From assembly GCF_001029505.1 (NCBI RefSeq), contig NZ_LEKH01000002.1:248001-312000 (forward strand): a stretch of 64,000 bases of DNA, given 5' to 3'. Source of the stretch: Rubrobacter aplysinae (GTDB taxonomy: Bacteria > Actinomycetota > Rubrobacteria > Rubrobacterales > Rubrobacteraceae). Under the pieces are notes generated by a model. The model was not told the DNA's origin. It ran no database searches and saw nothing but the letters and a program-made list of their open reading frames with translations. Of the stretch, positions 1-64,000 are shown piece after piece. Positions within the stretch are counted from its first letter, which is position 1; the number at the start of each line of letters is the position of its first letter. The translations under genes were made by a program, and so were the position numbers.

Positions 1-482
1 TGCACCTCCCTGACCATCACCGCGTCGGCGATAACATACCCCTTGCCCTTACCCCGCCGGCTTACGAAGACCTTCCTGGAGTCTCCGGCCTTGAGCTTGA
101 AGGTGCCCAGCCGCACCCACTTACCGCCGTTCTTGGTCTGATTCACCCGGTCCCACTTAATCCCCGAGGTGGTGCGAACCCCGAAAGGCGTAGAGCTGTT
201 GTAGCCTCTGCTCGCGGGCCAGCGGGCGAAGACCCTGTACCTCTTGGTCTTCGGCACCCGGACCTTGTACGAGGCATTGTCCCGGATTGACCGGGGCTTG
301 GCGTAGCGGTAGTTCCTGCCGACCTTCTGGTCGCTCCAGGAGCTGCCCTTCCAGTTACCGGAGGCGGAGAATCGCTTGGAGGCGTTGTCCACCACCTGTT
401 TGTAAGGGCTGGCGGAGACCGCCGGCGCAAAGATCAGGGATACAACCAGCGCGGCCGTCAAGGCCAAGGTCAAACGTAGCAA
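1..482 (-). CDS. Secreted golvesin-like domain protein, C-terminus cut by window edge
   Basis: About 160 residues are visible from a TTG start (480-482) preceded at 7 nt by GGAGG. The first 24 residues form a signal peptide: basic start, hydrophobic core, then AVSA cleavage box. The mature part resembles the golvesin/xanthan-lyase-associated beta-sandwich: a VVDNAS opening, a repeated W/Y pattern, YRVFARWPAS, a DRVNQT-NGGKWVRLGTF segment and a closing VIADAVMV strand. Members are exported and often attached to extracellular hydrolases or surface proteins, so a wall- or glycan-associated role is inferred. The gene continues beyond base 1, so any catalytic or anchor domain is out of view. No stop interrupts the frame and third positions are strongly GC-rich. 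A sortase gene lies 2.3 kb away, but no sorting motif is visible here. Confidence 0.75.
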   Translation of the reverse strand, partial: MLRLTLALTAALVVSLIFAPAVSASPYKQVVDNASKRFSASGNWKGSSWSDQKVGRNYRYAKPRSIRDNASYKVRVPKTKRYRVFARWPASRGYNSSTPFGVRTTSGIKWDRVNQTKNGGKWVRLGTFKLKAGDSRKVFVSRRGKGKGYVIADAVMVREV

Positions 483-700
483 TCTTCCCCCTCCGTATAT
501 TTACGGGCCGGCCCCCTGCCGGACCCGAATTTTCAAACTTTCAAACTCCGCTGACTCCGGTTTTACGCGAGACTACGACCGTGCGGTGCGCGGCTCGTAC
601 CTCACATGTCTCGTGTAGCGCCTCGTATTATCGGCCGGGCGGTAAAGGAACTTTAGCATCATGCAGAGCCCCGAGGAAGATTTATTAAGAATCCGGCCTC

Positions 701-1477
701 TCAGGCCCGGCCTCTAACAGAACTTTCGGGGGCGAGAAAACGATGACCGGTCGAGCGCGCGACATCCAGCGTGGCCTTATCCAGGGCGGCGGGCACGGCC
801 CCGTAGCGCAGGCGGGCCTCCTCCGCGAAGGCGTGTACCGCCTCCTGGGTGGTGGCCCCGGAGCCGGTCCGGTGCAGGCTGCCGACGCTTTCGGGGCGAA
901 AAGGGAGTTCGAGGGCGGAGTACACCCGGCCCAGTACCCGGGCGAGCCGCTCTTCGCCGCTGACGAGCACTATGCCGCCGACGCTCGTGGCCCGGCGAGT
1001 CAGGCGCTGGGCGATGCCGACCAGCTTCATGCCGTCTTCGGGGCCGCCGTGCCGGATGCTGTGGTCGCCGGGGCAGAACTCCGCCCGCACCTCGCCGACC
1101 TCGGCCCGGACGCCGAGACGGCCGAAGGCGGCGAGGACCAGGTCGGCGGCCTCGTCGTAACGCTCCCCGATGCTCCTGGCGCCGTCTTCGGCGGCGGGCC
1201 GGACTATGGAGAACCCGAAGGTGCCGGAGTCGGCGGCCGTGGCGCCCCCGCCGGAGCCCCTGAGAAACACCGGATAGCCCTCCTCCTCCGACTCCCGCAC
1301 GGCCTGCTCGAAACCCGGTCTCCGGGCGTCGCGCCGCGTCATCCCGACGTGCCGGGATGAGGGCAGTATGGAGACGGTGGCCGGCCTCTCGCCCGAGGCG
1401 ACCTGATCGAAGACCGCCCCGACGTAACCGTACTGGGTGCGAGGGTCGTCGAACCTCTCCGGCGTCAGCAGCTCCAT
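701..1477 (-). CDS. Lipoate ligase / octanoyltransferase family protein (LipL/LplA-like)
   Basis: This 258-residue protein carries the BPL/LplA/LipB fold signature: VFLRGSGGGAT near residue 72 (lipoyl-AMP binding loop) and a KLVGIAQRLTRRA segment whose lysine corresponds to the conserved catalytic lysine. An EFCPGDHSI motif just before it resembles the cysteine-containing loop of LipL-type amidotransferases, which move octanoyl or lipoyl groups between carrier proteins. It therefore may be a transferase rather than an ATP-dependent ligase; the sequence alone does not settle this. It is transcribed divergently from the LplB/LplA pair, with 115 bp between the starts, which suggests a common role in loading lipoyl domains of 2-oxoacid dehydrogenases and GcvH. 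The start is ATG. Confidence 0.75.
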   Translation of the reverse strand: MELLTPERFDDPRTQYGYVGAVFDQVASGERPATVSILPSSRHVGMTRRDARRPGFEQAVRESEEEGYPVFLRGSGGGATAADSGTFGFSIVRPAAEDGARSIGERYDEAADLVLAAFGRLGVRAEVGEVRAEFCPGDHSIRHGGPEDGMKLVGIAQRLTRRATSVGGIVLVSGEERLARVLGRVYSALELPFRPESVGSLHRTGSGATTQEAVHAFAEEARLRYGAVPAALDKATLDVARSTGHRFLAPESSVRGRA

Positions 1478-1592
1478 CCCGGCTCCCCCGGCGCAGGTTG
1501 GTGGATCACGCTTAGCATATCCGGAAGAGTCTATCAGCCTCCGTTGCGGAAGCCCCGGCTCTCTGGTTTCATCGGGAAGTTAGACGGGTTGG

Positions 1593-1949
1593 ATGGTGGC
1601 TTGTGTAGTTTATGAAGTTCACGCGAGAGGAGGGGCCACGCACGGGGAGTACAAGACGCCGCAGGGTAAGCTGGTCGCGGTGGACCTCACGGTAGAAGAC
1701 GGCAGGCTCTCCGGCGTCGGGGTCACCGGAGACTTCTTCCTGGAGCCCGCCGAGGAGCTCGCGGCGCTGGTCCGGGCGCTCGAAGGAGCCCCGGAGGATG
1801 CACCCGAGGAGGATCTCGCCGGGATGGTGCGGGAGGCGCTCGACCCGCGGACCGAGATGATCGGCTTCTCCCCGGAGGCGATCGCGAAGGCCGTCCGGCG
1901 GGCGCTCGGCACTGAAAGTGCGGAGAGCGCGGAGAGGAGCGAGTCGTGA
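1593..1949 (+). CDS. lplB: Lipoate ligase accessory subunit (LplB-like, Lip_prot_lig_C domain)
   Basis: The 118-residue product matches the small C-terminal domain of lipoate-protein ligases (PF10437 type): GEYKTPQGKLVAVDLTVEDG, then GDFFLEP and a helical EELAALVRALEGAPE segment. In Thermoplasma this domain is a separate protein, LplB, needed by LplA for lipoate activation to lipoyl-AMP. Here the gene sits directly upstream of an LplA catalytic gene and its stop overlaps that gene's GTG start by 4 nt (GTGA), so the two are probably translated together as a bipartite ligase. The exact start is uncertain: ATG at 1593 is used, but the domain only needs the sequence from about residue 14. The last 15 residues are a charged Ser/Glu tail. 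Confidence 0.8.
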   Translation: MVACVVYEVHARGGATHGEYKTPQGKLVAVDLTVEDGRLSGVGVTGDFFLEPAEELAALVRALEGAPEDAPEEDLAGMVREALDPRTEMIGFSPEAIAKAVRRALGTESAESAERSES

Positions 1950-2734
1950 GCGTGGGCCCGAGGTGGTCTGAGTACTCGTGGCGTGTGATCCGGGGCGGCC
2001 CCGTCGAGCCGGCGATGAACGTCGCGGTAGACGAGGTGCTGACCCGGCGCGTCGGGGAGGGAGAGCGGCCGCCGACGTTGCGGTTCTGGGGGCGCTACCT
2101 GCCGGAGGTCGTGATCGGCCGCTTCCAGGCGGTATCCAACGAGCTAGACGAGGAGACCGCGCGGGACTACGGCGTCGAGATCCTGCGCCGCACCACCGGC
2201 GGGGGCGCGATGTTCGTCGAGCCGGCGAACATAATCACCTACTCGATGTACGCCCCGGTCTCGCTGGTCGAGGGCCTCTCGACGGTCGAGTCTTACGAGT
2301 TCCTGGACGCCTGGGTAGTGGACGCCCTGCGCGGGATGGGCGTGGAGGCCTTCTACGAGCCGATAAACGACATAAGCTCGGCGGCGGGCAAGATCGGGGG
2401 CGCGGCCCAGGCCCGCCGCCACGGCGCGGTCCTGCACCACACGACGATGGCCTACGACATAGACGCCGAGAAGATGCTGCGCGTCCTGCGCGTCGGCCGG
2501 GAGAAGCTCTCCGACAAGGCGGTCGAGAGCGCCGAGAAGCGCGTCGGTCCTATCCGGCGTCAGACCGAGCTGCCGCGCGAAGAGGTAATAGAGCGCATGA
2601 TCCGGACCTTCGAGACCGACTACGCCGGCGGGAACAACCTGGCCGAGGACTCGCTGACCGACGATGAGCTCTCGGAGGCCGAGAGTCTAACCGCCTACTA
2701 CGGCTCCCCGGACTGGACCTACCTCCTGCCGTAG
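1946..2734 (+). CDS. lplA: Lipoate-protein ligase A catalytic subunit
   Basis: The 262-residue product has the full LplA core: LRFWGRYLPEVVIGRFQ, the RRTTGGGAMF nucleotide loop, and ND...KIGGAAQARR carrying the lipoyl-AMP lysine, followed by VLHHTTMAYDID. Such enzymes activate free lipoate or octanoate with ATP and attach it to the lysine of lipoyl domains in the cytoplasm. The protein ends without its own accessory C-terminal domain, which is supplied by the overlapping upstream lplB-like gene, as in archaeal two-gene ligases. The GTG start lies inside the stop of lplB, implying translational coupling. The product is about the size of the catalytic part of single-chain LplA. Confidence 0.9.
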   Translation: MSVGPRWSEYSWRVIRGGPVEPAMNVAVDEVLTRRVGEGERPPTLRFWGRYLPEVVIGRFQAVSNELDEETARDYGVEILRRTTGGGAMFVEPANIITYSMYAPVSLVEGLSTVESYEFLDAWVVDALRGMGVEAFYEPINDISSAAGKIGGAAQARRHGAVLHHTTMAYDIDAEKMLRVLRVGREKLSDKAVESAEKRVGPIRRQTELPREEVIERMIRTFETDYAGGNNLAEDSLTDDELSEAESLTAYYGSPDWTYLLP

Positions 2735-2768
2735 ATCAGGCAGGAGAACTCTGGAGAGCTTGTAGAAG

Positions 2769-3413
2769 TCAGGCGTTTGCCGGCTCCGTCTCTACCAGCT
2801 CGGCCTGCACGATCAGGCGCTCCGAGTAGTCCGGCAGGGTGCAGGTCTGCAACGTGAGGATGTTCTTGCCGCTTACGGGCTCTGTAACGGAGAGGTCCGA
2901 GGGCCCTACCACGAACTCCTTGAAGACCCGGTAGGTGTACTCGGTGCCCTCGGCATCCTCTACGAAGACCTTGTCGCCGTCCTCCACCTTCTGGAGGTCG
3001 TAGAAGGTCAGGAAGCTCTCGGTTCTCGGGAACCCGAGGCGGTGACCGGCGAGGTACACGTTGGCCTCTTGCTGCCACGGGTAGCCGGTACCTTTGAGGT
3101 GTATGGCGGCGTTGTCCTTGAGGGCCTTCTCGCTGTCTCCGGCGGCCGTGGGCACCTTGTCGTCCTCTATGCGGCTCATGGCCGGGACGGTGACCTTCAG
3201 GGTCTTGTCGGAGGGACCGCCCACCTCGGACGAGGTGCCCTCGTTCAGCTCCGGCACGTTGAACCCGCTACCAGAGCCGCCGGAGCCGTCGGAGCCCGAG
3301 GAGCCCGGTCCCTGGAAGAAGTTCAGGGCGAACATGGCTATGAGGACCACCCCGGCCCCGACCAGCCCCAGGCTCAGAAAGCCCGTCAATATACCCCTGA
3401 TCCTCACCCGCAC
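2769..3413 (-). CDS. Sortase, class D/E-like
   Basis: The 214-residue product has one N-terminal transmembrane segment (about residues 8-32), a Gly/Ser-rich linker (34-50) and a sortase domain. The catalytic triad is visible: His124 in YLAGHR, Cys191 in TLQTC and Arg199 in YSERL. Sortases sit on the outer membrane face, cleave sorting signals of secreted proteins and join them to the cell wall or pilin subunits. Size, N-terminal anchor and motif spacing resemble class D/E housekeeping sortases of high-GC Gram-positives; the class is not certain. No pilin or sorting-signal substrate gene is adjacent. It converges on lplA, with only 34 bp between the two stop codons. Confidence 0.88.
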   Translation of the reverse strand: MRVRIRGILTGFLSLGLVGAGVVLIAMFALNFFQGPGSSGSDGSGGSGSGFNVPELNEGTSSEVGGPSDKTLKVTVPAMSRIEDDKVPTAAGDSEKALKDNAAIHLKGTGYPWQQEANVYLAGHRLGFPRTESFLTFYDLQKVEDGDKVFVEDAEGTEYTYRVFKEFVVGPSDLSVTEPVSGKNILTLQTCTLPDYSERLIVQAELVETEPANA

Positions 3414-3517
3414 CTCCTACGAGAGCCTCTAACGGACGTGGCCTTCCACGGGCCCGAACCTCTTATCATAACGCGCCGCACCGGCTCGTGACGGGAGTGT
3501 CCTATCCGGGGCCGGCC

Positions 3518-4402
3518 TTAATCCGAGCCTCCCGGTCCCTCTCTGGAGGCCGAGCTCCCGGCGGCGGCCACGGTCACCAGGGCTATGGCGGCGAGCGGGA
3601 GCACGCCGGGCTCTTCGGAGAGGAGCACGAACCCGATAAGCGCCGCAACCGCGGGCTCCAGGCTCATAAGCACCCCGAAAGTCCTGGCCGGTATGTTCTT
3701 TAGCGCCTCCAGCTCCAGGGAGTACGGGATGGCCGTGGAGAGCAGGGCTATCGCCAGGCCGCCGAGCAGCGCCTGTGGCGTCAGCAGATCCATGCCGGCC
3801 CCGGCTATCCCGACCGGGGCGAGCGCGGCGGCGGCGACGCAGGTCGCGAGCGCGAGCCCGGCGCCGCTGCCCAGCGAGCGTCCGACCATGCCTCCGAGCA
3901 GTATGTAGCCGGCCCAGAACATACCCGCGAGCAGGGCGAAACCCGCCCCGACGAGATCCACCGGGGCCCCGGAGCCGGAGGCGGCGAGCGGCGAGAGCAG
4001 GAAGATACCGCCCGCCGCGAGAAACCCCCACACGAGGTCCAGCAGCCGGCGGGAGCCGAAGATCGCGACCGCCAGGGGCCCGGTAAACTCCAGCGTCACC
4101 GCCACCCCGAGCGGGATGCGGTCCAGCGCCTGATAGAAGCAGAGGTTCATGCCGCCGAGCACTAGCCCGAAGGCCGCCACGACAGCGTAATCCGATACCG
4201 GCAACCCCCGCGCCGGCAGCCGCCACACCGCCACGCACAGCGCGGCCGCGATCCCGACCCTCAAGAACACCGCCCCCGAAGGCCCCACGGCCTCGAACAG
4301 ACCCTTGGCGGTCGCAGAGCCGAGCTGCATCGAGAGTATCGCGAACAGCACCAGCGAGGTCGGCGGCACGGAGCCCGCCCGCTGCCGCAGCCTCCCCTTC
4401 AT
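3518..4402 (-). CDS. DMT-superfamily exporter (EamA, RhtA-like)
   Basis: The ATG at 4402 gives a 294-residue protein with about ten hydrophobic segments and the internal two-fold EamA repeat. VVAAFGLVLGGMNLCFYQALDRIPLGVAVTLEF and a late YSLELEALKNIPARTFGVLMSLEPAVAALIGF stretch match the RhtA subgroup, which exports threonine, homoserine or related metabolites across the inner membrane. An in-frame extension upstream to 4525 is Arg/Gly/Pro-rich, lacks membrane character and was left out. No substrate can be assigned from context. It is a single gene between the sortase and a PRC-barrel gene on the same strand. Confidence 0.85.
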   Translation of the reverse strand: MKGRLRQRAGSVPPTSLVLFAILSMQLGSATAKGLFEAVGPSGAVFLRVGIAAALCVAVWRLPARGLPVSDYAVVAAFGLVLGGMNLCFYQALDRIPLGVAVTLEFTGPLAVAIFGSRRLLDLVWGFLAAGGIFLLSPLAASGSGAPVDLVGAGFALLAGMFWAGYILLGGMVGRSLGSGAGLALATCVAAAALAPVGIAGAGMDLLTPQALLGGLAIALLSTAIPYSLELEALKNIPARTFGVLMSLEPAVAALIGFVLLSEEPGVLPLAAIALVTVAAAGSSASREGPGGSD

Positions 4403-4692
4403 CGTCGAGACGGCGTGTAAGGTACGTAAGGTCCCCGTACCATGCCTCAGCAGGCTCCTACCGGATATCCGGAGGCGTCCGCCCGGCCCCGGCCGGTGCG
4501 CCGCTCGCTGTCCCCCACGATACATACGACGACCATTCTCGCACAGGCAACCGCTCTCCGGCCGCGCCCGCCCGTAGCCCCGGCGGCTTTCTGTTATCAG
4601 GAACGCTTACCGAGGTTATAGGGTCTCCCGGTGTCCCTCATCTGGGATCCAGGAGCTTTCAGGAGCTTTCACAAACACCAGGACCCGGAGTT

Positions 4693-5136
4693 CTACGTAT
4701 CGGTCTCCTCGCGGGTGCGGCGTCGGATCCTGACCCGATACTCGTCGCCGTCCTCCGCCGGGGGCGTCGAGTGGTGCTCCTCGTAGCGTCCGCCCTCCAG
4801 GGGAGGCAGGCCGTAATGGGCCCGGACCCTCTGCTCGAACTCGGGGGTTATCTCGCCACCGTGGCCGAACGCGGGGCCGTGCTTGACCTCCTCCCGGTCG
4901 ATCGTGACCTCGGCGCAGTCCTCCTCCTCGTCTACCGCCACGATCTCCATCGGTACCAGCGTGATCCTGTTACCGAAGAGCCCGAACCTTACGCCGAGAT
5001 ACTCCTCGCGCCCGGACTCGTCCACGAACAGGTCGTCCACCTTGCCGATCTTGTCCCCGTCCCGGTCGTAGACCGAGTAACCGGAGTAAGCCTCCTCAAG
5101 CTCCCGGAAACGGTCGCCGCGTCCCTGCTCGCCCAT
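4693..5136 (-). CDS. PRC-barrel domain protein
   Basis: The 147-residue protein has a PRC-barrel in its first 80 residues: GYSVYDRDGDKIGKVDDLFVDESG, LGVRFGLFGNRITLVPMEIV. The remainder is charged, with an Arg-rich tail (RVRIRRRTREE). PRC-barrels occur in ribosome-maturation factors, photosynthetic reaction centres and many actinobacterial stress proteins. The two-barrel-plus-tail layout here is typical of the small soluble stress-associated type, whose function is unknown. A second PRC-barrel gene, fused to BON, lies at 21.6 kb. Nothing in the flanks fixes its job. Confidence 0.8.
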   Translation of the reverse strand: MGEQGRGDRFRELEEAYSGYSVYDRDGDKIGKVDDLFVDESGREEYLGVRFGLFGNRITLVPMEIVAVDEEEDCAEVTIDREEVKHGPAFGHGGEITPEFEQRVRAHYGLPPLEGGRYEEHHSTPPAEDGDEYRVRIRRRTREETDT

Positions 5137-5227
5137 GCGGGCCCTCCTTCCGGCCGCTCGTCAAGGTCATCTGCTGGTGCGGGTAGTGTGGATATTGTCC
5201 CCCGTACCTCATAACACAAACCGCCGG

Positions 5228-5731
5228 CTACGCGCCACCCTGCTCCGGGAGGCTCCGCAGGAAGGCGAGCGCCGTATCCCCCGGGTCTCCGCCCTGACGG
5301 ACGCCCGCGACCCGGCCACCGCCGTCTACCGCGGCCACGGCCGCCACCCGGCCCGTATCCCTAAGGCCGAAGGACCGGGTGACGCGTCCGGCCCAGTCGG
5401 GCAGGATCATCACGTACTCCTCGGGGTCCGCGCCGGGTGGTAGATCAGAGGCCGTGCGCTCGTAGGCCTGCCGCAGCACTATCCACACCGTGCCCCAGTA
5501 CACAGTCGGCACCAGCGAGAGGTCCACGACGCTCGCAACCGTTACCTCGCCGGCGGCGTACCTCTCCCGCACGGCCCGGTTTACATTCACGGCCGCGGAG
5601 GCGGTGCCCTGGAGATGGAAGACGAGCACCAGCGGCACGCCCTCCCTCTTACGCAGGTCCACCTCCCGCCCGGAGCCTATAGCGAACAGGCGCGTGGCCG
5701 GGGCCAGATCCCCGGCCCGGAGCGGCTCCAA
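5228..5731 (-). CDS. Thioredoxin/redoxin-fold-like protein downstream of RND pump
   Basis: A perfect AAGGAGG 9 nt upstream supports a TTG start at 5731, which lies 2 nt beyond the RND stop codon; a start at 5797 inside the RND gene is less likely. The 167-residue product begins LRAGDLAPATRLFAIGSGREVDL and continues GVPLVLVFHLQGTASAAVNVNRAV, a pattern like the first strands of AhpC/TlpA redoxins (DxAPxFxL then the strand before the CxxC site). The usual redox cysteine is absent: the position is occupied by QGTAS. It may therefore be a non-catalytic redoxin-fold protein. Its close spacing suggests co-expression with the efflux pump. No specific function can be given. Confidence 0.6.
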   Translation of the reverse strand: MEPLRAGDLAPATRLFAIGSGREVDLRKREGVPLVLVFHLQGTASAAVNVNRAVRERYAAGEVTVASVVDLSLVPTVYWGTVWIVLRQAYERTASDLPPGADPEEYVMILPDWAGRVTRSFGLRDTGRVAAVAAVDGGGRVAGVRQGGDPGDTALAFLRSLPEQGGA

Positions 5732-5732
5732 G

Positions 5733-8700
5733 CTAGGCTTCCTCCTTCGGGAGCCTGGCGAGCCGGCGCTTCTCCCGCCGCCAGCGGGCGCGGTCACGGC
5801 CCCCTTCGAGCACCGAGTAGCCGACCGGCACCACCAGGAGCGTCAGGAACGTCGAGGTCAAGAGGCCCCCGATCACCGGTATCGCCAGGCTGTTGGAGAT
5901 GAGTACCGCCCCGCCGCCGAAGCCTAAAGCAAGCGGCAACAGCGCGAAGATCGTCACCAGCGCCGTCATCAGTATCGGCCGCAGCCGGGCCCGCCCGGCC
6001 TCCACGATAGCCTCGGTCACGTTGTCGTGGCGGCCACGGGCCTTCACGACGAAGTCTATGAGCAGGATGGAGTTCGCTACCACGATCCCGATGAGTAGCA
6101 GCACGCCCAGAAGCGACGGCAGGCTTAACGCGGTGTCCGTGATGAGTAGCGCCCCGAACGCCCCGATGGTGGTGAGCGGCACGGCGAGCAGGATCACGAG
6201 CGGCAACAGCAGCGAGCTAAAGAACACGACCAGGATCAGGAACACCGCCGCTAGCGCGACCCCGATGGAGATGAACAGGCGATTGAAGCTCTCTGCTATG
6301 TCCTCGGACTCGCCGCCGACGGACGCCTCTACCCCGTTTGCGAGCTCCAGGTTACCCACCCGCTCCTCTACCGCCGTGGAGACGGCGTTCGTGTCGCCGC
6401 CGGAGATGTCACCGGAGACGGTCACGCCCGCCTCGCCGTCGGTGCGGCTTATCGCAGAGGGAGCCTCGGACTGCTCGACGTCGGCGACGTCCGCCACGCT
6501 CGCCCCGGCCGCCCCGACGGGCAGGCTCTCTACGTCGTCCACGGAGTCTACCCGGTCGGCCGGCACCCCCACGGAGACCGGCGTGTCGCCCGTAATGCTC
6601 AGGTCCGAGCCGCCCCCGCTTATGTAGGTCGCGAGCGACTGGGAGACCGCGCTCGGCGAGACCCCGGCCCGGGCCGCGTCTTGCGGGTTCACGTCTACCG
6701 AGATCTGCCGTCCGCCACCGGTGGCGTCGGTCTGCACGTTCTCCAGGCCAGAGACGCCGGAGATCTCGTCCACTATCTTTTCGGAGGCGACGGCGCGCTC
6801 CTCTTCGGAGCCGCCGGTTACGGAGACCGCGAGCCCGCCGGCCGGCGGTCCCTGCTCCTGGACCTGGGCCTGGAAGCCTCCGCCGAACAGCTCCTCACCT
6901 CGCTCCTGCACCCGTTCGAGGGTCGAGTCCACGTCCGCGTCTTCCGCGACGGAGATAAACGCCTGGGCCTGGTCGTCGGGACGCGCGCCCGGCTGTCCCT
7001 GGGCACTCTCGCCGCCCACGGAGAGCTGGTAGCTCTCCACTCCCCCGTCGTCGAGCAGGAAGTCCTCGAAGGGCCTGACCTGCTCCGAGCTCTCCTGCAG
7101 CGAAGACCCGTCTTCGAGCTCCACGTCGGCTATTACGGTCTGGGACTCGCTCGGCGGGAAGAAGCTCGTCGGCAGCAGGAACGCCGCCCCGAGGCCTCCC
7201 GCGAAGAGCACGCCGGCCACCACGAGCACGATGGCGCGGTGCCCGAGGCCCCAGCGGAGCACCGGGGTGTAGAGCCTGACCAGGAGCCCCTGACGCTGCT
7301 CCCCCGAGTTCTGTGGGTCCTGGGCCGTATTCTGGGGCACGCCCCGGCGCTTTATGAACAGGCTCACGAGCACCGGGATGATGGTCACGGAGACTATGAG
7401 AGACGCGATCAGGGCGAACGCGACCGTTAGCGACAGCGGCAGGAAGAACTCGCTCACGATGCCGCCGACGAGCCCGAGCGGCAGGAACACGGCCACGGTA
7501 CACAGCGTCGAGGAGGTGATTGCGCTCGCAACCTCGCTCGTGCCCCTCAGTGCAGCCTCATCCGGGTCGAGCCCTTCCTCCTGGATGTAGCGGTAGGCGT
7601 TCTCGAGCACCACGATGGCGTCGTCCACCACCCGCCCGATGGCGATGGTGAGCCCCGCGAGCGTGAGGATGTTCAGCGTCAGCCCCTCACCCCACGAGAA
7701 CAGGAGGGCTGCGAGCACCGAGGTCGGCAGGGAGACAGCCGTCACGAGCGTCGCCCTCACCGAGCGCAGAAAGATGAAGATCACGGCTATCGCAAACGCC
7801 GCGCCGAGCAGCGCCTTCTCCACGAGCCCGCTCACGGACTCCTCGACGTCCTCGGAGGTGTCGAAGACGACGTTCACGCCGTCGTCGCCGAGCTCGTCGC
7901 GTACCCCGCCGAGCTCTTCCCTGACCCCCTCCGCGACCTCGACGGTGTTCGCCTCCTGCTCCTTGATCACGGACAGCCCGATGCTCGGCTCGCCGTCGGT
8001 GCGCGAGATGCCGGCCAGGTTCTCCTCGCTCTGGCTTACCTCCGCAACGTCCTCCAGAAGCACCGGCTCCGGGGCCTCGCCCGACGGCGCTCCGCTGGGC
8101 GCTGCACCTGATGGCGCTCCACCAGACGAGCCTCCGGACGGCGGCGCGCCCCCGGTTGCCCCCTCGGGGGAGCCGCCGGAGCCACTGGCCCCGCTCGGGG
8201 CTCCGCCCGTGGGAGCGGCGGCCGCTGCGCCGCCTACCGGCAGCTCTCGTAGCGCCTCGATGCCGCCGAGCCCGGTCTCCGTTACGACGGGCGCGGAGGC
8301 GCCGTCCACCACGACCTCGCCGACCGGGGTAGAGCCGCCGGCCCCGCTTATCGCCCCGACAACGGCCTCCGGGGGCACGCCTTTCTCTTCGAGCTTCTCG
8401 GTGTCGAGCCGGACGCTTATCTGCTCTCCGGAGCCGCCGAGCAGGCTCGCGCTGCTCACACCCTCGACCTCTTCGAGGCCCGGTATTACCTCGTCCTCGG
8501 CGTACCGCGTGAGCTCCGTGAGGGAGCGGTCCCCGGCTTCGAGCGAGAGGTTTACGACCGGGAGGCTGTCGGCGGACTGGGTCGCGACCTCGGGGGACGC
8601 GGCCTGCTCGGGGAGCTCTACGCCTTCGAGTGCGGACTGCAGGTCCTCCTCGGCCTCCTCCGGGGTGGTGTCGAACCCGAACTCCACGTTTACCAGGGAG

Positions 8701-8966
8701 AACCCTTGTGTGGAGTTGGACTCTATGCCCTCGATCCCGCTTACACCCTCGACCGCATCCTCGATGCTCTGGGTGACCTGCTCGTCCACCACGTCCGGCC
8801 CGGCCCCGGGCACCGCGGTCTGCACGGTGACGAACGGGAACTCCACGTCGGGCAGCAGCTCCTGGTTGAGCTGGGTCGCGGCGTACCCGCCGCCTCCTAT
8901 AAGGAGCACGACGGCGAGCATCACGACCGACTTGTTGCCAAGACACCAGCTTACGATACGACTCAT
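5733..8966 (-). CDS. RND-family efflux transporter permease (AcrB/SwrC-like)
   Basis: The 1077-residue protein has the classic RND layout: TM1 (13-32), a first porter loop, TM2-6 around residues 375-540, a second large loop, and TM8-12 near the C-terminus. Motifs include QELLPDVEFPFVTV, GRVVDDAIVVLENAYR (proton-relay aspartates in TM4) and SLLGVLLLIGIVVANSILLID. These pumps use the proton gradient to expel drugs, fatty acids or lipids. No periplasmic adaptor or outer-membrane channel gene is nearby, as in Gram-positive SwrC-type pumps. Residues 245-300 are a low-complexity Gly/Ala/Ser/Pro insertion within the first porter loop. The start has AAGGAG 4 nt upstream and follows the MarR gene by 8 bp, so the pump is probably controlled by that repressor. 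Confidence 0.93.
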   Translation of the reverse strand: MSRIVSWCLGNKSVVMLAVVLLIGGGGYAATQLNQELLPDVEFPFVTVQTAVPGAGPDVVDEQVTQSIEDAVEGVSGIEGIESNSTQGFSLVNVEFGFDTTPEEAEEDLQSALEGVELPEQAASPEVATQSADSLPVVNLSLEAGDRSLTELTRYAEDEVIPGLEEVEGVSSASLLGGSGEQISVRLDTEKLEEKGVPPEAVVGAISGAGGSTPVGEVVVDGASAPVVTETGLGGIEALRELPVGGAAAAAPTGGAPSGASGSGGSPEGATGGAPPSGGSSGGAPSGAAPSGAPSGEAPEPVLLEDVAEVSQSEENLAGISRTDGEPSIGLSVIKEQEANTVEVAEGVREELGGVRDELGDDGVNVVFDTSEDVEESVSGLVEKALLGAAFAIAVIFIFLRSVRATLVTAVSLPTSVLAALLFSWGEGLTLNILTLAGLTIAIGRVVDDAIVVLENAYRYIQEEGLDPDEAALRGTSEVASAITSSTLCTVAVFLPLGLVGGIVSEFFLPLSLTVAFALIASLIVSVTIIPVLVSLFIKRRGVPQNTAQDPQNSGEQRQGLLVRLYTPVLRWGLGHRAIVLVVAGVLFAGGLGAAFLLPTSFFPPSESQTVIADVELEDGSSLQESSEQVRPFEDFLLDDGGVESYQLSVGGESAQGQPGARPDDQAQAFISVAEDADVDSTLERVQERGEELFGGGFQAQVQEQGPPAGGLAVSVTGGSEEERAVASEKIVDEISGVSGLENVQTDATGGGRQISVDVNPQDAARAGVSPSAVSQSLATYISGGGSDLSITGDTPVSVGVPADRVDSVDDVESLPVGAAGASVADVADVEQSEAPSAISRTDGEAGVTVSGDISGGDTNAVSTAVEERVGNLELANGVEASVGGESEDIAESFNRLFISIGVALAAVFLILVVFFSSLLLPLVILLAVPLTTIGAFGALLITDTALSLPSLLGVLLLIGIVVANSILLIDFVVKARGRHDNVTEAIVEAGRARLRPILMTALVTIFALLPLALGFGGGAVLISNSLAIPVIGGLLTSTFLTLLVVPVGYSVLEGGRDRARWRREKRRLARLPKEEA

Positions 8967-8974
8967 CCGGCTCC

Positions 8975-9502
8975 TTAACTTCCCTGACTCTCTACGTGGT
9001 GCTCGGCGTGGAGTTCCTCCGCGAGGAGCTTGAGGCCCCGCGAGAAAATCCGCGCCTCACCCTCCTCCATCCGGTCCACGGCCCGCTCCAGCGGCCTCCT
9101 GCGGGCGGCCACGATCCTCCGCGCCGACTCCCGGTCCGCGGCGGCGAGGTCCACGAGCACGACCCGCCGGTCCTCCGTATCGTGGCGGCGCTCCACGAGC
9201 CCGTAGCGAACCAGCCGGTCCACGAGCTGCGTCACCGCCGGCCTCGACACCTCTAGCACCTCCGCGAGCCCGCCCACGGAGTGCGGACCCCGGGCTAGTG
9301 CGATCATGATCTGGACGTGCCCGGTAGAGACCTGGGAGTCCTCCGGCAGCCGGTGCTCCGGGATCTCCTCCAGCTCCACCGCCGTGGGCCGGCCCAACTC
9401 CCGCCCGAGAACCGGCAGCAGGAGCAGCATCTCGTCGATGATCCCGGCGACGATCTCCTCCCGCGTCCCTCCCGTACCTTCCGCGCCTTCCCGTCCGTCC
9501 AA
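8975..9502 (-). CDS. MarR-family transcriptional repressor of the RND operon
   Basis: A TTG at 9502 preceded by GGAGG with a 6-nt gap is the best start; a TTG at 9517 lacks a ribosome binding site. The 175-residue product has a winged helix-turn-helix (VGGLAEVLEVSRPAVTQLVDRLVRYGLVERR then DTEDRRVVLVDL for the wing) between dimerisation helices, as in MarR/SlyA. MarR proteins bind palindromic operators as dimers and release them on ligand binding. The gene leads an operon with the RND pump and a thioredoxin-like gene, and two tandem repeats lie just upstream of its ribosome binding site, consistent with autoregulation of the whole operon. Confidence 0.88.
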   Translation of the reverse strand: MDGREGAEGTGGTREEIVAGIIDEMLLLLPVLGRELGRPTAVELEEIPEHRLPEDSQVSTGHVQIMIALARGPHSVGGLAEVLEVSRPAVTQLVDRLVRYGLVERRHDTEDRRVVLVDLAAADRESARRIVAARRRPLERAVDRMEEGEARIFSRGLKLLAEELHAEHHVESQGS

Positions 9503-9519
9503 ACCCGGCCTCCACAAGA

Positions 9520-9545
9520 ATAAGCAGCTTAAATAAGTAGCTTAA
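9520..9545 (-). promoter_or_regulatory. Tandem 13-bp operator-like repeats upstream of marR-RND operon
   Basis: Two adjacent 13-bp copies read ATAAGCAGCTTAA (9520-9532) and ATAAGTAGCTTAA (9533-9545). Each has inverted TAAG/CTTA arms around a 3-nt centre. They lie just upstream of the ribosome binding site of the MarR gene in an otherwise GC-rich context, the usual place for a MarR autoregulatory operator. Binding is inferred, not shown. Confidence 0.6.
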
Positions 9546-9768
9546 GTAAATACTACACGGCGCGCGAGGTGTCAACGAGAGGATGGCGGGGAGGCGGGTG
9601 CTCTGACTCGTCGTCCGTGTGCCGCCCGCGCCCTCATCCGTCGCGGGCCGCTTCGGGACGAGGGATTTTAATGTAATATTCCGCGCAGCAACGTAGGGTA
9701 ACGTACGGCAACGCGCGGCGGCGTGCAGCGGGGTCGTCTCCTGGGGACCGGCGCAGAGGAGGTGTGAG

Positions 9769-10602
9769 ATGTCCGAAGAAGGCTTCAGGCTGCCGGGCTC
9801 CTCTTACGAGGATCTCGCAAACATAATCGTCGCGTACGGCACCCGGGACGAGGCGTCCAACCCCGGGGACGTGAGCAAGCTGGACATCGTCCACCAGTCG
9901 AGCGTCAGCCGCAACAACGCGTTTCTCACGAGCATCGGGATACTCGCCGGCGACCGGGAGAAGTTCGTCACCGAGCAGGGACGGTCGCTGGCGCTGGCGC
10001 TGGCCCGCAAGGACCGCGCGGCGATCCAGCGCAAGTGGCGCGATCTGGTCTCCCGGGACGAGTTCATGCAGAACGTGCTCTCCGCCGTGAAGCTGCGCGA
10101 GGGCATCTTCCCCTCCACCCTGCAGGCCTACATCGCGCACTACGCCGGACAGCCCCGCAACAAGCCCGTGATGACCGGGGCGCTGGCAGTTATCGGAATC
10201 CTCAAAGCCGCAAACCTCCTGAGCGAGGAGGCCGGGATGCTCGTTGCCAACTACGACGATCATCCGTCAGAGACCCTGCCGGGAGACTCCTCGCCCCCCG
10301 CGGCGGGCGCCGGACAACCCGGCCCGGGATCGGCCGGAGAGGACCCGCGTGAGAACGGGCGGGAAGAGCCCGGCAAAGACGCCGGGGCGGAGGCGGACCA
10401 TCAGACCCAGCTCTCCTTCTCGAACGCCTCGGCAGCCTCGGCGGTCTCGGATGACCCGGAGAGCTCGTCCGCAGGCGCCGGGGGCGTCGGCGGGAGCGGG
10501 GTTACCGTCCACGTCCACGTCAACTGCGCCCCAGAGGAGCTCGACGCCCTCGCCCCGAGGATAAAGCGGCTGCTGCGTGAGCTCGGGGAAGATTCGGCGT
10601 AG
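9769..10602 (+). CDS. Unknown protein with winged-helix-like N-domain and disordered linker
   Basis: Not recognised as a named family. The 277-residue product starts at ATG 9769, 9 nt after GGAGG. Residues 1-165 are well ordered; SVSRNNAFLTSIGILAGDREKFVTEQGRSLALAL looks like the recognition helix, wing and following helix of a winged helix, and PRNKPVMTGALAVIGILKAANLL adds a helical end. Residues 166-235 are Gly/Pro/Glu/Ala-rich and probably disordered. The last 40 residues (GVTVHVHVNCAPEEL, then RIKRLLREL) form a beta strand and helix that resemble a small oligomerisation unit. A regulatory or nucleoid-associated role is possible but unproven. It stands alone between the MarR and glycogen phosphorylase genes. 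Confidence 0.7.
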   Translation: MSEEGFRLPGSSYEDLANIIVAYGTRDEASNPGDVSKLDIVHQSSVSRNNAFLTSIGILAGDREKFVTEQGRSLALALARKDRAAIQRKWRDLVSRDEFMQNVLSAVKLREGIFPSTLQAYIAHYAGQPRNKPVMTGALAVIGILKAANLLSEEAGMLVANYDDHPSETLPGDSSPPAAGAGQPGPGSAGEDPRENGREEPGKDAGAEADHQTQLSFSNASAASAVSDDPESSSAGAGGVGGSGVTVHVHVNCAPEELDALAPRIKRLLRELGEDSA

Positions 10603-10733
10603 GCGGGCGGCACGGTCCCGGAGATCGGGGCGTTTGCACCTCCACGAAACCCCCTTACAATGCGTCTCTGTAGATCACTTGCAGGGCTTGTAGAGCGGGT
10701 TGCGCCGGAGGAGTTCCCCGGTATCCCGTCAGC

Positions 10734-12908
10734 ATGACCCAACACGACCCTAGAGAGGCGGCCCAGACCGTGAACATCGACGTGCCACAGCGGCTACGGC
10801 GGCTGCCGGAGCTGGCCTACAACCTTTTCTGGACCTGGCAGCCGGGGGCCCGGAGGCTCTTCACCCGCCTAGACCCCGAGCTGTGGGAGAGGACCGAGCA
10901 CAACCCGGTCAGGCTACTCTCGGAGACCGGGGGCCTGGAAGCCGCCGCCCGGGACGCCGACTTCGTGGACGCCTACCACCAAGTCCTCAAGGGCTTCGAC
11001 GATTACCTGCACGAGCGCGAGACCTGGATGGGCTACGCCTACCCGGAGCTTCTGGACGGCCGCTCGCGGGGGCCGCTGGTCGCGTACTTCTCCGCCGAGT
11101 TCGGGCTGCACGAGTCGTTGCCGATCTACTCCGGCGGCCTCGGCGTACTCGCCGGGGATCACGTAAAGAGCGCCTCGGACCTCGGCCTGCCGCTCGTCGG
11201 CGTGGGGCTCTTGTACGCCCAGGGCTTCTTCCGCCAGCGCATAGACGGCGAGGGCTGGCAGCGCGAGGACTACGAGCCCTTCCACCCCGAAGGGAGGCCG
11301 GTAAGGGCGGCGCTGGATCCCGACGGCGGAGAGGTGATCGTGACCGTAGAGCTCCCCGGCAGGGAGCTCTACCTCAAGGTGTGGCGGGTCGAGGTCGGGC
11401 GCTCGGAGGTGCTCTTACTGGACGCCGACATCCCCGAGAACACCGGCGAAGACCGTCACATAACCGCCCGGCTCTACGGCGGCGACAACCGCACCCGCAT
11501 CGCCCAGGAGGTGATCCTGGGCGTCGGCGGCGTCCGGGCTCTGCGCGCCGTCGGGCTGCGGCCGCCCGTCTATCACATGAACGAGGGCCATGCCGCCTTC
11601 CTCGGCCTGGAGCGCATCCGGGAGCTCGTGGCCGCCGGTTCCTCGTTCGACGAGGCGCGCAAGAGTATCTCCCGCAGCACGGTCTTCACCACCCACACCC
11701 CCGTCTCCGCCGGGCACGACGCGTTCTCCCCGGAACTTTTCGGGGAGTTCACAGACTCCTGGGCGGCCCGCCTGGGCACCGACGATGCGGGGCTGTGGGC
11801 GCTCGGGCGCAAGACCGAGCAGTGGGGCGAGGTCTTCAACATGACCGTGCTCGCCATGAGGCTCTCCTCCGGGCGTAACGCGGTCTCCGCCATCCACCGC
11901 GACGTCTCCGAGGAGATGTGGAGCCACCTCTTCACGCAGGGAGAGCCAGGCTCCCCGGACCCGCTCCCGGGCGACGGGGGCCGGTCCATAACCCACGTCA
12001 CGAACGGCGTCCACACCTGGAGCTGGCTCTCGTCGCACATGGCCGACCTCTACGACGCCTACTCCGGCGGCCGGGCCTGGCGCAACGCCGCCGAGGACCC
12101 AGGAGTGTGGACCTTCGCCTACGAGGCGCCCTCGGGGGAGCTCTGGGACGCCCACCGGACCTCGAAGCTGGAGATGGTCGAGAACGTGAACGCCCGCCTC
12201 AAGGCCCGCGCCGGACGCGACGGCCTGACCGCGAAGGAGCTGGACCCGGAGGCCCTGACCATCGGCTTCGCCCGCCGCTTCGCAACCTACAAGCGGGCGA
12301 CGCTTCTCCTGTCGGATCTAGCGCGCATAAAGAGGATAGCCACCGACGCCGGACGCCCAGTACAGTTCGTCTTCGCGGGCAAGGCCCACCCGGCTGACAG
12401 CCCTGGCAAGGAGTACATCCAGGCCCTGCACGAGGCCGCCGAAGGCGAGCTCGCCGGCAGCCTCTTCGTCCTGGAGGACTACGACATGGACCTCGCCCGC
12501 CGCATGGTGCAGGGCGTGGACCTGTGGATGAACAACCCGCGCCGTCCGCTGGAGGCCAGCGGAACCTCGGGCCAGAAGGCTTCCCTGAACGGCGCCCCGA
12601 ACTTCAGTGTCCCCGACGGCTGGTGGCCCGAGGCCTACAACGGACGAAACGGCTGGAACATAGGTAACGGCTCCGGTTACGCCACCAACGAGGAGCAGGA
12701 CGCCGCCGACGCCGAGTCGCTATACGCCACGCTGGAAGAGGAGATCCTGCCCGCCTTCTACGAGCGCGGCGCGGACGGCGTGCCAGAGGCGTGGGTCTCG
12801 GTGATGCGCGAGGCGATAGCCACGGTCGCCCCCCGCTTCTCGACCCAGCGCATGGTCCGCGACTACGTCCACAGCCTATACGTGCCCCGCACCCGCCAGC
12901 CTCGCTGA
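10734..12908 (+). CDS. glgP: Alpha-glucan phosphorylase (DUF3417-type GlgP)
   Basis: The 724-residue protein belongs to the bacterial/archaeal alpha-glucan phosphorylase group with the N-terminal DUF3417 region (LPELAYNLFWTWQPGARRLF). It degrades glycogen, maltodextrin or related alpha-1,4-glucans to glucose-1-phosphate using pyridoxal phosphate. Visible landmarks are VAYFSAEFGLHESLPIYSGGLGVLAGDH, HMNEGHAAFLGLER, the TVFTTHTPVSAGHD segment, FARRFATYKRA and the PLP-lysine neighbourhood LEASGTSGQKASLNG. At 724 residues it is shorter than the roughly 850-residue classical members of this group. No other glycogen genes lie in the window. Confidence 0.93.
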   Translation: MTQHDPREAAQTVNIDVPQRLRRLPELAYNLFWTWQPGARRLFTRLDPELWERTEHNPVRLLSETGGLEAAARDADFVDAYHQVLKGFDDYLHERETWMGYAYPELLDGRSRGPLVAYFSAEFGLHESLPIYSGGLGVLAGDHVKSASDLGLPLVGVGLLYAQGFFRQRIDGEGWQREDYEPFHPEGRPVRAALDPDGGEVIVTVELPGRELYLKVWRVEVGRSEVLLLDADIPENTGEDRHITARLYGGDNRTRIAQEVILGVGGVRALRAVGLRPPVYHMNEGHAAFLGLERIRELVAAGSSFDEARKSISRSTVFTTHTPVSAGHDAFSPELFGEFTDSWAARLGTDDAGLWALGRKTEQWGEVFNMTVLAMRLSSGRNAVSAIHRDVSEEMWSHLFTQGEPGSPDPLPGDGGRSITHVTNGVHTWSWLSSHMADLYDAYSGGRAWRNAAEDPGVWTFAYEAPSGELWDAHRTSKLEMVENVNARLKARAGRDGLTAKELDPEALTIGFARRFATYKRATLLLSDLARIKRIATDAGRPVQFVFAGKAHPADSPGKEYIQALHEAAEGELAGSLFVLEDYDMDLARRMVQGVDLWMNNPRRPLEASGTSGQKASLNGAPNFSVPDGWWPEAYNGRNGWNIGNGSGYATNEEQDAADAESLYATLEEEILPAFYERGADGVPEAWVSVMREAIATVAPRFSTQRMVRDYVHSLYVPRTRQPR

Positions 12909-12947
12909 GATGCCGGTGGACCCCGGCGCTCGATTACACTGCTGTTC

Positions 12948-13154
12948 GTGCCAGCTAGAAAAGTGTCAAGGAAGCGAACGGTGACTAGCTGCAGGCAGAA
13001 GCCCAGGTGGTTGCGGTCTCTTCTGCGATTGGAGATCAGAAGCCTGTCTTCGTCATCCAGGTGGAAACAGCGGGCCAGTTGTTCGGAGGAGGGGGGAATC
13101 AGCATACTGTCCGTAGGAGCACCACTGCTCTTCGGTGAGGAAGCCGAGCGACAT
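12948..13154 (-). pseudogene. Decayed Tn3-family transposase N-terminus (DUF4158)
   Basis: Reading leftwards from ATG 13152-13154, the frame gives MSLGFLTEEQWCSYGQYAD and then loses register. In another frame the match resumes as EQLARCFHLDDEDRLLI, NRRRDRNHLGFCLQLVTVRF and LDTFL, then stops near 12950. This is the start of a Tn3-type transposase (DUF4158: FLTEEQ, LxxFFxLsxxD, RRGxxNRLGFALQL, VRFLGTFL). The gene is thus frameshifted and truncated after about 65 codons; the 900-residue remainder is gone. It lies next to the MOSC gene and may mark one end of an old transposon whose resolvase remnant is at 16.5 kb. Confidence 0.75.
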
Positions 13155-13169
13155 TAGTAAGCTTTGCGC

Positions 13170-13988
13170 CTACTCCGATACCTCGATAAGGTCGCCGGTA
13201 TGAATCTCTCCGCTTGAGAGTATGTCGGCGCGTAGCCCTCCTCTATGCACCAAGCCGCGCAGCACTCCTGGCCGGGTTAGCTTTTCGAGCTGCGCACATG
13301 GCTCGCATCGTCTCTGGCCGAGGCATTCGACCTCTCCGACCTTAAAGCGACGCCCGATCAGGTCATCCAGAGCTATACCTCTTACTACGAGGTTCCGCCG
13401 GGCTTCCTCCGGCGCGAGTTTCACACCCTTCGCAGTCAGTCCCTCAATGGCTTCGGCCTCCACCAAGGTCAGATCGTAACCGCGGCCAGCCGGGTCCGAG
13501 AATGTTCCGGCCCCCTTCTCGTAGCGGTCACCCACTAACCCGCAACACACGGTGGCTTCAGCGGATGAGACTACCCTCATAGGGGCTTCGGCCTTAGCAG
13601 CAACCCCGATCAATTCGATCCTGCCGACTTCTTTAGATCCTTGACCGACCTCGGCTCTACGAAGAGGATCATGCTCGGCAAGCACGAACGCAGCTTTGAA
13701 AGCCACCCCCTCTCTTTTGGTTGACTGGTCCAACGGATCATGCAAGACACCTGGCGGCGCCCCAAAGAAAATGGCCCAAGAGGAAGTGTCAGCGCAGAGG
13801 CCGATAAACCGTCCGGGCCACTCAAAACTCTGAGGTGACTCGACCGGAACTAACCCGAGATTACGCACGGCAAGCCACTGGTTCAAGCGTACCCCTCCAT
13901 CGCCAGGAACTTCCGAAGGTCCGACACCCAAGATGTACGCCACACAGGCGGTCAGCGAAACGATTTCGTTTTCCTGCATCTGCTTCAA
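13170..13988 (-). CDS. MOSC-domain protein with unusual N-terminal region
   Basis: The TTG start at 13988 has AAAGGA 8 nt upstream. The C-terminal half (about residues 130-270) is a MOSC domain: GLVGDRYEKGAGTFSD, LTLVEAEAIEGL, EARRNLVVRGIALDDLIGRRF, GQRRCEPCAQLEKL and HRGGLRADILSSG. MOSC domains bind sulfur and molybdenum in molybdenum-cofactor sulfurases and in mARC-like enzymes; the conserved Cys in RRCEPC is present. Residues 1-125 are not the usual beta-barrel of mARC/YiiM proteins and were not recognised (LNQWLAVRNLGLVPVE, WAIFFGAPPGVLHDPL). Codon use is less GC-biased than the neighbours, and the gene lies between recombinase remnants, so recent transfer is plausible. No molybdenum-cofactor genes are nearby. 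Confidence 0.8.
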   Translation of the reverse strand: MKQMQENEIVSLTACVAYILGVGPSEVPGDGGVRLNQWLAVRNLGLVPVESPQSFEWPGRFIGLCADTSSWAIFFGAPPGVLHDPLDQSTKREGVAFKAAFVLAEHDPLRRAEVGQGSKEVGRIELIGVAAKAEAPMRVVSSAEATVCCGLVGDRYEKGAGTFSDPAGRGYDLTLVEAEAIEGLTAKGVKLAPEEARRNLVVRGIALDDLIGRRFKVGEVECLGQRRCEPCAQLEKLTRPGVLRGLVHRGGLRADILSSGEIHTGDLIEVSE

Positions 13989-14035
13989 TGCGATGGTCCT
14001 TTCTTCAATAGATTACCCACGGCGACCTATACGAC

Positions 14036-15019
14036 CTATCCGACCCACCTCTTCCGCTGCGTGCTTACGGACTCTGCTTTTCTGCCCCCGGCACCGCCCT
14101 TGACCCTCGTTCTCTGACCCACGGCGACGCTTGCGAGGACCAGCACGACGCACAGGACGGTAAAGGACCCGACCCGCTCCCCGAGCAGCAGAGCGGACCA
14201 CACGAGTGTGAGCACGGGCTGGGAGAGTTGAACCTGACCAACGCGCGCTACGCCACCCTCTGCCAGACCCCTGTACCAGACGAAGAATCCCAGGAACATG
14301 CTTATCACCGAGACGTAGGCGAAGCACGCCCAGGCTGCGGCTCCGGCCTCGGAAAGTCCCGCCCCGCCCTCTCCGAAAACCGACCAGGCCACAAAGGGCG
14401 CAAGCAGGGGCGCGAAGATCACCAGAGCCCAGGAGATCACGCGCCACCCGCCCATCTCCCGGGCGAGTGCCCCACCCTCCGCGTAGCCCAGGGCGCATGC
14501 GAAGATCGCGATCAGGGCTAGAAGATGCCCTCGCTCCGGCACCAAACCTGCTCCCTGCGATACCGCGAACAAGAGCACCGCGAACAACCCGAACGCGCAA
14601 GCGCCCCAGAACGCCCTAGAAGGCCGCTCTCCACCCCGTAACACGGCCATCACCGCCGTTGCCGCCGGCAAGAGCCCCACGATCACCGCCGCATCCGCCG
14701 CCAGCATCTCCCTCAAGGCCAGAGATGTAAAGAGTGGGAATCCAACGATGACGCCCGAGCCCACGATCACCAACCTCGTCCACTGGTGACGCTCCGGTAG
14801 ACGTTGGCGCGTCAGGGCCAGCACCAGTGCCGCGAGCACCGCGGCGACGAGTGCTCTCGCCAGCCCCACGAATGCCGGGTCCAAGTCCGCCACCGCCACC
14901 CGGGTCAGGGGGACGGTGAAGCTGAAGGCCAAAACTCCCAGGAACCCGAACAAGAAGCCCCGGGTCCTCGGGGCTTGCGTTTTCGTCTTGGTTGCTGTAA
15001 CGTTACTATTATTATTCAT
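14036..15019 (-). CDS. DMT-superfamily (EamA) exporter paired with MocR regulator
   Basis: From ATG 15019 the product is 327 residues with ten hydrophobic segments and the duplicated EamA fold (GFLFGFLGVLAFSFTVPLTRVAV; later GVARVGQVQLSQPVLTLVWSALLLGERV). EamA proteins export small metabolites or amino acids. The gene is divergent from a MocR-type GntR/aminotransferase regulator, and the two ATG starts overlap in the palindrome CATG. This arrangement is common for MocR regulators controlling a neighbouring transporter, so the exporter is probably induced by an amine or pyridoxal-linked ligand. An ATG 15 nt upstream (15034) is a possible alternative. The Arg/Lys-rich tail is about 30 residues. 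Confidence 0.87.
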   Translation of the reverse strand: MNNNSNVTATKTKTQAPRTRGFLFGFLGVLAFSFTVPLTRVAVADLDPAFVGLARALVAAVLAALVLALTRQRLPERHQWTRLVIVGSGVIVGFPLFTSLALREMLAADAAVIVGLLPAATAVMAVLRGGERPSRAFWGACAFGLFAVLLFAVSQGAGLVPERGHLLALIAIFACALGYAEGGALAREMGGWRVISWALVIFAPLLAPFVAWSVFGEGGAGLSEAGAAAWACFAYVSVISMFLGFFVWYRGLAEGGVARVGQVQLSQPVLTLVWSALLLGERVGSFTVLCVVLVLASVAVGQRTRVKGGAGGRKAESVSTQRKRWVG

Positions 15020-15041
15020 GGATAACGATAACATGGTAACG
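14997..15041. promoter_or_regulatory. Candidate MocR operator spanning overlapping divergent start codons
   Basis: The divergent start region holds a perfect palindrome GTAACGTTAC (14997-15006) and a second GTAACG at 15036-15041, with GATAAC-like half-sites in between and two CATG palindromes (15017-15020, 15032-15035) that carry candidate ATGs for both strands. The segment is AT-rich among GC-rich genes. It likely holds both promoters and the MocR binding sites. There is no room for ribosome binding sites upstream of the overlapping ATGs, so leaderless transcripts are inferred. Confidence 0.5.
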
Positions 15042-16430
15042 CAAATAGTTGAAGCCCTGAGGTCGGAGGCCGAGGCCGGCCAGCCTGGGGAGAGGCTGCC
15101 TTCGGTGCGAGAGCTGATGGCCCGCCACCGGGCAGGACCGGTGACGGTGCAGAGGGCCGTGCAGCGGCTCGTGGCGGAGGGGTTGGTGGAAGCGAAGCCT
15201 GGACGAGGCAGCTTCGTCGCGGCGCGGGAGGCTCTACCTTCGGGTGGATCAGCGCCAGACTACGGGTGGCAGAGCGTGGCGCTCGGAGAGAGGACGGTGG
15301 CCGCCAACGGCCTCGGTGAGCTCTTGGCGGTGCCAGGACCCGGGTCGATACCTCTGACGAGCGGGTACCTCTCCGAGGACCTGCAGCCTCTAACGCAGTT
15401 GGCCGCGGCGATGGGACGGGCCGCGCGCCGGCCGGGAGCATGGGGCAGGGCCCCGATCGAAGGTTCGGAGCAGCTCAGGGCATGGTTCGCGAGGGAGGCC
15501 GGAGGTGGCTTCGGGGCACACGACGCCGTCGTGGCTTCGGGCGGGCAGGCGGCTCTCTCGGCGGCGTTCCAGGCACTGGCGGCACCAGGCTCACCGGTCC
15601 TCGTCGAGTCTCCGACGTACGTGGGCGCGATCGCGGCGGCGAAGGCCGCGGGTCTAGTGCCGGTGCCCGTGCCCACGGACAAGGACGGGGTACGGTCGGA
15701 GCTCCTGGAGGAGGCGTTCGCGGCCACGGGCTCCAGGCTGTTCTACTGCCAGCCGCTCTACGCCAACCCGCACGGAGCCGTGCTCTCCTTGAGACGTAGA
15801 GAGGCGGTCCTGGGAGCGGTGCGAGGAGCCGGGGCGTTTCTGATAGAGGATGACTGGGCGCGCGACTTCGCTCTGGATGGCAAGCCGCCGCCAACACTGG
15901 CAAGCGGGGACCCCGACGGGCACGTGGTGTATGTGCGTTCGCTAAGCAAGATCCTGGCACCGGGCATGAGATTGGCGGCCCTGTGCGCTAAAGGACCCGC
16001 GGGCGCGAGGTTGAAGGCGGCCCGGCTGGTCGGCGATCTCTTCGTGGCCGGACCCTTGCAGGAAGCGGCTCTCGACCTCTTATCCTCTCCGGCCTGGGAG
16101 AAGCATCGCCGAAAGGTGCGCAAAGAACTCCGGCTGCGCCGCGACGCGCTCGTGAGCGTCGTGGGGACCCGCTTGCCCGGAGTACGGATGCCCCCAGTAC
16201 CCAAGAGTGGGTTGCACCTCTGGGTCGGGCTGCCGGAAGGGGCTGACGACCTGCTCGTCGCCGCGAACGCCAGGCGGGAGGGTGTAGTGGTGAGCCCGGG
16301 TCGGCACTGGTTCCCGGCCGAGCCGACCGGGCCATTTCTCCGCTTGAGCTACGTGGGCGCTGGGCCCGAGGAGCTTGCCAGGGGGGTGGAGATTCTCGCG
16401 CGAGTGCTAGAGGAAGACAAGATGGCATGA
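15018..16430 (+). CDS. MocR-family regulator (GntR HTH + class I aminotransferase)
   Basis: The ATG at 15018 gives 470 residues. Residues 1-80 form a GntR winged helix (LPSVRELMARHRAGPVTVQRAVQRLVAEGLVEAKPGRGSFV). The rest is a fold-type-I aminotransferase domain with QPLYANPHGAVLS, IEDDWARDF and the pyridoxal-lysine motif VRSLSKILAPGMRLAALC. MocR proteins use PLP and amino acid or amine ligands to control transcription rather than to transaminate. It is divergent from a DMT exporter, its probable target. An upstream in-frame extension to 14916 merely reads through the exporter on the other strand. A second ATG at 15033 is possible. Confidence 0.9.
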   Translation: MDNDNMVTQIVEALRSEAEAGQPGERLPSVRELMARHRAGPVTVQRAVQRLVAEGLVEAKPGRGSFVAAREALPSGGSAPDYGWQSVALGERTVAANGLGELLAVPGPGSIPLTSGYLSEDLQPLTQLAAAMGRAARRPGAWGRAPIEGSEQLRAWFAREAGGGFGAHDAVVASGGQAALSAAFQALAAPGSPVLVESPTYVGAIAAAKAAGLVPVPVPTDKDGVRSELLEEAFAATGSRLFYCQPLYANPHGAVLSLRRREAVLGAVRGAGAFLIEDDWARDFALDGKPPPTLASGDPDGHVVYVRSLSKILAPGMRLAALCAKGPAGARLKAARLVGDLFVAGPLQEAALDLLSSPAWEKHRRKVRKELRLRRDALVSVVGTRLPGVRMPPVPKSGLHLWVGLPEGADDLLVAANARREGVVVSPGRHWFPAEPTGPFLRLSYVGAGPEELARGVEILARVLEEDKMA

Positions 16431-16489
16431 GCTGCAACGTACCGAGGACCTTTTAGACTCCACTTTCTCTGTCATACGATGATGGTCAT

Positions 16490-16726
16490 TTGAGAGTGGC
16501 AATTTACCGCCGAGGGTCCACCATCGGCCAAGACTGCGATGGGCAGGAACGGGATCTCCTGGAGTGCGCCGAGCAAGCTTACCTCGAGGCGGTCGAAGTG
16601 TTCAAGGAGACGCTTCTCGGGCATCCGTAAGGCGAAGGGCAAACAGTCAATTGGGCGGGGCAAGATAATGGCACTCGCCTAGTCTCGAATATCGACGCGG
16701 TGCTGGTGACGGAGACGACCCGGTGA
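16490..16726 (+). pseudogene. Decayed serine recombinase (resolvase) N-terminal remnant
   Basis: From TTG 16490 the frame reads LRVAIYRRGSTIGQDCDGQE, RDLLECAEQA and EVFKETLLG before a stop. After it, lysine-rich sequence ends IMALA, and a shifted frame gives NIDAVLVTETTR then TGA at 16724-16726. This follows the order of resolvase N-domains: VAIYxRVST, QLxxL, FxExxSG, and the IDAVLVxxxTRWGRS strand. The catalytic serine region is altered to RRGST. The gene carries stop codons and frame changes and lacks the C-terminal DNA-binding part. Together with the Tn3-type transposase remnant at 12.95 kb it suggests an old Tn3-like element. The rest of 16431-16857 shows no gene. Confidence 0.7.
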
Positions 16727-16857
16727 GGACGCTCCTAAATCCGCTGTGTGCCCACGAGCTTCCGATAATTCGTGTCACTAACAGCACCAAGCTCACCAAA
16801 TCGCTTCTAATAGGAGGAAGCAAGGCGCTGTAGAGGGTTTTTGGGTGCCTTCTTAAG

Positions 16858-17220
16858 CTACTGCTCGTGGGCGGTGATCGTATATCCGTCCGGGTCTACG
16901 AACGCGAACGTGCGACCGAACGGTCCGTCGAACGGAGGCTGCGCTATCTCCACACCGTCGTTCTCCAGCCCGCCACACAATCCGTCGGCGTCTTCGCACT
17001 GCATCCAGAGCGCTACACCCACTCCGGGACGCTCCACGGAATCCAGGTCCACGTCCGGCTCGCGCACGGCGAACGGTATCGGCTGGCTCATGAACACGAC
17101 CGCATTCGGCGGCCCCTGCGGCGACACCTCAAGACCCAATCTCTCCTCGTAGAACCGCCGCGAAGCGGCGAGATCCCACACCTGCAACCCCACGAAATCC
17201 GGTCCGACTACCCTGGCCAT
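16858..17220 (-). CDS. VOC-family protein (glyoxalase/bleomycin-resistance fold)
   Basis: The 120-residue protein has the two beta-alpha-beta-beta-beta units of the VOC fold: FVGLQVWDLAASRRFYEERLGLEV and FGRTFAFVDPDGYTITAHEQ. Members include glyoxalase I, dioxygenases and antibiotic-sequestering proteins. The C-terminal E of HEQ and an upstream His/Gln would be the metal ligands; only some are evident. It is divergent from a MarR gene, with a long inverted repeat between the two starts, so it is probably the regulated partner. The substrate is unknown. Confidence 0.85.
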   Translation of the reverse strand: MARVVGPDFVGLQVWDLAASRRFYEERLGLEVSPQGPPNAVVFMSQPIPFAVREPDVDLDSVERPGVGVALWMQCEDADGLCGGLENDGVEIAQPPFDGPFGRTFAFVDPDGYTITAHEQ

Positions 17221-17261
17221 CTTCCTCTCCTCTCCGCAACGCTACCCGCGCCGCGCTATAC

Positions 17262-17298
17262 TTATCAGGACACTGAGAAAATATCAGTATCCTGATAA
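17262..17298. promoter_or_regulatory. 15-bp inverted repeat operator between VOC and MarR genes
   Basis: TTATCAGGACACTGA (17262-17276) is followed after 7 nt by TCAGTATCCTGATAA (17284-17298); the arms pair at 14 of 15 positions. It is centred between the divergent VOC and MarR genes and ends just upstream of the AAGGAGG of marR. Size, symmetry and AT content fit a MarR dimer operator controlling both genes; this is inferred. Confidence 0.7.
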
Positions 17299-17314
17299 TT
17301 TACAAGGAGGTAGG

Positions 17315-17755
17315 TTGACGTTGAGTAAAGTGGATCTCGACTCGAGCGTCGGCTACGAGCTGAAGCGGGTGCAGCACGCGCTGCGGCTGGCGATGGACTC
17401 CGAGGTGCGCGCGCTAGGGCTCACGACGCCACAGTACGCTGCCCTGAGCGTGCTGGAGCGCGGAGAGGAGCTCTTCGGGGCGGAGCTTGCGCGCCGGTGC
17501 TTCGTGACCCCGCAGACGATGAGCGGCATCCTCTCCGGCCTGGAGTCGGCGAAGCTAATAGAGCGTCACGCCCACCCCACCCACGGTCGGATCGTGCAGG
17601 CCCACCTGACACAGAGCGGCGCGGAGTTGCTTGCCCAGGCACACGAGCGCGTTACAGCGGTGGAGGAGCGGATGGTCTCCGGTCTCTCGGGAGAGGAGCG
17701 TAAGGGGTTGTTATCTGCGCTCAAACGCTGCACCGTCGCGTTGGAGGCTGGTTAG
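17315..17755 (+). CDS. MarR-family transcriptional regulator
   Basis: The TTG at 17315 follows AAGGAGG by 4 nt; a second in-frame TTG at 17321 is better spaced (10 nt) and could also serve. The 146-residue product has the MarR winged helix (FGAELARRCFVTPQTMSGILSGLESAKLIERH, wing HPTHGRIVQAHLTQSG) flanked by dimerisation helices. The divergent VOC gene and the inverted repeat between them suggest it represses both. The ligand is unknown. Confidence 0.88.
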   Translation: MTLSKVDLDSSVGYELKRVQHALRLAMDSEVRALGLTTPQYAALSVLERGEELFGAELARRCFVTPQTMSGILSGLESAKLIERHAHPTHGRIVQAHLTQSGAELLAQAHERVTAVEERMVSGLSGEERKGLLSALKRCTVALEAG

Positions 17756-17837
17756 CTACCCACCAACCGAGACAGTATCCGATCTCTTCTCTGCAGAGAC
17801 ACTGAAGAAACAAGGCTTGCTCTCGGGGCTTTAATCC

Positions 17838-18065
17838 CTAACCAGCCTGGGAGTGTGATATCGATACCGTGGGCATCCCCTCAGCCTTGAGCTTCGTAAC
17901 GTCTGCCAGATGGGAGGCTCTGGAGTCCATCTCAATAGCGGTTACTTCGCCCTCGGGAGTGTAGTGGAAGACGATACCCGGAGCGACCTCCTCACCGGTG
18001 GCTTCGGCACCGGGCCGCAGCTTTATAAACAGGCTATCGGTATCTGGGTAGTAGCTAATCTCCAC
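17838..18065 (-). CDS. DUF2283 small protein, possible antitoxin partner
   Basis: A GTG at 18065 behind AGAGGAGGAG gives 75 residues beginning VEISYYPDTDSLFIKLRPG and continuing GEEVAPGIVFHYTPEGEVTAIEMDSRAS, the DUF2283 pattern (YD.e.D.LYI.l, then a beta-rich GI.v..d..G.v.gIEi..AS). It overlaps the end of the upstream gene by 11 bp, so the two are co-translated. DUF2283 proteins are often found beside DUF4258 proteins; a toxin-antitoxin role has been suggested by context only. A longer frame from 18128 reads through the upstream gene and is unlikely. Confidence 0.75.
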   Translation of the reverse strand: MEISYYPDTDSLFIKLRPGAEATGEEVAPGIVFHYTPEGEVTAIEMDSRASHLADVTKLKAEGMPTVSISHSQAG

Positions 18066-18318
18066 GCTGGCTCCTCCTCTGGCGAGTATAGCCCTCATCG
18101 AAGAAAGCGTTGAAAAGACCCGTACCATCTTCGGTGACGATCACTCGCAGATAGTAAGCGTATCCCTCTGGACGACCGTAATAACGCCAACGCCCATCAG
18201 GTTGCTGAAAACACTCTGTGTAGGCACCTCTCACTATCTGCTCACACAACTCCCTGGTGACACCTTCTCTATCAGGGTTCTCGAGCACCCGCCTGACAAA
18301 GTACGAGGTGACTTCCAC
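18055..18318 (-). CDS. DUF4258-like small protein, partner of DUF2283
   Basis: The 87-residue product begins (V)EVTSYFVRRVLENPDREGVTRELCEQIV and continues with GRWRYYGRPEGYAYYLRVIVTEDG and FNAFFDEGYTR. The order helix-helix-strands with a basic end resembles the RelE-like DUF4258 family, though the match is weak. It is the first gene of a two-gene unit, overlapping the DUF2283 gene. The GTG start has no good ribosome binding site, so translation may be leaderless. DUF2283/DUF4258 pairs are candidate toxin-antitoxin systems. Confidence 0.6.
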   Translation of the reverse strand: MEVTSYFVRRVLENPDREGVTRELCEQIVRGAYTECFQQPDGRWRYYGRPEGYAYYLRVIVTEDGTGLFNAFFDEGYTRQRRSQRGD

Positions 18319-18394
18319 ATGCTAAATGTAGCCTAAGCACGGTTCTCCTTCAATGTAGCTTATGTTTGGTTATTCTGGAGAGGCTGAAAGAAAA

Positions 18395-18421
18395 GGGGCT
18401 ATCCGCTTCACGGATAGCCCC
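18395..18421 (-). terminator. Rho-independent terminator of the clp gene
   Basis: A perfect 11-bp stem GGGGCTATCCG / CGGATAGCCCC with a 5-nt loop lies 27 bp after the clp stop codon. In the minus direction it is followed by TTTTCTTTC. Stem strength and T-run fit an intrinsic terminator for the clp transcript. Confidence 0.85.
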
Positions 18422-18447
18422 TCGGTTGCTTACTTTGTTCGTCCGGG

Positions 18448-21180
<2,733 letters not shown>

Positions 21181-21230
21181 TAAGGCTAACGCCTCCTCCT
21201 GATATAAAAACCTAAGTCCGTAACGCTCAT

Positions 21231-21258
21231 ATTTTATAACCATTCGGGGGAAGATCAA
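21231..21258 (-). promoter_or_regulatory. Sigma-A-type promoter of the clp gene
   Basis: On the minus strand TTGATC (21258-21253) and TAAAAT (21236-21231) are separated by 16 nt, 51 bp upstream of the clp start. This is a good vegetative promoter. No CtsR- or HspR-type operator was recognised around it. Confidence 0.6.
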
Positions 21259-21606
21259 GCGCGGCTTCCGTTACACTTTTCGGCTCTACCCTACCCCAGG
21301 CAGAGGAGTTTCAGACCGGCGCGTGTACCTATACGAGGTTTTAAGCGGCCGGCGGTGAGCACCGGTTCGACGGCGCTCCTTGGGGGCAGAGGAACGACAT
21401 TTTTACACGGTCGCCAACCTCTACTCTCCGATCGAAGTCCCGCCAGAAGATTGGTATGGTCGATAGGTAGGGCGGGAAAGGGGATAGATTCCGACTCTCC
21501 CGCCTTACCTACCGGACTCCACGCACCCGGCGCCGTTCCTGCTTAATACACGGCTCGCGTGGTACACAGGCGGGAGAGTCGAGCGTTCTGGTAGGAGAGG
21601 AGCTGC
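21259..21606. other. Intergenic region with a 13-bp inverted repeat
   Basis: No gene is seen in these 348 bp between the divergent clp and PRC-BON genes. AGGTAGGGCGGGA (21465-21477) pairs with TCCCGCCTTACCT (21498-21510) with one mismatch and a 20-nt loop, about 100 bp before the PRC-BON start. It could be an operator or a structured leader. Confidence 0.45.
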
Positions 21607-22305
21607 ATGATGGAGGAGCGAGGTCTGGTAGGCATAGAGGCCCGGGATGCGGGGGGCGAGGAGCTCGGGCGCATCTCGGAGGTCGTTACCGACAAGAGGA
21701 GTGGCGAGGTAACGCACGTGATGGTCGAGCGCGATGAGGAGAGCTTCGAGGTGCCTATCGCGCGGCTGGTTCTGGACCCGGAGGCGGACTTCGCCACGGT
21801 AGACGCCGAGGCCCCGGACGAGGAGCCCGGCGACCACGCGGGGGAGGAGATCGAGCCGGAAGGCTACGCCCCGTCGGAAGCGCCGCCCGGCGTGGACGAC
21901 GAGCGGCACGAGGGACAGCTAGTTACTGAGCCGGACGATCCCTCCGAGGCGGAGAGGCCGGAGGAGCTCGCCCGGGAGTCCAGGGAGGCGGACGGCTGGG
22001 AAGACGAGGAGTCCACCCCGGCCGACTCGGGCTACCCGCGCACCGACGCGTACATAGACCCGGACACCGGCGAGACCACCGAAGCCTACGCCGAAGCAAC
22101 GGATGCCGCGGACGCCCGGGGTCTGGAGGAGGCGGTGGCCGGGGTGCTGGAAGACACCGGGCTCCAGGCCGTCTCGATCTCGGACGGTGTCGTGGAGCTC
22201 GCGGGAAACGCCCCGGACGGCGCGGAGCTCGACCGTGTGGCGGCCGGGGTCACGGCCCTCGAAGAGGTCTTCGAGGTGGATACCAGCGGGGTGAAGGTAG
22301 GGTAA
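21607..22305 (+). CDS. PRC-barrel plus BON domain protein
   Basis: The 232-residue protein starts at ATG 21607 with GGAG upstream. Residues 5-65 form a PRC-barrel (GGEELGRISEVVTDKRSGEVTHVMVE, FEVPIARLVL). Residues 70-165 are very acidic and probably disordered. The last 65 residues are a BON domain (LEEAVAGVLEDTGLQAVSISDGVVELAGNAPDGAELDRVAAGVTAL), a fold often linked to membrane or ligand binding in stress proteins. It is divergent from clp. The role is probably stress-related, with no direct proof. Confidence 0.8.
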   Translation: MMEERGLVGIEARDAGGEELGRISEVVTDKRSGEVTHVMVERDEESFEVPIARLVLDPEADFATVDAEAPDEEPGDHAGEEIEPEGYAPSEAPPGVDDERHEGQLVTEPDDPSEAERPEELARESREADGWEDEESTPADSGYPRTDAYIDPDTGETTEAYAEATDAADARGLEEAVAGVLEDTGLQAVSISDGVVELAGNAPDGAELDRVAAGVTALEEVFEVDTSGVKVG

Positions 22306-22495
22306 CGGTGGGCTGACGGAGCCCCGGACCGGGAACGTCCGCCACACGGAGCGCCCTACGGTCCTGGATGGCCGGCGGCGGAGCAATTATAAGATCGTAG
22401 GCTCGGACGGCCCCGGGTGAGGTGCTCCGGGGCGTGACCGGCGTTCTCCGCTTCTCTCCGCCTCTCGTCGCCTCCATGCTGGATGGTCCGGCGGG

Positions 22496-22963
22496 CTAAC
22501 CCTCTCCGTGGCGGACGACGGTACGAAGCTCCAGACCGCCGCGCACCTTCTGGGTGAGATCCACGGTCATCCCCCGGGGCTCGCAGGCGGCCACCAGGTC
22601 TTCGAGCATGGTCGCGGCGAGGTCTTCGGCGAACGCTCCCTTATCCCGGAAGCCCCAGAGGTAGAGCTTGAGCGCCTTGGATTCCAGCAGGCGTCCGGCG
22701 GGCCGATAGCTCAGCCTGAGCACGTAGAAGTCGGGCTGGCCCGTCACCGGGCAGAACGCCGTCAGTTCATCGGTAGAGAACTCGACGACGGCGTCCGAGC
22801 CGGGATGATTCCAGGGCACGGTATCGAGTTGCCCGGCCTCTATGGGGCCTCGCGCGTCGCTACCTAACACTCGTCCTCCGGCGTCGCCTCCGGTAGTGTC
22901 TTCGGCGGTACCTCCGGCGGCACCCCCGCCACTTTCCGCCCCGACATTTTCGTCCCGCCACAT
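22496..22963 (-). CDS. QueF-like preQ0 reductase family protein
   Basis: ATG 22963 follows GGAGG by 6 nt. After a 45-residue Gly/Asp-rich lead, the domain shows VEFSTDELTAFCPVTGQPDF with the catalytic Cys of type I QueF, and ESKALKLYLWGFRDKG, the NADPH-binding motif. QueF reduces preQ0 to preQ1 in queuosine synthesis. However, the usual His-Glu pair after that motif (HE in the Bacillus enzyme) reads Ala-Glu here (GAFAEDL), and the C-terminal strand differs from the typical enzyme. No queC, queD or queE gene is nearby. It may be a divergent QueF or a related T-fold enzyme. Confidence 0.75.
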   Translation of the reverse strand: MWRDENVGAESGGGAAGGTAEDTTGGDAGGRVLGSDARGPIEAGQLDTVPWNHPGSDAVVEFSTDELTAFCPVTGQPDFYVLRLSYRPAGRLLESKALKLYLWGFRDKGAFAEDLAATMLEDLVAACEPRGMTVDLTQKVRGGLELRTVVRHGEG

Positions 22964-23207
22964 AGAAGCCCTCCGGCAGATAGACAGATGGTGTCATGCG
23001 ATCCACATAGTGTTAAGGTTCGCTCGTTCCCGCACATTATCTCACCGTAGCGGGGTGTATAGGCGGGATTACCGGGGGGTGATGGTAGATAAGAACGGGA
23101 GCAAGAGCGGAAGATGCCGGCGTAGTCTCTTGCTCTGGGTTTACTATTACTTCTCGCCGGGCATTCTGACTTTATAGTAGACTCGTAGAAACCAAAAGGA
23201 GGCAATA

Positions 23208-23372
23208 TTGAGTGCGAGCAAGATAGTTTACATGGTGGCCACGCTGATATCCATCCTGATCTCCATATCGCTGTATCGTGCGGAGAGGCGGGATCTCGGG
23301 ATCTTCGTCGGCCTGTGGGCCCCGACCATCCTGAACCTCGGCCAGACCCTGGTAGACGAGGAGCGGCGCTAG
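23208..23372 (+). CDS. Small membrane protein, 54 residues
   Basis: AAAAGGAGG ends 5 nt before a TTG at 23208 that opens a 54-residue frame: LSASKIVYMVATLISILISI, then LYRAERRDLGIFVGLWAPTILNLGQTL. It has one or two hydrophobic segments separated by a basic turn. Third codon positions are GC-rich and the ribosome binding site is excellent, so it is probably real. It was not assigned to a family. It ends 22 bp before the convergent mutL stop. Confidence 0.65.
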   Translation: MSASKIVYMVATLISILISISLYRAERRDLGIFVGLWAPTILNLGQTLVDEERR

Positions 23373-23394
23373 CCGGAGTACGGTAACGGGGCGG

Positions 23395-25032
23395 CTAGCC
23401 CCGTCCAAACTCGCGGAGGAGCTCCGCGAGCGAAATACGCTTCATTATCGGACGGCCGTGCGGGCAGACCATCGGGAACTCGCAGGCCGTCCACTCTTTT
23501 ATCAGGAGATCCATCTCCTCCCCGGATAGCCGCTCCCCGAACTTGGTAGAACCCTTGCACGCCAGGGCCTTAGCGAGGTCCTCGCCGCCCGCGAGCGCCT
23601 CCAGCGCCGCCTGAAACGCCCTTCCGGGCTCCGTGGCCTCCTGCGGGGCCGCCGACAGCCGCACCGTGGTCTCCCCGAAAGGCTCGAACTCGAACCCCAG
23701 CGAGTACAGCTCCGCCTCATGGGACCAGGCCTCCGGCGCGAGCTCCGGCGGCAGGCTCACGGCAAGTGGCTCGGGCAGCCGTTCCGGGCTGCGGCGGGGC
23801 TCCGCCGAGAGCCGCTCGTACAGGACTCGCTCGTGGACGCCATGCTGGTCCAGCAGCAATAGCTCTTCGCCGTGCTGGGCGAGGATGACGCGGCCCGAGA
23901 ACTGGCCGATGGCCGAGATGCCGGTATCAGCCGCTTCCTCGTCCGGCGCTGGCCGGCCCTCCTGCTGCAACGAGAGCGCGGCGCGGATGGCCCCGACTAC
24001 CAGCGGGTAGGCGGAGCGCCCGCCTCTCAGCCGAACCGAACTCTTCGCCGGATGGACGTTCACGTCCACCTCGGCCGGGCCGGGGTCCAGCCGGAGGAAG
24101 GCAGCCGGGTGGCGTCCCTTCGGGAGCAGGTCGGCGTAGGCTCGGGCGACCGCCGGGGCGAAGTCGTCGGCTTCCACCCGGCGGCCGTTTACCGTCACGT
24201 GCAGGTAGCGGCGCGTCGGAAAGCTACTGGAGAGGGGTGAGATCAGGCCTCCAACCACCGGGTCGTCTAGCGGTATCAGGGCCTTCGCCAGAGGCAGCCC
24301 GTGTACCTGGGCGACGCGCTCGCGCAGCGCCTCGTGCCCCTCCCCCCTGGCGGGCGGCAGTGCGAGCACCCCGCGCCCCTCGGAGCGGAGCCAGAACCCG
24401 ACCTCCGGGCGCGATAGCGCGAGCGACTGCACCGCGAGGGCGATGGCGTTCGCCTCCGAGCGCGGCGTCCCGAGAAACCCGCGCCTGAGAGGGAGGTTCA
24501 GGAACAGGTCACGGACCTCGACGGTGGTACCCGGAGTGCGCGCCGCGGGCGTCACCCCGTCCGGGCTCCCCGCGAGCACCCCGACCCGGAACCCGGTACC
24601 ATTATCCCGGCGGGCGGTCGTAAGGGTCATGGCCGACACGGCCCCGATGGCGTAGAGCGCCTCTCCTCGGAAGCCTAAAGAGTAAAGCCGGGAGAGATCT
24701 TCGCCCGTGCGGATCTTGCTCGTGGCGTGCCGGGTAACCGCGAGCGCGGCGTCCTCCTCGAACATCCCCACGCCGTCGTCGTGGACCCGGATCACGTCCG
24801 TCCCGCCGCCGGCTATCTCGACCTCGACCCGCGAGGCCCCGGCGTCCAGGGAGTTCTCCACGAGCTCCTTTACCGCCGCGGCGGGACGCTCTATCACCTC
24901 CCCGGCAGCTATCCCGCGCGCCACCTCTTCATCGAGCACCCGGACCCGGCCGGCCTCGTCCGTCCCACCGTATCTATCACTGCCGTACCCGGCGCTCTCT
25001 TCCCGTATTCGGTAGCCCACGGTCTGTATCAT
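23395..25032 (-). CDS. mutL: DNA mismatch repair protein MutL, endonuclease type
   Basis: The 545-residue protein has the GHKL ATPase core: GIAAGEVIERPAAAVKELVENSLDAG, VHDDGVGM, ATSKIRTGEDL and GFRGEALYAIG. The C-domain keeps metal-site motifs of endonuclease MutL: DQHGVHERVLYE (canonical DQHAxxExxxxE with A to G), ACKGSTK and CPHGRPIMKRIS. MutL couples MutS mismatch recognition to strand nicking. The linker is short, making the protein smaller than the usual 600 or more residues. mutS lies 0.6 kb away on the same strand, separated by an opposing transporter gene. The first 30 residues are not conserved, so the start may be further in. Confidence 0.93.
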   Translation of the reverse strand: MIQTVGYRIREESAGYGSDRYGGTDEAGRVRVLDEEVARGIAAGEVIERPAAAVKELVENSLDAGASRVEVEIAGGGTDVIRVHDDGVGMFEEDAALAVTRHATSKIRTGEDLSRLYSLGFRGEALYAIGAVSAMTLTTARRDNGTGFRVGVLAGSPDGVTPAARTPGTTVEVRDLFLNLPLRRGFLGTPRSEANAIALAVQSLALSRPEVGFWLRSEGRGVLALPPARGEGHEALRERVAQVHGLPLAKALIPLDDPVVGGLISPLSSSFPTRRYLHVTVNGRRVEADDFAPAVARAYADLLPKGRHPAAFLRLDPGPAEVDVNVHPAKSSVRLRGGRSAYPLVVGAIRAALSLQQEGRPAPDEEAADTGISAIGQFSGRVILAQHGEELLLLDQHGVHERVLYERLSAEPRRSPERLPEPLAVSLPPELAPEAWSHEAELYSLGFEFEPFGETTVRLSAAPQEATEPGRAFQAALEALAGGEDLAKALACKGSTKFGERLSGEEMDLLIKEWTACEFPMVCPHGRPIMKRISLAELLREFGRG

Positions 25033-25176
25033 GCGGCCATTCTGTCACGCCGGTTATCCGGCGCGCCACCCGTTACGGCGGAGCCCGGGACGAACAGCCG
25101 GTACAATCTGACGATTCCGGCTTGAGAAGTTATGGAGCCGTGAAGCGTTATAGAGAGCATTGGCGGAGGTTTTCGG

Positions 25177-25623
25177 GTGGCTTACTGGTTTTTCGCACTC
25201 TTCGCGGTCGTGGGCGGCGTCGCGCTGGCCATACAGTCCGGCGTGAACTCGACGCTGGGAAAGTACCTGCCACATCCCGTCTACGCCGTCGCGATCTCCT
25301 TCGCCATCGGCACGGCGGTGGCCCTCGTCTACGCCGCCGCCGCGAGGGCGGGGATGCCGGATCTCGCGGCCCTGAGCAAGGCTCCCTGGTGGGTGTGGAC
25401 CGGCGGCGTGCTCGGCGTGGTGTACGTGATGGGCACGGTGGTCGTCGCCCCGAGGCTCGGCGCCGCCGCGCTGATGGGCCTCCTGATGGGAGGGCTGCTC
25501 GTGACCTCGCTCGTGCTGGACCACTTCGGGCTCGTCGGCCTACCTATAAAGGAGGTAAACGCCGTGAGGATCACCGGCGCGGCGCTGCTGGTGGTCGGAG
25601 CGGTGCTCATTCAGCGTACCTAA
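25177..25623 (+). CDS. DUF606/YdcZ-type DMT membrane protein
   Basis: GTG 25177 follows GGAGG by 7 nt. The 148-residue product has five hydrophobic segments and starts AYWFFALFAVVGGVALAIQSGVNSTLGKYLPHPVYAV, typical of the DUF606 half-size DMT family, which act as homo- or heterodimers. Its substrate is unknown. It sits between mutL and mutS on the opposite strand. Confidence 0.85.
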   Translation: MAYWFFALFAVVGGVALAIQSGVNSTLGKYLPHPVYAVAISFAIGTAVALVYAAAARAGMPDLAALSKAPWWVWTGGVLGVVYVMGTVVVAPRLGAAALMGLLMGGLLVTSLVLDHFGLVGLPIKEVNAVRITGAALLVVGAVLIQRT

Positions 25624-25644
25624 GACGGGCGTGGCAAGGCTGAA

Positions 25645-27999
25645 TCAGCCCGCGAAGTTCTGCACGCCCTCGGCCTCCAGGCGGGAGAGGATCTCGCCCG
25701 CCCGGTCGGTGACGCTGCGCGGCAGTCCCGCTAGCCGCGCCACGTGGACGCCGTAGGACGAGGACTCCGCGCCAGGCTCGATGCGGTGCAAAAATACGAT
25801 CTCCTCTCCCACCTCCTCGACGGCGGCCTTGTAGTTTCGGCTTCCGGGGAGGGTGTCCGCGAGCCGGGTAAGCTCGTGGTAGTGGGTGGCGAAAAAGGTT
25901 AGCGACTGCACGTCGTCGTGCAGGTACTCGGCTATCGCCCAGGCCAGGCTCATGCCGTCGTAGGTCGAGGTTCCGCGCCCGAGCTCATCCAGTATTACCA
26001 GGCTGCGCTCGGTGGCCGCGTTCAGGATGCCCGCCGCCTCGTTCATCTCGACCATGAACGTGGACTCCCCGCTCGCAAGCCGATCCTCCGCTCCGACGCG
26101 GGTGAAGATGCGGTCCACGACCCCGATCCGCGCCTCTTCGGCGGGCACGTAGGAGCCGGTCTGGGCGAGCAGCGTTATGAGGGCGACCTGGCGCAGGTAC
26201 ACGGACTTCCCGGCCATGTTCGGGCCGGTCAGGACCTGGAGCCGCGTCTCGCCCTCTATGGCCGTGTCGTTGGGTACGAATGGCTCGGTAAGGCCGTGCT
26301 CCACGACCGGGTGCCGCCCGGCGGTTACGTTGATGCCGCGTTCCGGGACGACCTCGGGCCGACAGTAGCGCAGCTCCGCGGCGGTGGCGGCGAAGGAGGC
26401 TACGACATCCACCACCGCCACGGCGCGTGCTATGCGTTGTAGCTGCGGCGCGGCCTCTTTCACGGCGGCCCTTATCTCCCCGAGTATCCGCCGCTCCAGC
26501 GCCTCGACCTCCTCGCGGGCGCCGAGCATCTTCGACTCGTGCTCCTTGAGCGCCGTGGTTACGTAGCGGGCGGCGTTCTTGAGGGCCTTGCGGTGCTCGT
26601 AGTGGTCGGGGACCGCCCCGCCGTCGCGTCCGGGAATCTCTATAAAGTAGCCCTCGCCGTCACGGTAGCCGACCTTAAGACCTTTTAATCCGGTCTTCAG
26701 ACGCTCCTCGGACTCGAAGCGGGAGAGCCACTCGTGGGCCGTGTCACGGAACCCGCGGGCCTCGTCGAGCTCAGAGGAGTATCCGGCGCGGATGATCTCC
26801 CCCTCCTCCTCGCTTATGGCCTGCCCGATGAGCTCTCTCACACCCTCGGGCTCTCCCATCGCCCCGAGGGATCCGTTCAAAAGACCGCTCTTCTCGGACG
26901 CCGGCGCGAGCGTCTCCTGCAGGGGCCCGACGGCTTCGAGCGCCTTGCGCAGGGAGATCAGGTCGTTCGGCGAGGCCGAGAGCCGCACGATCCGGGTTGC
27001 GATGCGCTCGATGTCCGGGATGCGTCCGAGAAGCTCGCGGGTCTCCTCGCGCAGCATGTAGTCGCCGTGGAGCGCGTCCACCGCCGAAAGCCGTTGCTCG
27101 ACGTGATCCACCTGTAGCAGCGGCCGCTCCAGCCAGCGCGAGAGCGCCCGCTTACCCATCGGGGTGCGGGTCCGGTCCAGCGTGGAGACAAGGTCTTCGA
27201 GGCCGAGGTTGCGCCGCGTGGCCGCGTCGAGCACCATCCCCGAGCCCGGGTCGTAGGGCCTGAACCCGACCACCTGCTCGGGCGGGCTCCCGCCGCGTAG
27301 CGAGGCCAGATACTGCAAAAGGGCTCCGGCGGCCCCGACTAGCGCGGGAGCGTCCTCCAGCCCGTAGCCCTTGAGGCTCGTCACGCCGAAGTGCCGTCTC
27401 ACGGTCTGCTCCCCGGCCGAGGGCTCGAAGGTCCAGCGCGGCGCGGGGCTGATCCTGGCGCGCACGGACGGCAGGTCCTCGGCCAGGGTGCGCTCGGGGA
27501 CCACGATCTCGCGCGGCGACCAGCGTTCGAGCTCGGCGGGCAGGTCCTCCTCGGCGACCTCGGTGCCGGTAAACTCCCCCGTCGAGGCCTCCGCGACCGC
27601 CACCCCGGCGGCCCCGTCACGGACGGAGACGGCGACGATGTAGTTGGACTCCCCGGCGTGCAACACGCCGTCCTCTATGACGGTGCCCGGAGTGAGGATC
27701 TGATCTATATCCCGCGTGAACTGCTTTGGCTTCGTCGGGTGCGGCCGTTGCCCGGCGACCGCCACCGAGTGACCCTTGCGCAAGAGCGTGGCGACGTGCT
27801 CGTCTAGCGCGTGCTGCGGCACCCCGGCGAGCGGCACCCGGCCCGCCCCCGACGCCTCCTTGGAGGTGAGGCGGATGGACAGCTCGCGCGCGACCTTCTT
27901 GGCATCCTCCTCGAAGGTCTCGAAGAAGGTGCCGACCTGGTAGAAGAGCACTGTCTCCGGCGGAATTTGAGCCTTGAGCTCGGCGTAGCGTCCCAGCAT
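25645..27999 (-). CDS. mutS: DNA mismatch recognition ATPase MutS
   Basis: The 784-residue protein shows the MutS1 domain order: mismatch domain (VLFYQVGTFFETFEEDA, the F-x-E wedge kept although the usual GDFYELF reads GTFFETF), connector, lever and clamp, then the ABC ATPase with TGPNMAGKSVYLRQVAL, STFMVEMNEAAGIL, ILDELGRGTSTYDG and FFATHYHELT. It recognises base mismatches and recruits MutL. It is about 70 residues shorter than typical MutS at the C-terminus and so may lack the beta-clamp and tetramerisation tail. MutS and MutL together are unusual for Actinobacteria. Confidence 0.95.
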   Translation of the reverse strand: MLGRYAELKAQIPPETVLFYQVGTFFETFEEDAKKVARELSIRLTSKEASGAGRVPLAGVPQHALDEHVATLLRKGHSVAVAGQRPHPTKPKQFTRDIDQILTPGTVIEDGVLHAGESNYIVAVSVRDGAAGVAVAEASTGEFTGTEVAEEDLPAELERWSPREIVVPERTLAEDLPSVRARISPAPRWTFEPSAGEQTVRRHFGVTSLKGYGLEDAPALVGAAGALLQYLASLRGGSPPEQVVGFRPYDPGSGMVLDAATRRNLGLEDLVSTLDRTRTPMGKRALSRWLERPLLQVDHVEQRLSAVDALHGDYMLREETRELLGRIPDIERIATRIVRLSASPNDLISLRKALEAVGPLQETLAPASEKSGLLNGSLGAMGEPEGVRELIGQAISEEEGEIIRAGYSSELDEARGFRDTAHEWLSRFESEERLKTGLKGLKVGYRDGEGYFIEIPGRDGGAVPDHYEHRKALKNAARYVTTALKEHESKMLGAREEVEALERRILGEIRAAVKEAAPQLQRIARAVAVVDVVASFAATAAELRYCRPEVVPERGINVTAGRHPVVEHGLTEPFVPNDTAIEGETRLQVLTGPNMAGKSVYLRQVALITLLAQTGSYVPAEEARIGVVDRIFTRVGAEDRLASGESTFMVEMNEAAGILNAATERSLVILDELGRGTSTYDGMSLAWAIAEYLHDDVQSLTFFATHYHELTRLADTLPGSRNYKAAVEEVGEEIVFLHRIEPGAESSSYGVHVARLAGLPRSVTDRAGEILSRLEAEGVQNFAG

Positions 28000-28108
28000 G
28001 AGCCTATTCTACGGCGCGACCCCGGAGCCGTCAGCCCCGAAAACCCCGGTCCCCGGTTCGCCGGGCCACCTGACGGGCTACCCGCCACGGGCTGCTAGAC
28101 TTACCGGC

Positions 28109-28978
28109 ATGTCACGAGGAGCGGGGTCAGAGTCGGAGGTAAGGGATCGCCAGAGGTCGGAGTGGGCGGCGGTCGCCCCCGGCTGGCGGCGCAACCGGGA
28201 GAAGCTCGGCGTCACCATGAGCCCGATCACCGAGCGGCTCCTGAAGCTCTCCGGTGTGAAACGCGGGGATCACGTCCTGGACATGGCCTGCGGCACCGGA
28301 GACCCGGCGTTCACCCTCGCCGAGGCGGTCGGCCCGGAGGGCTCCGTGCTCGGCCTGGACCTCTCCGAAGCGATGGTAGAGGCGGCCAGGTTCTGGGCGG
28401 AGAGCCAGGGCGTGGAGAACGTCGAGTTCCGGCTGATAAACAGCGAGCTCGCGCCGGGCGTGGAGCCCCGGAGCTTCGACGCCGCGACCTGCCGCCACGG
28501 TCTACAGTTCATGCCCGACCCGATGGCCGCGCTCCAGGAGCTGAGCCAGGCGGTAAAGACGGGCGGCCGGGTGGCGGCGAGCACCTGGACCACGCCGGAC
28601 CGCAACCCGAACTTCACCCTGCCAAAAGAGATAATCTCCCGCCACGCCGAGCTCCCGGCGGAGGATCCACACGCCCCCGGTCTCTTCGCCATCCCCACAC
28701 CCGGGGACCTGGAGCTCCTCTTCGAGACAGCCGGTCTCACGGGGATACGCACCGAGGTCTTCCCGACCCCCATAGCCCGCGCCGACAGCGCCGAGTCCTA
28801 CTGGCGCAGCATAGAGACCGTCGCGGGCCCGCTCGTCGCGCTCCTGAGCTCGCTCACCGAGGAGCAGCGCCAGGCCATCCGCGAGGACGCCATGCGCACC
28901 TTGAGAGAGATGTTCCCCGACGGCCCGGTAGAGATAGACGGAGAAGCGGTCGCCGCCGTGGGGATGACCCCAGGCTAA
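28109..28978 (+). CDS. SAM-dependent methyltransferase (class I)
   Basis: ATG 28109 gives 289 residues with motif I VLDMACGTGDPAFTLAEAVG, motif II VLGLDLSEAMVEAARFWA and a later FDAATCRHGLQFMPDP. This is the UbiE/Methyltransf_11 type, acting on small molecules such as quinones or natural products. The N-terminus (RSEWAAVAPGWRRNREKL) resembles those of UbiE-like proteins. The substrate is not predictable. It is divergent from mutS and followed 7 bp later by the SRA-HNH gene. Confidence 0.87.
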   Translation: MSRGAGSESEVRDRQRSEWAAVAPGWRRNREKLGVTMSPITERLLKLSGVKRGDHVLDMACGTGDPAFTLAEAVGPEGSVLGLDLSEAMVEAARFWAESQGVENVEFRLINSELAPGVEPRSFDAATCRHGLQFMPDPMAALQELSQAVKTGGRVAASTWTTPDRNPNFTLPKEIISRHAELPAEDPHAPGLFAIPTPGDLELLFETAGLTGIRTEVFPTPIARADSAESYWRSIETVAGPLVALLSSLTEEQRQAIREDAMRTLREMFPDGPVEIDGEAVAAVGMTPG

Positions 28979-28985
28979 ACTTATC

Positions 28986-29861
28986 GTGGCCTACTTTGGA
29001 CAAGTGCCCGGCTATCCGCCAGGTTTCCTGTTCGAGAACCGCGCCGAGCTCGCCGACGCAGGCGTACACCGTCACCCACAAGCCGGTATCTGCGGCAGCC
29101 AGTATGAGGGAGCCGAGTCTGTAGTCCTATCCGGAGGCTATGAGGACGACGCCGACGAGCGGGATGAAATTCTCTACACTGGTCATGGTGGCCGGAACGA
29201 GCAAACCGGCAGACAGATATCGGATCAGCCATTCTCACGAGGCAACCGGGCACTAGCCTACAGTAAGCAGCATGGGCTTCCGGTGCGCGTCATCCGCGGT
29301 TCCCGACACGATCATCCAGATTCACCACCCACCGGCTACAGATACGACGGTCTATACCGGGTAGACGACTTCTGGCGTGAAACCGGCAGCTCTGGCTTCC
29401 AAGTCTGGCGTTTTAAGCTCCTCAAGCTTCCCGAAAAGCGAGGTTTTGAGGAGGTAATCTCTGAGCCCTCTGCGGCATACCTCCCTGCGCCACGGCGGGA
29501 GACGACAACCTCGCGTATGGTACGAGACGCAGGCAAAGCCGAGACTGTAAAACGGATCTACGGCTATCGCTGCCAGATGTGCGGCGAGAGCCTCTTGTGC
29601 CTTGCGGGACCCTATGCCGAGGCCGCTCACATACGCCCTCTGGGCGCGCCTCACAATGGTCCCGACGACCTGGATAATCTTCTGTGCCTGTGCCCAAATC
29701 ATCACGTACTTTTCGACAATGGCGGGGTGGCCATAGCCGAGGACCTCTCGCTCTTGGTAGGAGATACGATAGAGGGTAAGCTATTCACGAAACCGGGATA
29801 TGGGCCTTCCACCTATCACCTCCGCTACCATCGCAGACTCCGAAGTCGCGGGAGGTATTGA
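28986..29861 (+). CDS. SRA-HNH nuclease, probable modified-cytosine restriction enzyme
   Basis: The 291-residue protein starts at GTG 28986. Residues 3-150 match the SRA/YDG domain: FGQVPGYPPGFLFENRAEL, GVHRHPQAGICG, SVVLSGGYEDD, ILYTGHGG, and PVRVIRG. Residues 195-250 are an HNH nuclease: YRCQMCGESL, AEAAHIRPLG, LCPNHHVLFDNG with CxxC/C-x2-H zinc ligands. SRA domains flip out 5-methylcytosine; SRA-HNH proteins of Streptomyces act as modification-dependent restriction enzymes. Defence against modified phage or foreign DNA is the likely job. GC content is somewhat lower than that of its neighbours. No methyltransferase partner is needed for type IV activity. Confidence 0.85.
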   Translation: MAYFGQVPGYPPGFLFENRAELADAGVHRHPQAGICGSQYEGAESVVLSGGYEDDADERDEILYTGHGGRNEQTGRQISDQPFSRGNRALAYSKQHGLPVRVIRGSRHDHPDSPPTGYRYDGLYRVDDFWRETGSSGFQVWRFKLLKLPEKRGFEEVISEPSAAYLPAPRRETTTSRMVRDAGKAETVKRIYGYRCQMCGESLLCLAGPYAEAAHIRPLGAPHNGPDDLDNLLCLCPNHHVLFDNGGVAIAEDLSLLVGDTIEGKLFTKPGYGPSTYHLRYHRRLRSRGRY

Positions 29862-30005
29862 ATATTAAATACAGATCGTAGAGAGCACCTCGGAGGTAGT
29901 GCCGTCGGTGGCTCCTTCAGACCATGCGGCGTACAACCAGAAGCCGTCCTCTGCGTAACGTGCAGGTAGCCCCCGCACGTCCCGGTTGTCCAGGAAGGGA
30001 GCCCG

Positions 30006-30587
30006 GTGAACGAAGAACCCTCACGTACAGGCGTCGGCGAAAGCCGCAAAGGCCGCAGCAGGGAACTCGTCGAGCTTGCGGTCATCTTTTGCATAGCTTT
30101 CGTCGTAGTCTTCGGGGTCGTCCGTCCCGCCGTGGCCGCCCCGTACAAGATCCCCACTCCGAGCATGGAGCCCACCCTGCGGGTACACGACCGCCTGCTG
30201 GCGAACAAGTTTGTCTACAACTTCTCCGACGCCGAGCCGGAGCGCGGGGATGTCGTGGTGTTCGAGTCCGTGGAGAACCCCGGCAAGGACCTCGTAAAAC
30301 GGGTGGTTGGCCTACCCGGGGACACGGTCGGCCTGGAAGGCGGCGTCCTGTCGGTGAACGGCGAGCAGCGGGAGGAGCCGTACCTCCACCGCAACCCCTG
30401 CGTGGCCTACAAGCCGAAGACGTGCTCGTTCGGGCCGGTCGAGGTGCCTGCGGACCACGTCTTCGTAATGGGCGACAACCGGGCAGAGTCCCACGACTCC
30501 CGGTTCTTCGGGCCCGTACCGGATGGAAACCTCATAGGCGAGCCTTTCGTGAGGTTCTGGCCGCCGGGCCGGGTAGGGGCACCATAA
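30006..30587 (+). CDS. lepB: Signal peptidase I
   Basis: GTG 30006 follows AAGGGAG by 4 nt. The 193-residue protein has a basic N-terminus, one transmembrane segment (24-46), then the catalytic Ser in IPTPSMEPTL, the general-base Lys in LVKRVVGLPGD and the late MGDNRAESHDSR motif. It removes signal peptides from exported proteins at the outer face of the membrane. It lies between the SRA-HNH gene and a convergent dinG gene. Confidence 0.95.
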   Translation: MNEEPSRTGVGESRKGRSRELVELAVIFCIAFVVVFGVVRPAVAAPYKIPTPSMEPTLRVHDRLLANKFVYNFSDAEPERGDVVVFESVENPGKDLVKRVVGLPGDTVGLEGGVLSVNGEQREEPYLHRNPCVAYKPKTCSFGPVEVPADHVFVMGDNRAESHDSRFFGPVPDGNLIGEPFVRFWPPGRVGAP

Positions 30588-30806
30588 AGCACCATGATAA
30601 GCGCCGCGAAGGGCGGCTACCGGCAGGAGAAGGAAGAGCTATGCTGCGCAGGAGGCGGGGCCGGGGGCTTCGTGAGGGCGCATCCGGCTATCAGCTCCCT
30701 GGTAGCTCCCAGACCCCAGACGCGCCGTGTACAGCCGGAGCGGCCCGGAGCAGGCTCGGAAGGTAACGGCCGGCGGCTGCGGGGACGAGTAGACCGCCTC
30801 CCGACT

Positions 30807-32819
30807 CTACCAGGGAGTATCCGGCCCGAAGAAACGCTCGACCTCGGACAGCGAGTCGGTCCTGGGGGCCGGGGGGAGGCTGTGCAGGATGGCGCCCGCC
30901 CAGTTCTTGTGGTTGAGGCGGGGGTCGAGGAGCGCGATCACGCCGCGGTCGGTCGCGGTTCTGAGCAGCCGGCCCGAGCCCTGGCGCATGGCCACCTGGG
31001 CCTTCGGCAGGGAGACCTCCCGGAACCAGCTCTTGCCGGCCTTGCGCGTTAGCGCGGCTATTACGGGATCGTCCGGCGGCGGGAACGGTACCTTGTCTAT
31101 GACGACGAGCGAGAGCGCCTCGCCCGGCACGTCCACCCCCTCCCAGAAGGTGCGGGTGCCGACGAGCACCGCGCCCTCGGTCTGCCGCAGCCACTCTACC
31201 AGGCGCGACGGCGAGTCCTCGCCCTGGTAGCGAACCGGATGCTCCGTGTGGAACGAGTCCTGGAATGCGCGCACGGCGCGGCCGGTCGAGAGCAGCACGA
31301 GAGCCCGCCCGCCGGAGATCCGCACCAGCTCCTCGGCCCGCCGGATGGCCGACTCCGTGTATGAGGCGTCGGAGGAGCCGTCCGGGGTGGTGTAGAGCAG
31401 ACACCGGCTCTCGTAGTCGAAGATCTCCGGCCCCGAGAGCTCTCGCACCGCGCGGTCCTCAACCGACCCCTCCTCGAGCCCGAGCCTGCGCCGCGGGTAG
31501 TCGAAGGAGCGGCCCGATACACGGCCGCCGCTGCCACTGGTGGCGAGGGTTGCCGAGGCCAGCACCACGCCGCCGTCCCCGAAGAGGGGGAGCACCTCGT
31601 CGCGGAAGACGTCGGCGGTCTCCACGAGCCAGCTCCGCAGCTCCGGGTATGGCTTGAAGTTCCGGTCTCCGCCCTTCTTACCGCTCCGGCCCGGCACGAC
31701 GGCGTGGGCGTGGGTGGCGGCCCGGCTCTCGTAGTCCTCGTAGAAGCTCGCCAGATCCCGGCGCAGCCGCCCGACCATGCCCTGCAGATTGTTTGCTTCC
31801 TCTGAAGGGTCGTTCGCGAGCGCGGTCCTCGTCGCCGAGAGGCCGGAGACGAGCGTCCCGTAGCCGCGCGGGGCCTCGCTCTCCTCGCCCAGCTTCTGAT
31901 TCTCCGAGAGGTCCGAGAAGAAGAGGTCGGCGGCGGAGAGGAGCCGGTCGGAGTGCCCGGCGGCGGAGGCGGATTTCTTGGCGGCCTGGCGGGCGACGTA
32001 GCGGATGCGGGGATAGGTGACGCGGGCGCCGAAGGCGGAGGACATGATCTCCTCTATCCGGTGCGCCTCGTCCAGCACCAGATGACGCCCATCCGTGTCG
32101 AAGATACCGCCGGCGGAGGCCGCGTTCGCCAGGAGCAGCGCGTGGTTCACCACCAGCACATCGGCCTCGGCGGCGCGGTCGCGGTGGGCGTAGTAGAAGC
32201 AGCTTTCCCGGAAGCGGCAGCTCTTCGGGGCGCAGTCCTCCCCGTCCGAGGCGACCTCCAGCCAGGTCCCCGCCGGTACCGGGAACGGCAGATCCTCCCG
32301 GTCCCCGGTCTCGGTCTCGTAGCGCCAGCCGTCTATGCACTCCAGCGCCGTCTCGTCCAGCCCCTCCTCCAGCGTGCGCTCGTCGCGCAGGGTCTCGTCG
32401 TAGCGGTTCTCGCACAGGAAGTTAGACCGGCCCTTCATCAGGGCGAAGGTAAAGCCCTCGTCCTCGGGATAGCCGCCGAGGTCGCACACGGCCTTCTTCA
32501 GCAGCGGCAGGTCCTTGGTGAGTAGCTGGTGCTGCAGCGCGATGGTCGCGGTCGAGACGACGACCTTCTTGCCGGAGAGCACGGCGGGGGCGAGGTAGCC
32601 GAGCGACTTCCCGGTGCCGGTCGGGCAGTCGGCGAGCAGCACGTCATCCCCCTCCAGGGCGCGGGCGGCCTCCACCGCGAGCCGGACCTGCTCCGGGCGA
32701 CGCTCGTAGCCCTCGTCGAGCCGCGAGAGCGGGCCACCGGCGGCGAATATCTCCGCCACGGCCGGGGAGCCGTCCGGGGCCCTCTCGCGTCCTTCGTCGT
32801 GTGATCTTCTGCCACTCAC
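30807..32819 (-). CDS. dinG: DinG/XPD-family DNA helicase with Fe-S cysteines
   Basis: The start chosen is GTG 32819, giving 670 residues; longer frames run into the divergent gene. Landmarks are DCPTGTGKSLGYLAPA (Walker A), four spaced cysteines in the region CENRYDE...ALECIDG...EDCAPKSCRF...SCFYYAH (Fe-S domain), VLVVNHALLLAN, LVLDEAHRIEE (DEAH box) and a C-terminal VGTRTFWEGVDVPG with QGSGRLLRT. These are 5'-3' helicases that resolve D-loops, R-loops or G-quadruplexes. The ribosome binding site is weak, so the exact start is uncertain. Confidence 0.9.
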   Translation of the reverse strand: MSGRRSHDEGRERAPDGSPAVAEIFAAGGPLSRLDEGYERRPEQVRLAVEAARALEGDDVLLADCPTGTGKSLGYLAPAVLSGKKVVVSTATIALQHQLLTKDLPLLKKAVCDLGGYPEDEGFTFALMKGRSNFLCENRYDETLRDERTLEEGLDETALECIDGWRYETETGDREDLPFPVPAGTWLEVASDGEDCAPKSCRFRESCFYYAHRDRAAEADVLVVNHALLLANAASAGGIFDTDGRHLVLDEAHRIEEIMSSAFGARVTYPRIRYVARQAAKKSASAAGHSDRLLSAADLFFSDLSENQKLGEESEAPRGYGTLVSGLSATRTALANDPSEEANNLQGMVGRLRRDLASFYEDYESRAATHAHAVVPGRSGKKGGDRNFKPYPELRSWLVETADVFRDEVLPLFGDGGVVLASATLATSGSGGRVSGRSFDYPRRRLGLEEGSVEDRAVRELSGPEIFDYESRCLLYTTPDGSSDASYTESAIRRAEELVRISGGRALVLLSTGRAVRAFQDSFHTEHPVRYQGEDSPSRLVEWLRQTEGAVLVGTRTFWEGVDVPGEALSLVVIDKVPFPPPDDPVIAALTRKAGKSWFREVSLPKAQVAMRQGSGRLLRTATDRGVIALLDPRLNHKNWAGAILHSLPPAPRTDSLSEVERFFGPDTPW

Positions 32820-33027
32820 CGGGACAATTGTGCGCCACTGCGGCCCAAAACCCAACCCGCAAAGCTGCGAGGCACCATGAGGTGTTCCTTTCCCGCTCGC
32901 GGCGGACACGGCGAGAATAGCGCGGACGATACGAGCAGCGTGAAGTTTGGCGCTCGCAGGAGACAGGCATAAACCCTGGGTAGAAAACGTAGGGGCGCAG
33001 GGACGCGCCAGGGGCGCGTAGCCCGCG

Positions 33028-34188
33028 GTGAGAAAGGGCTGGGGTAGGATGCGGCGTGCGGGAGACGAACGGCTCAGGTTATCCGAGCGGCTGACCCGGG
33101 GAGCGCCGCTGGCGGTCATCCTCGTCGGGATCGCCCTGATCGCTTACCAGTTGCTGCCGGTCCTGAAGATAGTGGCTCTTGCCATGCTCCTGGCCCTGAT
33201 CTTCAGGACCGTGGTAAACGGCCTGGGACGGCTCAAGATACCGAACTGGCTGGCGGTCCTCACGCTGGTCGCGGGCATACTGGCGCTGCTGGCCTTCGTG
33301 TGGCTGGTCGTTATCCCGAGGCTCATGCACGAGATACGGTCCCTGGTCTCCGAGGGTCCGGGGTCTCTGGATGCGCTGTCGAGCTTTTTGAGCGGTCTGC
33401 CGCTGGCCCCGGGCGCGGATCAGCTCCTGCAGCGTCTGGAGTCCTTCCTGCTCGACTTTCTAGGCTCCGTGCCACAGCTCGCCGTTACCGCGGCGGAGGT
33501 GATCGGCGCGATACTCACGATGCTGATCCTCGCCGTGTACTTCGCCGCGAGCCCCGGCACCTACATCTCCGGCGGGCTGCGCCTCGTTCCCGTGGACCGG
33601 CGCGAGGCCGTCAGGGAGTTTATCGACCGGCTGGGCAAGAGGCTGCGGGGCTGGGTGCTGGGCACGGTCATGGTGGCCTCGTTCGTCGGGGTCAGCGGGG
33701 GCGTGGGCCTGTGGCTCCTCGACATTCCCCTGCCGCTGACCTTCGGCCTTATAGCAGGAATTCTGGACGTGGTACCGTTCGTCGGCTCGGTCGCCGGCGG
33801 GGCGCTCCCGGCGCTGATCGCCCTGACCATCTCGCCGGTCAAGGCTCTCCTGGTCGTCGGGCTCTTCGTCATCGTCAACCAGATAGAGGGCAACATCCTC
33901 CAGCCTCTTATAATGGGGAACGAGATCAAGGTCCCCGTGGCGGGCATACTGGTCTCTTTTCTGGCGCTCGGGCTGCTGCTCGGTCCGGTGGTCGGTGCTA
34001 TCCTCGCCGTGCCGGCGGCCGTGGTCGCCAGCGTCCTGATAGACGAGCTTACCGAGAGGGAGCCTTTCCTCGGTGACGAAGATAACGAAGATAATGCAGG
34101 CAACGGAAGCACCGAAGATAGCGGAGATAAAGAAGCCGGAGCCAGAGAAAAAGCGGCCCCGTACGGAGAGTCCGGCAAAGACGGCTAG
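33028..34188 (+). CDS. AI-2E family transporter
   Basis: The 386-residue protein has a TM pair near the start (LAVILVGIALIAYQLLPVLKIVALAMLLALIF), a soluble loop, and a cluster of TMs with the family signature IAGILDVVPFVGSVAGGALPALIAL and IEGNILQPLIMGNEIKVP. AI-2E proteins form a large membrane family with members reported as AI-2 exporters or sodium/proton antiporters. The acidic Asn/Asp/Glu tail of about 45 residues is probably cytosolic. ATG 33049 is an alternative start. It precedes a YihY gene by 10 bp, so the two are likely co-transcribed. Confidence 0.88.
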   Translation: MRKGWGRMRRAGDERLRLSERLTRGAPLAVILVGIALIAYQLLPVLKIVALAMLLALIFRTVVNGLGRLKIPNWLAVLTLVAGILALLAFVWLVVIPRLMHEIRSLVSEGPGSLDALSSFLSGLPLAPGADQLLQRLESFLLDFLGSVPQLAVTAAEVIGAILTMLILAVYFAASPGTYISGGLRLVPVDRREAVREFIDRLGKRLRGWVLGTVMVASFVGVSGGVGLWLLDIPLPLTFGLIAGILDVVPFVGSVAGGALPALIALTISPVKALLVVGLFVIVNQIEGNILQPLIMGNEIKVPVAGILVSFLALGLLLGPVVGAILAVPAAVVASVLIDELTEREPFLGDEDNEDNAGNGSTEDSGDKEAGAREKAAPYGESGKDG

Positions 34189-34198
34189 AGTCGTCTAG

Positions 34199-35137
34199 AT
34201 GATCGGACGCGGCATACGCGCTTTCGTCTCGGGGCTGGGCGGGTTCGTCCTGGAGCTCGGTGGCGTGCTCGGCCCCGGTGTAATCCGGCAGTTCCTGCTG
34301 CGGGTGCGGGACAACGACATCCTCGGGCTCGCGGGGCAGCTCGCCTACTTCTTCTTGCTCTCCTCTTTTCCGTTTTTGATCTCCGTGGTCGCGCTCGCCG
34401 GGCTGGTGATCGGCGACCCGCAGACGGTGATCACGGGCCTGATCGAACGCGCCTCGGGGTTCCTGCCCCAGGAGGCTATCGGCATACTCTCGAACTACAC
34501 CGGGCGTACGCTGGACAACACGGGCCCGGCCGTGCTCTTTTTCGGGATCGCGGGCACCCTCTGGCTCGGCTCCGCCGCGGCCATCGCCATCTCCAAGGCG
34601 GCGAACCGAGCCTACAGGGTGGACGAGAGCAGGTCGTTTTTCCGGCTGCGGGGCACCTCCATACTGCTCGCGGTCGGGTTTACCTTTCTGGTGGCTGTCC
34701 TGATCCTCTCGGTCGTGAAGGCGGAGAACTACGTGCAGGGGCTCGGCGGCGCGGCCAACGGGGAGACATTCACCTACCTGTGGACCGCCGCCCGCTGGGT
34801 GGTCGTGTTCCTGGCGGCGACCCTGGCTCTCGGCATGCTCTACTACCTGGCCCCGAACGTGCGGATACCCTTTCGCTGGGTCACGCCCGGCGGGGTCGTC
34901 GCGACCGGGCTGATGTTCGCCGCGAGCATCGTCTTCAGCTTCTACGTCTCCCGGCTCGGGAGCTACGATCAGGTCTACGGCCAGCTGGCGACGGTTATAG
35001 TGTTCATGATCTGGCTCTACACCATCGGCCTCACCGTGCTATCCGGCCTGGAGCTAAACGCCGTGCTCGCCCTCCGGGCCGAGGAACGGGAGCGCGTGAC
35101 GCTGCGCCGCCCGGAGAAGTCCGGCCGGAGATCCTGA
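34199..35137 (+). CDS. YihY/BrkB family inner membrane protein
   Basis: The 312-residue protein has six TM segments and family motifs: LAYFFLLSSFPFLISVVALAGLVIG, LWLGSAAAIAISKAANRAYRVDESR and WVTPGGVVATGLMFAASIVFSFYVSRLGSYDQVYGQLATVIVFMIWLYTIGL. The molecular function of the family (formerly called ribonuclease BN) is unknown; it is thought to be a transporter-like fold. It directly follows the AI-2E gene. Confidence 0.88.
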   Translation: MIGRGIRAFVSGLGGFVLELGGVLGPGVIRQFLLRVRDNDILGLAGQLAYFFLLSSFPFLISVVALAGLVIGDPQTVITGLIERASGFLPQEAIGILSNYTGRTLDNTGPAVLFFGIAGTLWLGSAAAIAISKAANRAYRVDESRSFFRLRGTSILLAVGFTFLVAVLILSVVKAENYVQGLGGAANGETFTYLWTAARWVVVFLAATLALGMLYYLAPNVRIPFRWVTPGGVVATGLMFAASIVFSFYVSRLGSYDQVYGQLATVIVFMIWLYTIGLTVLSGLELNAVLALRAEERERVTLRRPEKSGRRS

Positions 35138-35272
35138 AGCTCCTATCTGATTCCTGATCCTCCGAGCTCTCGTCTCGCTCGCGTTTAGCCTGCTACGCTC
35201 TCGGGCAGTATCCGTCTCTACGACTCATATACGCCCCGTAACGTAAATTTTCTAGTCTCCTAAGGAGTTGAC

Positions 35273-35833
35273 GTGCTCTTCGATGGCTGGCTCTCGTTGC
35301 TCCGCACGGCGATCGTCGGGATACTCGCATACGCCGCGCTGGTACTCTTCCTGCGCGTCTCGGGCAAGCGCACCCTATCCAAGATGAACGCGTTCGACCT
35401 GATCGTGACCGTAGCCTTGGGCTCTACGCTGGCGACCGTGCTGCTGTCTTCGAGCGTCTCGCTCGCCACCGGGCTCCTGGCGTTCGCGCTCCTGATCGGG
35501 CTGCAATACGCCGTTACCTGGCTATCGGTAAGATCCCCGGCCGTCCACGGCGTCGTCAAGGGCGAGCCCGCGATGCTCGTCCATAAAGGCAGTCTACTCA
35601 GGGACGCGATGCGCCGCGAGCGCGTAACGGAGGGCGAGATCCTGGCCGCCCTCCGCTCCGAGGGCGTGCCCGACCTCGCCCAGGTCGAGGCCCTCGTGCT
35701 CGAAACCGACAGCAGCTTCAGCGTACTGACCTCCCCGCCACACGCCACCGGAAACCCGCGGGACCCGGACGCCACGGGCTACAACCCCTCTACCCTGGAC
35801 AGCGTCTCCCGGCGCAGAGCCCGGGAGAGCTAG
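35273..35833 (+). CDS. DUF421/YetF-family membrane protein
   Basis: GTG 35273 follows TAAGGAG by 5 nt. The 186-residue product has three N-terminal TM segments and the conserved LRVSGKRTLSKMNAFDLIVTVALGS motif of the YetF family, then a cytosolic domain (VVKGEPAMLVHKGSLLRDAMRRERVTEGEILAALRSEGV, LVLETDSSFSVL). Bacillus homologues are linked to spore or stress physiology. The substrate is unknown. Confidence 0.85.
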   Translation: MLFDGWLSLLRTAIVGILAYAALVLFLRVSGKRTLSKMNAFDLIVTVALGSTLATVLLSSSVSLATGLLAFALLIGLQYAVTWLSVRSPAVHGVVKGEPAMLVHKGSLLRDAMRRERVTEGEILAALRSEGVPDLAQVEALVLETDSSFSVLTSPPHATGNPRDPDATGYNPSTLDSVSRRRARES

Positions 35834-35932
35834 GATAGCCCCGGCAACCCCGGTAACCGCAGCGACCCACGGCAACCACGATCCCGGAAAAGCCCCCGTA
35901 CTAACCGGGAAAACATTTTTCGCCCGGAATGT

Positions 35933-35960
35933 TTGCGTTTTTGCTACACGTATGTACAAT
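35933..35960 (+). promoter_or_regulatory. Sigma-A-type promoter of the phasin-like gene
   Basis: TTGCGT (35933-35938) and TACAAT (35955-35960) are separated by 16 nt. A transcription start near 35967 would place a perfect hairpin at the 5' end of the mRNA and leave a leader of about 65 nt before the GTG. Confidence 0.65.
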
Positions 35961-35966
35961 GGGACC

Positions 35967-35987
35967 CTAGATGCAGTTTGCATCTAG
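35967..35987 (+). promoter_or_regulatory. 5'-terminal stem-loop of the phasin-like mRNA
   Basis: CTAGATGCA (35967-35975) and TGCATCTAG (35979-35987) form a perfect 9-bp stem with a GTT loop. It begins 7 nt after the -10 box, that is, at or next to the predicted transcript start. Such hairpins protect mRNA from 5' decay; an operator role is the alternative. Confidence 0.55.
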
Positions 35988-36031
35988 TGGACAAGAAGGC
36001 AACGGTAGACCAGTAACTTGGAGGTATCACA

Positions 36032-36769
36032 GTGGCCACCAGCCAGAAGATGGATCGGATAGCGAACACCACGCAGGACATGATCGAGGCCCAGCGCCGG
36101 ACCTACGAGGCGATGACCGACAGCTTTATCGCGTTCCAGAAGCGGAACGTGGAGTTCTTCCAGAGCGGCAAGGACCTCGCCTCCCTGCAGGAGGATAATG
36201 CCCGCACGGCCCGCGATCTCATGGGCTCGATGGGTACCACGAACTTCATGAGCAACGGCACGCGGATCATGGAGCTCGGCCAGCGCAACGCGCAGTTCTT
36301 CCAGAACTGGCTTACCGGTGGCGTGAACTACCTGCGCAACCAGGCCGAGCACAACCAGAAGACCGCCGAGGCCTTCGCCAAGAGCGCCCGCTCCCAGCAG
36401 GAGGGCCTCCGCAAGCTGGGTGAGGACTACTTCGGTCTGTACGAGGAGGTAGCCCAGAGCTCCCGCTCCTACGCCGAGGAAGGCATGAAGAACGCCCAGC
36501 AGGCCACCCGCCAGGGACTGCAGGCCGTGCAGGAGACCGCGGAGCAGGCCGACCAGATGGCCCGCCAGGCCGCCGGCAACGGCAATGGTAACGGCGGTAA
36601 CGGCGAGCTGCCGATAAGTGACTATGACAGCCTCTCCGTGAGCGAGGCCTCCCGGCGGCTCGAGGGTCTTTCCCAGGAGCAGCTCAACAAGGTCCGCTCC
36701 TACGAGAAGCAGAACAAGAACCGGGCGACCGTCGTGGAGCAGATAGACCGCAAGATCAAGTCCGCCTAG
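36032..36769 (+). CDS. Phasin-like abundant helical protein
   Basis: GTG 36032 follows TTGGAGG by 7 nt. The 245-residue protein is almost wholly amphipathic helix: repeats such as MIEAQRRTYEAMTDSFIAFQKRNVEFFQSG and AEHNQKTAEAFAKSARSQQEGLRKL resemble phasins that coat polyhydroxyalkanoate granules. A Gly/Asn linker (about 183-195) leads to a C-terminal module LPISDYDSLSVSEASRRLEGL, SQEQLNKVRSYEKQNKNRAT, which recurs in actinobacterial granule and gas-vesicle-type proteins. A strong promoter, a leader hairpin, a good ribosome binding site and a strong terminator suggest high expression. A second copy of its last codons lies at 38.7 kb. Confidence 0.7.
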   Translation: MATSQKMDRIANTTQDMIEAQRRTYEAMTDSFIAFQKRNVEFFQSGKDLASLQEDNARTARDLMGSMGTTNFMSNGTRIMELGQRNAQFFQNWLTGGVNYLRNQAEHNQKTAEAFAKSARSQQEGLRKLGEDYFGLYEEVAQSSRSYAEEGMKNAQQATRQGLQAVQETAEQADQMARQAAGNGNGNGGNGELPISDYDSLSVSEASRRLEGLSQEQLNKVRSYEKQNKNRATVVEQIDRKIKSA

Positions 36770-36795
36770 TTAACCTAGTTAATTAACCTAGTTAA
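36765..36795 (+). repeat. Three copies of a 9-bp repeat at the phasin stop codon
   Basis: CCTAGTTAA occurs at 36765-36773, 36774-36782 and 36787-36795. The first two are exactly tandem, and the first contains the TAG stop codon. The third follows after TTAA. The duplicate tail at 38.7 kb has only one degenerate copy. Confidence 0.75.
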
Positions 36796-36815
36796 AAGCG
36801 ACTCTCGCAAGTTTC

Positions 36816-36847
36816 AGAGGGGCCGGGGCGCGAGCCCCGGCCCCTCT
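36816..36847 (+). terminator. Terminator hairpin after the phasin-like gene
   Basis: AGAGGGGCCGGGGC and GCCCCGGCCCCTCT form a perfect 14-bp stem with a GCGA tetraloop, 47 bp after the stop codon. The following sequence is only moderately T-rich (CGTCTTATAC). Confidence 0.75.
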
Positions 36848-36912
36848 GCTCGTCTTATACTCTGGCCCGATGGGCGGTTCCGCTCCCATCTGGCCTTTAG
36901 AATATAGATCAC

Positions 36913-38655
36913 ATGCCCGACAAGAGCCGCGAGACAAGAGAGCACCGACACACTCCCGCGAGCGACGGAGAGCGTTATCGCGCGCTGGTGGAGGCGGACC
37001 CCGCCCCCACCTGGGTGGTGACGGGTGAGGGCGTCGTTGTCGAGGCCCACCGCTGGGAGGAGCTCGCCGCCGAAGAGCCCAGGGGGGCCCGGCTATCCGA
37101 GTATCTCGGCCTGCTGCACCCGGAGGATCGGGAGAGGATCGTTGCGCACCTGAGTGCGAGCATCTCGGCGGGCGAGGCCTTCTCGGTTGAGGGCCGTCTG
37201 TGGCATCCGGGTACAGGCGGCTACCGCAGCGTGTTCGTGCGCGGCGCGCCGGTGCCGGACCCGTCCGGCGGCGTCCGCGAGTGGGTGGGCACCGCCGACG
37301 ACCTCACCGCCCGCCGGAAGGCCGAGGCCGAGCGCGAGCAGGCCCGGCACCGGCTCTCGCTGCTCGGGGAGGCGAGCCGCAGGCTGGCCTCTTCACTGGA
37401 CTACGGGAGCACCCTGGATCAGGTCGCCCGCCTCGCCGTGCCCCGCTTCGCCGACCTTTGCCTCGTAGACGTCGTGACCCCGGAGCGCCCGGTCGACCGC
37501 CTGGTGGTCTCTCGCCTCGGGTCGGAACGCGAGGAGCTGGCCCAGGAGCTCGTGCGCCGCTACCAGGGAGCCGAGATACCCTCGGGCGGCCTCGCCGGGA
37601 CGGTCCGCTCGGGAGCCCCCGTGCTCGTCCGCGAGGTCGGGGACTCCTGGCTCGTGGACATGGCCCGCGCCGACGGCAACCTCGAAGAGCTGTACCGGCT
37701 GGATCTCGGCTCCGTCCTGATCTCACCGCTCACCTTCCGGGGCCGCATCTTCGGCGCGCTGAGCTTCGCCACCGACCGCCTCTCGGGCCGCCGCTACGAC
37801 GAGGAGGATCTCCGGCTCGCCGAGGGTCTAGCCCGCCGCGCCGCCCAGGCCATAGAGAAGGCCCGCCTCTACGACCGCCAGCGCCACGCCGCCCGGACCC
37901 TGCAAAAGAGCCTCCTCCCCCCCTCGATGCCCGAGATACCGGGCGTCGAGGCCGCAGCCCGCTACCATCCCGCGGGCGAGTCCGCCAACGCCCTCGAAGG
38001 CGAGGACTACGAGGTCGGCGGCGACTTCTACGATCTCTCCCGCACCCCGAACGGCTGGGCGGCGGTGATGGGCGACGTCATGGGCAAGGGCGTAGAGGCC
38101 GCGGCCTTCACCGCCATGACCCGCTACACCATCCGCACGGCCGCCCTACAGGGCAACGACCCGTGCAGCGTCCTGCGCATTCTGAACACCGCCATCCTGG
38201 ACCAGCACGAGCAGAGCTCTGACGGCAGATTCTGCACCGTCGCCTACGCCCTGCTCAACCCTGCCGAAGACGGCGGCGTGAGCCTGGAGGTCTGCCGCGC
38301 CGGCCACCCGCCGCCCCTTATCCTGCGCAACGACACCACCGTGGAAGAGGCCGGGGTCCCCGGCCACCTCGCCGGCGCCTTCCCTGACACAAGATTCGAG
38401 ACCCGGACCCTGCGCCTGGGCCCGGGAGAGTCGGCGGTCCTCTACACCGACGGCGTCACCGACGCCCGCAACCCCTCCGGCGAGCTCTTCGGAGACGCGC
38501 GGCTAAAAGACCTACTCTCCACCTGCACGGAGTTAGACGCCGAATCCACCGCCGACGCCATAGAAAACGGAGTGACGCAGTTTCAGGGCCACCAGAGCGC
38601 CCGCGATGACATTGCGATACTGGTGTTGAGGGTGATATCAGAGGCGGGTGTATAG
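36913..38655 (+). CDS. PAS-GAF-SpoIIE (PP2C-like) protein phosphatase
   Basis: The 580-residue protein has a PAS/PAC domain (about 20-135: YRALVEADPAPTWVVTGEG, LLHPEDRERI), a GAF domain (about 150-318: FADLCLVDVV, VLISPLTFRGRIFGALSFAT) and a SpoIIE/PP2C phosphatase domain (330-578) with metal-site motifs EVGGDFYDL, MGDVMGKGVEAA, YTDGVTDARN and RDDIAIL. Such proteins dephosphorylate anti-anti-sigma factors of the SpoIIAA/RsbV type in response to a sensed signal. It is cytosolic, as no TM segment is seen. No rsbV or rsbW gene is near. It is flanked on both sides by copies of the phasin 3' end. Confidence 0.92.
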   Translation: MPDKSRETREHRHTPASDGERYRALVEADPAPTWVVTGEGVVVEAHRWEELAAEEPRGARLSEYLGLLHPEDRERIVAHLSASISAGEAFSVEGRLWHPGTGGYRSVFVRGAPVPDPSGGVREWVGTADDLTARRKAEAEREQARHRLSLLGEASRRLASSLDYGSTLDQVARLAVPRFADLCLVDVVTPERPVDRLVVSRLGSEREELAQELVRRYQGAEIPSGGLAGTVRSGAPVLVREVGDSWLVDMARADGNLEELYRLDLGSVLISPLTFRGRIFGALSFATDRLSGRRYDEEDLRLAEGLARRAAQAIEKARLYDRQRHAARTLQKSLLPPSMPEIPGVEAAARYHPAGESANALEGEDYEVGGDFYDLSRTPNGWAAVMGDVMGKGVEAAAFTAMTRYTIRTAALQGNDPCSVLRILNTAILDQHEQSSDGRFCTVAYALLNPAEDGGVSLEVCRAGHPPPLILRNDTTVEEAGVPGHLAGAFPDTRFETRTLRLGPGESAVLYTDGVTDARNPSGELFGDARLKDLLSTCTELDAESTADAIENGVTQFQGHQSARDDIAILVLRVISEAGV

Positions 38656-38718
38656 CCAACCATCTCGGCGAGCTTTGGCCAGGCTGCACGGCTCGCATCA
38701 CCATCTGCGAACAGCCTC

Positions 38719-38757
38719 ATGGAACAGATAGGCCGCAAGATCAACAAGCCCGCCTAA
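38719..38757 (+). pseudogene. Truncated copy of the phasin-like gene 3' end
   Basis: ATG at 38719 opens MEQIGRKINKPA and stops at TAA 38755-38757, closely matching the last residues of the phasin-like protein (VEQIDRKIKSA). The similarity continues past the stop through a GCGAC, TTTCAGAGGG and GCCGGGGC series to a terminator hairpin, so about 100 bp is duplicated. The rest of the copy is absent. The region 38656-38988 holds no other gene. Confidence 0.7.
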
Positions 38758-38783
38758 CTAAAAAGGCGACTACCGAGAGTTTC

Positions 38784-38817
38784 AGAGGGAGCCGGGGCAT
38801 AAGCTTCGTTTCCCTCT
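38784..38817 (+). terminator. Degenerate duplicate of the phasin terminator
   Basis: AGAGGGA (38784-38790) pairs with TCCCTCT (38811-38817), followed by CTTTACATTTT. The sequence around it (GCCGGGGC) matches the phasin terminator at 36816-36847, but the inner stem is lost. It may terminate the SpoIIE-phosphatase transcript. Confidence 0.5.
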
Positions 38818-38988
38818 CTTTACATTTTCACATTCTCACTGAGCACCATTACCAAAAATTTAGCGTTTCTCTTTAGACTAACGGAAGAACCAGAAGAGTT
38901 GGCTTCCAGAATCAGAGCCAAAATCTACTCCCGCTTTCTAGCTCGGCCTGTAGCCTTCTTCTTTTGTCTATGAGATATCTTCTAACAA

Positions 38989-40335
38989 CTAATAAGGGTA
39001 ATTCTCCTTGTGCTTCAACAATGATCTCCGCACACTTATCTCGTTTGCTAGGCGCTTATACTCACTACGAAGTTCAGGCGTAATATCATAGTTGTCGTTC
39101 CGTCCCGTAACAAGCGCCTGCCTGTGCAACTTGGCAAGAGTGCTTATGTCACTATCGCTATAGGCTATTTCCATTGCCTCATTAATTCTCAGTAACTCTC
39201 CGTACTCGTTTTCATTTGCTTTGTCACTGTCGATGTAGCGCCCAAATTCTCCGTAACTCAGACTAGAGTCAGAGGGTAATCTCTTACCTAAGTTAGATAT
39301 AGCTCGTTTAAGAATCTTGGATACTTGGTGCTGAGATACACCTAACATATCTGCGATCTCTTCTAAGGAGAGGCCATCGTAGAGGTGAATTTTGAGAATG
39401 TCTCTTTGCTCTTTAGAGATTATGGAATCATCCCGAAGTGCGTGATCGAGCATTTCGCGTTCCCTGGGCGTATTTCGTGACAGCCTTGATAACTGCTCTG
39501 CTTCGCTTATCGTTTCTTCACTAACTTCAGCCTGCAAATACTGCTTTGCGTACTCAATAAATCTATCAGTCGTATATATGTGGAAGATGACCCCAGCATC
39601 CTCCTTAATCTCCTGAATTAGCTCCTTACGAACACCGATGGTTTGACCATAGGCGCGCCACCACCAGTCATCTTTAACGTCTTTGGTGATAAAAGCAATG
39701 GGCTTGCTAGTCTCTAATGCTTTATCCACCATCTGACGCCAAATTACTAGATCTCCATGACCCTCATCCTTATACCCTGGGGGCACCTGCTTCTCTGTAC
39801 GGCGCTGCCCCTCCTCTTCGATCTTACTCAATTTCTCTTCGGAATAAGGTTCCCCGAGTCTGTCTCGTGCCAGATCTTCTACCTCTCTCCATATCCGGTC
39901 CTCTTGTGGAGAGTTGGAAATAGCAGGAAGCATATTCTCCCTAGTCTGTATATCGGCTATCAGCGCATTCAAAGAAGTCGACATGTTGTCCAGTAACTCC
40001 GGCGATTCGAAGGGAGCTCCTCTATGTAAATCCTCAGCACCCTCTTTTATGGAGCTTTTTGTTTCCTCTAAAGTCTCCCTGAGTTTTCTATGCTTCTCTC
40101 TAACCTCGTTAATAGTACCCATGCGGTTGTTCAGAAACTCGTAAGCAACTTGATGAGGTATCCATAGCTGATCCTGAAACCGTTGCAAGATCATTAACAG
40201 TTCGTCATGAGATTTCTTTGAATATCTGTATAGATCGAGCAGGACATTAGTATCTGGTACGAAGAGGGCGTTACGCCACAAATTTTCAAACTCATTCGTA
40301 CTGAGCCGATAATGCTCTGGAAACTTATCTTGCAT
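38989..40335 (-). CDS. PIN-like nuclease (PIN_8 type) fused to sigma-region-4-like HTH
   Basis: ATG 40335 follows AGGGGAG by 4 nt. The 448-residue protein starts with a PIN-like fold: FVPDTNVLLDLYRYSKKSHD (Asp28), IPHQVAYEFLNNR (Glu66), a helical insertion (75-190), GHGDLVIWRQMVDKA (Asp195) and IAFITKDVKDDWWW (Asp219, Asp222), the PIN_8/DUF4935 pattern of metal-dependent RNases. Residues 304-352 are a helix-turn-helix like sigma-70 region 4: ISKEQRDILKIHLYDGLSLEEIADMLGVSQHQVSKILKR. The last 95 residues are helical and unknown. The gene is markedly AT-richer than its surroundings, indicating transfer. It is a single gene with no recognisable antitoxin. Defence or stress RNase activity is inferred from the fold. 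Confidence 0.8.
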   Translation of the reverse strand: MQDKFPEHYRLSTNEFENLWRNALFVPDTNVLLDLYRYSKKSHDELLMILQRFQDQLWIPHQVAYEFLNNRMGTINEVREKHRKLRETLEETKSSIKEGAEDLHRGAPFESPELLDNMSTSLNALIADIQTRENMLPAISNSPQEDRIWREVEDLARDRLGEPYSEEKLSKIEEEGQRRTEKQVPPGYKDEGHGDLVIWRQMVDKALETSKPIAFITKDVKDDWWWRAYGQTIGVRKELIQEIKEDAGVIFHIYTTDRFIEYAKQYLQAEVSEETISEAEQLSRLSRNTPREREMLDHALRDDSIISKEQRDILKIHLYDGLSLEEIADMLGVSQHQVSKILKRAISNLGKRLPSDSSLSYGEFGRYIDSDKANENEYGELLRINEAMEIAYSDSDISTLAKLHRQALVTGRNDNYDITPELRSEYKRLANEISVRRSLLKHKENYPY

Positions 40336-40421
40336 GATACTCCCCTAAAGTTAATATACGTATTCAACAGGAAAGATGAGTCTACTGCAAAGATTCAACT
40401 CTCTGCAGCTCGCTTGCTACT

Positions 40422-40575
40422 CTAGCCTTGTAGGACCTTCGGCTCGTAGCCCGAGCGCGACCGCTCGAACCTCTCAAGATCGTCCTCGTAGGTCAGCGTG
40501 AAGCCGATGTCATCCAGGCCGTTTAACAGACGTTGGCGGGTGAAACCGTCCATCTCAAAACCCTCGAAGAAGTCC
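40422..40575 (-). pseudogene. leuD 3'-end fragment (copy 1)
   Basis: Reading leftwards, the frame gives FEMDGFTRQRLLNGLDDIG, FTLTYEDDLERFERSRSG, YEPKVLQG and TAG. It matches the C-terminus of the intact LeuD at 44.1 kb at 37 of 43 positions counted by eye. Upstream similarity ends near 40575, so only about 50 codons are present and there is no start. With the similar fragment at 41.5 kb it brackets the VapBC-like module. Confidence 0.85.
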
Positions 40576-40679
40576 GATTCTCTTTACAATGCACCTTTCG
40601 TGGTTCGTCCACCGTTACCAGCATCACGGACTTCATCATGTTTAACAGGAAGCAGATACTCAATCGCGTGACTTCCTGA

Positions 40680-40709
40680 TTGGAAAGAGTTCATGATGAT
40701 GTATATGAT
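40680..40709 (+). promoter_or_regulatory. Promoter of the VapBC-like module, possibly leaderless
   Basis: TTGGAA (40680-40685) and TATGAT (40704-40709) are spaced by 18 nt. The antitoxin ATG at 40716 begins 7 nt after the -10 box, where transcription would start, and no ribosome binding site precedes it. A leaderless mRNA is inferred. Confidence 0.5.
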
Positions 40710-40715
40710 GTAGGC

Positions 40716-41006
40716 ATGATTCGCAAGCAGCTCTACATAAGCGAGGACCACGAGCGGGCTCTGAAGGCTAGGGCCAGGGAAGCGGGAGTGTCGGAGGCGG
40801 AGTTGATGCGCCGGTTCCTCGATAAGCTCCTGCTCGGCTCCGAGGATAGTGGCGGAATGCCTCTGGGTCGGGCGCGGGCCGCGCTGGACTTTCTGGAGTC
40901 CACGGATGAGATCTCGGCCTCCCACTACTTCGCCGAGGACTATCGTTTCGACCGGGAAGGGCTATACGAGGACCGTGGAGCCGGCAAGCGCGCTAGACGC
41001 GGATAG
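40716..41006 (+). CDS. Antitoxin (VapB-like, ribbon-helix-helix type)
   Basis: ATG 40716 gives 96 residues. The N-terminus, MIRKQLYISEDHERALKARA then EAGVSEAELMRRFLDKLL, is a strand-helix-helix unit like CopG/Arc-type antitoxins that bind their own promoter as dimers. The C-terminal half (LESTDEISASHYFAEDYRFDREGLYEDR) would wrap the toxin. It stops 9 bp before a PIN toxin gene. The pair lies between two leuD tail fragments. Confidence 0.8.
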   Translation: MIRKQLYISEDHERALKARAREAGVSEAELMRRFLDKLLLGSEDSGGMPLGRARAALDFLESTDEISASHYFAEDYRFDREGLYEDRGAGKRARRG

Positions 41007-41015
41007 TCAAGCAAG

Positions 41016-41465
41016 GTGAGCCCACGCTACCTGCTGGATAGTAACATTCTGGTTTATACCCTCGACGCCCGGGAGCCTGATAAGAGGGAATGGGCGAAGG
41101 AGACAATCCGTAGGGCTGCTCTGGGTGGGAGTGCGGCGCTGCCCGCCCAGGGCCTCTCGGAGTTCTCCAACGTCTGCTTGAAAAAGCTGGAGCCCGCCCT
41201 GGAGCCTCGGGAGATACAGCAGGAGATCGAGAGGCTGCAAGTAGCTTTCCCGGTGATCCCGCTTACCGCCCCGGTGATTATGGAGGCATTGCGTGGGGTA
41301 GAAGAATACCGGTTCTCCTACTACGACGCCCAGATCTGGGCCGCAGCCCGCCTGGCACAGATCCCCGTAATCTTGAGCGAGGACTTCAACCCAGGATCTA
41401 CCCTGGAGGGCGTCTCGTTTGTAAACCCGCTCGATTCCGTGTTCGATCCCACAGCGTTAGAGTAG
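41016..41465 (+). CDS. PIN-domain toxin (VapC-like ribonuclease)
   Basis: GTG 41016 with AAGG upstream gives 149 residues with the PIN acidic residues: LLDSNILVYTLDAREPDKR, a Glu in QGLSEFSNV, and the YYDAQIWAAARL/ILSEDFNPG aspartates. VapC toxins are metal-dependent RNases that cleave tRNA or rRNA and are neutralised by the upstream antitoxin. The module is complete and apparently intact, with GC content near the average of the window. Its position between leuD 3' fragments suggests arrival as a mobile segment. Confidence 0.87.
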   Translation: MSPRYLLDSNILVYTLDAREPDKREWAKETIRRAALGGSAALPAQGLSEFSNVCLKKLEPALEPREIQQEIERLQVAFPVIPLTAPVIMEALRGVEEYRFSYYDAQIWAAARLAQIPVILSEDFNPGSTLEGVSFVNPLDSVFDPTALE

Positions 41466-41537
41466 GTTCAGCAGTCAGCTTATCAGTGATCAGCTTTCCG
41501 CTGATGGCCGACCGCTAACGTTTGAAGATTTCGCACT

Positions 41538-41690
41538 ACTTAAACTGGGGCCAGGACTTCATTCTTTTCAGATCACGGCCGGGAAGCGTATTCTCAAACC
41601 CCTCAAGCTCATCCTCGTAAGTAGGCGTCAAGCCGATGTCGTGGAGGCTCAAGAGGCGGTGGCGGGTGAAGTCGTCCATCCCGAAGCTCG
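41538..41690 (-). pseudogene. leuD 3'-end fragment (copy 2), more decayed
   Basis: The minus frame reads SFGMDDFTRHRLL, then SLHDIGLTPTYEDELEGFEN, and loses similarity before a TAG at 41538-41540. Compared with intact LeuD it lacks one codon and has changed its end. It has the same orientation as copy 1 and as leuD. The rest of 41466-41812 shows no gene. Confidence 0.8.
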
Positions 41691-41812
41691 TCAGGGACGA
41701 AATGCTTCCGCTCTAGGGACCGGAACATGGAACCGGTGCTCTCTTCGCCGTCAGGCGCCTTGGCCCGGAGTCTCTTGTGTACGTGGACCCCGGGCCGGGC
41801 TATCTGCTGAAG

Positions 41813-42388
41813 CTAGACGCTCTGGGACTGGCGCTGGTGCTTGCCCTCGGCGAACTCCTCCACGATCTTGTCGCAGAATGCGGGCAGGTCGTTGGGGTTG
41901 CGGCTGGTAACGAGCCCGCCGTCGGTGACGACCTCCTCGTCCACCCACTCGCCTCCGGCGTTCCGGATGTCGGTCTGGAGCGTGGGGTACGAGGTTAGGG
42001 TCCTGCCGCTCACCACGTCGGCCTCCACCAGCGTCCACGGACCGTGGCAGATCACACCCACCGGCTTCTGCTGCTCGAAGAAGGAGCGGATAAAGCTAAC
42101 CGCCTCCGAGTTGCCGCGCAGGTTGTCAGCGCCCACGGTGCCGCCCGGTACGATCAGGCCGTCGTAGTCGTCGGATGAGACCTCTGAAAAGGTCTTCTCC
42201 ACCTGGTAGGTCTCGCCCGGATTCACGTCGGAGTTCATGGTCTGGGCGTCGCCGGTCTGTAGACCGATGACGTCCACGCCGGCCCCGGCCTCCTCGACGG
42301 CCTTCTTCGGCTCGGTGAACTCCGCCTGCTCGGTGCCCACCGGGGCGAGCAGGATGGCGATCTTGCGGTCTTGCAGCTCATTTGCCAC
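41813..42388 (-). CDS. DJ-1/PfpI family protein
   Basis: The 191-residue protein matches type-1 PfpI/YhbO: KIAILLAPVGTEQAEFTEP, DDYDGLIVPGGTVGADNLR, and the nucleophile elbow PVGVICHGPWTLVEADVV with its Cys, then SYPTLQTDIRNAGGEWVDEEVV and LVTSRNPNDLPAFC. Members act as deglycases or glyoxalases, or as chaperones under stress; protease activity has been reported for archaeal relatives. It is followed (upstream on this strand) by a zinc dehydrogenase gene that may be co-transcribed. Confidence 0.9.
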   Translation of the reverse strand: MANELQDRKIAILLAPVGTEQAEFTEPKKAVEEAGAGVDVIGLQTGDAQTMNSDVNPGETYQVEKTFSEVSSDDYDGLIVPGGTVGADNLRGNSEAVSFIRSFFEQQKPVGVICHGPWTLVEADVVSGRTLTSYPTLQTDIRNAGGEWVDEEVVTDGGLVTSRNPNDLPAFCDKIVEEFAEGKHQRQSQSV

Positions 42389-42496
42389 GATTGCCTCCTC
42401 GTATCTCCGTATACTTTCGTGATTTGCTCTTCCCTCCCGCGCCCATCCAGGCCCCGGATGGACGCGGGAGCTTTCCGCCTCCGAGGCGCCAGGTAG

Positions 42497-43648
42497 CTAG
42501 GCGGCCTTCTGGGGCTTGAGGACGACCTTGGTCCAACCGTCCTCGCGGTTGTCGAAGCGCTCGTAGGCGTCGGGCGCATCGTCGAGGCCTAGCTCGTGTG
42601 AGACTATGAACGAGGGCTTTGCCTTGTCCTGTTGTATAAGCCTGGATAGCTCGCGGTTGTACCGCTTGACCGGGGCCTGGCCCGAGCCGATCTTCTGTCC
42701 CTTGAACCAGGAGAGGCCGTAGTCGAAGGCGACCTTGCCCTCCTGATACAGTTCGTCCGGGGAGCCCGGGTCCTGGGGCAAGAAGATTCCCACGGTGCCG
42801 ATGGAGCCCGTGTAGCGTACGGCGTTCACGAGGGTGTTCATGGTCATCGCCGGGTCCTCGTTGCCGTGATGGTCGTGGGCCTGGTAGCCGACGGCCTCAC
42901 AACCACAGTCCGCGCCCTCGCCGTCGGTCTCGTTCAGGACCCGCTCTACGGGGTCTTCGGCGGAGTCGTCTATGGCGATGGCCCCGATCTTCTCCGCGAG
43001 GCGTAGCCTGTCGGGGTGGCGGTCTATGACCATGATCTTCGAGGCGCTCTTCAGATAACAGGAGTAGGCGGCCATCAGGCCCACGGGCCCCGCGCCGGAG
43101 ATCACGACCGAGTCCCCGGGACCAACTCCGGCCATCTCGGTGGAATGGTAGCCGGTCGGGAAGATGTCGGAGAGCATCACGTAGTCGTTCTCTTTCTCCC
43201 GGGCGTCTTCCGGCAGAATGAGGCAGTTATGGTCGGCAAAAGGCACCCGCAGGTACTCGGCCTGCCCGCCGTCGTACGGCCCCATGCCGGCGAAGCCGTA
43301 GGCCGCCCCCGCAGCGCCCTCTGCGGGCTGCATGGTGTAGCAGTAGTTGGTCAGGCCGCGCTCGCAGTTCTTGCAGAAGCCGCAGCTGATATTGAACGGC
43401 AGGTTTACCATGTCGCCGACCCGTACCTTCGTTACCCCGGAACCGGCCTCGACCACCTCGCCCTGGTTCTCGTGGCCGAGCACCTTGCCCTCTTCCAGAG
43501 GCGTGCGCCCCTCGTACATGTGCAGGTCCGAGCCGCAGATGTTCGTGGTCGTCAGCTTTACGACGACGTCGTTCGGATGCTCGATCTTCGAGTCCTGGAC
43601 GTTCTCTACCTGGACCTCTTTAGGCCCCCTGTAAACCAGTGCCTTCAC
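42497..43648 (-). CDS. Zinc-dependent dehydrogenase, formaldehyde dehydrogenase-like
   Basis: The 383-residue medium-chain dehydrogenase has NICGSDLHMYEGRT (catalytic zinc Cys), GHENQGEVVEAG, the structural zinc region CGFCKNCERGLTNYC and the Rossmann VVISGAGPVGLMAAY. The inserted AAGAAYGFAGMGPYDGGQAEYLRVPFAD and HDHHGNEDPAMTMN segments match glutathione-independent formaldehyde dehydrogenase (FdhA) relatives with bound NAD. It probably oxidises formaldehyde or other small aldehydes or alcohols. It lies between two leuD-derived regions, beside a DJ-1 protein. Confidence 0.88.
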   Translation of the reverse strand: MKALVYRGPKEVQVENVQDSKIEHPNDVVVKLTTTNICGSDLHMYEGRTPLEEGKVLGHENQGEVVEAGSGVTKVRVGDMVNLPFNISCGFCKNCERGLTNYCYTMQPAEGAAGAAYGFAGMGPYDGGQAEYLRVPFADHNCLILPEDAREKENDYVMLSDIFPTGYHSTEMAGVGPGDSVVISGAGPVGLMAAYSCYLKSASKIMVIDRHPDRLRLAEKIGAIAIDDSAEDPVERVLNETDGEGADCGCEAVGYQAHDHHGNEDPAMTMNTLVNAVRYTGSIGTVGIFLPQDPGSPDELYQEGKVAFDYGLSWFKGQKIGSGQAPVKRYNRELSRLIQQDKAKPSFIVSHELGLDDAPDAYERFDNREDGWTKVVLKPQKAA

Positions 43649-44118
43649 GAAAACTCCTTCTCAAAGCTCACTGCTCCGCCAGCGAAATCCTTTCCGCCGA
43701 CGAACTCCAGATGCCCGGTTTACCAGACTCTGAAACCACCCCACGTTAACCTTCTTCCAAAGCCATCAGAGACCCAACGACGGATAAAGATATATGCCAG
43801 CCCGTGGTCCGGGGCTGGATGCACTACCAGAGGTATTGAACGCCCCGATCTACGAAAGGCGGGTACGGATAAGGCCGTTTCTACATCCGGGATCAGAGAA
43901 CGAACCACCCGGCCGCAAGCCATCGCAAAGTGGTGGAGAAGTGGTGGGAGCTACCCTGCGTATAGCTCCCACCAGAGCGACCCGGCGACTCCCGCTACAA
44001 CCCCCGGACGGCTAGTTTCGTTACAGAGTATCGCAACAATGTATCTGACCCGAGTATAGCCTGCGCGTACCCTATAGTATGAGCTTCAGACTCATGCGAC
44101 GTGGAGTGAGCCCGTTTG
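43649..44118. other. Gene-free region with an 11-bp inverted repeat
   Basis: No convincing gene is seen in these 470 bp between the dehydrogenase start and the leuD stop. GGTGGGAGCTA (43943-43953) and TAGCTCCCACC (43963-43973) form a perfect 11-bp stem with a 9-nt loop; no T-run follows on either side. It may end the leuCD transcript or be a remnant feature of the leuD-end junction. Confidence 0.5.
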
Positions 44119-44706
44119 CTACAGAACCTTCGGCTTGTAGCCCGGACGCGACCGCTCGAACCTCTCCAGCTCGTCCTCGTAAGTCAGCGTCAGGCCGATG
44201 TCGTCGAGGCCGTTCAGGAGACGGTGGCGGGTGAAGTCGTCCATCTCGAAGCTCTCCGAAACGCCCGGTCCCTCGACGGTGCGGGTCTCGAGGTCCACCG
44301 TTATCCTGGCCTCGGGGTCCTTGCGGGTCTCCTCCAGGAGTTTGTCCACGGCGGGTTCGGGAAGCTCCACGGCGAGGAGGCCTATCTTGGCGCAGTTGTT
44401 CTTGAAGATGTCGGCCAGGCTCTTTGCGACGACCGCCCCGAAGCCGAAGTCCTGGATAGCCCAGGGGGCGTGCTCGCGGCTCGAACCACTACCGAAGTTG
44501 TCACCGGCGAGGAGTATCGTCGCCCCGACGTGCTCGGTCCGGTTCATTATGAAGTCCGGGTCCTCGCGCCACTCCTGGAAGAGGAACTGGCCGAATCCGG
44601 TGCGCTCGATGCGCTTGAGAGCGTCGCTGGGTACGATCTGGTCCGTGTCGACGTCGCTGTACCCGAGCGGAAGCGCCTTACCCTCTACGCGGCTTACGGG
44701 CTCCAT
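44119..44706 (-). CDS. leuD: 3-isopropylmalate dehydratase small subunit
   Basis: ATG 44706 follows GGAGG by 7 nt and gives 195 residues: YSDVDTDQIVPSDALKRIERTGFGQFLF, DNFGSGSSREHAPWAIQDFGFGAVVA, FKNNCAKIGLLAVELP and a C-terminus of TRHRLLNGLDDIGLTLTYEDELERFERSRPGYKPKVL. LeuC/LeuD isomerise 2-isopropylmalate to 3-isopropylmalate in leucine synthesis. The start overlaps the leuC stop by 1 nt (TAATG), giving translational coupling. Its last 50 codons occur again as two truncated copies to the left. Confidence 0.95.
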   Translation of the reverse strand: MEPVSRVEGKALPLGYSDVDTDQIVPSDALKRIERTGFGQFLFQEWREDPDFIMNRTEHVGATILLAGDNFGSGSSREHAPWAIQDFGFGAVVAKSLADIFKNNCAKIGLLAVELPEPAVDKLLEETRKDPEARITVDLETRTVEGPGVSESFEMDDFTRHRLLNGLDDIGLTLTYEDELERFERSRPGYKPKVL

Positions 44707-46115
44707 TAGCTGACCTCCAGTACGCTGAGGTCCGCCGGAGAGGCGAACCGTCCCGTTACCGCCGTCGCCGCCGCCACCACCGGGCTCACGAGGTGCGTAC
44801 GGCCGCCCTTGCCCTGACGGCCCTCGAAGTTGCGGTTGGATGTCGAGGCGCATCGCTCGCCCGGCGTGAGGATGTCGGGATTCATGCCGAGGCACATCGA
44901 GCATCCGGCGTCGCGCCAGTCGAAGCCGGCCTCCGTGAAGATCTCGTCCAGCCCCTCCTCCTCGGCCTGCTGCTTGACCCGCATCGAGCCGGGCACGACC
45001 AGCGCCCGGATGCCATCCTTTACCTTGTGACCTTCGAGCACCGAGGCGGCGGCGCGCAGGTCCTCTATGCGGGCGTTGGTGCACGAGCCGAGGAAGACGG
45101 TGTCGAGCTCGATGCCGCGTATCGGCGTGCCCGGCTCCAGCGCCATGTACTTGAGCGCCCGCTCCTGGCTCTCGTTGGCGGGCTCGGGGACGACGTCGTC
45201 CAGGCCGACGGTCTGGGCCGGGGTGGTGCCCCAGGAGACGTACGGGACGAGGTCCTCGGCGTGTATGACGACCTCCTTGTCGAACTCTGCGCCCTCGTCG
45301 GTGTGGAGCTCCTGCCACTCGGCCATCGCGGCGTCCCAGTCCTCGCCCTCGGGGGCGTGCTGGCGGCCCTTTACGTACTCGAAGGTGGTCTCGTCGGGGG
45401 CTATGAGCCCGGCCCGGGCACCGCCCTCTATGGACATGTTGCAGATCGTCATGCGGCCCTCCATGGAGAGCTGCCGGATCGCCTCGCCCCGGTACTCGAT
45501 CACATGCCCCACGCCGCCGCCGGTCCCGATGCGGTTCAGGATGCCGAGCATCACGTCCTTCGCGGTGATCCCGACCGGGAGATCGCCCTCGACCGTGACC
45601 GCCATCGTGCGCGGACGGCGCTGGCTGATGGTCTGGGTCGCCAGCACGTGCTCGACCTCGCTGGTCCCGATGCCGAACGCGAGCGCCCCGAACGCGCCGT
45701 GGGTAGAGGTGTGGGAGTCGCCGCAGACGATGGTCATCCCTGGCTGCGTCAGGCCGCGCTCGGGCCCGATGACGTGCACGATCCCCTGCCCGATGGCGCC
45801 CATCGGGTTCAGCTCGATGCCGAACTCCTCTGTATTCTTGCGCAGCGCCTCCATCTGCTTCGCCGAGACCTCGTCCTCCACGGGCCGATCCGCGCCCCAG
45901 GTCGGCACGTTGTGGTCCATCGTGGCGATGGTCAGGTCTGGGCGGCGCACCGTCCTCTCCGCGAGCCGCAACCCCTCGAACGCCTGCGGCGAGGTGACCT
46001 CGTGCACCAGATGCAGGTCCACGTACAAAAGGTCCGGCTCTCCCTCCGCCTGCCGCACCACGTGCGAGTCCCACAGCTTCTCCGCCAGCGTCTTCGGCTT
46101 ATTCGGTGTCTCCAT
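44706..46115 (-). CDS. leuC: 3-isopropylmalate dehydratase large subunit
   Basis: ATG 46115 with GAGGGAG 5 nt upstream gives 469 residues. Typical aconitase-family features are [77 protein letters not shown] and [11 protein letters not shown] (4Fe-4S cysteines). It works with leuD. The divergent IclR-type gene starts 47 bp away, with two inverted repeats in the gap, matching the LtbR/NdgR control of leuCD known in Corynebacterium and Streptomyces. No leuB is in the window. Confidence 0.96.
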
Positions 46116-46134
46116 CGCCGCTCCCTCTTGCTTT

Positions 46135-46173
46135 ATCTCAAAATGTGAGATACTTTGCTCATATGCTGAGCAA
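46135..46173. promoter_or_regulatory. Double inverted-repeat operator between leuC and the IclR regulator
   Basis: Site 1 is ATCTCA-N5-TGAGAT (46135-46151); site 2 is TTGCTCA-N5-TGAGCAA (46155-46173). Both are perfect with a 5-nt spacer and share CTCA/TGAG arms. Their centres are 21 bp apart, two helical turns. Site 2 spans the ATG of the regulator, so binding should block both directions. The protein bound is inferred to be the adjacent IclR regulator. Confidence 0.7.
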
Positions 46174-46882
46174 GAGTGTAGACGATGCGGCGTCCGGGGG
46201 CAACCCCACCCGGAGCGGAGTTGGGGTGTTGGACAAGTCGGTTGCGGTACTCTCGTTTCTCTCGGCGGAAGGGGCTTCGAGCCTGTCCGGGGTGGTCGAG
46301 GGGACCGGGATACCGCGCCCGACGGCGCATCGGCTCCTCTCGGCGCTGGAGACGCACCACCTAGTGGCGCGGCGTGAGGGCCGGTACGTGCTCGGGGCAC
46401 GGCTGCTCGGGTGGGCAAGCCGGGTCGAGAGCGGCGCCGGACTGGTTGAGGCGGCCCGGCCCGCCTTAGAGTGGTTGGTTGGGGAGACCGGGGAGAGCGC
46501 GCAGCTCTACGTGCGCGAGGGCGAGAACCGGGTGTGTGTAGCCTCGCGGGAGCGGGCGTCGGGCCTCAGGGACACAGTGCCGGTCGGGGCGGTTATGCCG
46601 CTGTCGGTCGGGTCTGCGGCGAAGGTGCTACTGGCGTGGTCGCCCGAGCCTGCGGAGCGGGTGGGGTTCGAGACGGAGCGCGGGCGCGGCTGGGCGGAGA
46701 GCGTGGCCGAGCGTGAGCGTGGGGTTGCGAGCGTGAGCGCGCCGGTGGTCTCCGGCGGGACGCTAGCGGCGGTGAGCGTGAGCGGGCCGGTGTCGCGGCT
46801 CGGTGAGAAGCCGGGCGAGAGGCTTTCGGAGCTGGTGCTGCGGGCGGCGCGGGAGATCGAGGGTGGGATCGCGGAGGTCTAA
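46163..46882 (+). CDS. IclR-family regulator of leucine genes (LtbR/NdgR-like)
   Basis: ATG 46163 gives 239 residues. The N-terminal winged helix is [49 protein letters not shown]; the C-terminal IclR ligand domain has [27 protein letters not shown] and [19 protein letters not shown]. Divergent placement beside leuCD is the hallmark of actinobacterial LtbR/NdgR/AreB, which repress or adjust leucine synthesis. A longer frame from 46106 reads into the operator. Its ATG sits in the spacer of operator site 2, implying autoregulation; no ribosome binding site is seen, so the mRNA may be leaderless. Confidence 0.88.
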
Positions 46883-46973
46883 TCAAGAGTAGTAGGCTCA
46901 GAGGACAGTTTGCAGATTCGCCTGCTAGCATTAGAGTGCTAAGAACTTCGATTGCTGAAACGATGGTGTTTGA

Positions 46974-47795
46974 ATGGGGTTACTCACATTACTTACAGCA
47001 ACTCTAATAGCTAGCGTCGCTCTTATGAGCAGTTTAAAGACGCAACAAACTCCAGAAGAAGAGAACTCTAAGAAGGGTCTTCATGATTTCTATGTGATTC
47101 TGGAAAGAATTTGGCGCGAACTAAGAGAGTTAAACGAGCAACGCCGACAATCCAATGAACCAGATCCACGAACTCAACTTCACCGTATTAGCTCTATGGA
47201 TGGGTACCAGTTTGAAGCTTTCATGGCTGGTGTTTTTCAGCGTCTTGGGCACGAGGTCTCTCCTATGGGAGCTTCAGGCGACCAAGGTGTAGATCTCCTT
47301 TTCAGGTCTAATACCGAATTGGTAGCAGTCCAATGCAAGAACTATGACCGTCCAGTCGGTAATACGCCTGTCCAGGAGGTATTCGCAGGAGCGAAATATC
47401 ACAATGCGGATCGAACTATAGTAGTGGCACCAGCAGGATTTACCCCAGGAGCGGAAGAGCTAGCAGGAAGAACAGATACGCAACTGATCGATTTAGATGG
47501 CATCGAGAGGCTGCTAGAACGAAGTTCTGATAGACAAGAAACCTATGGGGATACGAAGCCTAGATACGGAAAATACTTTTGGTGGATAGTAATAGTATTC
47601 TTCCTATTTCCCGTAATTATCAGTGTAATTCTCCTACTCGTTCCACCTGTAGGACTGTATCTAATGTGGAGATATACAGAGTGGAGCAATAGAACCAAGT
47701 GGATCATTACTATTATCACCATTATTGTGGTCACTATATTATTAGTTTGGGCGGGCGTAAGCGATCAGTCACCTCCTACAAACCAGCCCTCATAG
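46974..47795 (+). CDS. Membrane-anchored Mrr-type restriction endonuclease
   Basis: The 273-residue protein has an N-terminal TM segment (3-20), a charged helix (about 28-62), and an Mrr_cat nuclease domain (about 70-180) with Glu81 in YQFEAF, Asp107 in GDQGVDLLF and Gln120-x-Lys122 in AVQCKNY, the PD-(D/E)XK active site. Residues 198-230 and 242-262 are two strongly hydrophobic TM segments. Mrr proteins cut modified or foreign DNA; a membrane-tethered form could act on incoming DNA. Base composition is clearly lower in GC than that of leuC and trpS on either side, pointing to horizontal transfer. No ribosome binding site stands out. Confidence 0.82.
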   Translation: MGLLTLLTATLIASVALMSSLKTQQTPEEENSKKGLHDFYVILERIWRELRELNEQRRQSNEPDPRTQLHRISSMDGYQFEAFMAGVFQRLGHEVSPMGASGDQGVDLLFRSNTELVAVQCKNYDRPVGNTPVQEVFAGAKYHNADRTIVVAPAGFTPGAEELAGRTDTQLIDLDGIERLLERSSDRQETYGDTKPRYGKYFWWIVIVFFLFPVIISVILLLVPPVGLYLMWRYTEWSNRTKWIITIITIIVVTILLVWAGVSDQSPPTNQPS

Positions 47796-47920
47796 CGTTC
47801 AATCAACCAGACTGTACATCCGAGCATTTAATACTAGGCTTCGGATGAAACCCGCACGCAGCGCGGATATACTCGCCCTCACATCTGGTGGGCGCGAGAG
47901 AACGGAGCATCTAGGAGTCT

Positions 47921-48913
47921 ATGGAGCAGAAGCGTAGGGTATTCTCCGGCATACAGCCGAGCGGCAACCTGCATCTGGGCAACTACCTCGGCGCGATCAA
48001 CAACTGGGTCAGGATGCAGGAGGAGTACGACAACTACTTCTGCATCGTGGATCTACACGCGCTGACCGTGCCGCAGGAGCCGGAGGAGCTGTCGCGCAAG
48101 GTGCGCGAGGTTGCGGCGGTGTATCTGGCGTCGGGGTTGGATCCCGAGCGATGCGTCATCTTCCGCCAGAGCCGGGTCTCGGAGCACGCCGAGCTCTCGT
48201 GGCTGCTCAACTGCGTCGCCCGCTACGGCGAGCTCTCGCGCATGACCCAGTTCAAGGACAAGGCCCAGAAGGGCGGCGCGGAGGTGGCGAGCGCCGGGCT
48301 CTTCGACTACCCGGTGCTGATGGCCGCCGACATCCTCCTGTACAACGCCCACGCCGTCCCCGTCGGCGAGGACCAGCGCCAGCACCTGGAGCTTACGCGC
48401 ACCATCGCCCGGCGCTTCAACCACGACTACGGCGAGACGTTCGTGGTGCCGGAGCCCATGATCCTGACCACCGGCGCACGCGTGATGTCCCTGGACGAGC
48501 CGAAGGAGAAGATGAGCAAGTCATCCCCACGCCCCGGCAGCTACATCTCCATCCTGGACGAGCCGGACAAGGTAAGAAAGAAGATCCGGCGCGCCAAAAC
48601 CGACTCCGGCTCGGAGATCATCGCCACTGAAGACAAGCCCGCAATCGCGAACCTCTTAGGCGTCTACGCCGGCATGACCGGCGAGAAGATACCTGAGGTA
48701 GAGCGCCGCTATGAGGGCAAGGGCTACGGCGACTTCAAGAAGGACCTGGGCGAGGTCGTGGCCGAGGGGCTCGCCCCCATCCGCGAACGCACGCTGGAGC
48801 TCCTCGACGACCCGGCGGAGCTGGACAGGCTGCTAGACGCCGGTGCGGAGAAAGCCCGCGAGGTCGCCCACCCCAACCTGCTGCGGACGTGGGAGAGGAT
48901 GGGGTTAGGCTAG
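47921..48913 (+). CDS. trpS: Tryptophan-tRNA ligase
   Basis: The 330-residue class I synthetase has the HIGH-type motif GIQPSGNLHLGNYLGAI, VDLHALTVPQ, LLYNAHAVPVGEDQRQHLELTR, VPEPMI and the KMSKS motif EKMSKSSP. It charges tRNA-Trp. Its length is standard. The 125-bp leader shows no T-box. Its AT-rich left neighbour is unrelated. The stop lies 8 bp from the stop of the convergent aldehyde dehydrogenase gene. Confidence 0.97.
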   Translation: MEQKRRVFSGIQPSGNLHLGNYLGAINNWVRMQEEYDNYFCIVDLHALTVPQEPEELSRKVREVAAVYLASGLDPERCVIFRQSRVSEHAELSWLLNCVARYGELSRMTQFKDKAQKGGAEVASAGLFDYPVLMAADILLYNAHAVPVGEDQRQHLELTRTIARRFNHDYGETFVVPEPMILTTGARVMSLDEPKEKMSKSSPRPGSYISILDEPDKVRKKIRRAKTDSGSEIIATEDKPAIANLLGVYAGMTGEKIPEVERRYEGKGYGDFKKDLGEVVAEGLAPIRERTLELLDDPAELDRLLDAGAEKAREVAHPNLLRTWERMGLG

Positions 48914-48921
48914 GCCTCTCT

Positions 48922-50355
48922 TCACCTACGTATTCTGACGGTGACGTTTTTGATCTGGGTGTAGTTGTCCAGGGCCGCCAGGCCCTTCTCGCGGCCGGTT
49001 CCGCTCTGTTTGTAGCCGCCGAACGGTGAGCCCATGCCGCCGGCGTAGTACTCGTTGATCATCACGTTACCGGCTTGCACGTCGGTGGCGAAGGCCAGCG
49101 CCTTGTCTATGTCTTTGGTGTAGATGGCGGCGGCTAGGCCGTAGGGGGTGTCGTTCGCCATCGCCGAGGCCTCCCCGGCATCGGCGAAGCTCTGGACGGT
49201 CAGGACGGGGCCGAAGATCTCCTCCCGCTCGATGCGCATCCCCCGCTCCACGCCGTCGAAGATGGTCGGTGAGACGAAGTATCCCCGGTCGAACTCTTCC
49301 GCGCGACCGCCGATCAGCATCTCCGCGCCCTCCCGCTCGCCGGACTCGATGTAGCCGGTGACGCGGCCGAAGTGCTCCTCGCTGACGAGCGGGCCGAGGT
49401 CCAGGCTCTCCATCCCCGGGCCGATCTTCCATCCCTTCGCGTTCTCGACGAGGCGTTCCAGTAGCGGCTCGCGCGCGGAGTCCTCTACGATCAGGCGTGA
49501 GCCCGCGTCGCAGTACTGGCCGGTGTTTGAGTAGATGCCCTTCGATACCTCCGAAGCGACGAGGTCCAGGTCGCTGTCGGCGAAGACTACCTGGGGCGAC
49601 TTGCCGCCGAGCTCGGCGACCACCGGCTTTACGTGCTCGGCGGCGGCCCGGAGCACTGCCTTTCCGGTCTCGACGGAGCCGGTAAAGGTCATTGAGTCTA
49701 TCTCCGGGTGCTCGCTCAGGGCCTTCCCGGCCTCCTCGCCGTAACCCGGCACGACGTTGTACACGCCGGCGGGGAAGCCGAGTCTGAGGAATATCTCGGC
49801 AAATTTAAGCGCGGTCAGGGGCGTCTGCTCTGCGGGCTTTACTACCGCCGTGTTTCCGGCGGCCAGTGCGGGGGCCAGGCCCCGGCAGACCATGCCGAGC
49901 GGCACGTTCCAGGGGACGATGTGGGCCGTGACGCCGACGGGCTCTCGCACGGTGAATCCGAGGTGATCCGGACCCTGCGGGATGGTGTCGCCGTGGATCT
50001 TGTCCGCCGCACCCGCATAGTAGTCGAAGTAGGCGGCGCAGGAGGCCATCTCCGCCCGCGCGTGCTGCAGCGGCTTGCCGGCGTCCAGCGTCTCCAGCCG
50101 GGCGAACTCCTCGGCCCGGCGCTCCAGCTCACGGGCGACCCCGTACAGCATCCGGGCGCGCTCGGGGGGCTTGACCTTGCTCCACTCACCCCGAAACGCC
50201 TCGCGGGCGGCCGCCACCGCAGCATCTACTTCCCGCTCTCCGCCGCGTTCGACGCCCGCGATGACCTCCTCGGTTGAGGGGTTCACGGTGTCGAAGGTAC
50301 CGTTCCCCTCCACCCACTCGTTCCCGATAAAGATGCCGGTCTTCGGCCCCGTCAT
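48922..50355 (-). CDS. Aldehyde dehydrogenase, betaine-aldehyde type
   Basis: ATG 50355 overlaps the Rieske gene stop by 4 nt (ATGA), giving 477 residues. Motifs are VGVTAHIVPWNVPLGMVCRGLAPALAAGNTAVVKPAEQTPLTAL, MTFTGSVETGK, VAELGGKSPQVVF (catalytic Glu) and SNTGQYCDAGSRL (catalytic Cys), with PTIFDGVERGMRIEREEIFGPV near the end. NAD(P)-dependent oxidation of a betaine-type or amino aldehyde is inferred from the Rieske/oxidase neighbours. It is the last gene of the operon. Confidence 0.92.
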   Translation of the reverse strand: MTGPKTGIFIGNEWVEGNGTFDTVNPSTEEVIAGVERGGEREVDAAVAAAREAFRGEWSKVKPPERARMLYGVARELERRAEEFARLETLDAGKPLQHARAEMASCAAYFDYYAGAADKIHGDTIPQGPDHLGFTVREPVGVTAHIVPWNVPLGMVCRGLAPALAAGNTAVVKPAEQTPLTALKFAEIFLRLGFPAGVYNVVPGYGEEAGKALSEHPEIDSMTFTGSVETGKAVLRAAAEHVKPVVAELGGKSPQVVFADSDLDLVASEVSKGIYSNTGQYCDAGSRLIVEDSAREPLLERLVENAKGWKIGPGMESLDLGPLVSEEHFGRVTGYIESGEREGAEMLIGGRAEEFDRGYFVSPTIFDGVERGMRIEREEIFGPVLTVQSFADAGEASAMANDTPYGLAAAIYTKDIDKALAFATDVQAGNVMINEYYAGGMGSPFGGYKQSGTGREKGLAALDNYTQIKNVTVRIRR

Positions 50356-51731
50356 TCTCCAGGCCCCTCCTCGGTGACGAACATCTGGACCATCTCCTCG
50401 TCGTCGCCGCCGGGGATGCGGTACACGCCGACCATCCTGTCTATGACCATGTTCTGGAAGCGGTGCAGCGGCTCCTCGAAGCGGTAGCACATGCGGCCGC
50501 CGCGGTAGGCCGGGTTGGAGAGGCCCTGCTGCACCCGCTCGACGATCTCGATGTCCTGCCGGTTTACGAGATCCCAGAACTCCGCGAGCTGATCCAACGC
50601 AGCCTCTGAGCCCTCGTTCTTCTCGGACTCGGGGTGGGCCAGGAGCATGGTGTGCTCCTCGGTGTGGCCCGCCGCGACGGGCTTCGCCATCAACACGAAC
50701 ACGTGGTTCGGCAGCACTACGATGGCGGTGTTGGGAAACAGCCACACGAAGCGTCCGCTCTGGGAATCCTGCTCGCCTAGCTTGGAGAGCGGCGGCAGCC
50801 CGTCCCAGCCACCGGCGTCGGTGTTGCGCGATACAGGGCTGGTGCACATGCCCGTGTACATCCCCGGCCCCTGCCAGCGGTAGTGGTCCTCCATGCGGCT
50901 GACCTCGACGAGCTCGGGATGCACCCAGGGCAGGTGGTAGTACTCCATGAAGTTCTCGCCGATCAGCTTGTAGTTTGCGTGAACCGTGTACGGCTTCTCG
51001 CGGGCGAGCTCCCACTCGTCCAGCCGGTAGCCGCCGAGACGCGTGTCGAGATCCCCGAGCTGCTCGGAGAGCGGGGCGGCCTCGTCGTCCAGGTTCACGA
51101 ACACCAGAAAGCCCCAGCTATCCACCCTCACCGGCATCAGGCCGTAGTCCCGCTTGTCGAAGCCCTTTACGTCGGACATGTCGAAGATGCCCTGCTGGTC
51201 CTCTGGGATGTCCGAGCCCTCGAACAGCGGGGTGCCGAGCAGGTTGCCTTCGAGATCGTAGGTCCAGGAATGATACGGGCAGCGGATGCGGGACTTTACG
51301 TGCCGGCAGCCGTCGTCCAGGAGCTTTGCGGCCCGGTGGCGGCAGACGTTCTGGAAGGCCTGGAGCTCGCCCTGCTTGTCCACGGTGACGATTATGGAGC
51401 GCCCGGCAACCTCGGCGACCACGACGTCTCCGGGGCTCTTTAGCTGCGAGGTGACGCCGACGGCGACCCAGCTCGTGGCGAAGACCCGTTCCTGCTCCAG
51501 CTCGAAGAAGTCCTCGCGGGTGTAGGCGTCGGGGGTGAGGGTGGAAGCGAGATCCACTGGCAGCCTCGTCTGCCGGTAGGTCTCCTCTCTTAGAAAATCC
51601 TCGGTGGAGAAGCGATACAGGCGTCCGGTGCCCCTCTTGCTATCCTTGCTGCCGTTGCTGCCGTTGGTATGCTCCGTGGTCAATCTTGCTCCCTTGACTG
51701 CCGCTCCCGCCCCGGAGTCGGCGACTGCCAT
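50352..51731 (-). CDS. Rieske-type aromatic-ring/quaternary-amine oxygenase alpha subunit
   Basis: ATG 51731 follows GAGGGA by 5 nt; TTG starts at 51764 and 51683 are alternatives. The 459-residue product has the Rieske cluster motif CRHRAAKLLDDG then CPYHSWTYDLEGNL, and the mononuclear iron site ENFMEYYHLPWVHPEL. These features fit choline monooxygenase, glycine betaine (GbcA) and carnitine oxygenases. It needs electrons from a flavin/2Fe-2S reductase, and no such gene is in the operon. The neighbouring aldehyde dehydrogenase and sarcosine oxidase-like genes suggest stepwise oxidation of a methylated amine. Confidence 0.9.
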   Translation of the reverse strand: MAVADSGAGAAVKGARLTTEHTNGSNGSKDSKRGTGRLYRFSTEDFLREETYRQTRLPVDLASTLTPDAYTREDFFELEQERVFATSWVAVGVTSQLKSPGDVVVAEVAGRSIIVTVDKQGELQAFQNVCRHRAAKLLDDGCRHVKSRIRCPYHSWTYDLEGNLLGTPLFEGSDIPEDQQGIFDMSDVKGFDKRDYGLMPVRVDSWGFLVFVNLDDEAAPLSEQLGDLDTRLGGYRLDEWELAREKPYTVHANYKLIGENFMEYYHLPWVHPELVEVSRMEDHYRWQGPGMYTGMCTSPVSRNTDAGGWDGLPPLSKLGEQDSQSGRFVWLFPNTAIVVLPNHVFVLMAKPVAAGHTEEHTMLLAHPESEKNEGSEAALDQLAEFWDLVNRQDIEIVERVQQGLSNPAYRGGRMCYRFEEPLHRFQNMVIDRMVGVYRIPGGDDEEMVQMFVTEEGPGE

Positions 51732-51848
51732 GCCGGTCCCTCGTCGCGTCAGCCTCCCGGCCAACGCCTCTTACTGCAGGGCACGCTCACCTCCTTTGCC
51801 ACCGACCGGGGTCTCTAAACCCGGTTTCACCGGTCCCCACGCGCCGCA

Positions 51849-53101
51849 CTACAGCAGCCTCTCCTCGAAAGGATACAACGAGAGTATCACCGGCCCGTCC
51901 GGGGAGATCCAGACCTCATCCTCCAGCTTCACGCCGTCCTGACCTCCGACCTCCCCGGCGTAGAACTCCACGCTCACCACCATGTTCTCCCGGAACTCCC
52001 CCTCAAGCTCCGCAGCCTCCGGCGTCCCGGGGAACGGCACGAACGGCGGCTCGTCGTCGGTGCCGATACCGTGCAACACGAACGGGTATCGCTGCTCGTC
52101 GTACGCTTTCGGATACTCTGGTAGATCCGCCAGCAGATCGGCGTACGCGAGGCCGGGCCGGGGCTTCGCGGCAACCTCCTGCGTGAAGTCGTGGGCCGCC
52201 CGGTAGGCCTCCTTCTGCGCGGGCGTCGCGCGGTCTCCGCACAGGAACGTGCGCGAGACGTCGCAGACGTAGCCCTCGGGGCCGGTCATGTCGGTGTCGA
52301 AGGCGACGCGAGGTCGCCGGGCCTGACGAGCTTGCTCCCGGCCTCCTGGAACCAGGGGTTGGTCTTGTGGCCGGTCGAGAGCAGCCGCGAGAAGCAGTAC
52401 TCGCCGCCCAGGGAGAGCATCTTGTGGTAGAAGACCCCGAGCAGCTCGTGCTCGCTCACGCCGGGCCGGATCGCCGTTTCGAGATCGTACAGCGCCGCCT
52501 CGCAGACGGCGGCCGACTGCCGGATGAGTTCGATCTCGTCCGGCGTCTTTATGATGCGCGCGGCCTCCAGTGGCTCGTCAGCGTCGGTGAGACACAGTCT
52601 CTGCGCCTGCAAGGCGGAGAAGCCGTGGTAATCGAGGCGGTCTACGCCGAGCTTCGAGCCGGCGACGCCCCGGCTCCTTAGCTCCGAGGCTATCTCCGCC
52701 GCCCACTCGCCGGAGCGTTCGGGGGCCATGTGGTCTGCGAACCGGGCCTGCCAGTGGTAGGCGTTCCTGACGTCGGAGAAGAACTCCTCGGCCCGGAACT
52801 TAGCCTGGGCCATCTCGAAGACGACCGGGCTGCCCTCGACGGGCACCAGCACGTAGTGGCCGAGATTGGTCGCCGTCCACAGCGGCATCACGCTCACGCC
52901 CGTGACGTAGCGGATGTTTATGGTATCCGTGAGGAGCAGCGCACCGATCTCCCGGTCCCGCATCTCGGCCTGCACCTTGTACAGCCTTTCCCGGCGCAGC
53001 CGCCCGAAGTCCACGCCGCGCTCCAGCAGCGTGCTCGTCTGGCCCAGCGTGCGCCGGTCTCTGGGCGCGGCGCGCTCCACCCTATTCGTCTCGTCAAGCA
53101 T
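51849..53101 (-). pseudogene. M24-family DddP-like hydrolase gene with a frameshift
   Basis: Two frames together encode one M24-type protein. The first (ATG 53101 to about 52310) has IRYVTGVSVMPLWTATN, GGEYCFSRLLSTGHKTNP and WFQEAG. It then reads RPGDLASPSTPT and stops, whereas removing 2 nt (an extra CG near 52305) gives RPGDLVAFDTDMTGPEGY and runs on to VCDVSRTFL, FVLHGIGTDDEPP, VVSVEFYAG and GVKLEDEVWI. The metal ligands Asp-Asp, His, Glu, Glu of M24 enzymes are thus present in the repaired protein. The pattern (MPLWTATN, GHKTNPWFQEAG, KLEDEVWI) is close to DddP-type DMSP lyases and their relatives. The frameshift may be a true mutation or a sequence error. Confidence 0.8.
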
Positions 53102-54281
53102 GGAACGCCTTCTCGAAGCTGTGGTCGGTGAGCGCCGGACGCGAGACGGAGAAGGAATCTATCGGGTGGCGAGATTCTCCATCCAGCGCGAGCTCCGAGA
53201 GGATCTCACCGATGAGCGCCGCGAACTTGTAGGCATGCCCGGCCCCTATGGCGACCGAGATCTGGGGATGCTCGTCCAACGTGTCCAGCACGAAGTTCTG
53301 ATCCGGCGGCACCGTGTACAGGCACGTCTTCGTGTACAGCTCCGGCCCCAGAAAGCCGGGTACGTGCTCTTCGAGAAACTCCCGGTAGCGCCGCTGCCTC
53401 TCCGGGTCTGGCTCGAAGTCCCGCGTATCGGCGGTAACCTCGTGGCCGCCCATGTGCTCGCCGAGCTTCGTCGCGACCTCGCCGTATACCGGGAATCCGT
53501 AGTAGTTGTGCGCCCCGTGCCACATAAAGACCGGGAACCGCTCCGGCGAGAACTCTCGCAGATTCGGCGTAGAGTAGTAGGTGACCTGCTCCTGGGTCAC
53601 GGTCAGCGGCATCTGGAAGCCCGTACCGGCGAGCACCTGGTTGGTCCAGGCGTCGCTGGCCACGACGACCCTGTCGGCGTAGTAGGTCTCCTCATACGTC
53701 TCTACCTCCACCCCGCTCCCGCTCGGCCGCACCGCGCGCACCGGCGTCTCCTCCAGTATGGTAGCGCCGTTCAGTCGGGCGAGCGCCGCATGTACCGCGT
53801 TCGCCCTGCCCGCGTCCACGATGCCGGACTCCTCCTGGTAGATGGCCCGCTCCGACCCTCCGAGCCGGAACTGCGGCCAGCGGCTCATCACCTCGCCCGC
53901 GTCCAGAACCTCGTAGTCGAAGCCGAACTCCTCGAAGGCCGCGACGTAGCCTTCGATGTTGCGGGTCCCGACCTTCTCCGGGTCCCGCCCGGCGGCGTCC
54001 TCTATGACGAGCCCGCCGGTCTTGGTCACCAGCCGCTGCCCGGACTCCTCCTCGACCTCCTCCCAGGCGCGATAGGCGTCCGGGGCCAGCGCGGCGTACT
54101 GCGACTGGTGCTGGGCCAGCCGGATAATGCGCGAGTGATCCTGAGACGCCCCGTTGTGATGCCCGAGCCGGAACCGCTCCAGCCCGAGCACGCCGTCCCC
54201 GAGCTCCCGCGAGAGCCGGTACAGCGCCGCCGAACCCAGGCCCCCGCACCCTATTACTATGACCTCGTAGTCCGCATTCAC
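53094..54281 (-). CDS. Monomeric sarcosine oxidase / N-methyl amino acid oxidase-like
   Basis: The 395-residue FAD protein has the dinucleotide motif VIVIGCGGLGSAALYRLSRELGD, the FAD-contact HHNGASQDHSRIIRLAQHQ and the covalent-flavin cysteine region TKTCLYTVPPDQNFVLD matching that of monomeric sarcosine oxidase. It oxidatively demethylates sarcosine or N-methyl-L-tryptophan-like substrates with production of formaldehyde and H2O2. It is the first gene of the operon and overlaps the next gene by 8 bp; a divergent LysR gene starts 114 bp away. Confidence 0.9.
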   Translation of the reverse strand: MNADYEVIVIGCGGLGSAALYRLSRELGDGVLGLERFRLGHHNGASQDHSRIIRLAQHQSQYAALAPDAYRAWEEVEEESGQRLVTKTGGLVIEDAAGRDPEKVGTRNIEGYVAAFEEFGFDYEVLDAGEVMSRWPQFRLGGSERAIYQEESGIVDAGRANAVHAALARLNGATILEETPVRAVRPSGSGVEVETYEETYYADRVVVASDAWTNQVLAGTGFQMPLTVTQEQVTYYSTPNLREFSPERFPVFMWHGAHNYYGFPVYGEVATKLGEHMGGHEVTADTRDFEPDPERQRRYREFLEEHVPGFLGPELYTKTCLYTVPPDQNFVLDTLDEHPQISVAIGAGHAYKFAALIGEILSELALDGESRHPIDSFSVSRPALTDHSFEKAFHA

Positions 54282-54395
54282 CGTACCCGCCTCCCGTCTG
54301 CGAATAGCCTGCCTCTGCCCGGGATGTTAAGAAGAAGTATCTTTTGTGTCTAATATATTTTTGTACCTTTAATTAATATGTTGTATATATGTATT

Positions 54396-55286
54396 ATGGA
54401 GTTGCGGCAGCTACGGTACTTCGTCGCGGTGGCGGAGGAGATGAACTTCGGGCGGGCGGCGCGGCGGTTGCGGATCAGTCAGCCGCCACTCAGCATGCAG
54501 ATCAAAGCCCTGGAGCGGGAGCTCGGGGTGGATCTTTTCGCGAGGACCACCCGCAGCGTTAGCCTCACGGACGCCGGACGGGCGTTCTTGCCACGGGCGG
54601 CGGAGATACTCCGCTCGGTCGAGGAGTCGGCGGAGGTAGCCCGGAGCGCGGGGGCCGGGCTCACGGGGCGGCTCACGGTGGGGTTCGTAAGCTCGGCGAC
54701 GCTGAGCCTGTTGCCGCCGGCTGTGAGGCTGTTTCGGGAGCGGTTCGGCGGCGTGGAGCTGGAGCTCAAGGAGCTTACGAGCGGGGAGCAGCTCGACGCT
54801 TTGTACGAGCGAGGGATCGGGGTCGGGCTGGCACGGCTGCCGCTGGAGGCTCCCGGCATCCGTGTGGAGCCTCTGCTAGAAGAGAGGTTGCTGGTTGCGC
54901 TACCCGAGGGTCATCCTTTGGAGAGGCTGGACCAGGTGCCGATGCAGGAGATCTCGGATCTCCCACTGGTGTTCTTTACCCGCAGGCTGGTGCCAGGGCT
55001 TCACGAGCACATCCTGGAGCTGTACCGGAGCGTCGGGGCCTACCCCCAGGTCGTGCAGGAGGCGATACACCTGCAGACCATAGTCGGGCTCGTGGCTAGC
55101 GGAGTCGGGCTGGCGATACTCCCCGACTCAGCCCGGCGCGTCCATCGCGAGGGTGTGACTTACCGGCCGCTGGACGCAGAGGAGACGGGGAGCTGGCTCG
55201 GCCTGGCGTCCCTGGAGAACGAGGACTCGTTGCTCGCGGAGAACTTCACCAGGACCCTGCGGGAGGTGGCCCGGGGAGAGGAGTAG
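54396..55286 (+). CDS. LysR-family regulator of the amine-oxidation operon
   Basis: ATG 54396 gives 296 residues starting MELRQLRYFVAVAEEMNFGR and AARRLRISQPPLSMQIKALEREL (winged HTH), then a periplasmic-binding-like effector domain (LTGRLTVGFVSSATLSLLPPAVRLF). LysR proteins usually activate a divergent operon and repress themselves; the operon starting with the sarcosine oxidase-like gene is the target. The intergenic region is very AT-rich and contains several T-N-A type motifs, but no single clear LysR box could be chosen. In-frame ATG 54378 is less likely. Confidence 0.88.
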   Translation: MELRQLRYFVAVAEEMNFGRAARRLRISQPPLSMQIKALERELGVDLFARTTRSVSLTDAGRAFLPRAAEILRSVEESAEVARSAGAGLTGRLTVGFVSSATLSLLPPAVRLFRERFGGVELELKELTSGEQLDALYERGIGVGLARLPLEAPGIRVEPLLEERLLVALPEGHPLERLDQVPMQEISDLPLVFFTRRLVPGLHEHILELYRSVGAYPQVVQEAIHLQTIVGLVASGVGLAILPDSARRVHREGVTYRPLDAEETGSWLGLASLENEDSLLAENFTRTLREVARGEE

Positions 55287-55595
55287 GCCGATAGACGAGA
55301 AAGGAGCTTAACCGGGCGAGAGCAGCACTGTATGTACCCATGGCCCAGGGTGCCACCAGTGGGGATCGGAGGGCGCATCTCTCCGGGAGCACCATCGAGG
55401 AGGAGTTCTCCCCGGAATACACCGGGGAGAGCTATCTGAAAGAAGTCCGGACAGCCTCACCATACAACCGCTACACAACTCCTGTGTCAGCGTTTCCGTC
55501 TCGCTAGGAGGGGCGGGGTTGCACCCGAATGACCCCGCCTCTCACAGTGGCCGGCACTATCTGCCGAAACCGGCCGCCCAAAGCCGGCGATGCGA
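55287..55595. other. Intergenic region with bidirectional-type hairpin
   Basis: These 309 bp lie between the ends of the convergent LysR and alcohol dehydrogenase genes. A 55-codon frame from ATG 55340 has no ribosome binding site and no recognisable product. No other gene is visible. Confidence 0.45.
55509..55542. terminator. Hairpin between convergent genes
   Basis: AGGGGCGGGGT (55509-55519) pairs with ACCCCGCCTCT (55532-55542) with one mismatch and a 12-nt loop. It lies between the two convergent stop codons and may end both transcripts; T-runs are lacking. Confidence 0.5.
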
Positions 55596-56606
55596 TTAGC
55601 CGAAGGTCAGCACCACCCGGTCACGCAGGCGGCCGTCCGCCATCTCCTTCAGGACGTCGTCCGCATCCTCCAGCGGGCGCTCGGTAACGCGGGGCCGGAT
55701 GTCGTGGCTGGCGGCAAAGGCGAGGGCGTCGCGGGCGTCCTTACGCGAGCCCGAGGGTACACCCATGATCTTGCGGCGGCCCATTATGAGAGCAGCCGGT
55801 GCGGCCTCGATCTCATCCCCGGCGGCGCCGAGCACCACGAGCCGACCGTCCTGGGCGAGCCCGTTCACGGCCTGGCTCATCAGCTCGCCCGAGGGGCTGG
55901 TTGCGAGCACGATGTCCGCGCCGCCGTCCCACTGCTGTAGCGCGTCGGCGAGCGACTTCTCCTTGGTATTTATGAAGCGCTCGGCCCCGAGCTCGCGGGC
56001 CTCGCCCTCCTTGTCCGGGCTGCCCGAGAGAACGGCGACCCGCGCCCCCATCGCCCGGGCGTACAGCACCGCGAGATGGCCGAGCCCGCCGAGCCCTATA
56101 ACGGCGACCTTCTCGCCCGGCCGGAACTCGGCCCGCTTGAGGCCATTGTGCACGGTCAGCCCGGCGCACATCAGCGGCCCGGCCTCCGAGTCACTCAGGG
56201 CATCCGGGATCGGGACGGCGTAGCTTGCGGGTGCGATCATGTACTCCGCGTATCCGCCGTCCCGGGTAACACCCGTAACCTGGACCTCGTTGCAGAGGAC
56301 CTCGTCCCCGGCGGTACACTGCTCGCAGTGCCCGCAGGAGTCGTAGAGCCACGGCATCCCGACGCGCTGACCCTTCTGGGGCCACTCGACGTTCTCGCCG
56401 GCCTCCTCGACCACGCCCGCGACCTCGTGCCCCGGAACCAGCGGGAACTGCGCAAACGGGAACGCGCCCTGCTGCACCGCCAGATCACTGTGGCACACGC
56501 CGCAGGCGCGGACCCGGATCAAGACCTCGTCAACGCCGGGCTCCGGCCTCTGCCGCTCCTCCTGCGAAACCGCGCTGCCCGTATCCTGCATTACCATCGC
56601 CTTCAT
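55596..56606 (-). CDS. Zinc-dependent alcohol dehydrogenase (AdhP/AdhT-like)
   Basis: ATG 56606 follows GGAAGGG and gives 336 residues. Zinc and NAD motifs are RACGVCHSDLAVQQGAF, VPGHEVAGVVEEAGENVE, DSCGHCEQCTAGDEVLC and VAVIGLGGLGHLAVLYARAMGA. This subgroup oxidises ethanol and other primary alcohols, or reduces the aldehydes. It stands alone; the upstream frame to 56762 has no ribosome binding site. Confidence 0.92.
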   Translation of the reverse strand: MKAMVMQDTGSAVSQEERQRPEPGVDEVLIRVRACGVCHSDLAVQQGAFPFAQFPLVPGHEVAGVVEEAGENVEWPQKGQRVGMPWLYDSCGHCEQCTAGDEVLCNEVQVTGVTRDGGYAEYMIAPASYAVPIPDALSDSEAGPLMCAGLTVHNGLKRAEFRPGEKVAVIGLGGLGHLAVLYARAMGARVAVLSGSPDKEGEARELGAERFINTKEKSLADALQQWDGGADIVLATSPSGELMSQAVNGLAQDGRLVVLGAAGDEIEAAPAALIMGRRKIMGVPSGSRKDARDALAFAASHDIRPRVTERPLEDADDVLKEMADGRLRDRVVLTFG

Positions 56607-56779
56607 CAAACACCCTTCCGATACGAATTCGTGTATGAGACCCGCAAATCCTAACCGCCCGGCGGAGATGTGCAAGCCCGGTTCCGCGAGCGTTATAGTG
56701 GGTAACCCGGTGATACGAGAGTCTGCAGAGTCGGCGAGTGCGGCGCGGGGGCGTCGCGGCACGAGGAGACGAGCACTCA

Positions 56780-58465
56780 GTGAAGAATCTGAAGAGCACG
56801 CTAGACCGCATAGACAACAAGGGCTACGGAGCCTACAAGGACCTGCAGGGCACGTACGAGTTCGGGGACTTCACCCTGTACGTGGACAAGGTACAGCGAG
56901 ACCCGTTCGCCCCGCCGTCACTCATCCGGGTGCGCACTCACGACAACGGCTTCGACCGCGCCCTGTACGAGAATCTCGTGCGCCGCTTCGCCTTCGAGGA
57001 CTTCCTCACCCGCCAGGCCGAGCAGGAGATCAAACGCGCCGTCCAGGGCAACCGAGGCTCCGGCAAGAGCGGGCGCGTCGAGATACAGCGTCCCTCTCAG
57101 GTGATCGTCCCCCGCACCTCCTGCGTCGTCGACGAGAGCGGCGTCGAGGCCCGCATGGCCGTGGGTCTTCCGGCTAAAGGCCGCACCGTGGACGGCCGCG
57201 CCGCCCGTGAGGTGCTCTTGGATGAGCTGCCCGAGATCGTGCACAGCGCGTTAATACATCAAGGTATTGACACGGAGAAAGCGCTGGAGCACGTCCAGAC
57301 GGTTGAGGACGCCGAGCACCTGCGCGGACGGCTGGCGGAGCTCGGGCTGGTCGCCTTCGTCGTGGACGGCGCGATCCTCCCCCGCGAGAGCGGCGCGAGC
57401 GACCGCCCGATGAAGAGCGGTGCGAAGCCGTTCGCAACGCCCGAGGAGTATCGGGTGGAGGTAAATCTCCCGAACCGTGGCGCGGTCACGGGCATGGGCA
57501 TCCCCGAGGGAGTAACGCTCATCGTGGGCGGCGGCTTCCACGGCAAGAGCACGCTGCTCAGCGCGCTGTCGTGGGGCGTGTACGATCACCTGCCCGGAGA
57601 CGGGCGCGAGCTGGTTGTCACACGCGAGGACGCGGTCAAGATCAGAGCCGAGGACGGCAGGAGTGTGGCCGGGGTGGACATATCCGGCTCTATCGGCGGG
57701 CTCCCGGGCGGCGGCTCCACCGAGGACTTCTCGACCACCAACGCCTCGGGCTCGACGTCGCAGGCTGCGAACATCGCGGAGGCGCTGGAGGTCGGCACGT
57801 CGCTCTTTCTGGTGGACGAGGACACCAGCGCTACCAACTTCATGATCCGGGACGAGAGGATGCGCGAGCTGATCCAGCGCGAGCCCATCTCCCCCTTCAT
57901 AGACGTGGTCGCCCCGCTTCACAGGGACCTCGGCGTCTCCACCATAGTCGTGGTCGGTGGCGTCGGGGATTATCTGGACGTGGCGGATCACGTCATACTC
58001 CTGGAGGACTACGCCGCAACCGACGCCACCGGGCGCGCCGGGGAGGTGACAGAGGAGTTTCCGCCGCGCGCACCGATAGGCGGAGCCGGGATCTCCAACC
58101 CCAGGGACCGCAGCCTGGAGCCGGGCTCCATAGATCTCAGGCGCGGCAAGAAGGAGACCTCCCGGGGCAAGGGCCTCTCAACCGTGGAGCTTGGCCGGGA
58201 GAGCGTGGACCTCACCTACCTGGAGCAGCTCGCTGAAGGCGGCCAGACCGAGGCGATAGCCAGGATCATCGGCGAGTTCGCCAAGAGCAAGAACGGCCAG
58301 AGCGCCCGCGAGGTCGCCGAAGAGGCCCTGGCAGACGTGGAGAAGAACGGCCTCGACTCCCTGGGCCCGTTCAAGGGCCACCCCGGTGAGATGAGCCAGC
58401 CCCGCCCGCAGGAGGTCGCCGCCGCCATAAATCGCATCCGCTCCCTCAAGGCCACGACCGTCTAG
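56780..58465 (+). CDS. ABC-class P-loop ATPase (PF09818 type)
   Basis: GTG 56780 gives 561 residues: an N-terminal region LDRIDNKGYGAYKDLQGTYEFGDFTLYVDKVQRDPFAPPSLIRV, then QGNRGSGKSGRVEIQRPSQVIVPRTS, a Walker A IVGGGFHGKSTLLSALSWGVYDHLPGDGRE, and LFLVDEDTSATNFMIRD as the Walker B/signature region. This is the 'ATPase of the ABC class' family (trypanosome MRB1590-like), which binds nucleic acid; its bacterial role is unknown. The C-terminal 80 residues are a helical extension. A small membrane protein gene follows 68 bp later. Confidence 0.88.
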   Translation: MKNLKSTLDRIDNKGYGAYKDLQGTYEFGDFTLYVDKVQRDPFAPPSLIRVRTHDNGFDRALYENLVRRFAFEDFLTRQAEQEIKRAVQGNRGSGKSGRVEIQRPSQVIVPRTSCVVDESGVEARMAVGLPAKGRTVDGRAAREVLLDELPEIVHSALIHQGIDTEKALEHVQTVEDAEHLRGRLAELGLVAFVVDGAILPRESGASDRPMKSGAKPFATPEEYRVEVNLPNRGAVTGMGIPEGVTLIVGGGFHGKSTLLSALSWGVYDHLPGDGRELVVTREDAVKIRAEDGRSVAGVDISGSIGGLPGGGSTEDFSTTNASGSTSQAANIAEALEVGTSLFLVDEDTSATNFMIRDERMRELIQREPISPFIDVVAPLHRDLGVSTIVVVGGVGDYLDVADHVILLEDYAATDATGRAGEVTEEFPPRAPIGGAGISNPRDRSLEPGSIDLRRGKKETSRGKGLSTVELGRESVDLTYLEQLAEGGQTEAIARIIGEFAKSKNGQSAREVAEEALADVEKNGLDSLGPFKGHPGEMSQPRPQEVAAAINRIRSLKATTV

Positions 58466-58533
58466 AATTATCCGTAGAATATGCGGGGGAAATCCGCTTC
58501 GGGCGGCTGACGAGCGAGGAGGATGGAGAACAA

Positions 58534-58716
58534 GTGAACAGGTCTCGTGGTAACAGTAGAGGTATCCTTTCAGAAAGGCCGGTAGCCAAGATACTCGTCG
58601 TGCTGGGCGTGTTGCTCGTGCTGATAAGCCTCCTGGCGGGATCCTCGACGCTGACCGGCATCGGCTGGGCCGCCATACTGGCTTCGGCCATAGCGGGGGC
58701 TTTCTTTAACGTCTGA
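58534..58716 (+). CDS. Small membrane protein, 60 residues
   Basis: GTG 58534 with GAGGAGGATGGAG upstream encodes 60 residues with a basic start (NRSRGNSRG) and two hydrophobic stretches (VAKILVVLGVLLVLISLLAG; TGIGWAAILASAIAGAFF). The good ribosome binding site and GC-rich third positions support it. It is not assigned to a family. Confidence 0.7.
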   Translation: MNRSRGNSRGILSERPVAKILVVLGVLLVLISLLAGSSTLTGIGWAAILASAIAGAFFNV

Positions 58717-59109
58717 TCCGGCGCGGTCAGCGGTGGCCGGTGAGTCGCGAGTTTGCGCCGCCCTTTCGTTCCATCCCGCACCGGGGCACGGTGGGAAGGA
58801 GACCAGGCCTATACGTGCCGGCTCCGCGACCGGGCACGGAGATCCTTTGAGATCTCTATTCCACCGGGTGTTGTGGGTGAGTCTGGCAACATACTCTTTA
58901 TAGTGTCTAGTCCGGTGTCGTGGACCGTACACGTAATCCCAGAGGCCGAATTTCGCCAAGGACAAGATTGAGACAAACGTACTTTCGGGTAGTAACCTCC
59001 GGCCACGGGCTACGGGGAGGTGCCATCCGGGAAACTCCGGAAGGGCGATCGTAGCCGAACAGGTTGACTCTGCTCGGGGAGACGGGCGGGAGAGCTAGAG
59101 GGAGAAGCC
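58717..59109. other. Gene-free region, possible degenerate coding remnant
   Basis: No confident gene is seen in these 393 bp. A plus-strand frame around 58820-58971 reads FEISIPPGVVGESGNILFIV then SSPVSWTVHVIPEAEF and looks protein-like, but it has no start or ribosome binding site. TTGACT at about 59064 could be the -35 box for the downstream gene. Confidence 0.35.
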
Positions 59110-60465
59110 TTGGACGAACGCGCCGGTTGGAACGCCCGGTACCTCAGAAGACGCCGTCTGAGAGTGATAGGGCTGCTGATGTTGGTGGTTCTCGTGCTCT
59201 TCGTGTTCGCTCAAAGCTGTAGCGCTTGGCTGTTCTCCTCCGGGGATCAGAGCCTCTCGCTATCCTCCGGCTCCTCTGACTCTTCTGACTCTTCTGAATC
59301 CGCCAACTCTTCGAGCTCCTCTGGATCTTCGGGCTCCCAGGACTCCCCGAAAGCGGGCTACGAGGGCGCGAGAGCGGACAGGGAGGCCGGAGAAGGCGGG
59401 CGGGGCGGAGACGCGAGAAATTCGGGGAATGCCGAGGATAATAGTAAAGGGGGTCTGTTCGGCCTGGGGGGTGGCTCCGGAGATTCCAAAGACTCTGGAG
59501 ACTCGGGCGGTGATAAGTCCCGGAAAGCAGAGAAGCCTTTCGCCGCGATCCCGCCCCCGGAAGGCGCGAAACCTCTACAAGATCGCTCCGAGGCCGACAC
59601 CGCCCACGGCCGGTATGGTGGCAGGGGTGAGTCCGATGGAGAAAAGGATTTCCCTCCGGGCCGGATGCTGGTACGCGGGGCGAAAGACCCATCAAACGGT
59701 CCGCTGCAGGAGAACCGGCTCGTCGCCTACTACGGTACGCCGCTCTCGGGCTACATGGGCATCCTCGGCGAGCTGCCGCCGGAAGAGATGATGGCCCAGC
59801 TCAAGAAGCAGACCAGGGCCTACTCCGCCGCCGACCCCGAGCGCCCGGCCGTGCCCACCATCGAGCTCATAGCGTCGGTGGCCCAGCGTAACCCGGGGCC
59901 GGAGGGACTCTACGTGCAGCAGACGCCGGTGGAGGAGATCCGGCGCTACTCCAGGCTCGCGAAGAAAAACGACGCCCTGCTCTTGCTCGACGTCCAGCTC
60001 GGGCGCGACGACCTGATGAACGAGGTCAGAAAGCTCGAGCCGTTCCTCAAGCAGGAGCACGTCCACCTCGCCATAGACACCGAGTACTCCGTGGGCCCCG
60101 GACAGGTCCCGGGCATAAACCTCGGCACCATCGCGGGCTCCGACATCCAGCGCGCCGTCCGGTACATGGATCAGCTCGTCGAGAAGGAGAACATCCCGGA
60201 CAAGCTGGTGGTCGTCCACCAGTTCGAGACCGGCATCGTCTCCGGCAAGCAGAACATAAGCCCGACTAAGAACGTCCAGGTATCCCTGAACGCCGACGGC
60301 TTCGGGGGCGCGGCGGCCAAGCTCTCCAAGTACGACATCCTGGTCGGTCAGCAGCCCATCCAGTACGGGGGGTTCAAGATCTTCTACCGTCAGGACTACC
60401 CGGTCCTCTCACCAGAGGAGGTGCTGCAGATGGAGCCGGCCCCCGCCGTCGTCAACTACCAGTGA
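59110..60465 (+). CDS. Membrane-anchored TIM-barrel-like envelope protein, Ser-rich linker
   Basis: TTG 59110 gives 451 residues. A TM segment (about 18-38) is followed by a long Ser/Gly/Asp-rich linker (50-195). The globular domain begins LVAYYGTPLSGYMGILGELPPEEMMAQLKKQ and continues IELIASVAQRNPG, DALLLLDVQLGRDDLMNEV, HVHLAIDTEYSVGPGQVPG and KLVVVHQFETGIV: alternating strands and helices with acidic strand ends, as in TIM-barrel glycosidases. It is predicted extracellular. It overlaps the next gene region, and the three genes 59.1-63.0 kb form one unit. The catalytic activity is unknown. Confidence 0.75.
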   Translation: MDERAGWNARYLRRRRLRVIGLLMLVVLVLFVFAQSCSAWLFSSGDQSLSLSSGSSDSSDSSESANSSSSSGSSGSQDSPKAGYEGARADREAGEGGRGGDARNSGNAEDNSKGGLFGLGGGSGDSKDSGDSGGDKSRKAEKPFAAIPPPEGAKPLQDRSEADTAHGRYGGRGESDGEKDFPPGRMLVRGAKDPSNGPLQENRLVAYYGTPLSGYMGILGELPPEEMMAQLKKQTRAYSAADPERPAVPTIELIASVAQRNPGPEGLYVQQTPVEEIRRYSRLAKKNDALLLLDVQLGRDDLMNEVRKLEPFLKQEHVHLAIDTEYSVGPGQVPGINLGTIAGSDIQRAVRYMDQLVEKENIPDKLVVVHQFETGIVSGKQNISPTKNVQVSLNADGFGGAAAKLSKYDILVGQQPIQYGGFKIFYRQDYPVLSPEEVLQMEPAPAVVNYQ

Positions 60466-60503
60466 ACGCCGACCGTGTAAGACGCGAACCAGGAGGCGGA
60501 TAC

Positions 60504-61811
60504 GTGAAACTCGATAACCCTTCGCGGAGCGGAAGAGCACCGGAGAGGCGGCCAGGCTCCGGGCTACTCAAGATCCCGGCCCTGGTGGGGATGCTGGTGC
60601 TGTTGTCGCTCGCGCTCTACGGCTGCGGCGGGTCCGGCCAGAATAGCGGGCAGTCCTCCGGGAACGCCGACGCAGACTCCGGCTCCACCTCGCAAAACGC
60701 CTCGAAAAACGCCTCAAATAGCGAAGGTACGAGCGGAGGCATGGAAGCTACGGAAGCCACGAAAAGTATGGGAGGTACCAGCGAAGCCACGAGCAGGTCC
60801 GCTGGCGAGTCCCCGGGCGGCGAAGAGGGCGGCGGAGATAAGCCGGAGGCCGTGAAGGGGCTCTACGTGCCGGGGACCGCGGCGGGCGGTCAGAAAATGG
60901 CCGGGATACTGCAGACGGCTGAGGAGACCGAGGTCAATGCTCTCGTTGTGGACGTAAAGGAGGCCGGTCACACCACGTATCCCTCCGAGGTGCCACTGGC
61001 GCGGGAGATCGGCGCGACCACGCGCCAGATCCCGGACCTCGAGAAGCTGGTCGAGAAGCTGGAAGACCGCGACATCTATACCATCGCCCGACTTTCCGTC
61101 TTCCAGGACGACGTGCTGCCGCGCGAGCGCCCGGACCTCGCCGTGCTGGACTCCGCGACCGGCGGGCCGTGGCGGACCTATCAGGGCGGCACCTGGGCGA
61201 ACCCGTACCGGGAGAGCACGTGGGAGTACAACGCCGCGATAGCGAAAGAGGCCGCAGAGGCCGGCTTCGACGAGATACAGCTAGACTACGTCCGTTTCCC
61301 GTCCGACGGCCCGATGAACCGCCTGAGCTACGGAGAAAAGACCGCCCCGACCCAGGCTGCGGCAATCGCGGGCTTTCTGGAGCACACGCAAAAGGAGCTG
61401 GAGCCGACCGGCGCCGAGCTCTCCGCCGACGTCTTCGGCCTGGTCGGGATGAACGACCGCGTGGGGATAGGTCAGATCGTCTCCGAGATGTCCCCGCACC
61501 TGGACGTGCTCTCCCCGATGGTGTACCCCTCCCACTACCCGGCCGGGGCCTACGGCTACGGAAACCCGGACGCCTACCCGTACGAGATCGTCGAGCTCGC
61601 GATGGACGACTTCTCCAAGAAGGCCCGCAAAGCGAACCCGGAGATCGAGATCCGGCCCTGGCTCCAAGACTTCGACTACGTCTCCGCCTACGGCCCGACC
61701 CAGATAGAGGCCCAGATAAACGCGGCCCGGGACTCCGGCATCCGGGGCTGGCTGTTGTGGAACGCCGCCGGAGAGTACACCGAAACTGTCCTCGGAGTCG
61801 GGGGGCAGTAG
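60504..61811 (+). CDS. Lipoprotein, DUF4015-like putative glycoside hydrolase
   Basis: GTG 60504 follows AGGAGG by 7 nt; a GTG at 60462, overlapping the previous stop, is less well supported. The 435-residue product has a lipoprotein signal (LVLLSLALYGC, lipobox Cys), a Ser/Gly/Thr linker, and a putative glycosidase domain: KGLYVPGTAAGG, NALVVDVKEAGHTTYPSEVPLA, YTIARLSVFQDDVL, GFDEIQLDYVRFPSDGPMN, LSADVFGLVGM and LDVLSPMVYPSHY. DUF4015 proteins are thought to be alpha-amylase-like or polysaccharide hydrolases. It probably acts on wall or capsule glycans. Confidence 0.82.
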   Translation: MKLDNPSRSGRAPERRPGSGLLKIPALVGMLVLLSLALYGCGGSGQNSGQSSGNADADSGSTSQNASKNASNSEGTSGGMEATEATKSMGGTSEATSRSAGESPGGEEGGGDKPEAVKGLYVPGTAAGGQKMAGILQTAEETEVNALVVDVKEAGHTTYPSEVPLAREIGATTRQIPDLEKLVEKLEDRDIYTIARLSVFQDDVLPRERPDLAVLDSATGGPWRTYQGGTWANPYRESTWEYNAAIAKEAAEAGFDEIQLDYVRFPSDGPMNRLSYGEKTAPTQAAAIAGFLEHTQKELEPTGAELSADVFGLVGMNDRVGIGQIVSEMSPHLDVLSPMVYPSHYPAGAYGYGNPDAYPYEIVELAMDDFSKKARKANPEIEIRPWLQDFDYVSAYGPTQIEAQINAARDSGIRGWLLWNAAGEYTETVLGVGGQ

Positions 61812-61812
61812 C

Positions 61813-63012
61813 GTGATGTGGTTGAGGCCAGAGACGCAACCGGCCGGCGGACGCCGCCCTCTCCCCCGCCCGCTCTCGATGCCGCGGATCCTGCTAACGA
61901 TGCTAATGCTGGCCCTGCTCACCGGATGCGGAGGAGGCTCGGGCGACGAGTCGGGGAGCGGAGATACGGAGTCCGGAGGCTCTTCGAGTGCCGAGCGGGA
62001 GCAGAACGGCGGCTCGCAGGGCACGGACCAGAAGTCCGGCGGTGGAGGCACGACGAGCCCGGCAGACACGGCAGACACTACAAAGCAGTCCAGGAGCCCG
62101 GCGGAGGTTGGAGCGGATGAGACCGGGAGCATCATGGTGCTCGAGTACCATCGCATAGGCGGGGATCCGACCTTCTCCCCCGACTGGACCATCTCCACAC
62201 AGCAGTTCCGGCAAGAACTTACCTACCTGTACGAGAACGACTACTACCCGGTGAATTTCCGGGACCTCGTAGAAGGTGCGTTGGAGGTCCCGGCGGGGAA
62301 GACCCCGGTCGTGCTGACCTTCGACGACTCCAGCGACACCCAGTTCACGATGGTGCGAGAGGAGGGAGACTGGGTGCCCGAGCCGGCGGGAGCCGTGGGT
62401 GTGCTGGCCGAGTTCCACCGCAAGCACCAGGACTGGCCCATGAAGGGCACGTTCTTCGTCTTGCCGGAGGCGAACGCCCCGAACAACCTCTTCGGGCAGC
62501 CCGAGTTGGCGGAGAAGAAGCTGCGCTATCTGGCGGACGCCGGGTTCGAGATCGGCACTCACACCCTGTATCACGCGAACCTCGCGCAGGCCACGCCGGC
62601 CGGGGTCAGAGAGCAGCTCGCACTCTCCGTGGCGGAGATAAAGAAGCGTCTCCCGGACTACGAAGTGGACAGCCTCTCCCTGCCCTTCGGCGAGTATCCC
62701 TCCAACGAGGCGCTGCTGAGGTCCGGCACGTGGCAGGGCTCCGGGTACGACCTGGAAGGGGCCGCCGAGGTCGCCGGTGGACCGAGCCCGGCCCCGTATA
62801 GCTCACGCCTGGATCCCTACCACGTACCCCGCATCCAGACCGGCGAGCTGGCGGGACAGAGCCAGGCCCTTTTCCGGTACTTTGAGCAGAATCCGGGTGA
62901 AAGATATGTCAGCGACGGCAACCCCGACGTGGTCTCCTTCCCAAAGGGCTCGGGAGAGAGCCTCGACACCGCCGAGATACAGAGTGCGGGAAAGCGCATC
63001 CGGCCCTACTGA
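61813..63012 (+). CDS. Lipoprotein polysaccharide deacetylase (CE4 family)
   Basis: The 399-residue product has a lipoprotein signal (MPRILLTMLMLALLTGC) and a Gly/Ser linker, then a NodB-type deacetylase: VLEYHRIGGD, VVLTFDDSSDTQF (metal and catalytic Asp), KGTFFVLPEAN, FEIGTHTLYHANL (H-x3-H zinc ligands) and LSLPFGEYP. CE4 enzymes remove N- or O-acetyl groups from wall or extracellular polysaccharides. The start is uncertain (GTG 61813, ATG 61816 or ATG 61879). It directly follows the DUF4015-like gene, suggesting joint processing of the same glycan. Confidence 0.88.
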   Translation: MMWLRPETQPAGGRRPLPRPLSMPRILLTMLMLALLTGCGGGSGDESGSGDTESGGSSSAEREQNGGSQGTDQKSGGGGTTSPADTADTTKQSRSPAEVGADETGSIMVLEYHRIGGDPTFSPDWTISTQQFRQELTYLYENDYYPVNFRDLVEGALEVPAGKTPVVLTFDDSSDTQFTMVREEGDWVPEPAGAVGVLAEFHRKHQDWPMKGTFFVLPEANAPNNLFGQPELAEKKLRYLADAGFEIGTHTLYHANLAQATPAGVREQLALSVAEIKKRLPDYEVDSLSLPFGEYPSNEALLRSGTWQGSGYDLEGAAEVAGGPSPAPYSSRLDPYHVPRIQTGELAGQSQALFRYFEQNPGERYVSDGNPDVVSFPKGSGESLDTAEIQSAGKRIRPY

Positions 63013-63105
63013 GAGCCCGCACCGACTCCACGCCGGTTCCGGGTTAGCATGTGCGGGTAGATCACTGATGACAGAGCACGACAGACAGAGCAGATAGGAG
63101 ATATC

Positions 63106-63627
63106 TTGGCCCAGCAGAGCTACGATGACCCGCCGGAGATGCAGCTAGAAGAGGGCGCGGAGTATCATGCCGTCTTCGACACCGAGAAGGGCCGCATCCG
63201 GGCCCGCCTCTTCGCAGAGGAGGCCCCGGTAACGGTTAATAACTTCGTCTTCCTCGCCCGCGACGGCTACTTCGACGGCACCACCTTCCACCGGGTCATA
63301 AAGAACTTCATGGTCCAGGGCGGAGACCCGACCGGCACGGGGACCGGAAGCCCCGGCTACCGCATCCCGGACGAGTTCGGCCCGAGCCTCCGCCACGACA
63401 GGCCCGGCATCCTCTCGATGGCGAACGCCGGACCGGACACCGGCGGCTCGCAGTTCTTTATCACCTACGCCGCCACCCCCCACCTCGACGGCCGGCACGC
63501 CATCTTCGGCGAGGTGGTCGAGGGCATGGACACCCTGAACGAGATCCGCGAGCGCGACCCCCAGCGCGACCGCCAGCCCGGCAACCGCATCGAGAGCGTG
63601 GAGATAGAGGAGACCCCCGCCTCTTAA
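63106..63627 (+). CDS. Cyclophilin-type peptidyl-prolyl isomerase
   Basis: TTG 63106 follows AGGAG by 5 nt. The 173-residue protein is a typical bacterial cyclophilin: [93 protein letters not shown]. It speeds proline isomerisation during folding. It has no signal peptide, so it is cytosolic. Confidence 0.95.
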
Positions 63628-63658
63628 ACAACGTCCGGGATCGCCCCGGACAAAGTAG

Positions 63659-63702
63659 AGCCGGGGCCCGCACCCAGGATGTGTAAGGTGCGGCCCCCGG
63701 CT
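63659..63702. terminator. Hairpin between cyclophilin and the convergent last gene
   Basis: AGCCGGGGCCCGCAC and GTGCGGCCCCCGGCT form a 15-bp stem with one mismatch and a 14-nt loop, 32 bp after the cyclophilin stop. It lies between convergent genes and likely ends the cyclophilin transcript. Confidence 0.65.
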
Positions 63703-63744
63703 ATGTTCGGCTTTACCTTACTTACCTTACGGTTCTGGCGGCTG

Positions 63745-64000
63745 CTAGCCGTTGCGGAAGTGGAAGATCCCCCACTCCAGGTGGCCGTTGCGGCCGCCCT
63801 CGACCCAGTGCCCGAGGCCTCTCTTCATGTTGTCTATGTACTCCCGGCTAACCGCCCCGGCGAGCTCCTCCTCCCGCTCTTCCGTCTCGCGCAGCACGCG
63901 GCCGTAGTGCTCCGGGAGCTGCTCATGGTGATCCTCGTAGTCAAGCTCTGTCATGCCCAGATACGCGGTACGCTCGCGGTAGAAGCCGGGCGAGCCCAGG
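63745..64000 (-). CDS. Unknown protein, N-terminus beyond window edge
   Basis: The frame runs from the right edge to TAG at 63745 without interruption. An internal ATG at 63954 has no ribosome binding site, and the 15 codons before it (LGSPGFYRERTAYLG) keep strongly GC-rich third positions, so the gene extends further. The visible C-terminus is EYIDNMKRGLGHWVEGGRNG, HLEWGIFHFRNG. It is not recognised; no motif gives a function. Confidence 0.55.
   Translation of the reverse strand, partial: LGSPGFYRERTAYLGMTELDYEDHHEQLPEHYGRVLRETEEREEELAGAVSREYIDNMKRGLGHWVEGGRNGHLEWGIFHFRNG

Follow-up and report, generated by a model that had tools for sequence, protein, structure and literature searches.

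Within a 64,000-nucleotide stretch of the Rubrobacter aplysinae genome, here called the window, a single gene encodes a protein (P0001) in which a PIN-like nuclease is followed by a helix-turn-helix (HTH) domain of the sigma-70 region 4 type. Such a fusion raises the question of what the second domain does for the nuclease, and whether the protein acts as a regulator of its own gene, as a toxin, or as an effector with another trigger. For the nuclease family to which it belongs, PIN_8 (PHROG 9788), existing annotations go no further than an unknown phage protein or a PIN-like domain, and the literature searched yielded no functional paper on it.

Domain architecture and predicted fold of P0001

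The P0001 gene is an intact open reading frame (ORF) of 448 codons that begins with ATG (Table 1). The PIN_8 profile (PF18476) matches residues 23-238 with an E-value of 2.2e-54 and 185.2 bits against a cut-off of 26.1, and it is covered from 1 to 227 of its 227 positions, which corresponds to whole-domain membership above the curated cut-off. Residues 307-348 match the Sigma70_r4 profile (PF04545; E 3.3e-10, 39.7 bits against a cut-off of 24.1). AlphaFold2, run with 76 PIN-only homologs, gave a model with a mean pLDDT of 82.7, in which blocks of residues 1-280 are mostly at 87-98. In VIA-align comparisons, residues 20-270 of this model align to the Pyrococcus VapC4-type PIN protein 1v96 (Z 9.9, rmsd 3.5 Å, 144 aligned residues), and residues 291-355 to the -35-binding domain of SigD (3vfz; Z 9.7, rmsd 2.3, 62 residues). 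Foldseek alone returned no PDB match for the model at E≤0.001, and listed sigma-4 domains with probability 1.00. Beyond the HTH, helices are predicted with low confidence, and the C-terminus modeled by itself attains a pLDDT of 52. The initial annotation had described one protein composed of a PIN_8-type nuclease, a complete region-4-like HTH and a helical tail, and had proposed a structural comparison against PIN and sigma-4 folds; both the profiles and the predicted folds agree with that layout.

Judged by predicted fold and conserved acids, P0001 belongs to PIN_8 and to the PIN nuclease superfamily, and its residues 291-355 correspond, by profile and modeled fold, to a sigma-70 region 4 domain. 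The domain resembles sigma-70 region 4 and YlxM-type HTH domains in fold and in its Pfam match above the cut-off, but differs from them in that region 2 is lacking and in its fusion behind a nuclease. P0001 is not an RNA polymerase sigma factor, as residues 1-285 are occupied by PIN_8 and the family-level sigma score (TIGR02937) is 33.9 bits, under the cut-off of 42.9. Because region 2 is absent, it cannot work as a complete sigma factor.

Residues D28, N30, E66, R179, D190, D195, W199, K221, D223, and W224 are invariant in 77 homologs; these were gathered with two peptide-pattern seeds, around D28 and residues 219-225, so conservation near those positions is partly selected for, and E66, R179, D190, D195, and W199 lie outside the seeds. 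Residue 219 is D in 65 homologs and E in 12, whereas position 222 is variable (E in 42, D in 23, others in the remainder). Asp28, Glu66, Asp195, and Asp219, which had been named as catalytic acids, are thus conserved; Asp222, offered alongside them, is not, and D223 takes its place as the fourth acid. By analogy with other PIN proteins, the nuclease is most likely an RNase.

Table 1. Features of the P0001 gene and of the neighboring leuD copies (positions within the window).
Feature	Position	Strand	Basis
Gene for the PIN_8/sigma-4 protein P0001	38989..40335	-	Intact ORF, single genome copy, 45% GC
PIN_8 nuclease domain, residues 23-238	39622..40269	-	Pfam, PIN fold, conserved acids
Active-site acids D28, E66, D195, D219, D223	within 39622..40269	-	Conservation in 77 homologs
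Junction segment, residues 268-290, QAEVSEETISEAEQL	39466..39534	-	Family-wide conservation ends here; the variable C-terminus follows
Sigma-70 region-4-like HTH, residues 291-355	39271..39465	-	Pfam Sigma70_r4 and fold match
Helical tail, fold unassigned, residues 356-448	38992..39270	-	Low pLDDT (42-70), no Pfam family
Upstream region, presumed promoter	40336..40431	-	No significant operator-like repeat
Resident leuD, 3' end repeated elsewhere	44119..44700	-	leuCD conserved in relatives
leuD 3' end, second copy	40432..40576	-	83% to 44123-44267; still reads as LeuD C-terminus
leuD 3' end, third copy	41593..41680	-	Degraded copy of 44123-44267

Constant nuclease and variable C-termini in the PIN_8 family

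Viral contigs searched with a profile yielded 80 loci, and two further searches brought the collection to 120 unique PIN_8 proteins, mostly from prophages. Nearly all are 350-500 amino acids long, and all contain the nuclease of about 280 residues. At the same BLAST threshold, the N-terminal parts of 121 proteins form one cluster and the C-terminal parts 86 (65 singletons), and no C-terminus was conserved across the set at E<1e-4. In the 77 homologs, conservation drops from 1.2-2.9 bits to 0.3-0.9 past P0001 residue 280, and the junction stretch (residues 268-290) recurs. Where two nucleases are 70-80% identical, those C-termini that are detectably related average 33% identity; below 60% nuclease identity, C-termini are detectably related in no more than 5% of pairs.

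Few of these C-termini are recognizable. They include a PcrA/UvrD-type tudor domain (L052, L085), DUF7662 (L038), the sigma-4 domain of P0001, and a GHKL ATPase in one plasmid protein, to which L122 can be added by reading of its sequence. Others appear by eye as coiled coils or repeats, and most match nothing. For example, a 574-residue PIN_8 protein from a 5.2-kb Klebsiella plasmid (L121:2998-4722) ends in repeated MDSLRDREEAMRRAGIS-like units, and L248 carries another repeat array. Tandem PIN_8 genes with unrelated C-termini occupy about 7671-9062 and 9158-10556 of L104. One phage contig (L110) and one actinomycete genome (L271) encode PIN_8 proteins with a common C-terminal module (53% over 157 amino acids), so modules recur across elements.

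The sigma-4 HTH itself was found in no other of roughly 135 homologs examined, which makes this module a singleton. Scans of genome contigs and viral contigs returned only sigma factors, or nothing, and the P0001 C-terminal query gave no plasmid match at E<0.01. Because the genome contigs were scanned once, with a single sequence, the rarity of the fusion is better supported than its uniqueness. The initial annotation had held that absence of the fusion from homologs would count against it. That absence applies to the sigma-4 part in the collections searched, whereas the layout of a nuclease followed by a C-terminal module is near-universal. The nuclease is not permanently paired with the HTH, which instead occupies a hypervariable C-terminal slot that is filled by many exchangeable modules across the family.

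Comparison of closely related elements indicates how the C-terminus changes. Between sister prophages, identity is 79-96% for the PIN part and 31-77% for the C-terminus (at most 58% in 8 of 9 pairs); flanking proteins have median identities of 77-96%, and the medians span 72-98% once the last thirds of those proteins are included. Three pairs (L083/L073, L112/L077, and L042/L041) combine nucleases of 74-80% identity with C-termini that are dissimilar beyond the junction. For L056/L053, L056/L045, and L107/L101, DNA identity is lost within the gene, close to the boundary between PIN part and C-terminus, and restarts 5-19 bases past the last codon. Among pairs with usable dS, this value is alike in both parts, and dN in the C-terminus mostly exceeds that in the PIN part by a factor of about 3-11 (0.034 versus 0.342 in L062/L046; 0.064 versus 0.727 in L056/L045), with L116/L113 as an exception in which the pattern runs the opposite way. 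Given this dN excess, the dissimilar C-termini and the DNA breaks, rapid divergence in place and replacement both occur. Pairwise dN/dS in the C-terminus is 0.2-0.5; as it stays below 1, positive selection is suggested and not proven, and relaxed constraint together with recombination could explain part of the pattern. At the level of sequence comparison, the PIN_8 nuclease is under strong purifying selection, and the C-terminus diverges several-fold faster and has been repeatedly replaced.

Host locus and genomic contexts of relatives

GC content is 45.0% in the PIN part of the P0001 gene and 43.9% in the C-terminal part, against 60-70% in most of the window and 66% in the genome. Because both parts are similarly low relative to their surroundings, the gene was probably acquired horizontally as one unit. 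Capture of the HTH from the host's own sigma factors was considered as well and is unlikely, as the best match in the same genome is 33% identical and the HTH-encoding DNA has 40% GC. No PIN_8 gene occurs in 38 other genomes searched of the same class, and among about 396 Actinomycetota genomes the family appears in 3 others, each with another C-terminus.

The gene is bordered by a convergent SpoIIE phosphatase gene on one side and, on the other, by a leuD remnant followed by a vapBC-like pair. No antitoxin gene adjoins it, as there is no neighboring ORF on the same strand. The vapBC-like genes at 40680-41465 form a unit of their own on the opposite strand, beyond the leuD remnant, and this arrangement sets P0001 apart from a type II toxin-antitoxin (TA) system of the VapBC kind. 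The pair itself (40680-41006 and 41016-41465, plus strand) consists of a weak RHH-type antitoxin and a PIN-domain toxin, and lies between two leuD remnants. Copies of the leuD 3' end number three in this genome and one in each of seven relatives. Where flanking sequence is available for a relative, leuCD is not followed by the PIN_8 gene or by the other genes that here separate the leuD copies. The copy closest to the P0001 gene is a probable attachment or accretion scar, and leuD has the appearance of a hotspot at which mobile segments integrate or accrete. No recognizable prophage or integrase is present near the gene. These observations agree with the earlier description of an AT-rich gene that stands alone in a zone of gene-end duplications and has no separate antitoxin. 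A second AT-rich gene lies near leuCD (46974-47795, plus strand); its product has an Mrr_cat restriction-endonuclease domain (E 9e-24) followed by apparent membrane helices, and is defense-like.

Relatives of P0001 are found mainly in mobile elements. Among 135 neighboring ORFs, integrases are matched most often (19 and 15 members in two families that may overlap); phage regulators and tail tape-measure proteins are frequent as well. One PIN_8 gene lies directly against an integrase (L056), and another between a regulator and the GPD gene of a P2-like prophage (L101). In Escherichia coli, one DNA query found a PIN_8 gene in 2 of 5,426 genomes, located at the end of a prophage with mntR on one side and tail genes on the other; other E. 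coli DNA queries found 0 and 0 genomes. Such scarcity, as estimated with that one nucleotide query, may be why the family has not stood out in E. coli-based screens. At plasmid loci, picked by rank and diversity, the neighbors comprise SIR2 with an ATP-binding protein (twice), Abi, restriction-modification, an S-4TM (pore-forming) effector with a nucleotidyltransferase, and phosphoadenosine phosphosulfate reductase with DGQHR. A search of isolated-phage records returned nothing, so the distribution observed here covers predicted prophages and plasmids and not cultured phages. As read from these contigs, PIN_8 genes occupy accessory-gene positions in prophages and defense-gene neighborhoods on plasmids, with no antitoxin partner seen. 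Two short PIN_8 genes (359 amino acids; L274:5977-7056 and L275:5977-7056) sit in the same gene order, alongside genes for a DEAD/DEAH helicase and an ATP-binding protein, to which L274 adds a GIY-YIG nuclease and a cytosine methyltransferase; this arrangement is possibly a multi-gene defense operon.

Candidate functions and comparison with known systems

Current evidence favors the hypothesis that P0001 is a mobile, antitoxin-free effector nuclease of the defense type in which sensing or targeting falls to the variable C-terminus and, in this member, to its sigma-4-like fold. We place the probability of this reading, which is drawn from comparative sequence data, at roughly 0.55. An effector whose C-terminus decides when or where it acts fits the intact and constrained nuclease, the lack of an antitoxin, the fast-evolving tail, and residence in mobile elements. 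PIN_8 would then combine a constant nuclease with an interchangeable C-terminal module, and P0001 would be a horizontally acquired stand-alone member. The nuclease may be kept inactive until the module meets its cognate signal or target, and its activation would result in anti-phage or inter-element defense. In P0001, the module would comprise the HTH and the helical tail. Since it has a sigma-4 fold, its probable ligand is promoter DNA, the RNA polymerase (RNAP) beta-flap, or a factor that normally binds sigma region 4.

A more specific version of this scheme is speculative and can be put forward only tentatively. PIN_8 proteins would be polymorphic one-gene immune effectors of prophages and plasmids with swappable sensors, and the sigma-4 mimic of P0001 would serve as a bait or dock on the transcription machinery, alongside the RNAP-linked tudor domain, so that takeover of RNAP by a phage would release or aim the nuclease. 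The PcrA/UvrD-type tudor domain is a module that contacts RNA polymerase. The link to transcription through tudor tails involves few members and is worth testing. More generally, the pattern of a constant nuclease with a variable tail provides the family with a testable role and with a natural library of sensor domains, in which the sigma-4 fusion is a member whose ligand can be guessed (promoter DNA, the RNAP flap, or an anti-sigma-like phage factor).

Alternatively, PIN_8 proteins may regulate the life cycle of the prophage or plasmid that carries them. The tail would bind element DNA or transcription complexes, the nuclease would process element transcripts, and the tail would vary by following the element's own sites. 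The position of PIN_8 genes beside an integrase, or between repressor or replication genes and late genes, is consistent with this role, and two of the few recognizable tails (sigma-4 and tudor) are transcription-related. However, the surrounding phage genes remain similar, at the median identities given above, even where the tail has changed, so the tail is not simply following its own phage; the same family also sits beside defense genes on plasmids. Regulation of the element is rather unlikely.

The initial annotation instead proposed a self-regulating RNase, in which the HTH would bind its own operator or direct a promoter within a compact stress or defense system. The HTH does have a complete region-4 fold, the gene has no separate regulator, and a 14-nt imperfect direct repeat lies upstream. 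This repeat is nevertheless not above chance, as it was equaled by 60 of 500 shuffles, and the best inverted repeat was equaled by 102 of 500. Homologs contain the same nuclease without an HTH, and without region 2 the protein lacks complete sigma factor function. Because no operator-like repeat exceeds chance and the HTH is not common to the family, autoregulation is unsupported, and we consider the proposal unlikely. Its broader element, a defense-type role, does fit the contexts of the homologs.

The variable C-terminus could also be a fused inhibitory, antitoxin-like domain and not a sensor, with its variability reflecting relaxed constraint on the inhibitor. This view would account for the missing antitoxin gene, and for the short PIN_8 proteins of L274 and L275, which a partner in the operon could inhibit in trans. 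Yet outright swaps for unrelated modules and cassette boundaries at the DNA level exceed what relaxed constraint would produce, and an inhibitor usually evolves in concert with a conserved surface, which leaves the idea distinctly doubtful. A decaying or neutral passenger of a genomic island, functionless in its host, would suit the foreign composition, the uniqueness within the class, and the adjoining graveyard of leuD ends, but is very improbable for a complete ORF in which every invariant residue is intact.

Returning to the effector reading, several known systems offer comparisons. P0001 is a typical PIN_8 protein in its full-length nuclease match, invariant residues, stand-alone gene, and C-terminal extension, and differs from all other members in its sigma-region-4 C-terminus. 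VapC toxins have in common with it the PIN fold and the acidic active site; PIN_8 differs from VapBC by a long helical insertion, the additional C-terminal module, and the lack of an adjacent antitoxin.

The closest tested system is DS-3 of the DefensePredictor study (PMC13092281), an antitoxin-free, one-protein PIN RNase that protects E. coli in a catalysis-dependent manner, and its authors propose auto-inhibition until infection. Compared by description only, DS-3 resembles P0001 as a single protein with a split PIN domain and without a cognate antitoxin; unlike for PIN_8, a variable tail is not described in the text consulted (PMC13092281).

The system had also been said to match no named type, in agreement with the PADLOC (2023) anti-phage models, none of which matches P0001 at E≤0.001; across the 77 homologs, these models gave three weak single-member matches. 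The main texts of Vassallo 2022 and Rousset 2022 nowhere mention PIN, and PIN is likewise absent from the main text of the study on P2/P4 prophage defense hotspots (PMC9122126). Several PIN_8 genes occupy accessory positions of temperate phages, including P2-like ones, as do the genes of those hotspots.
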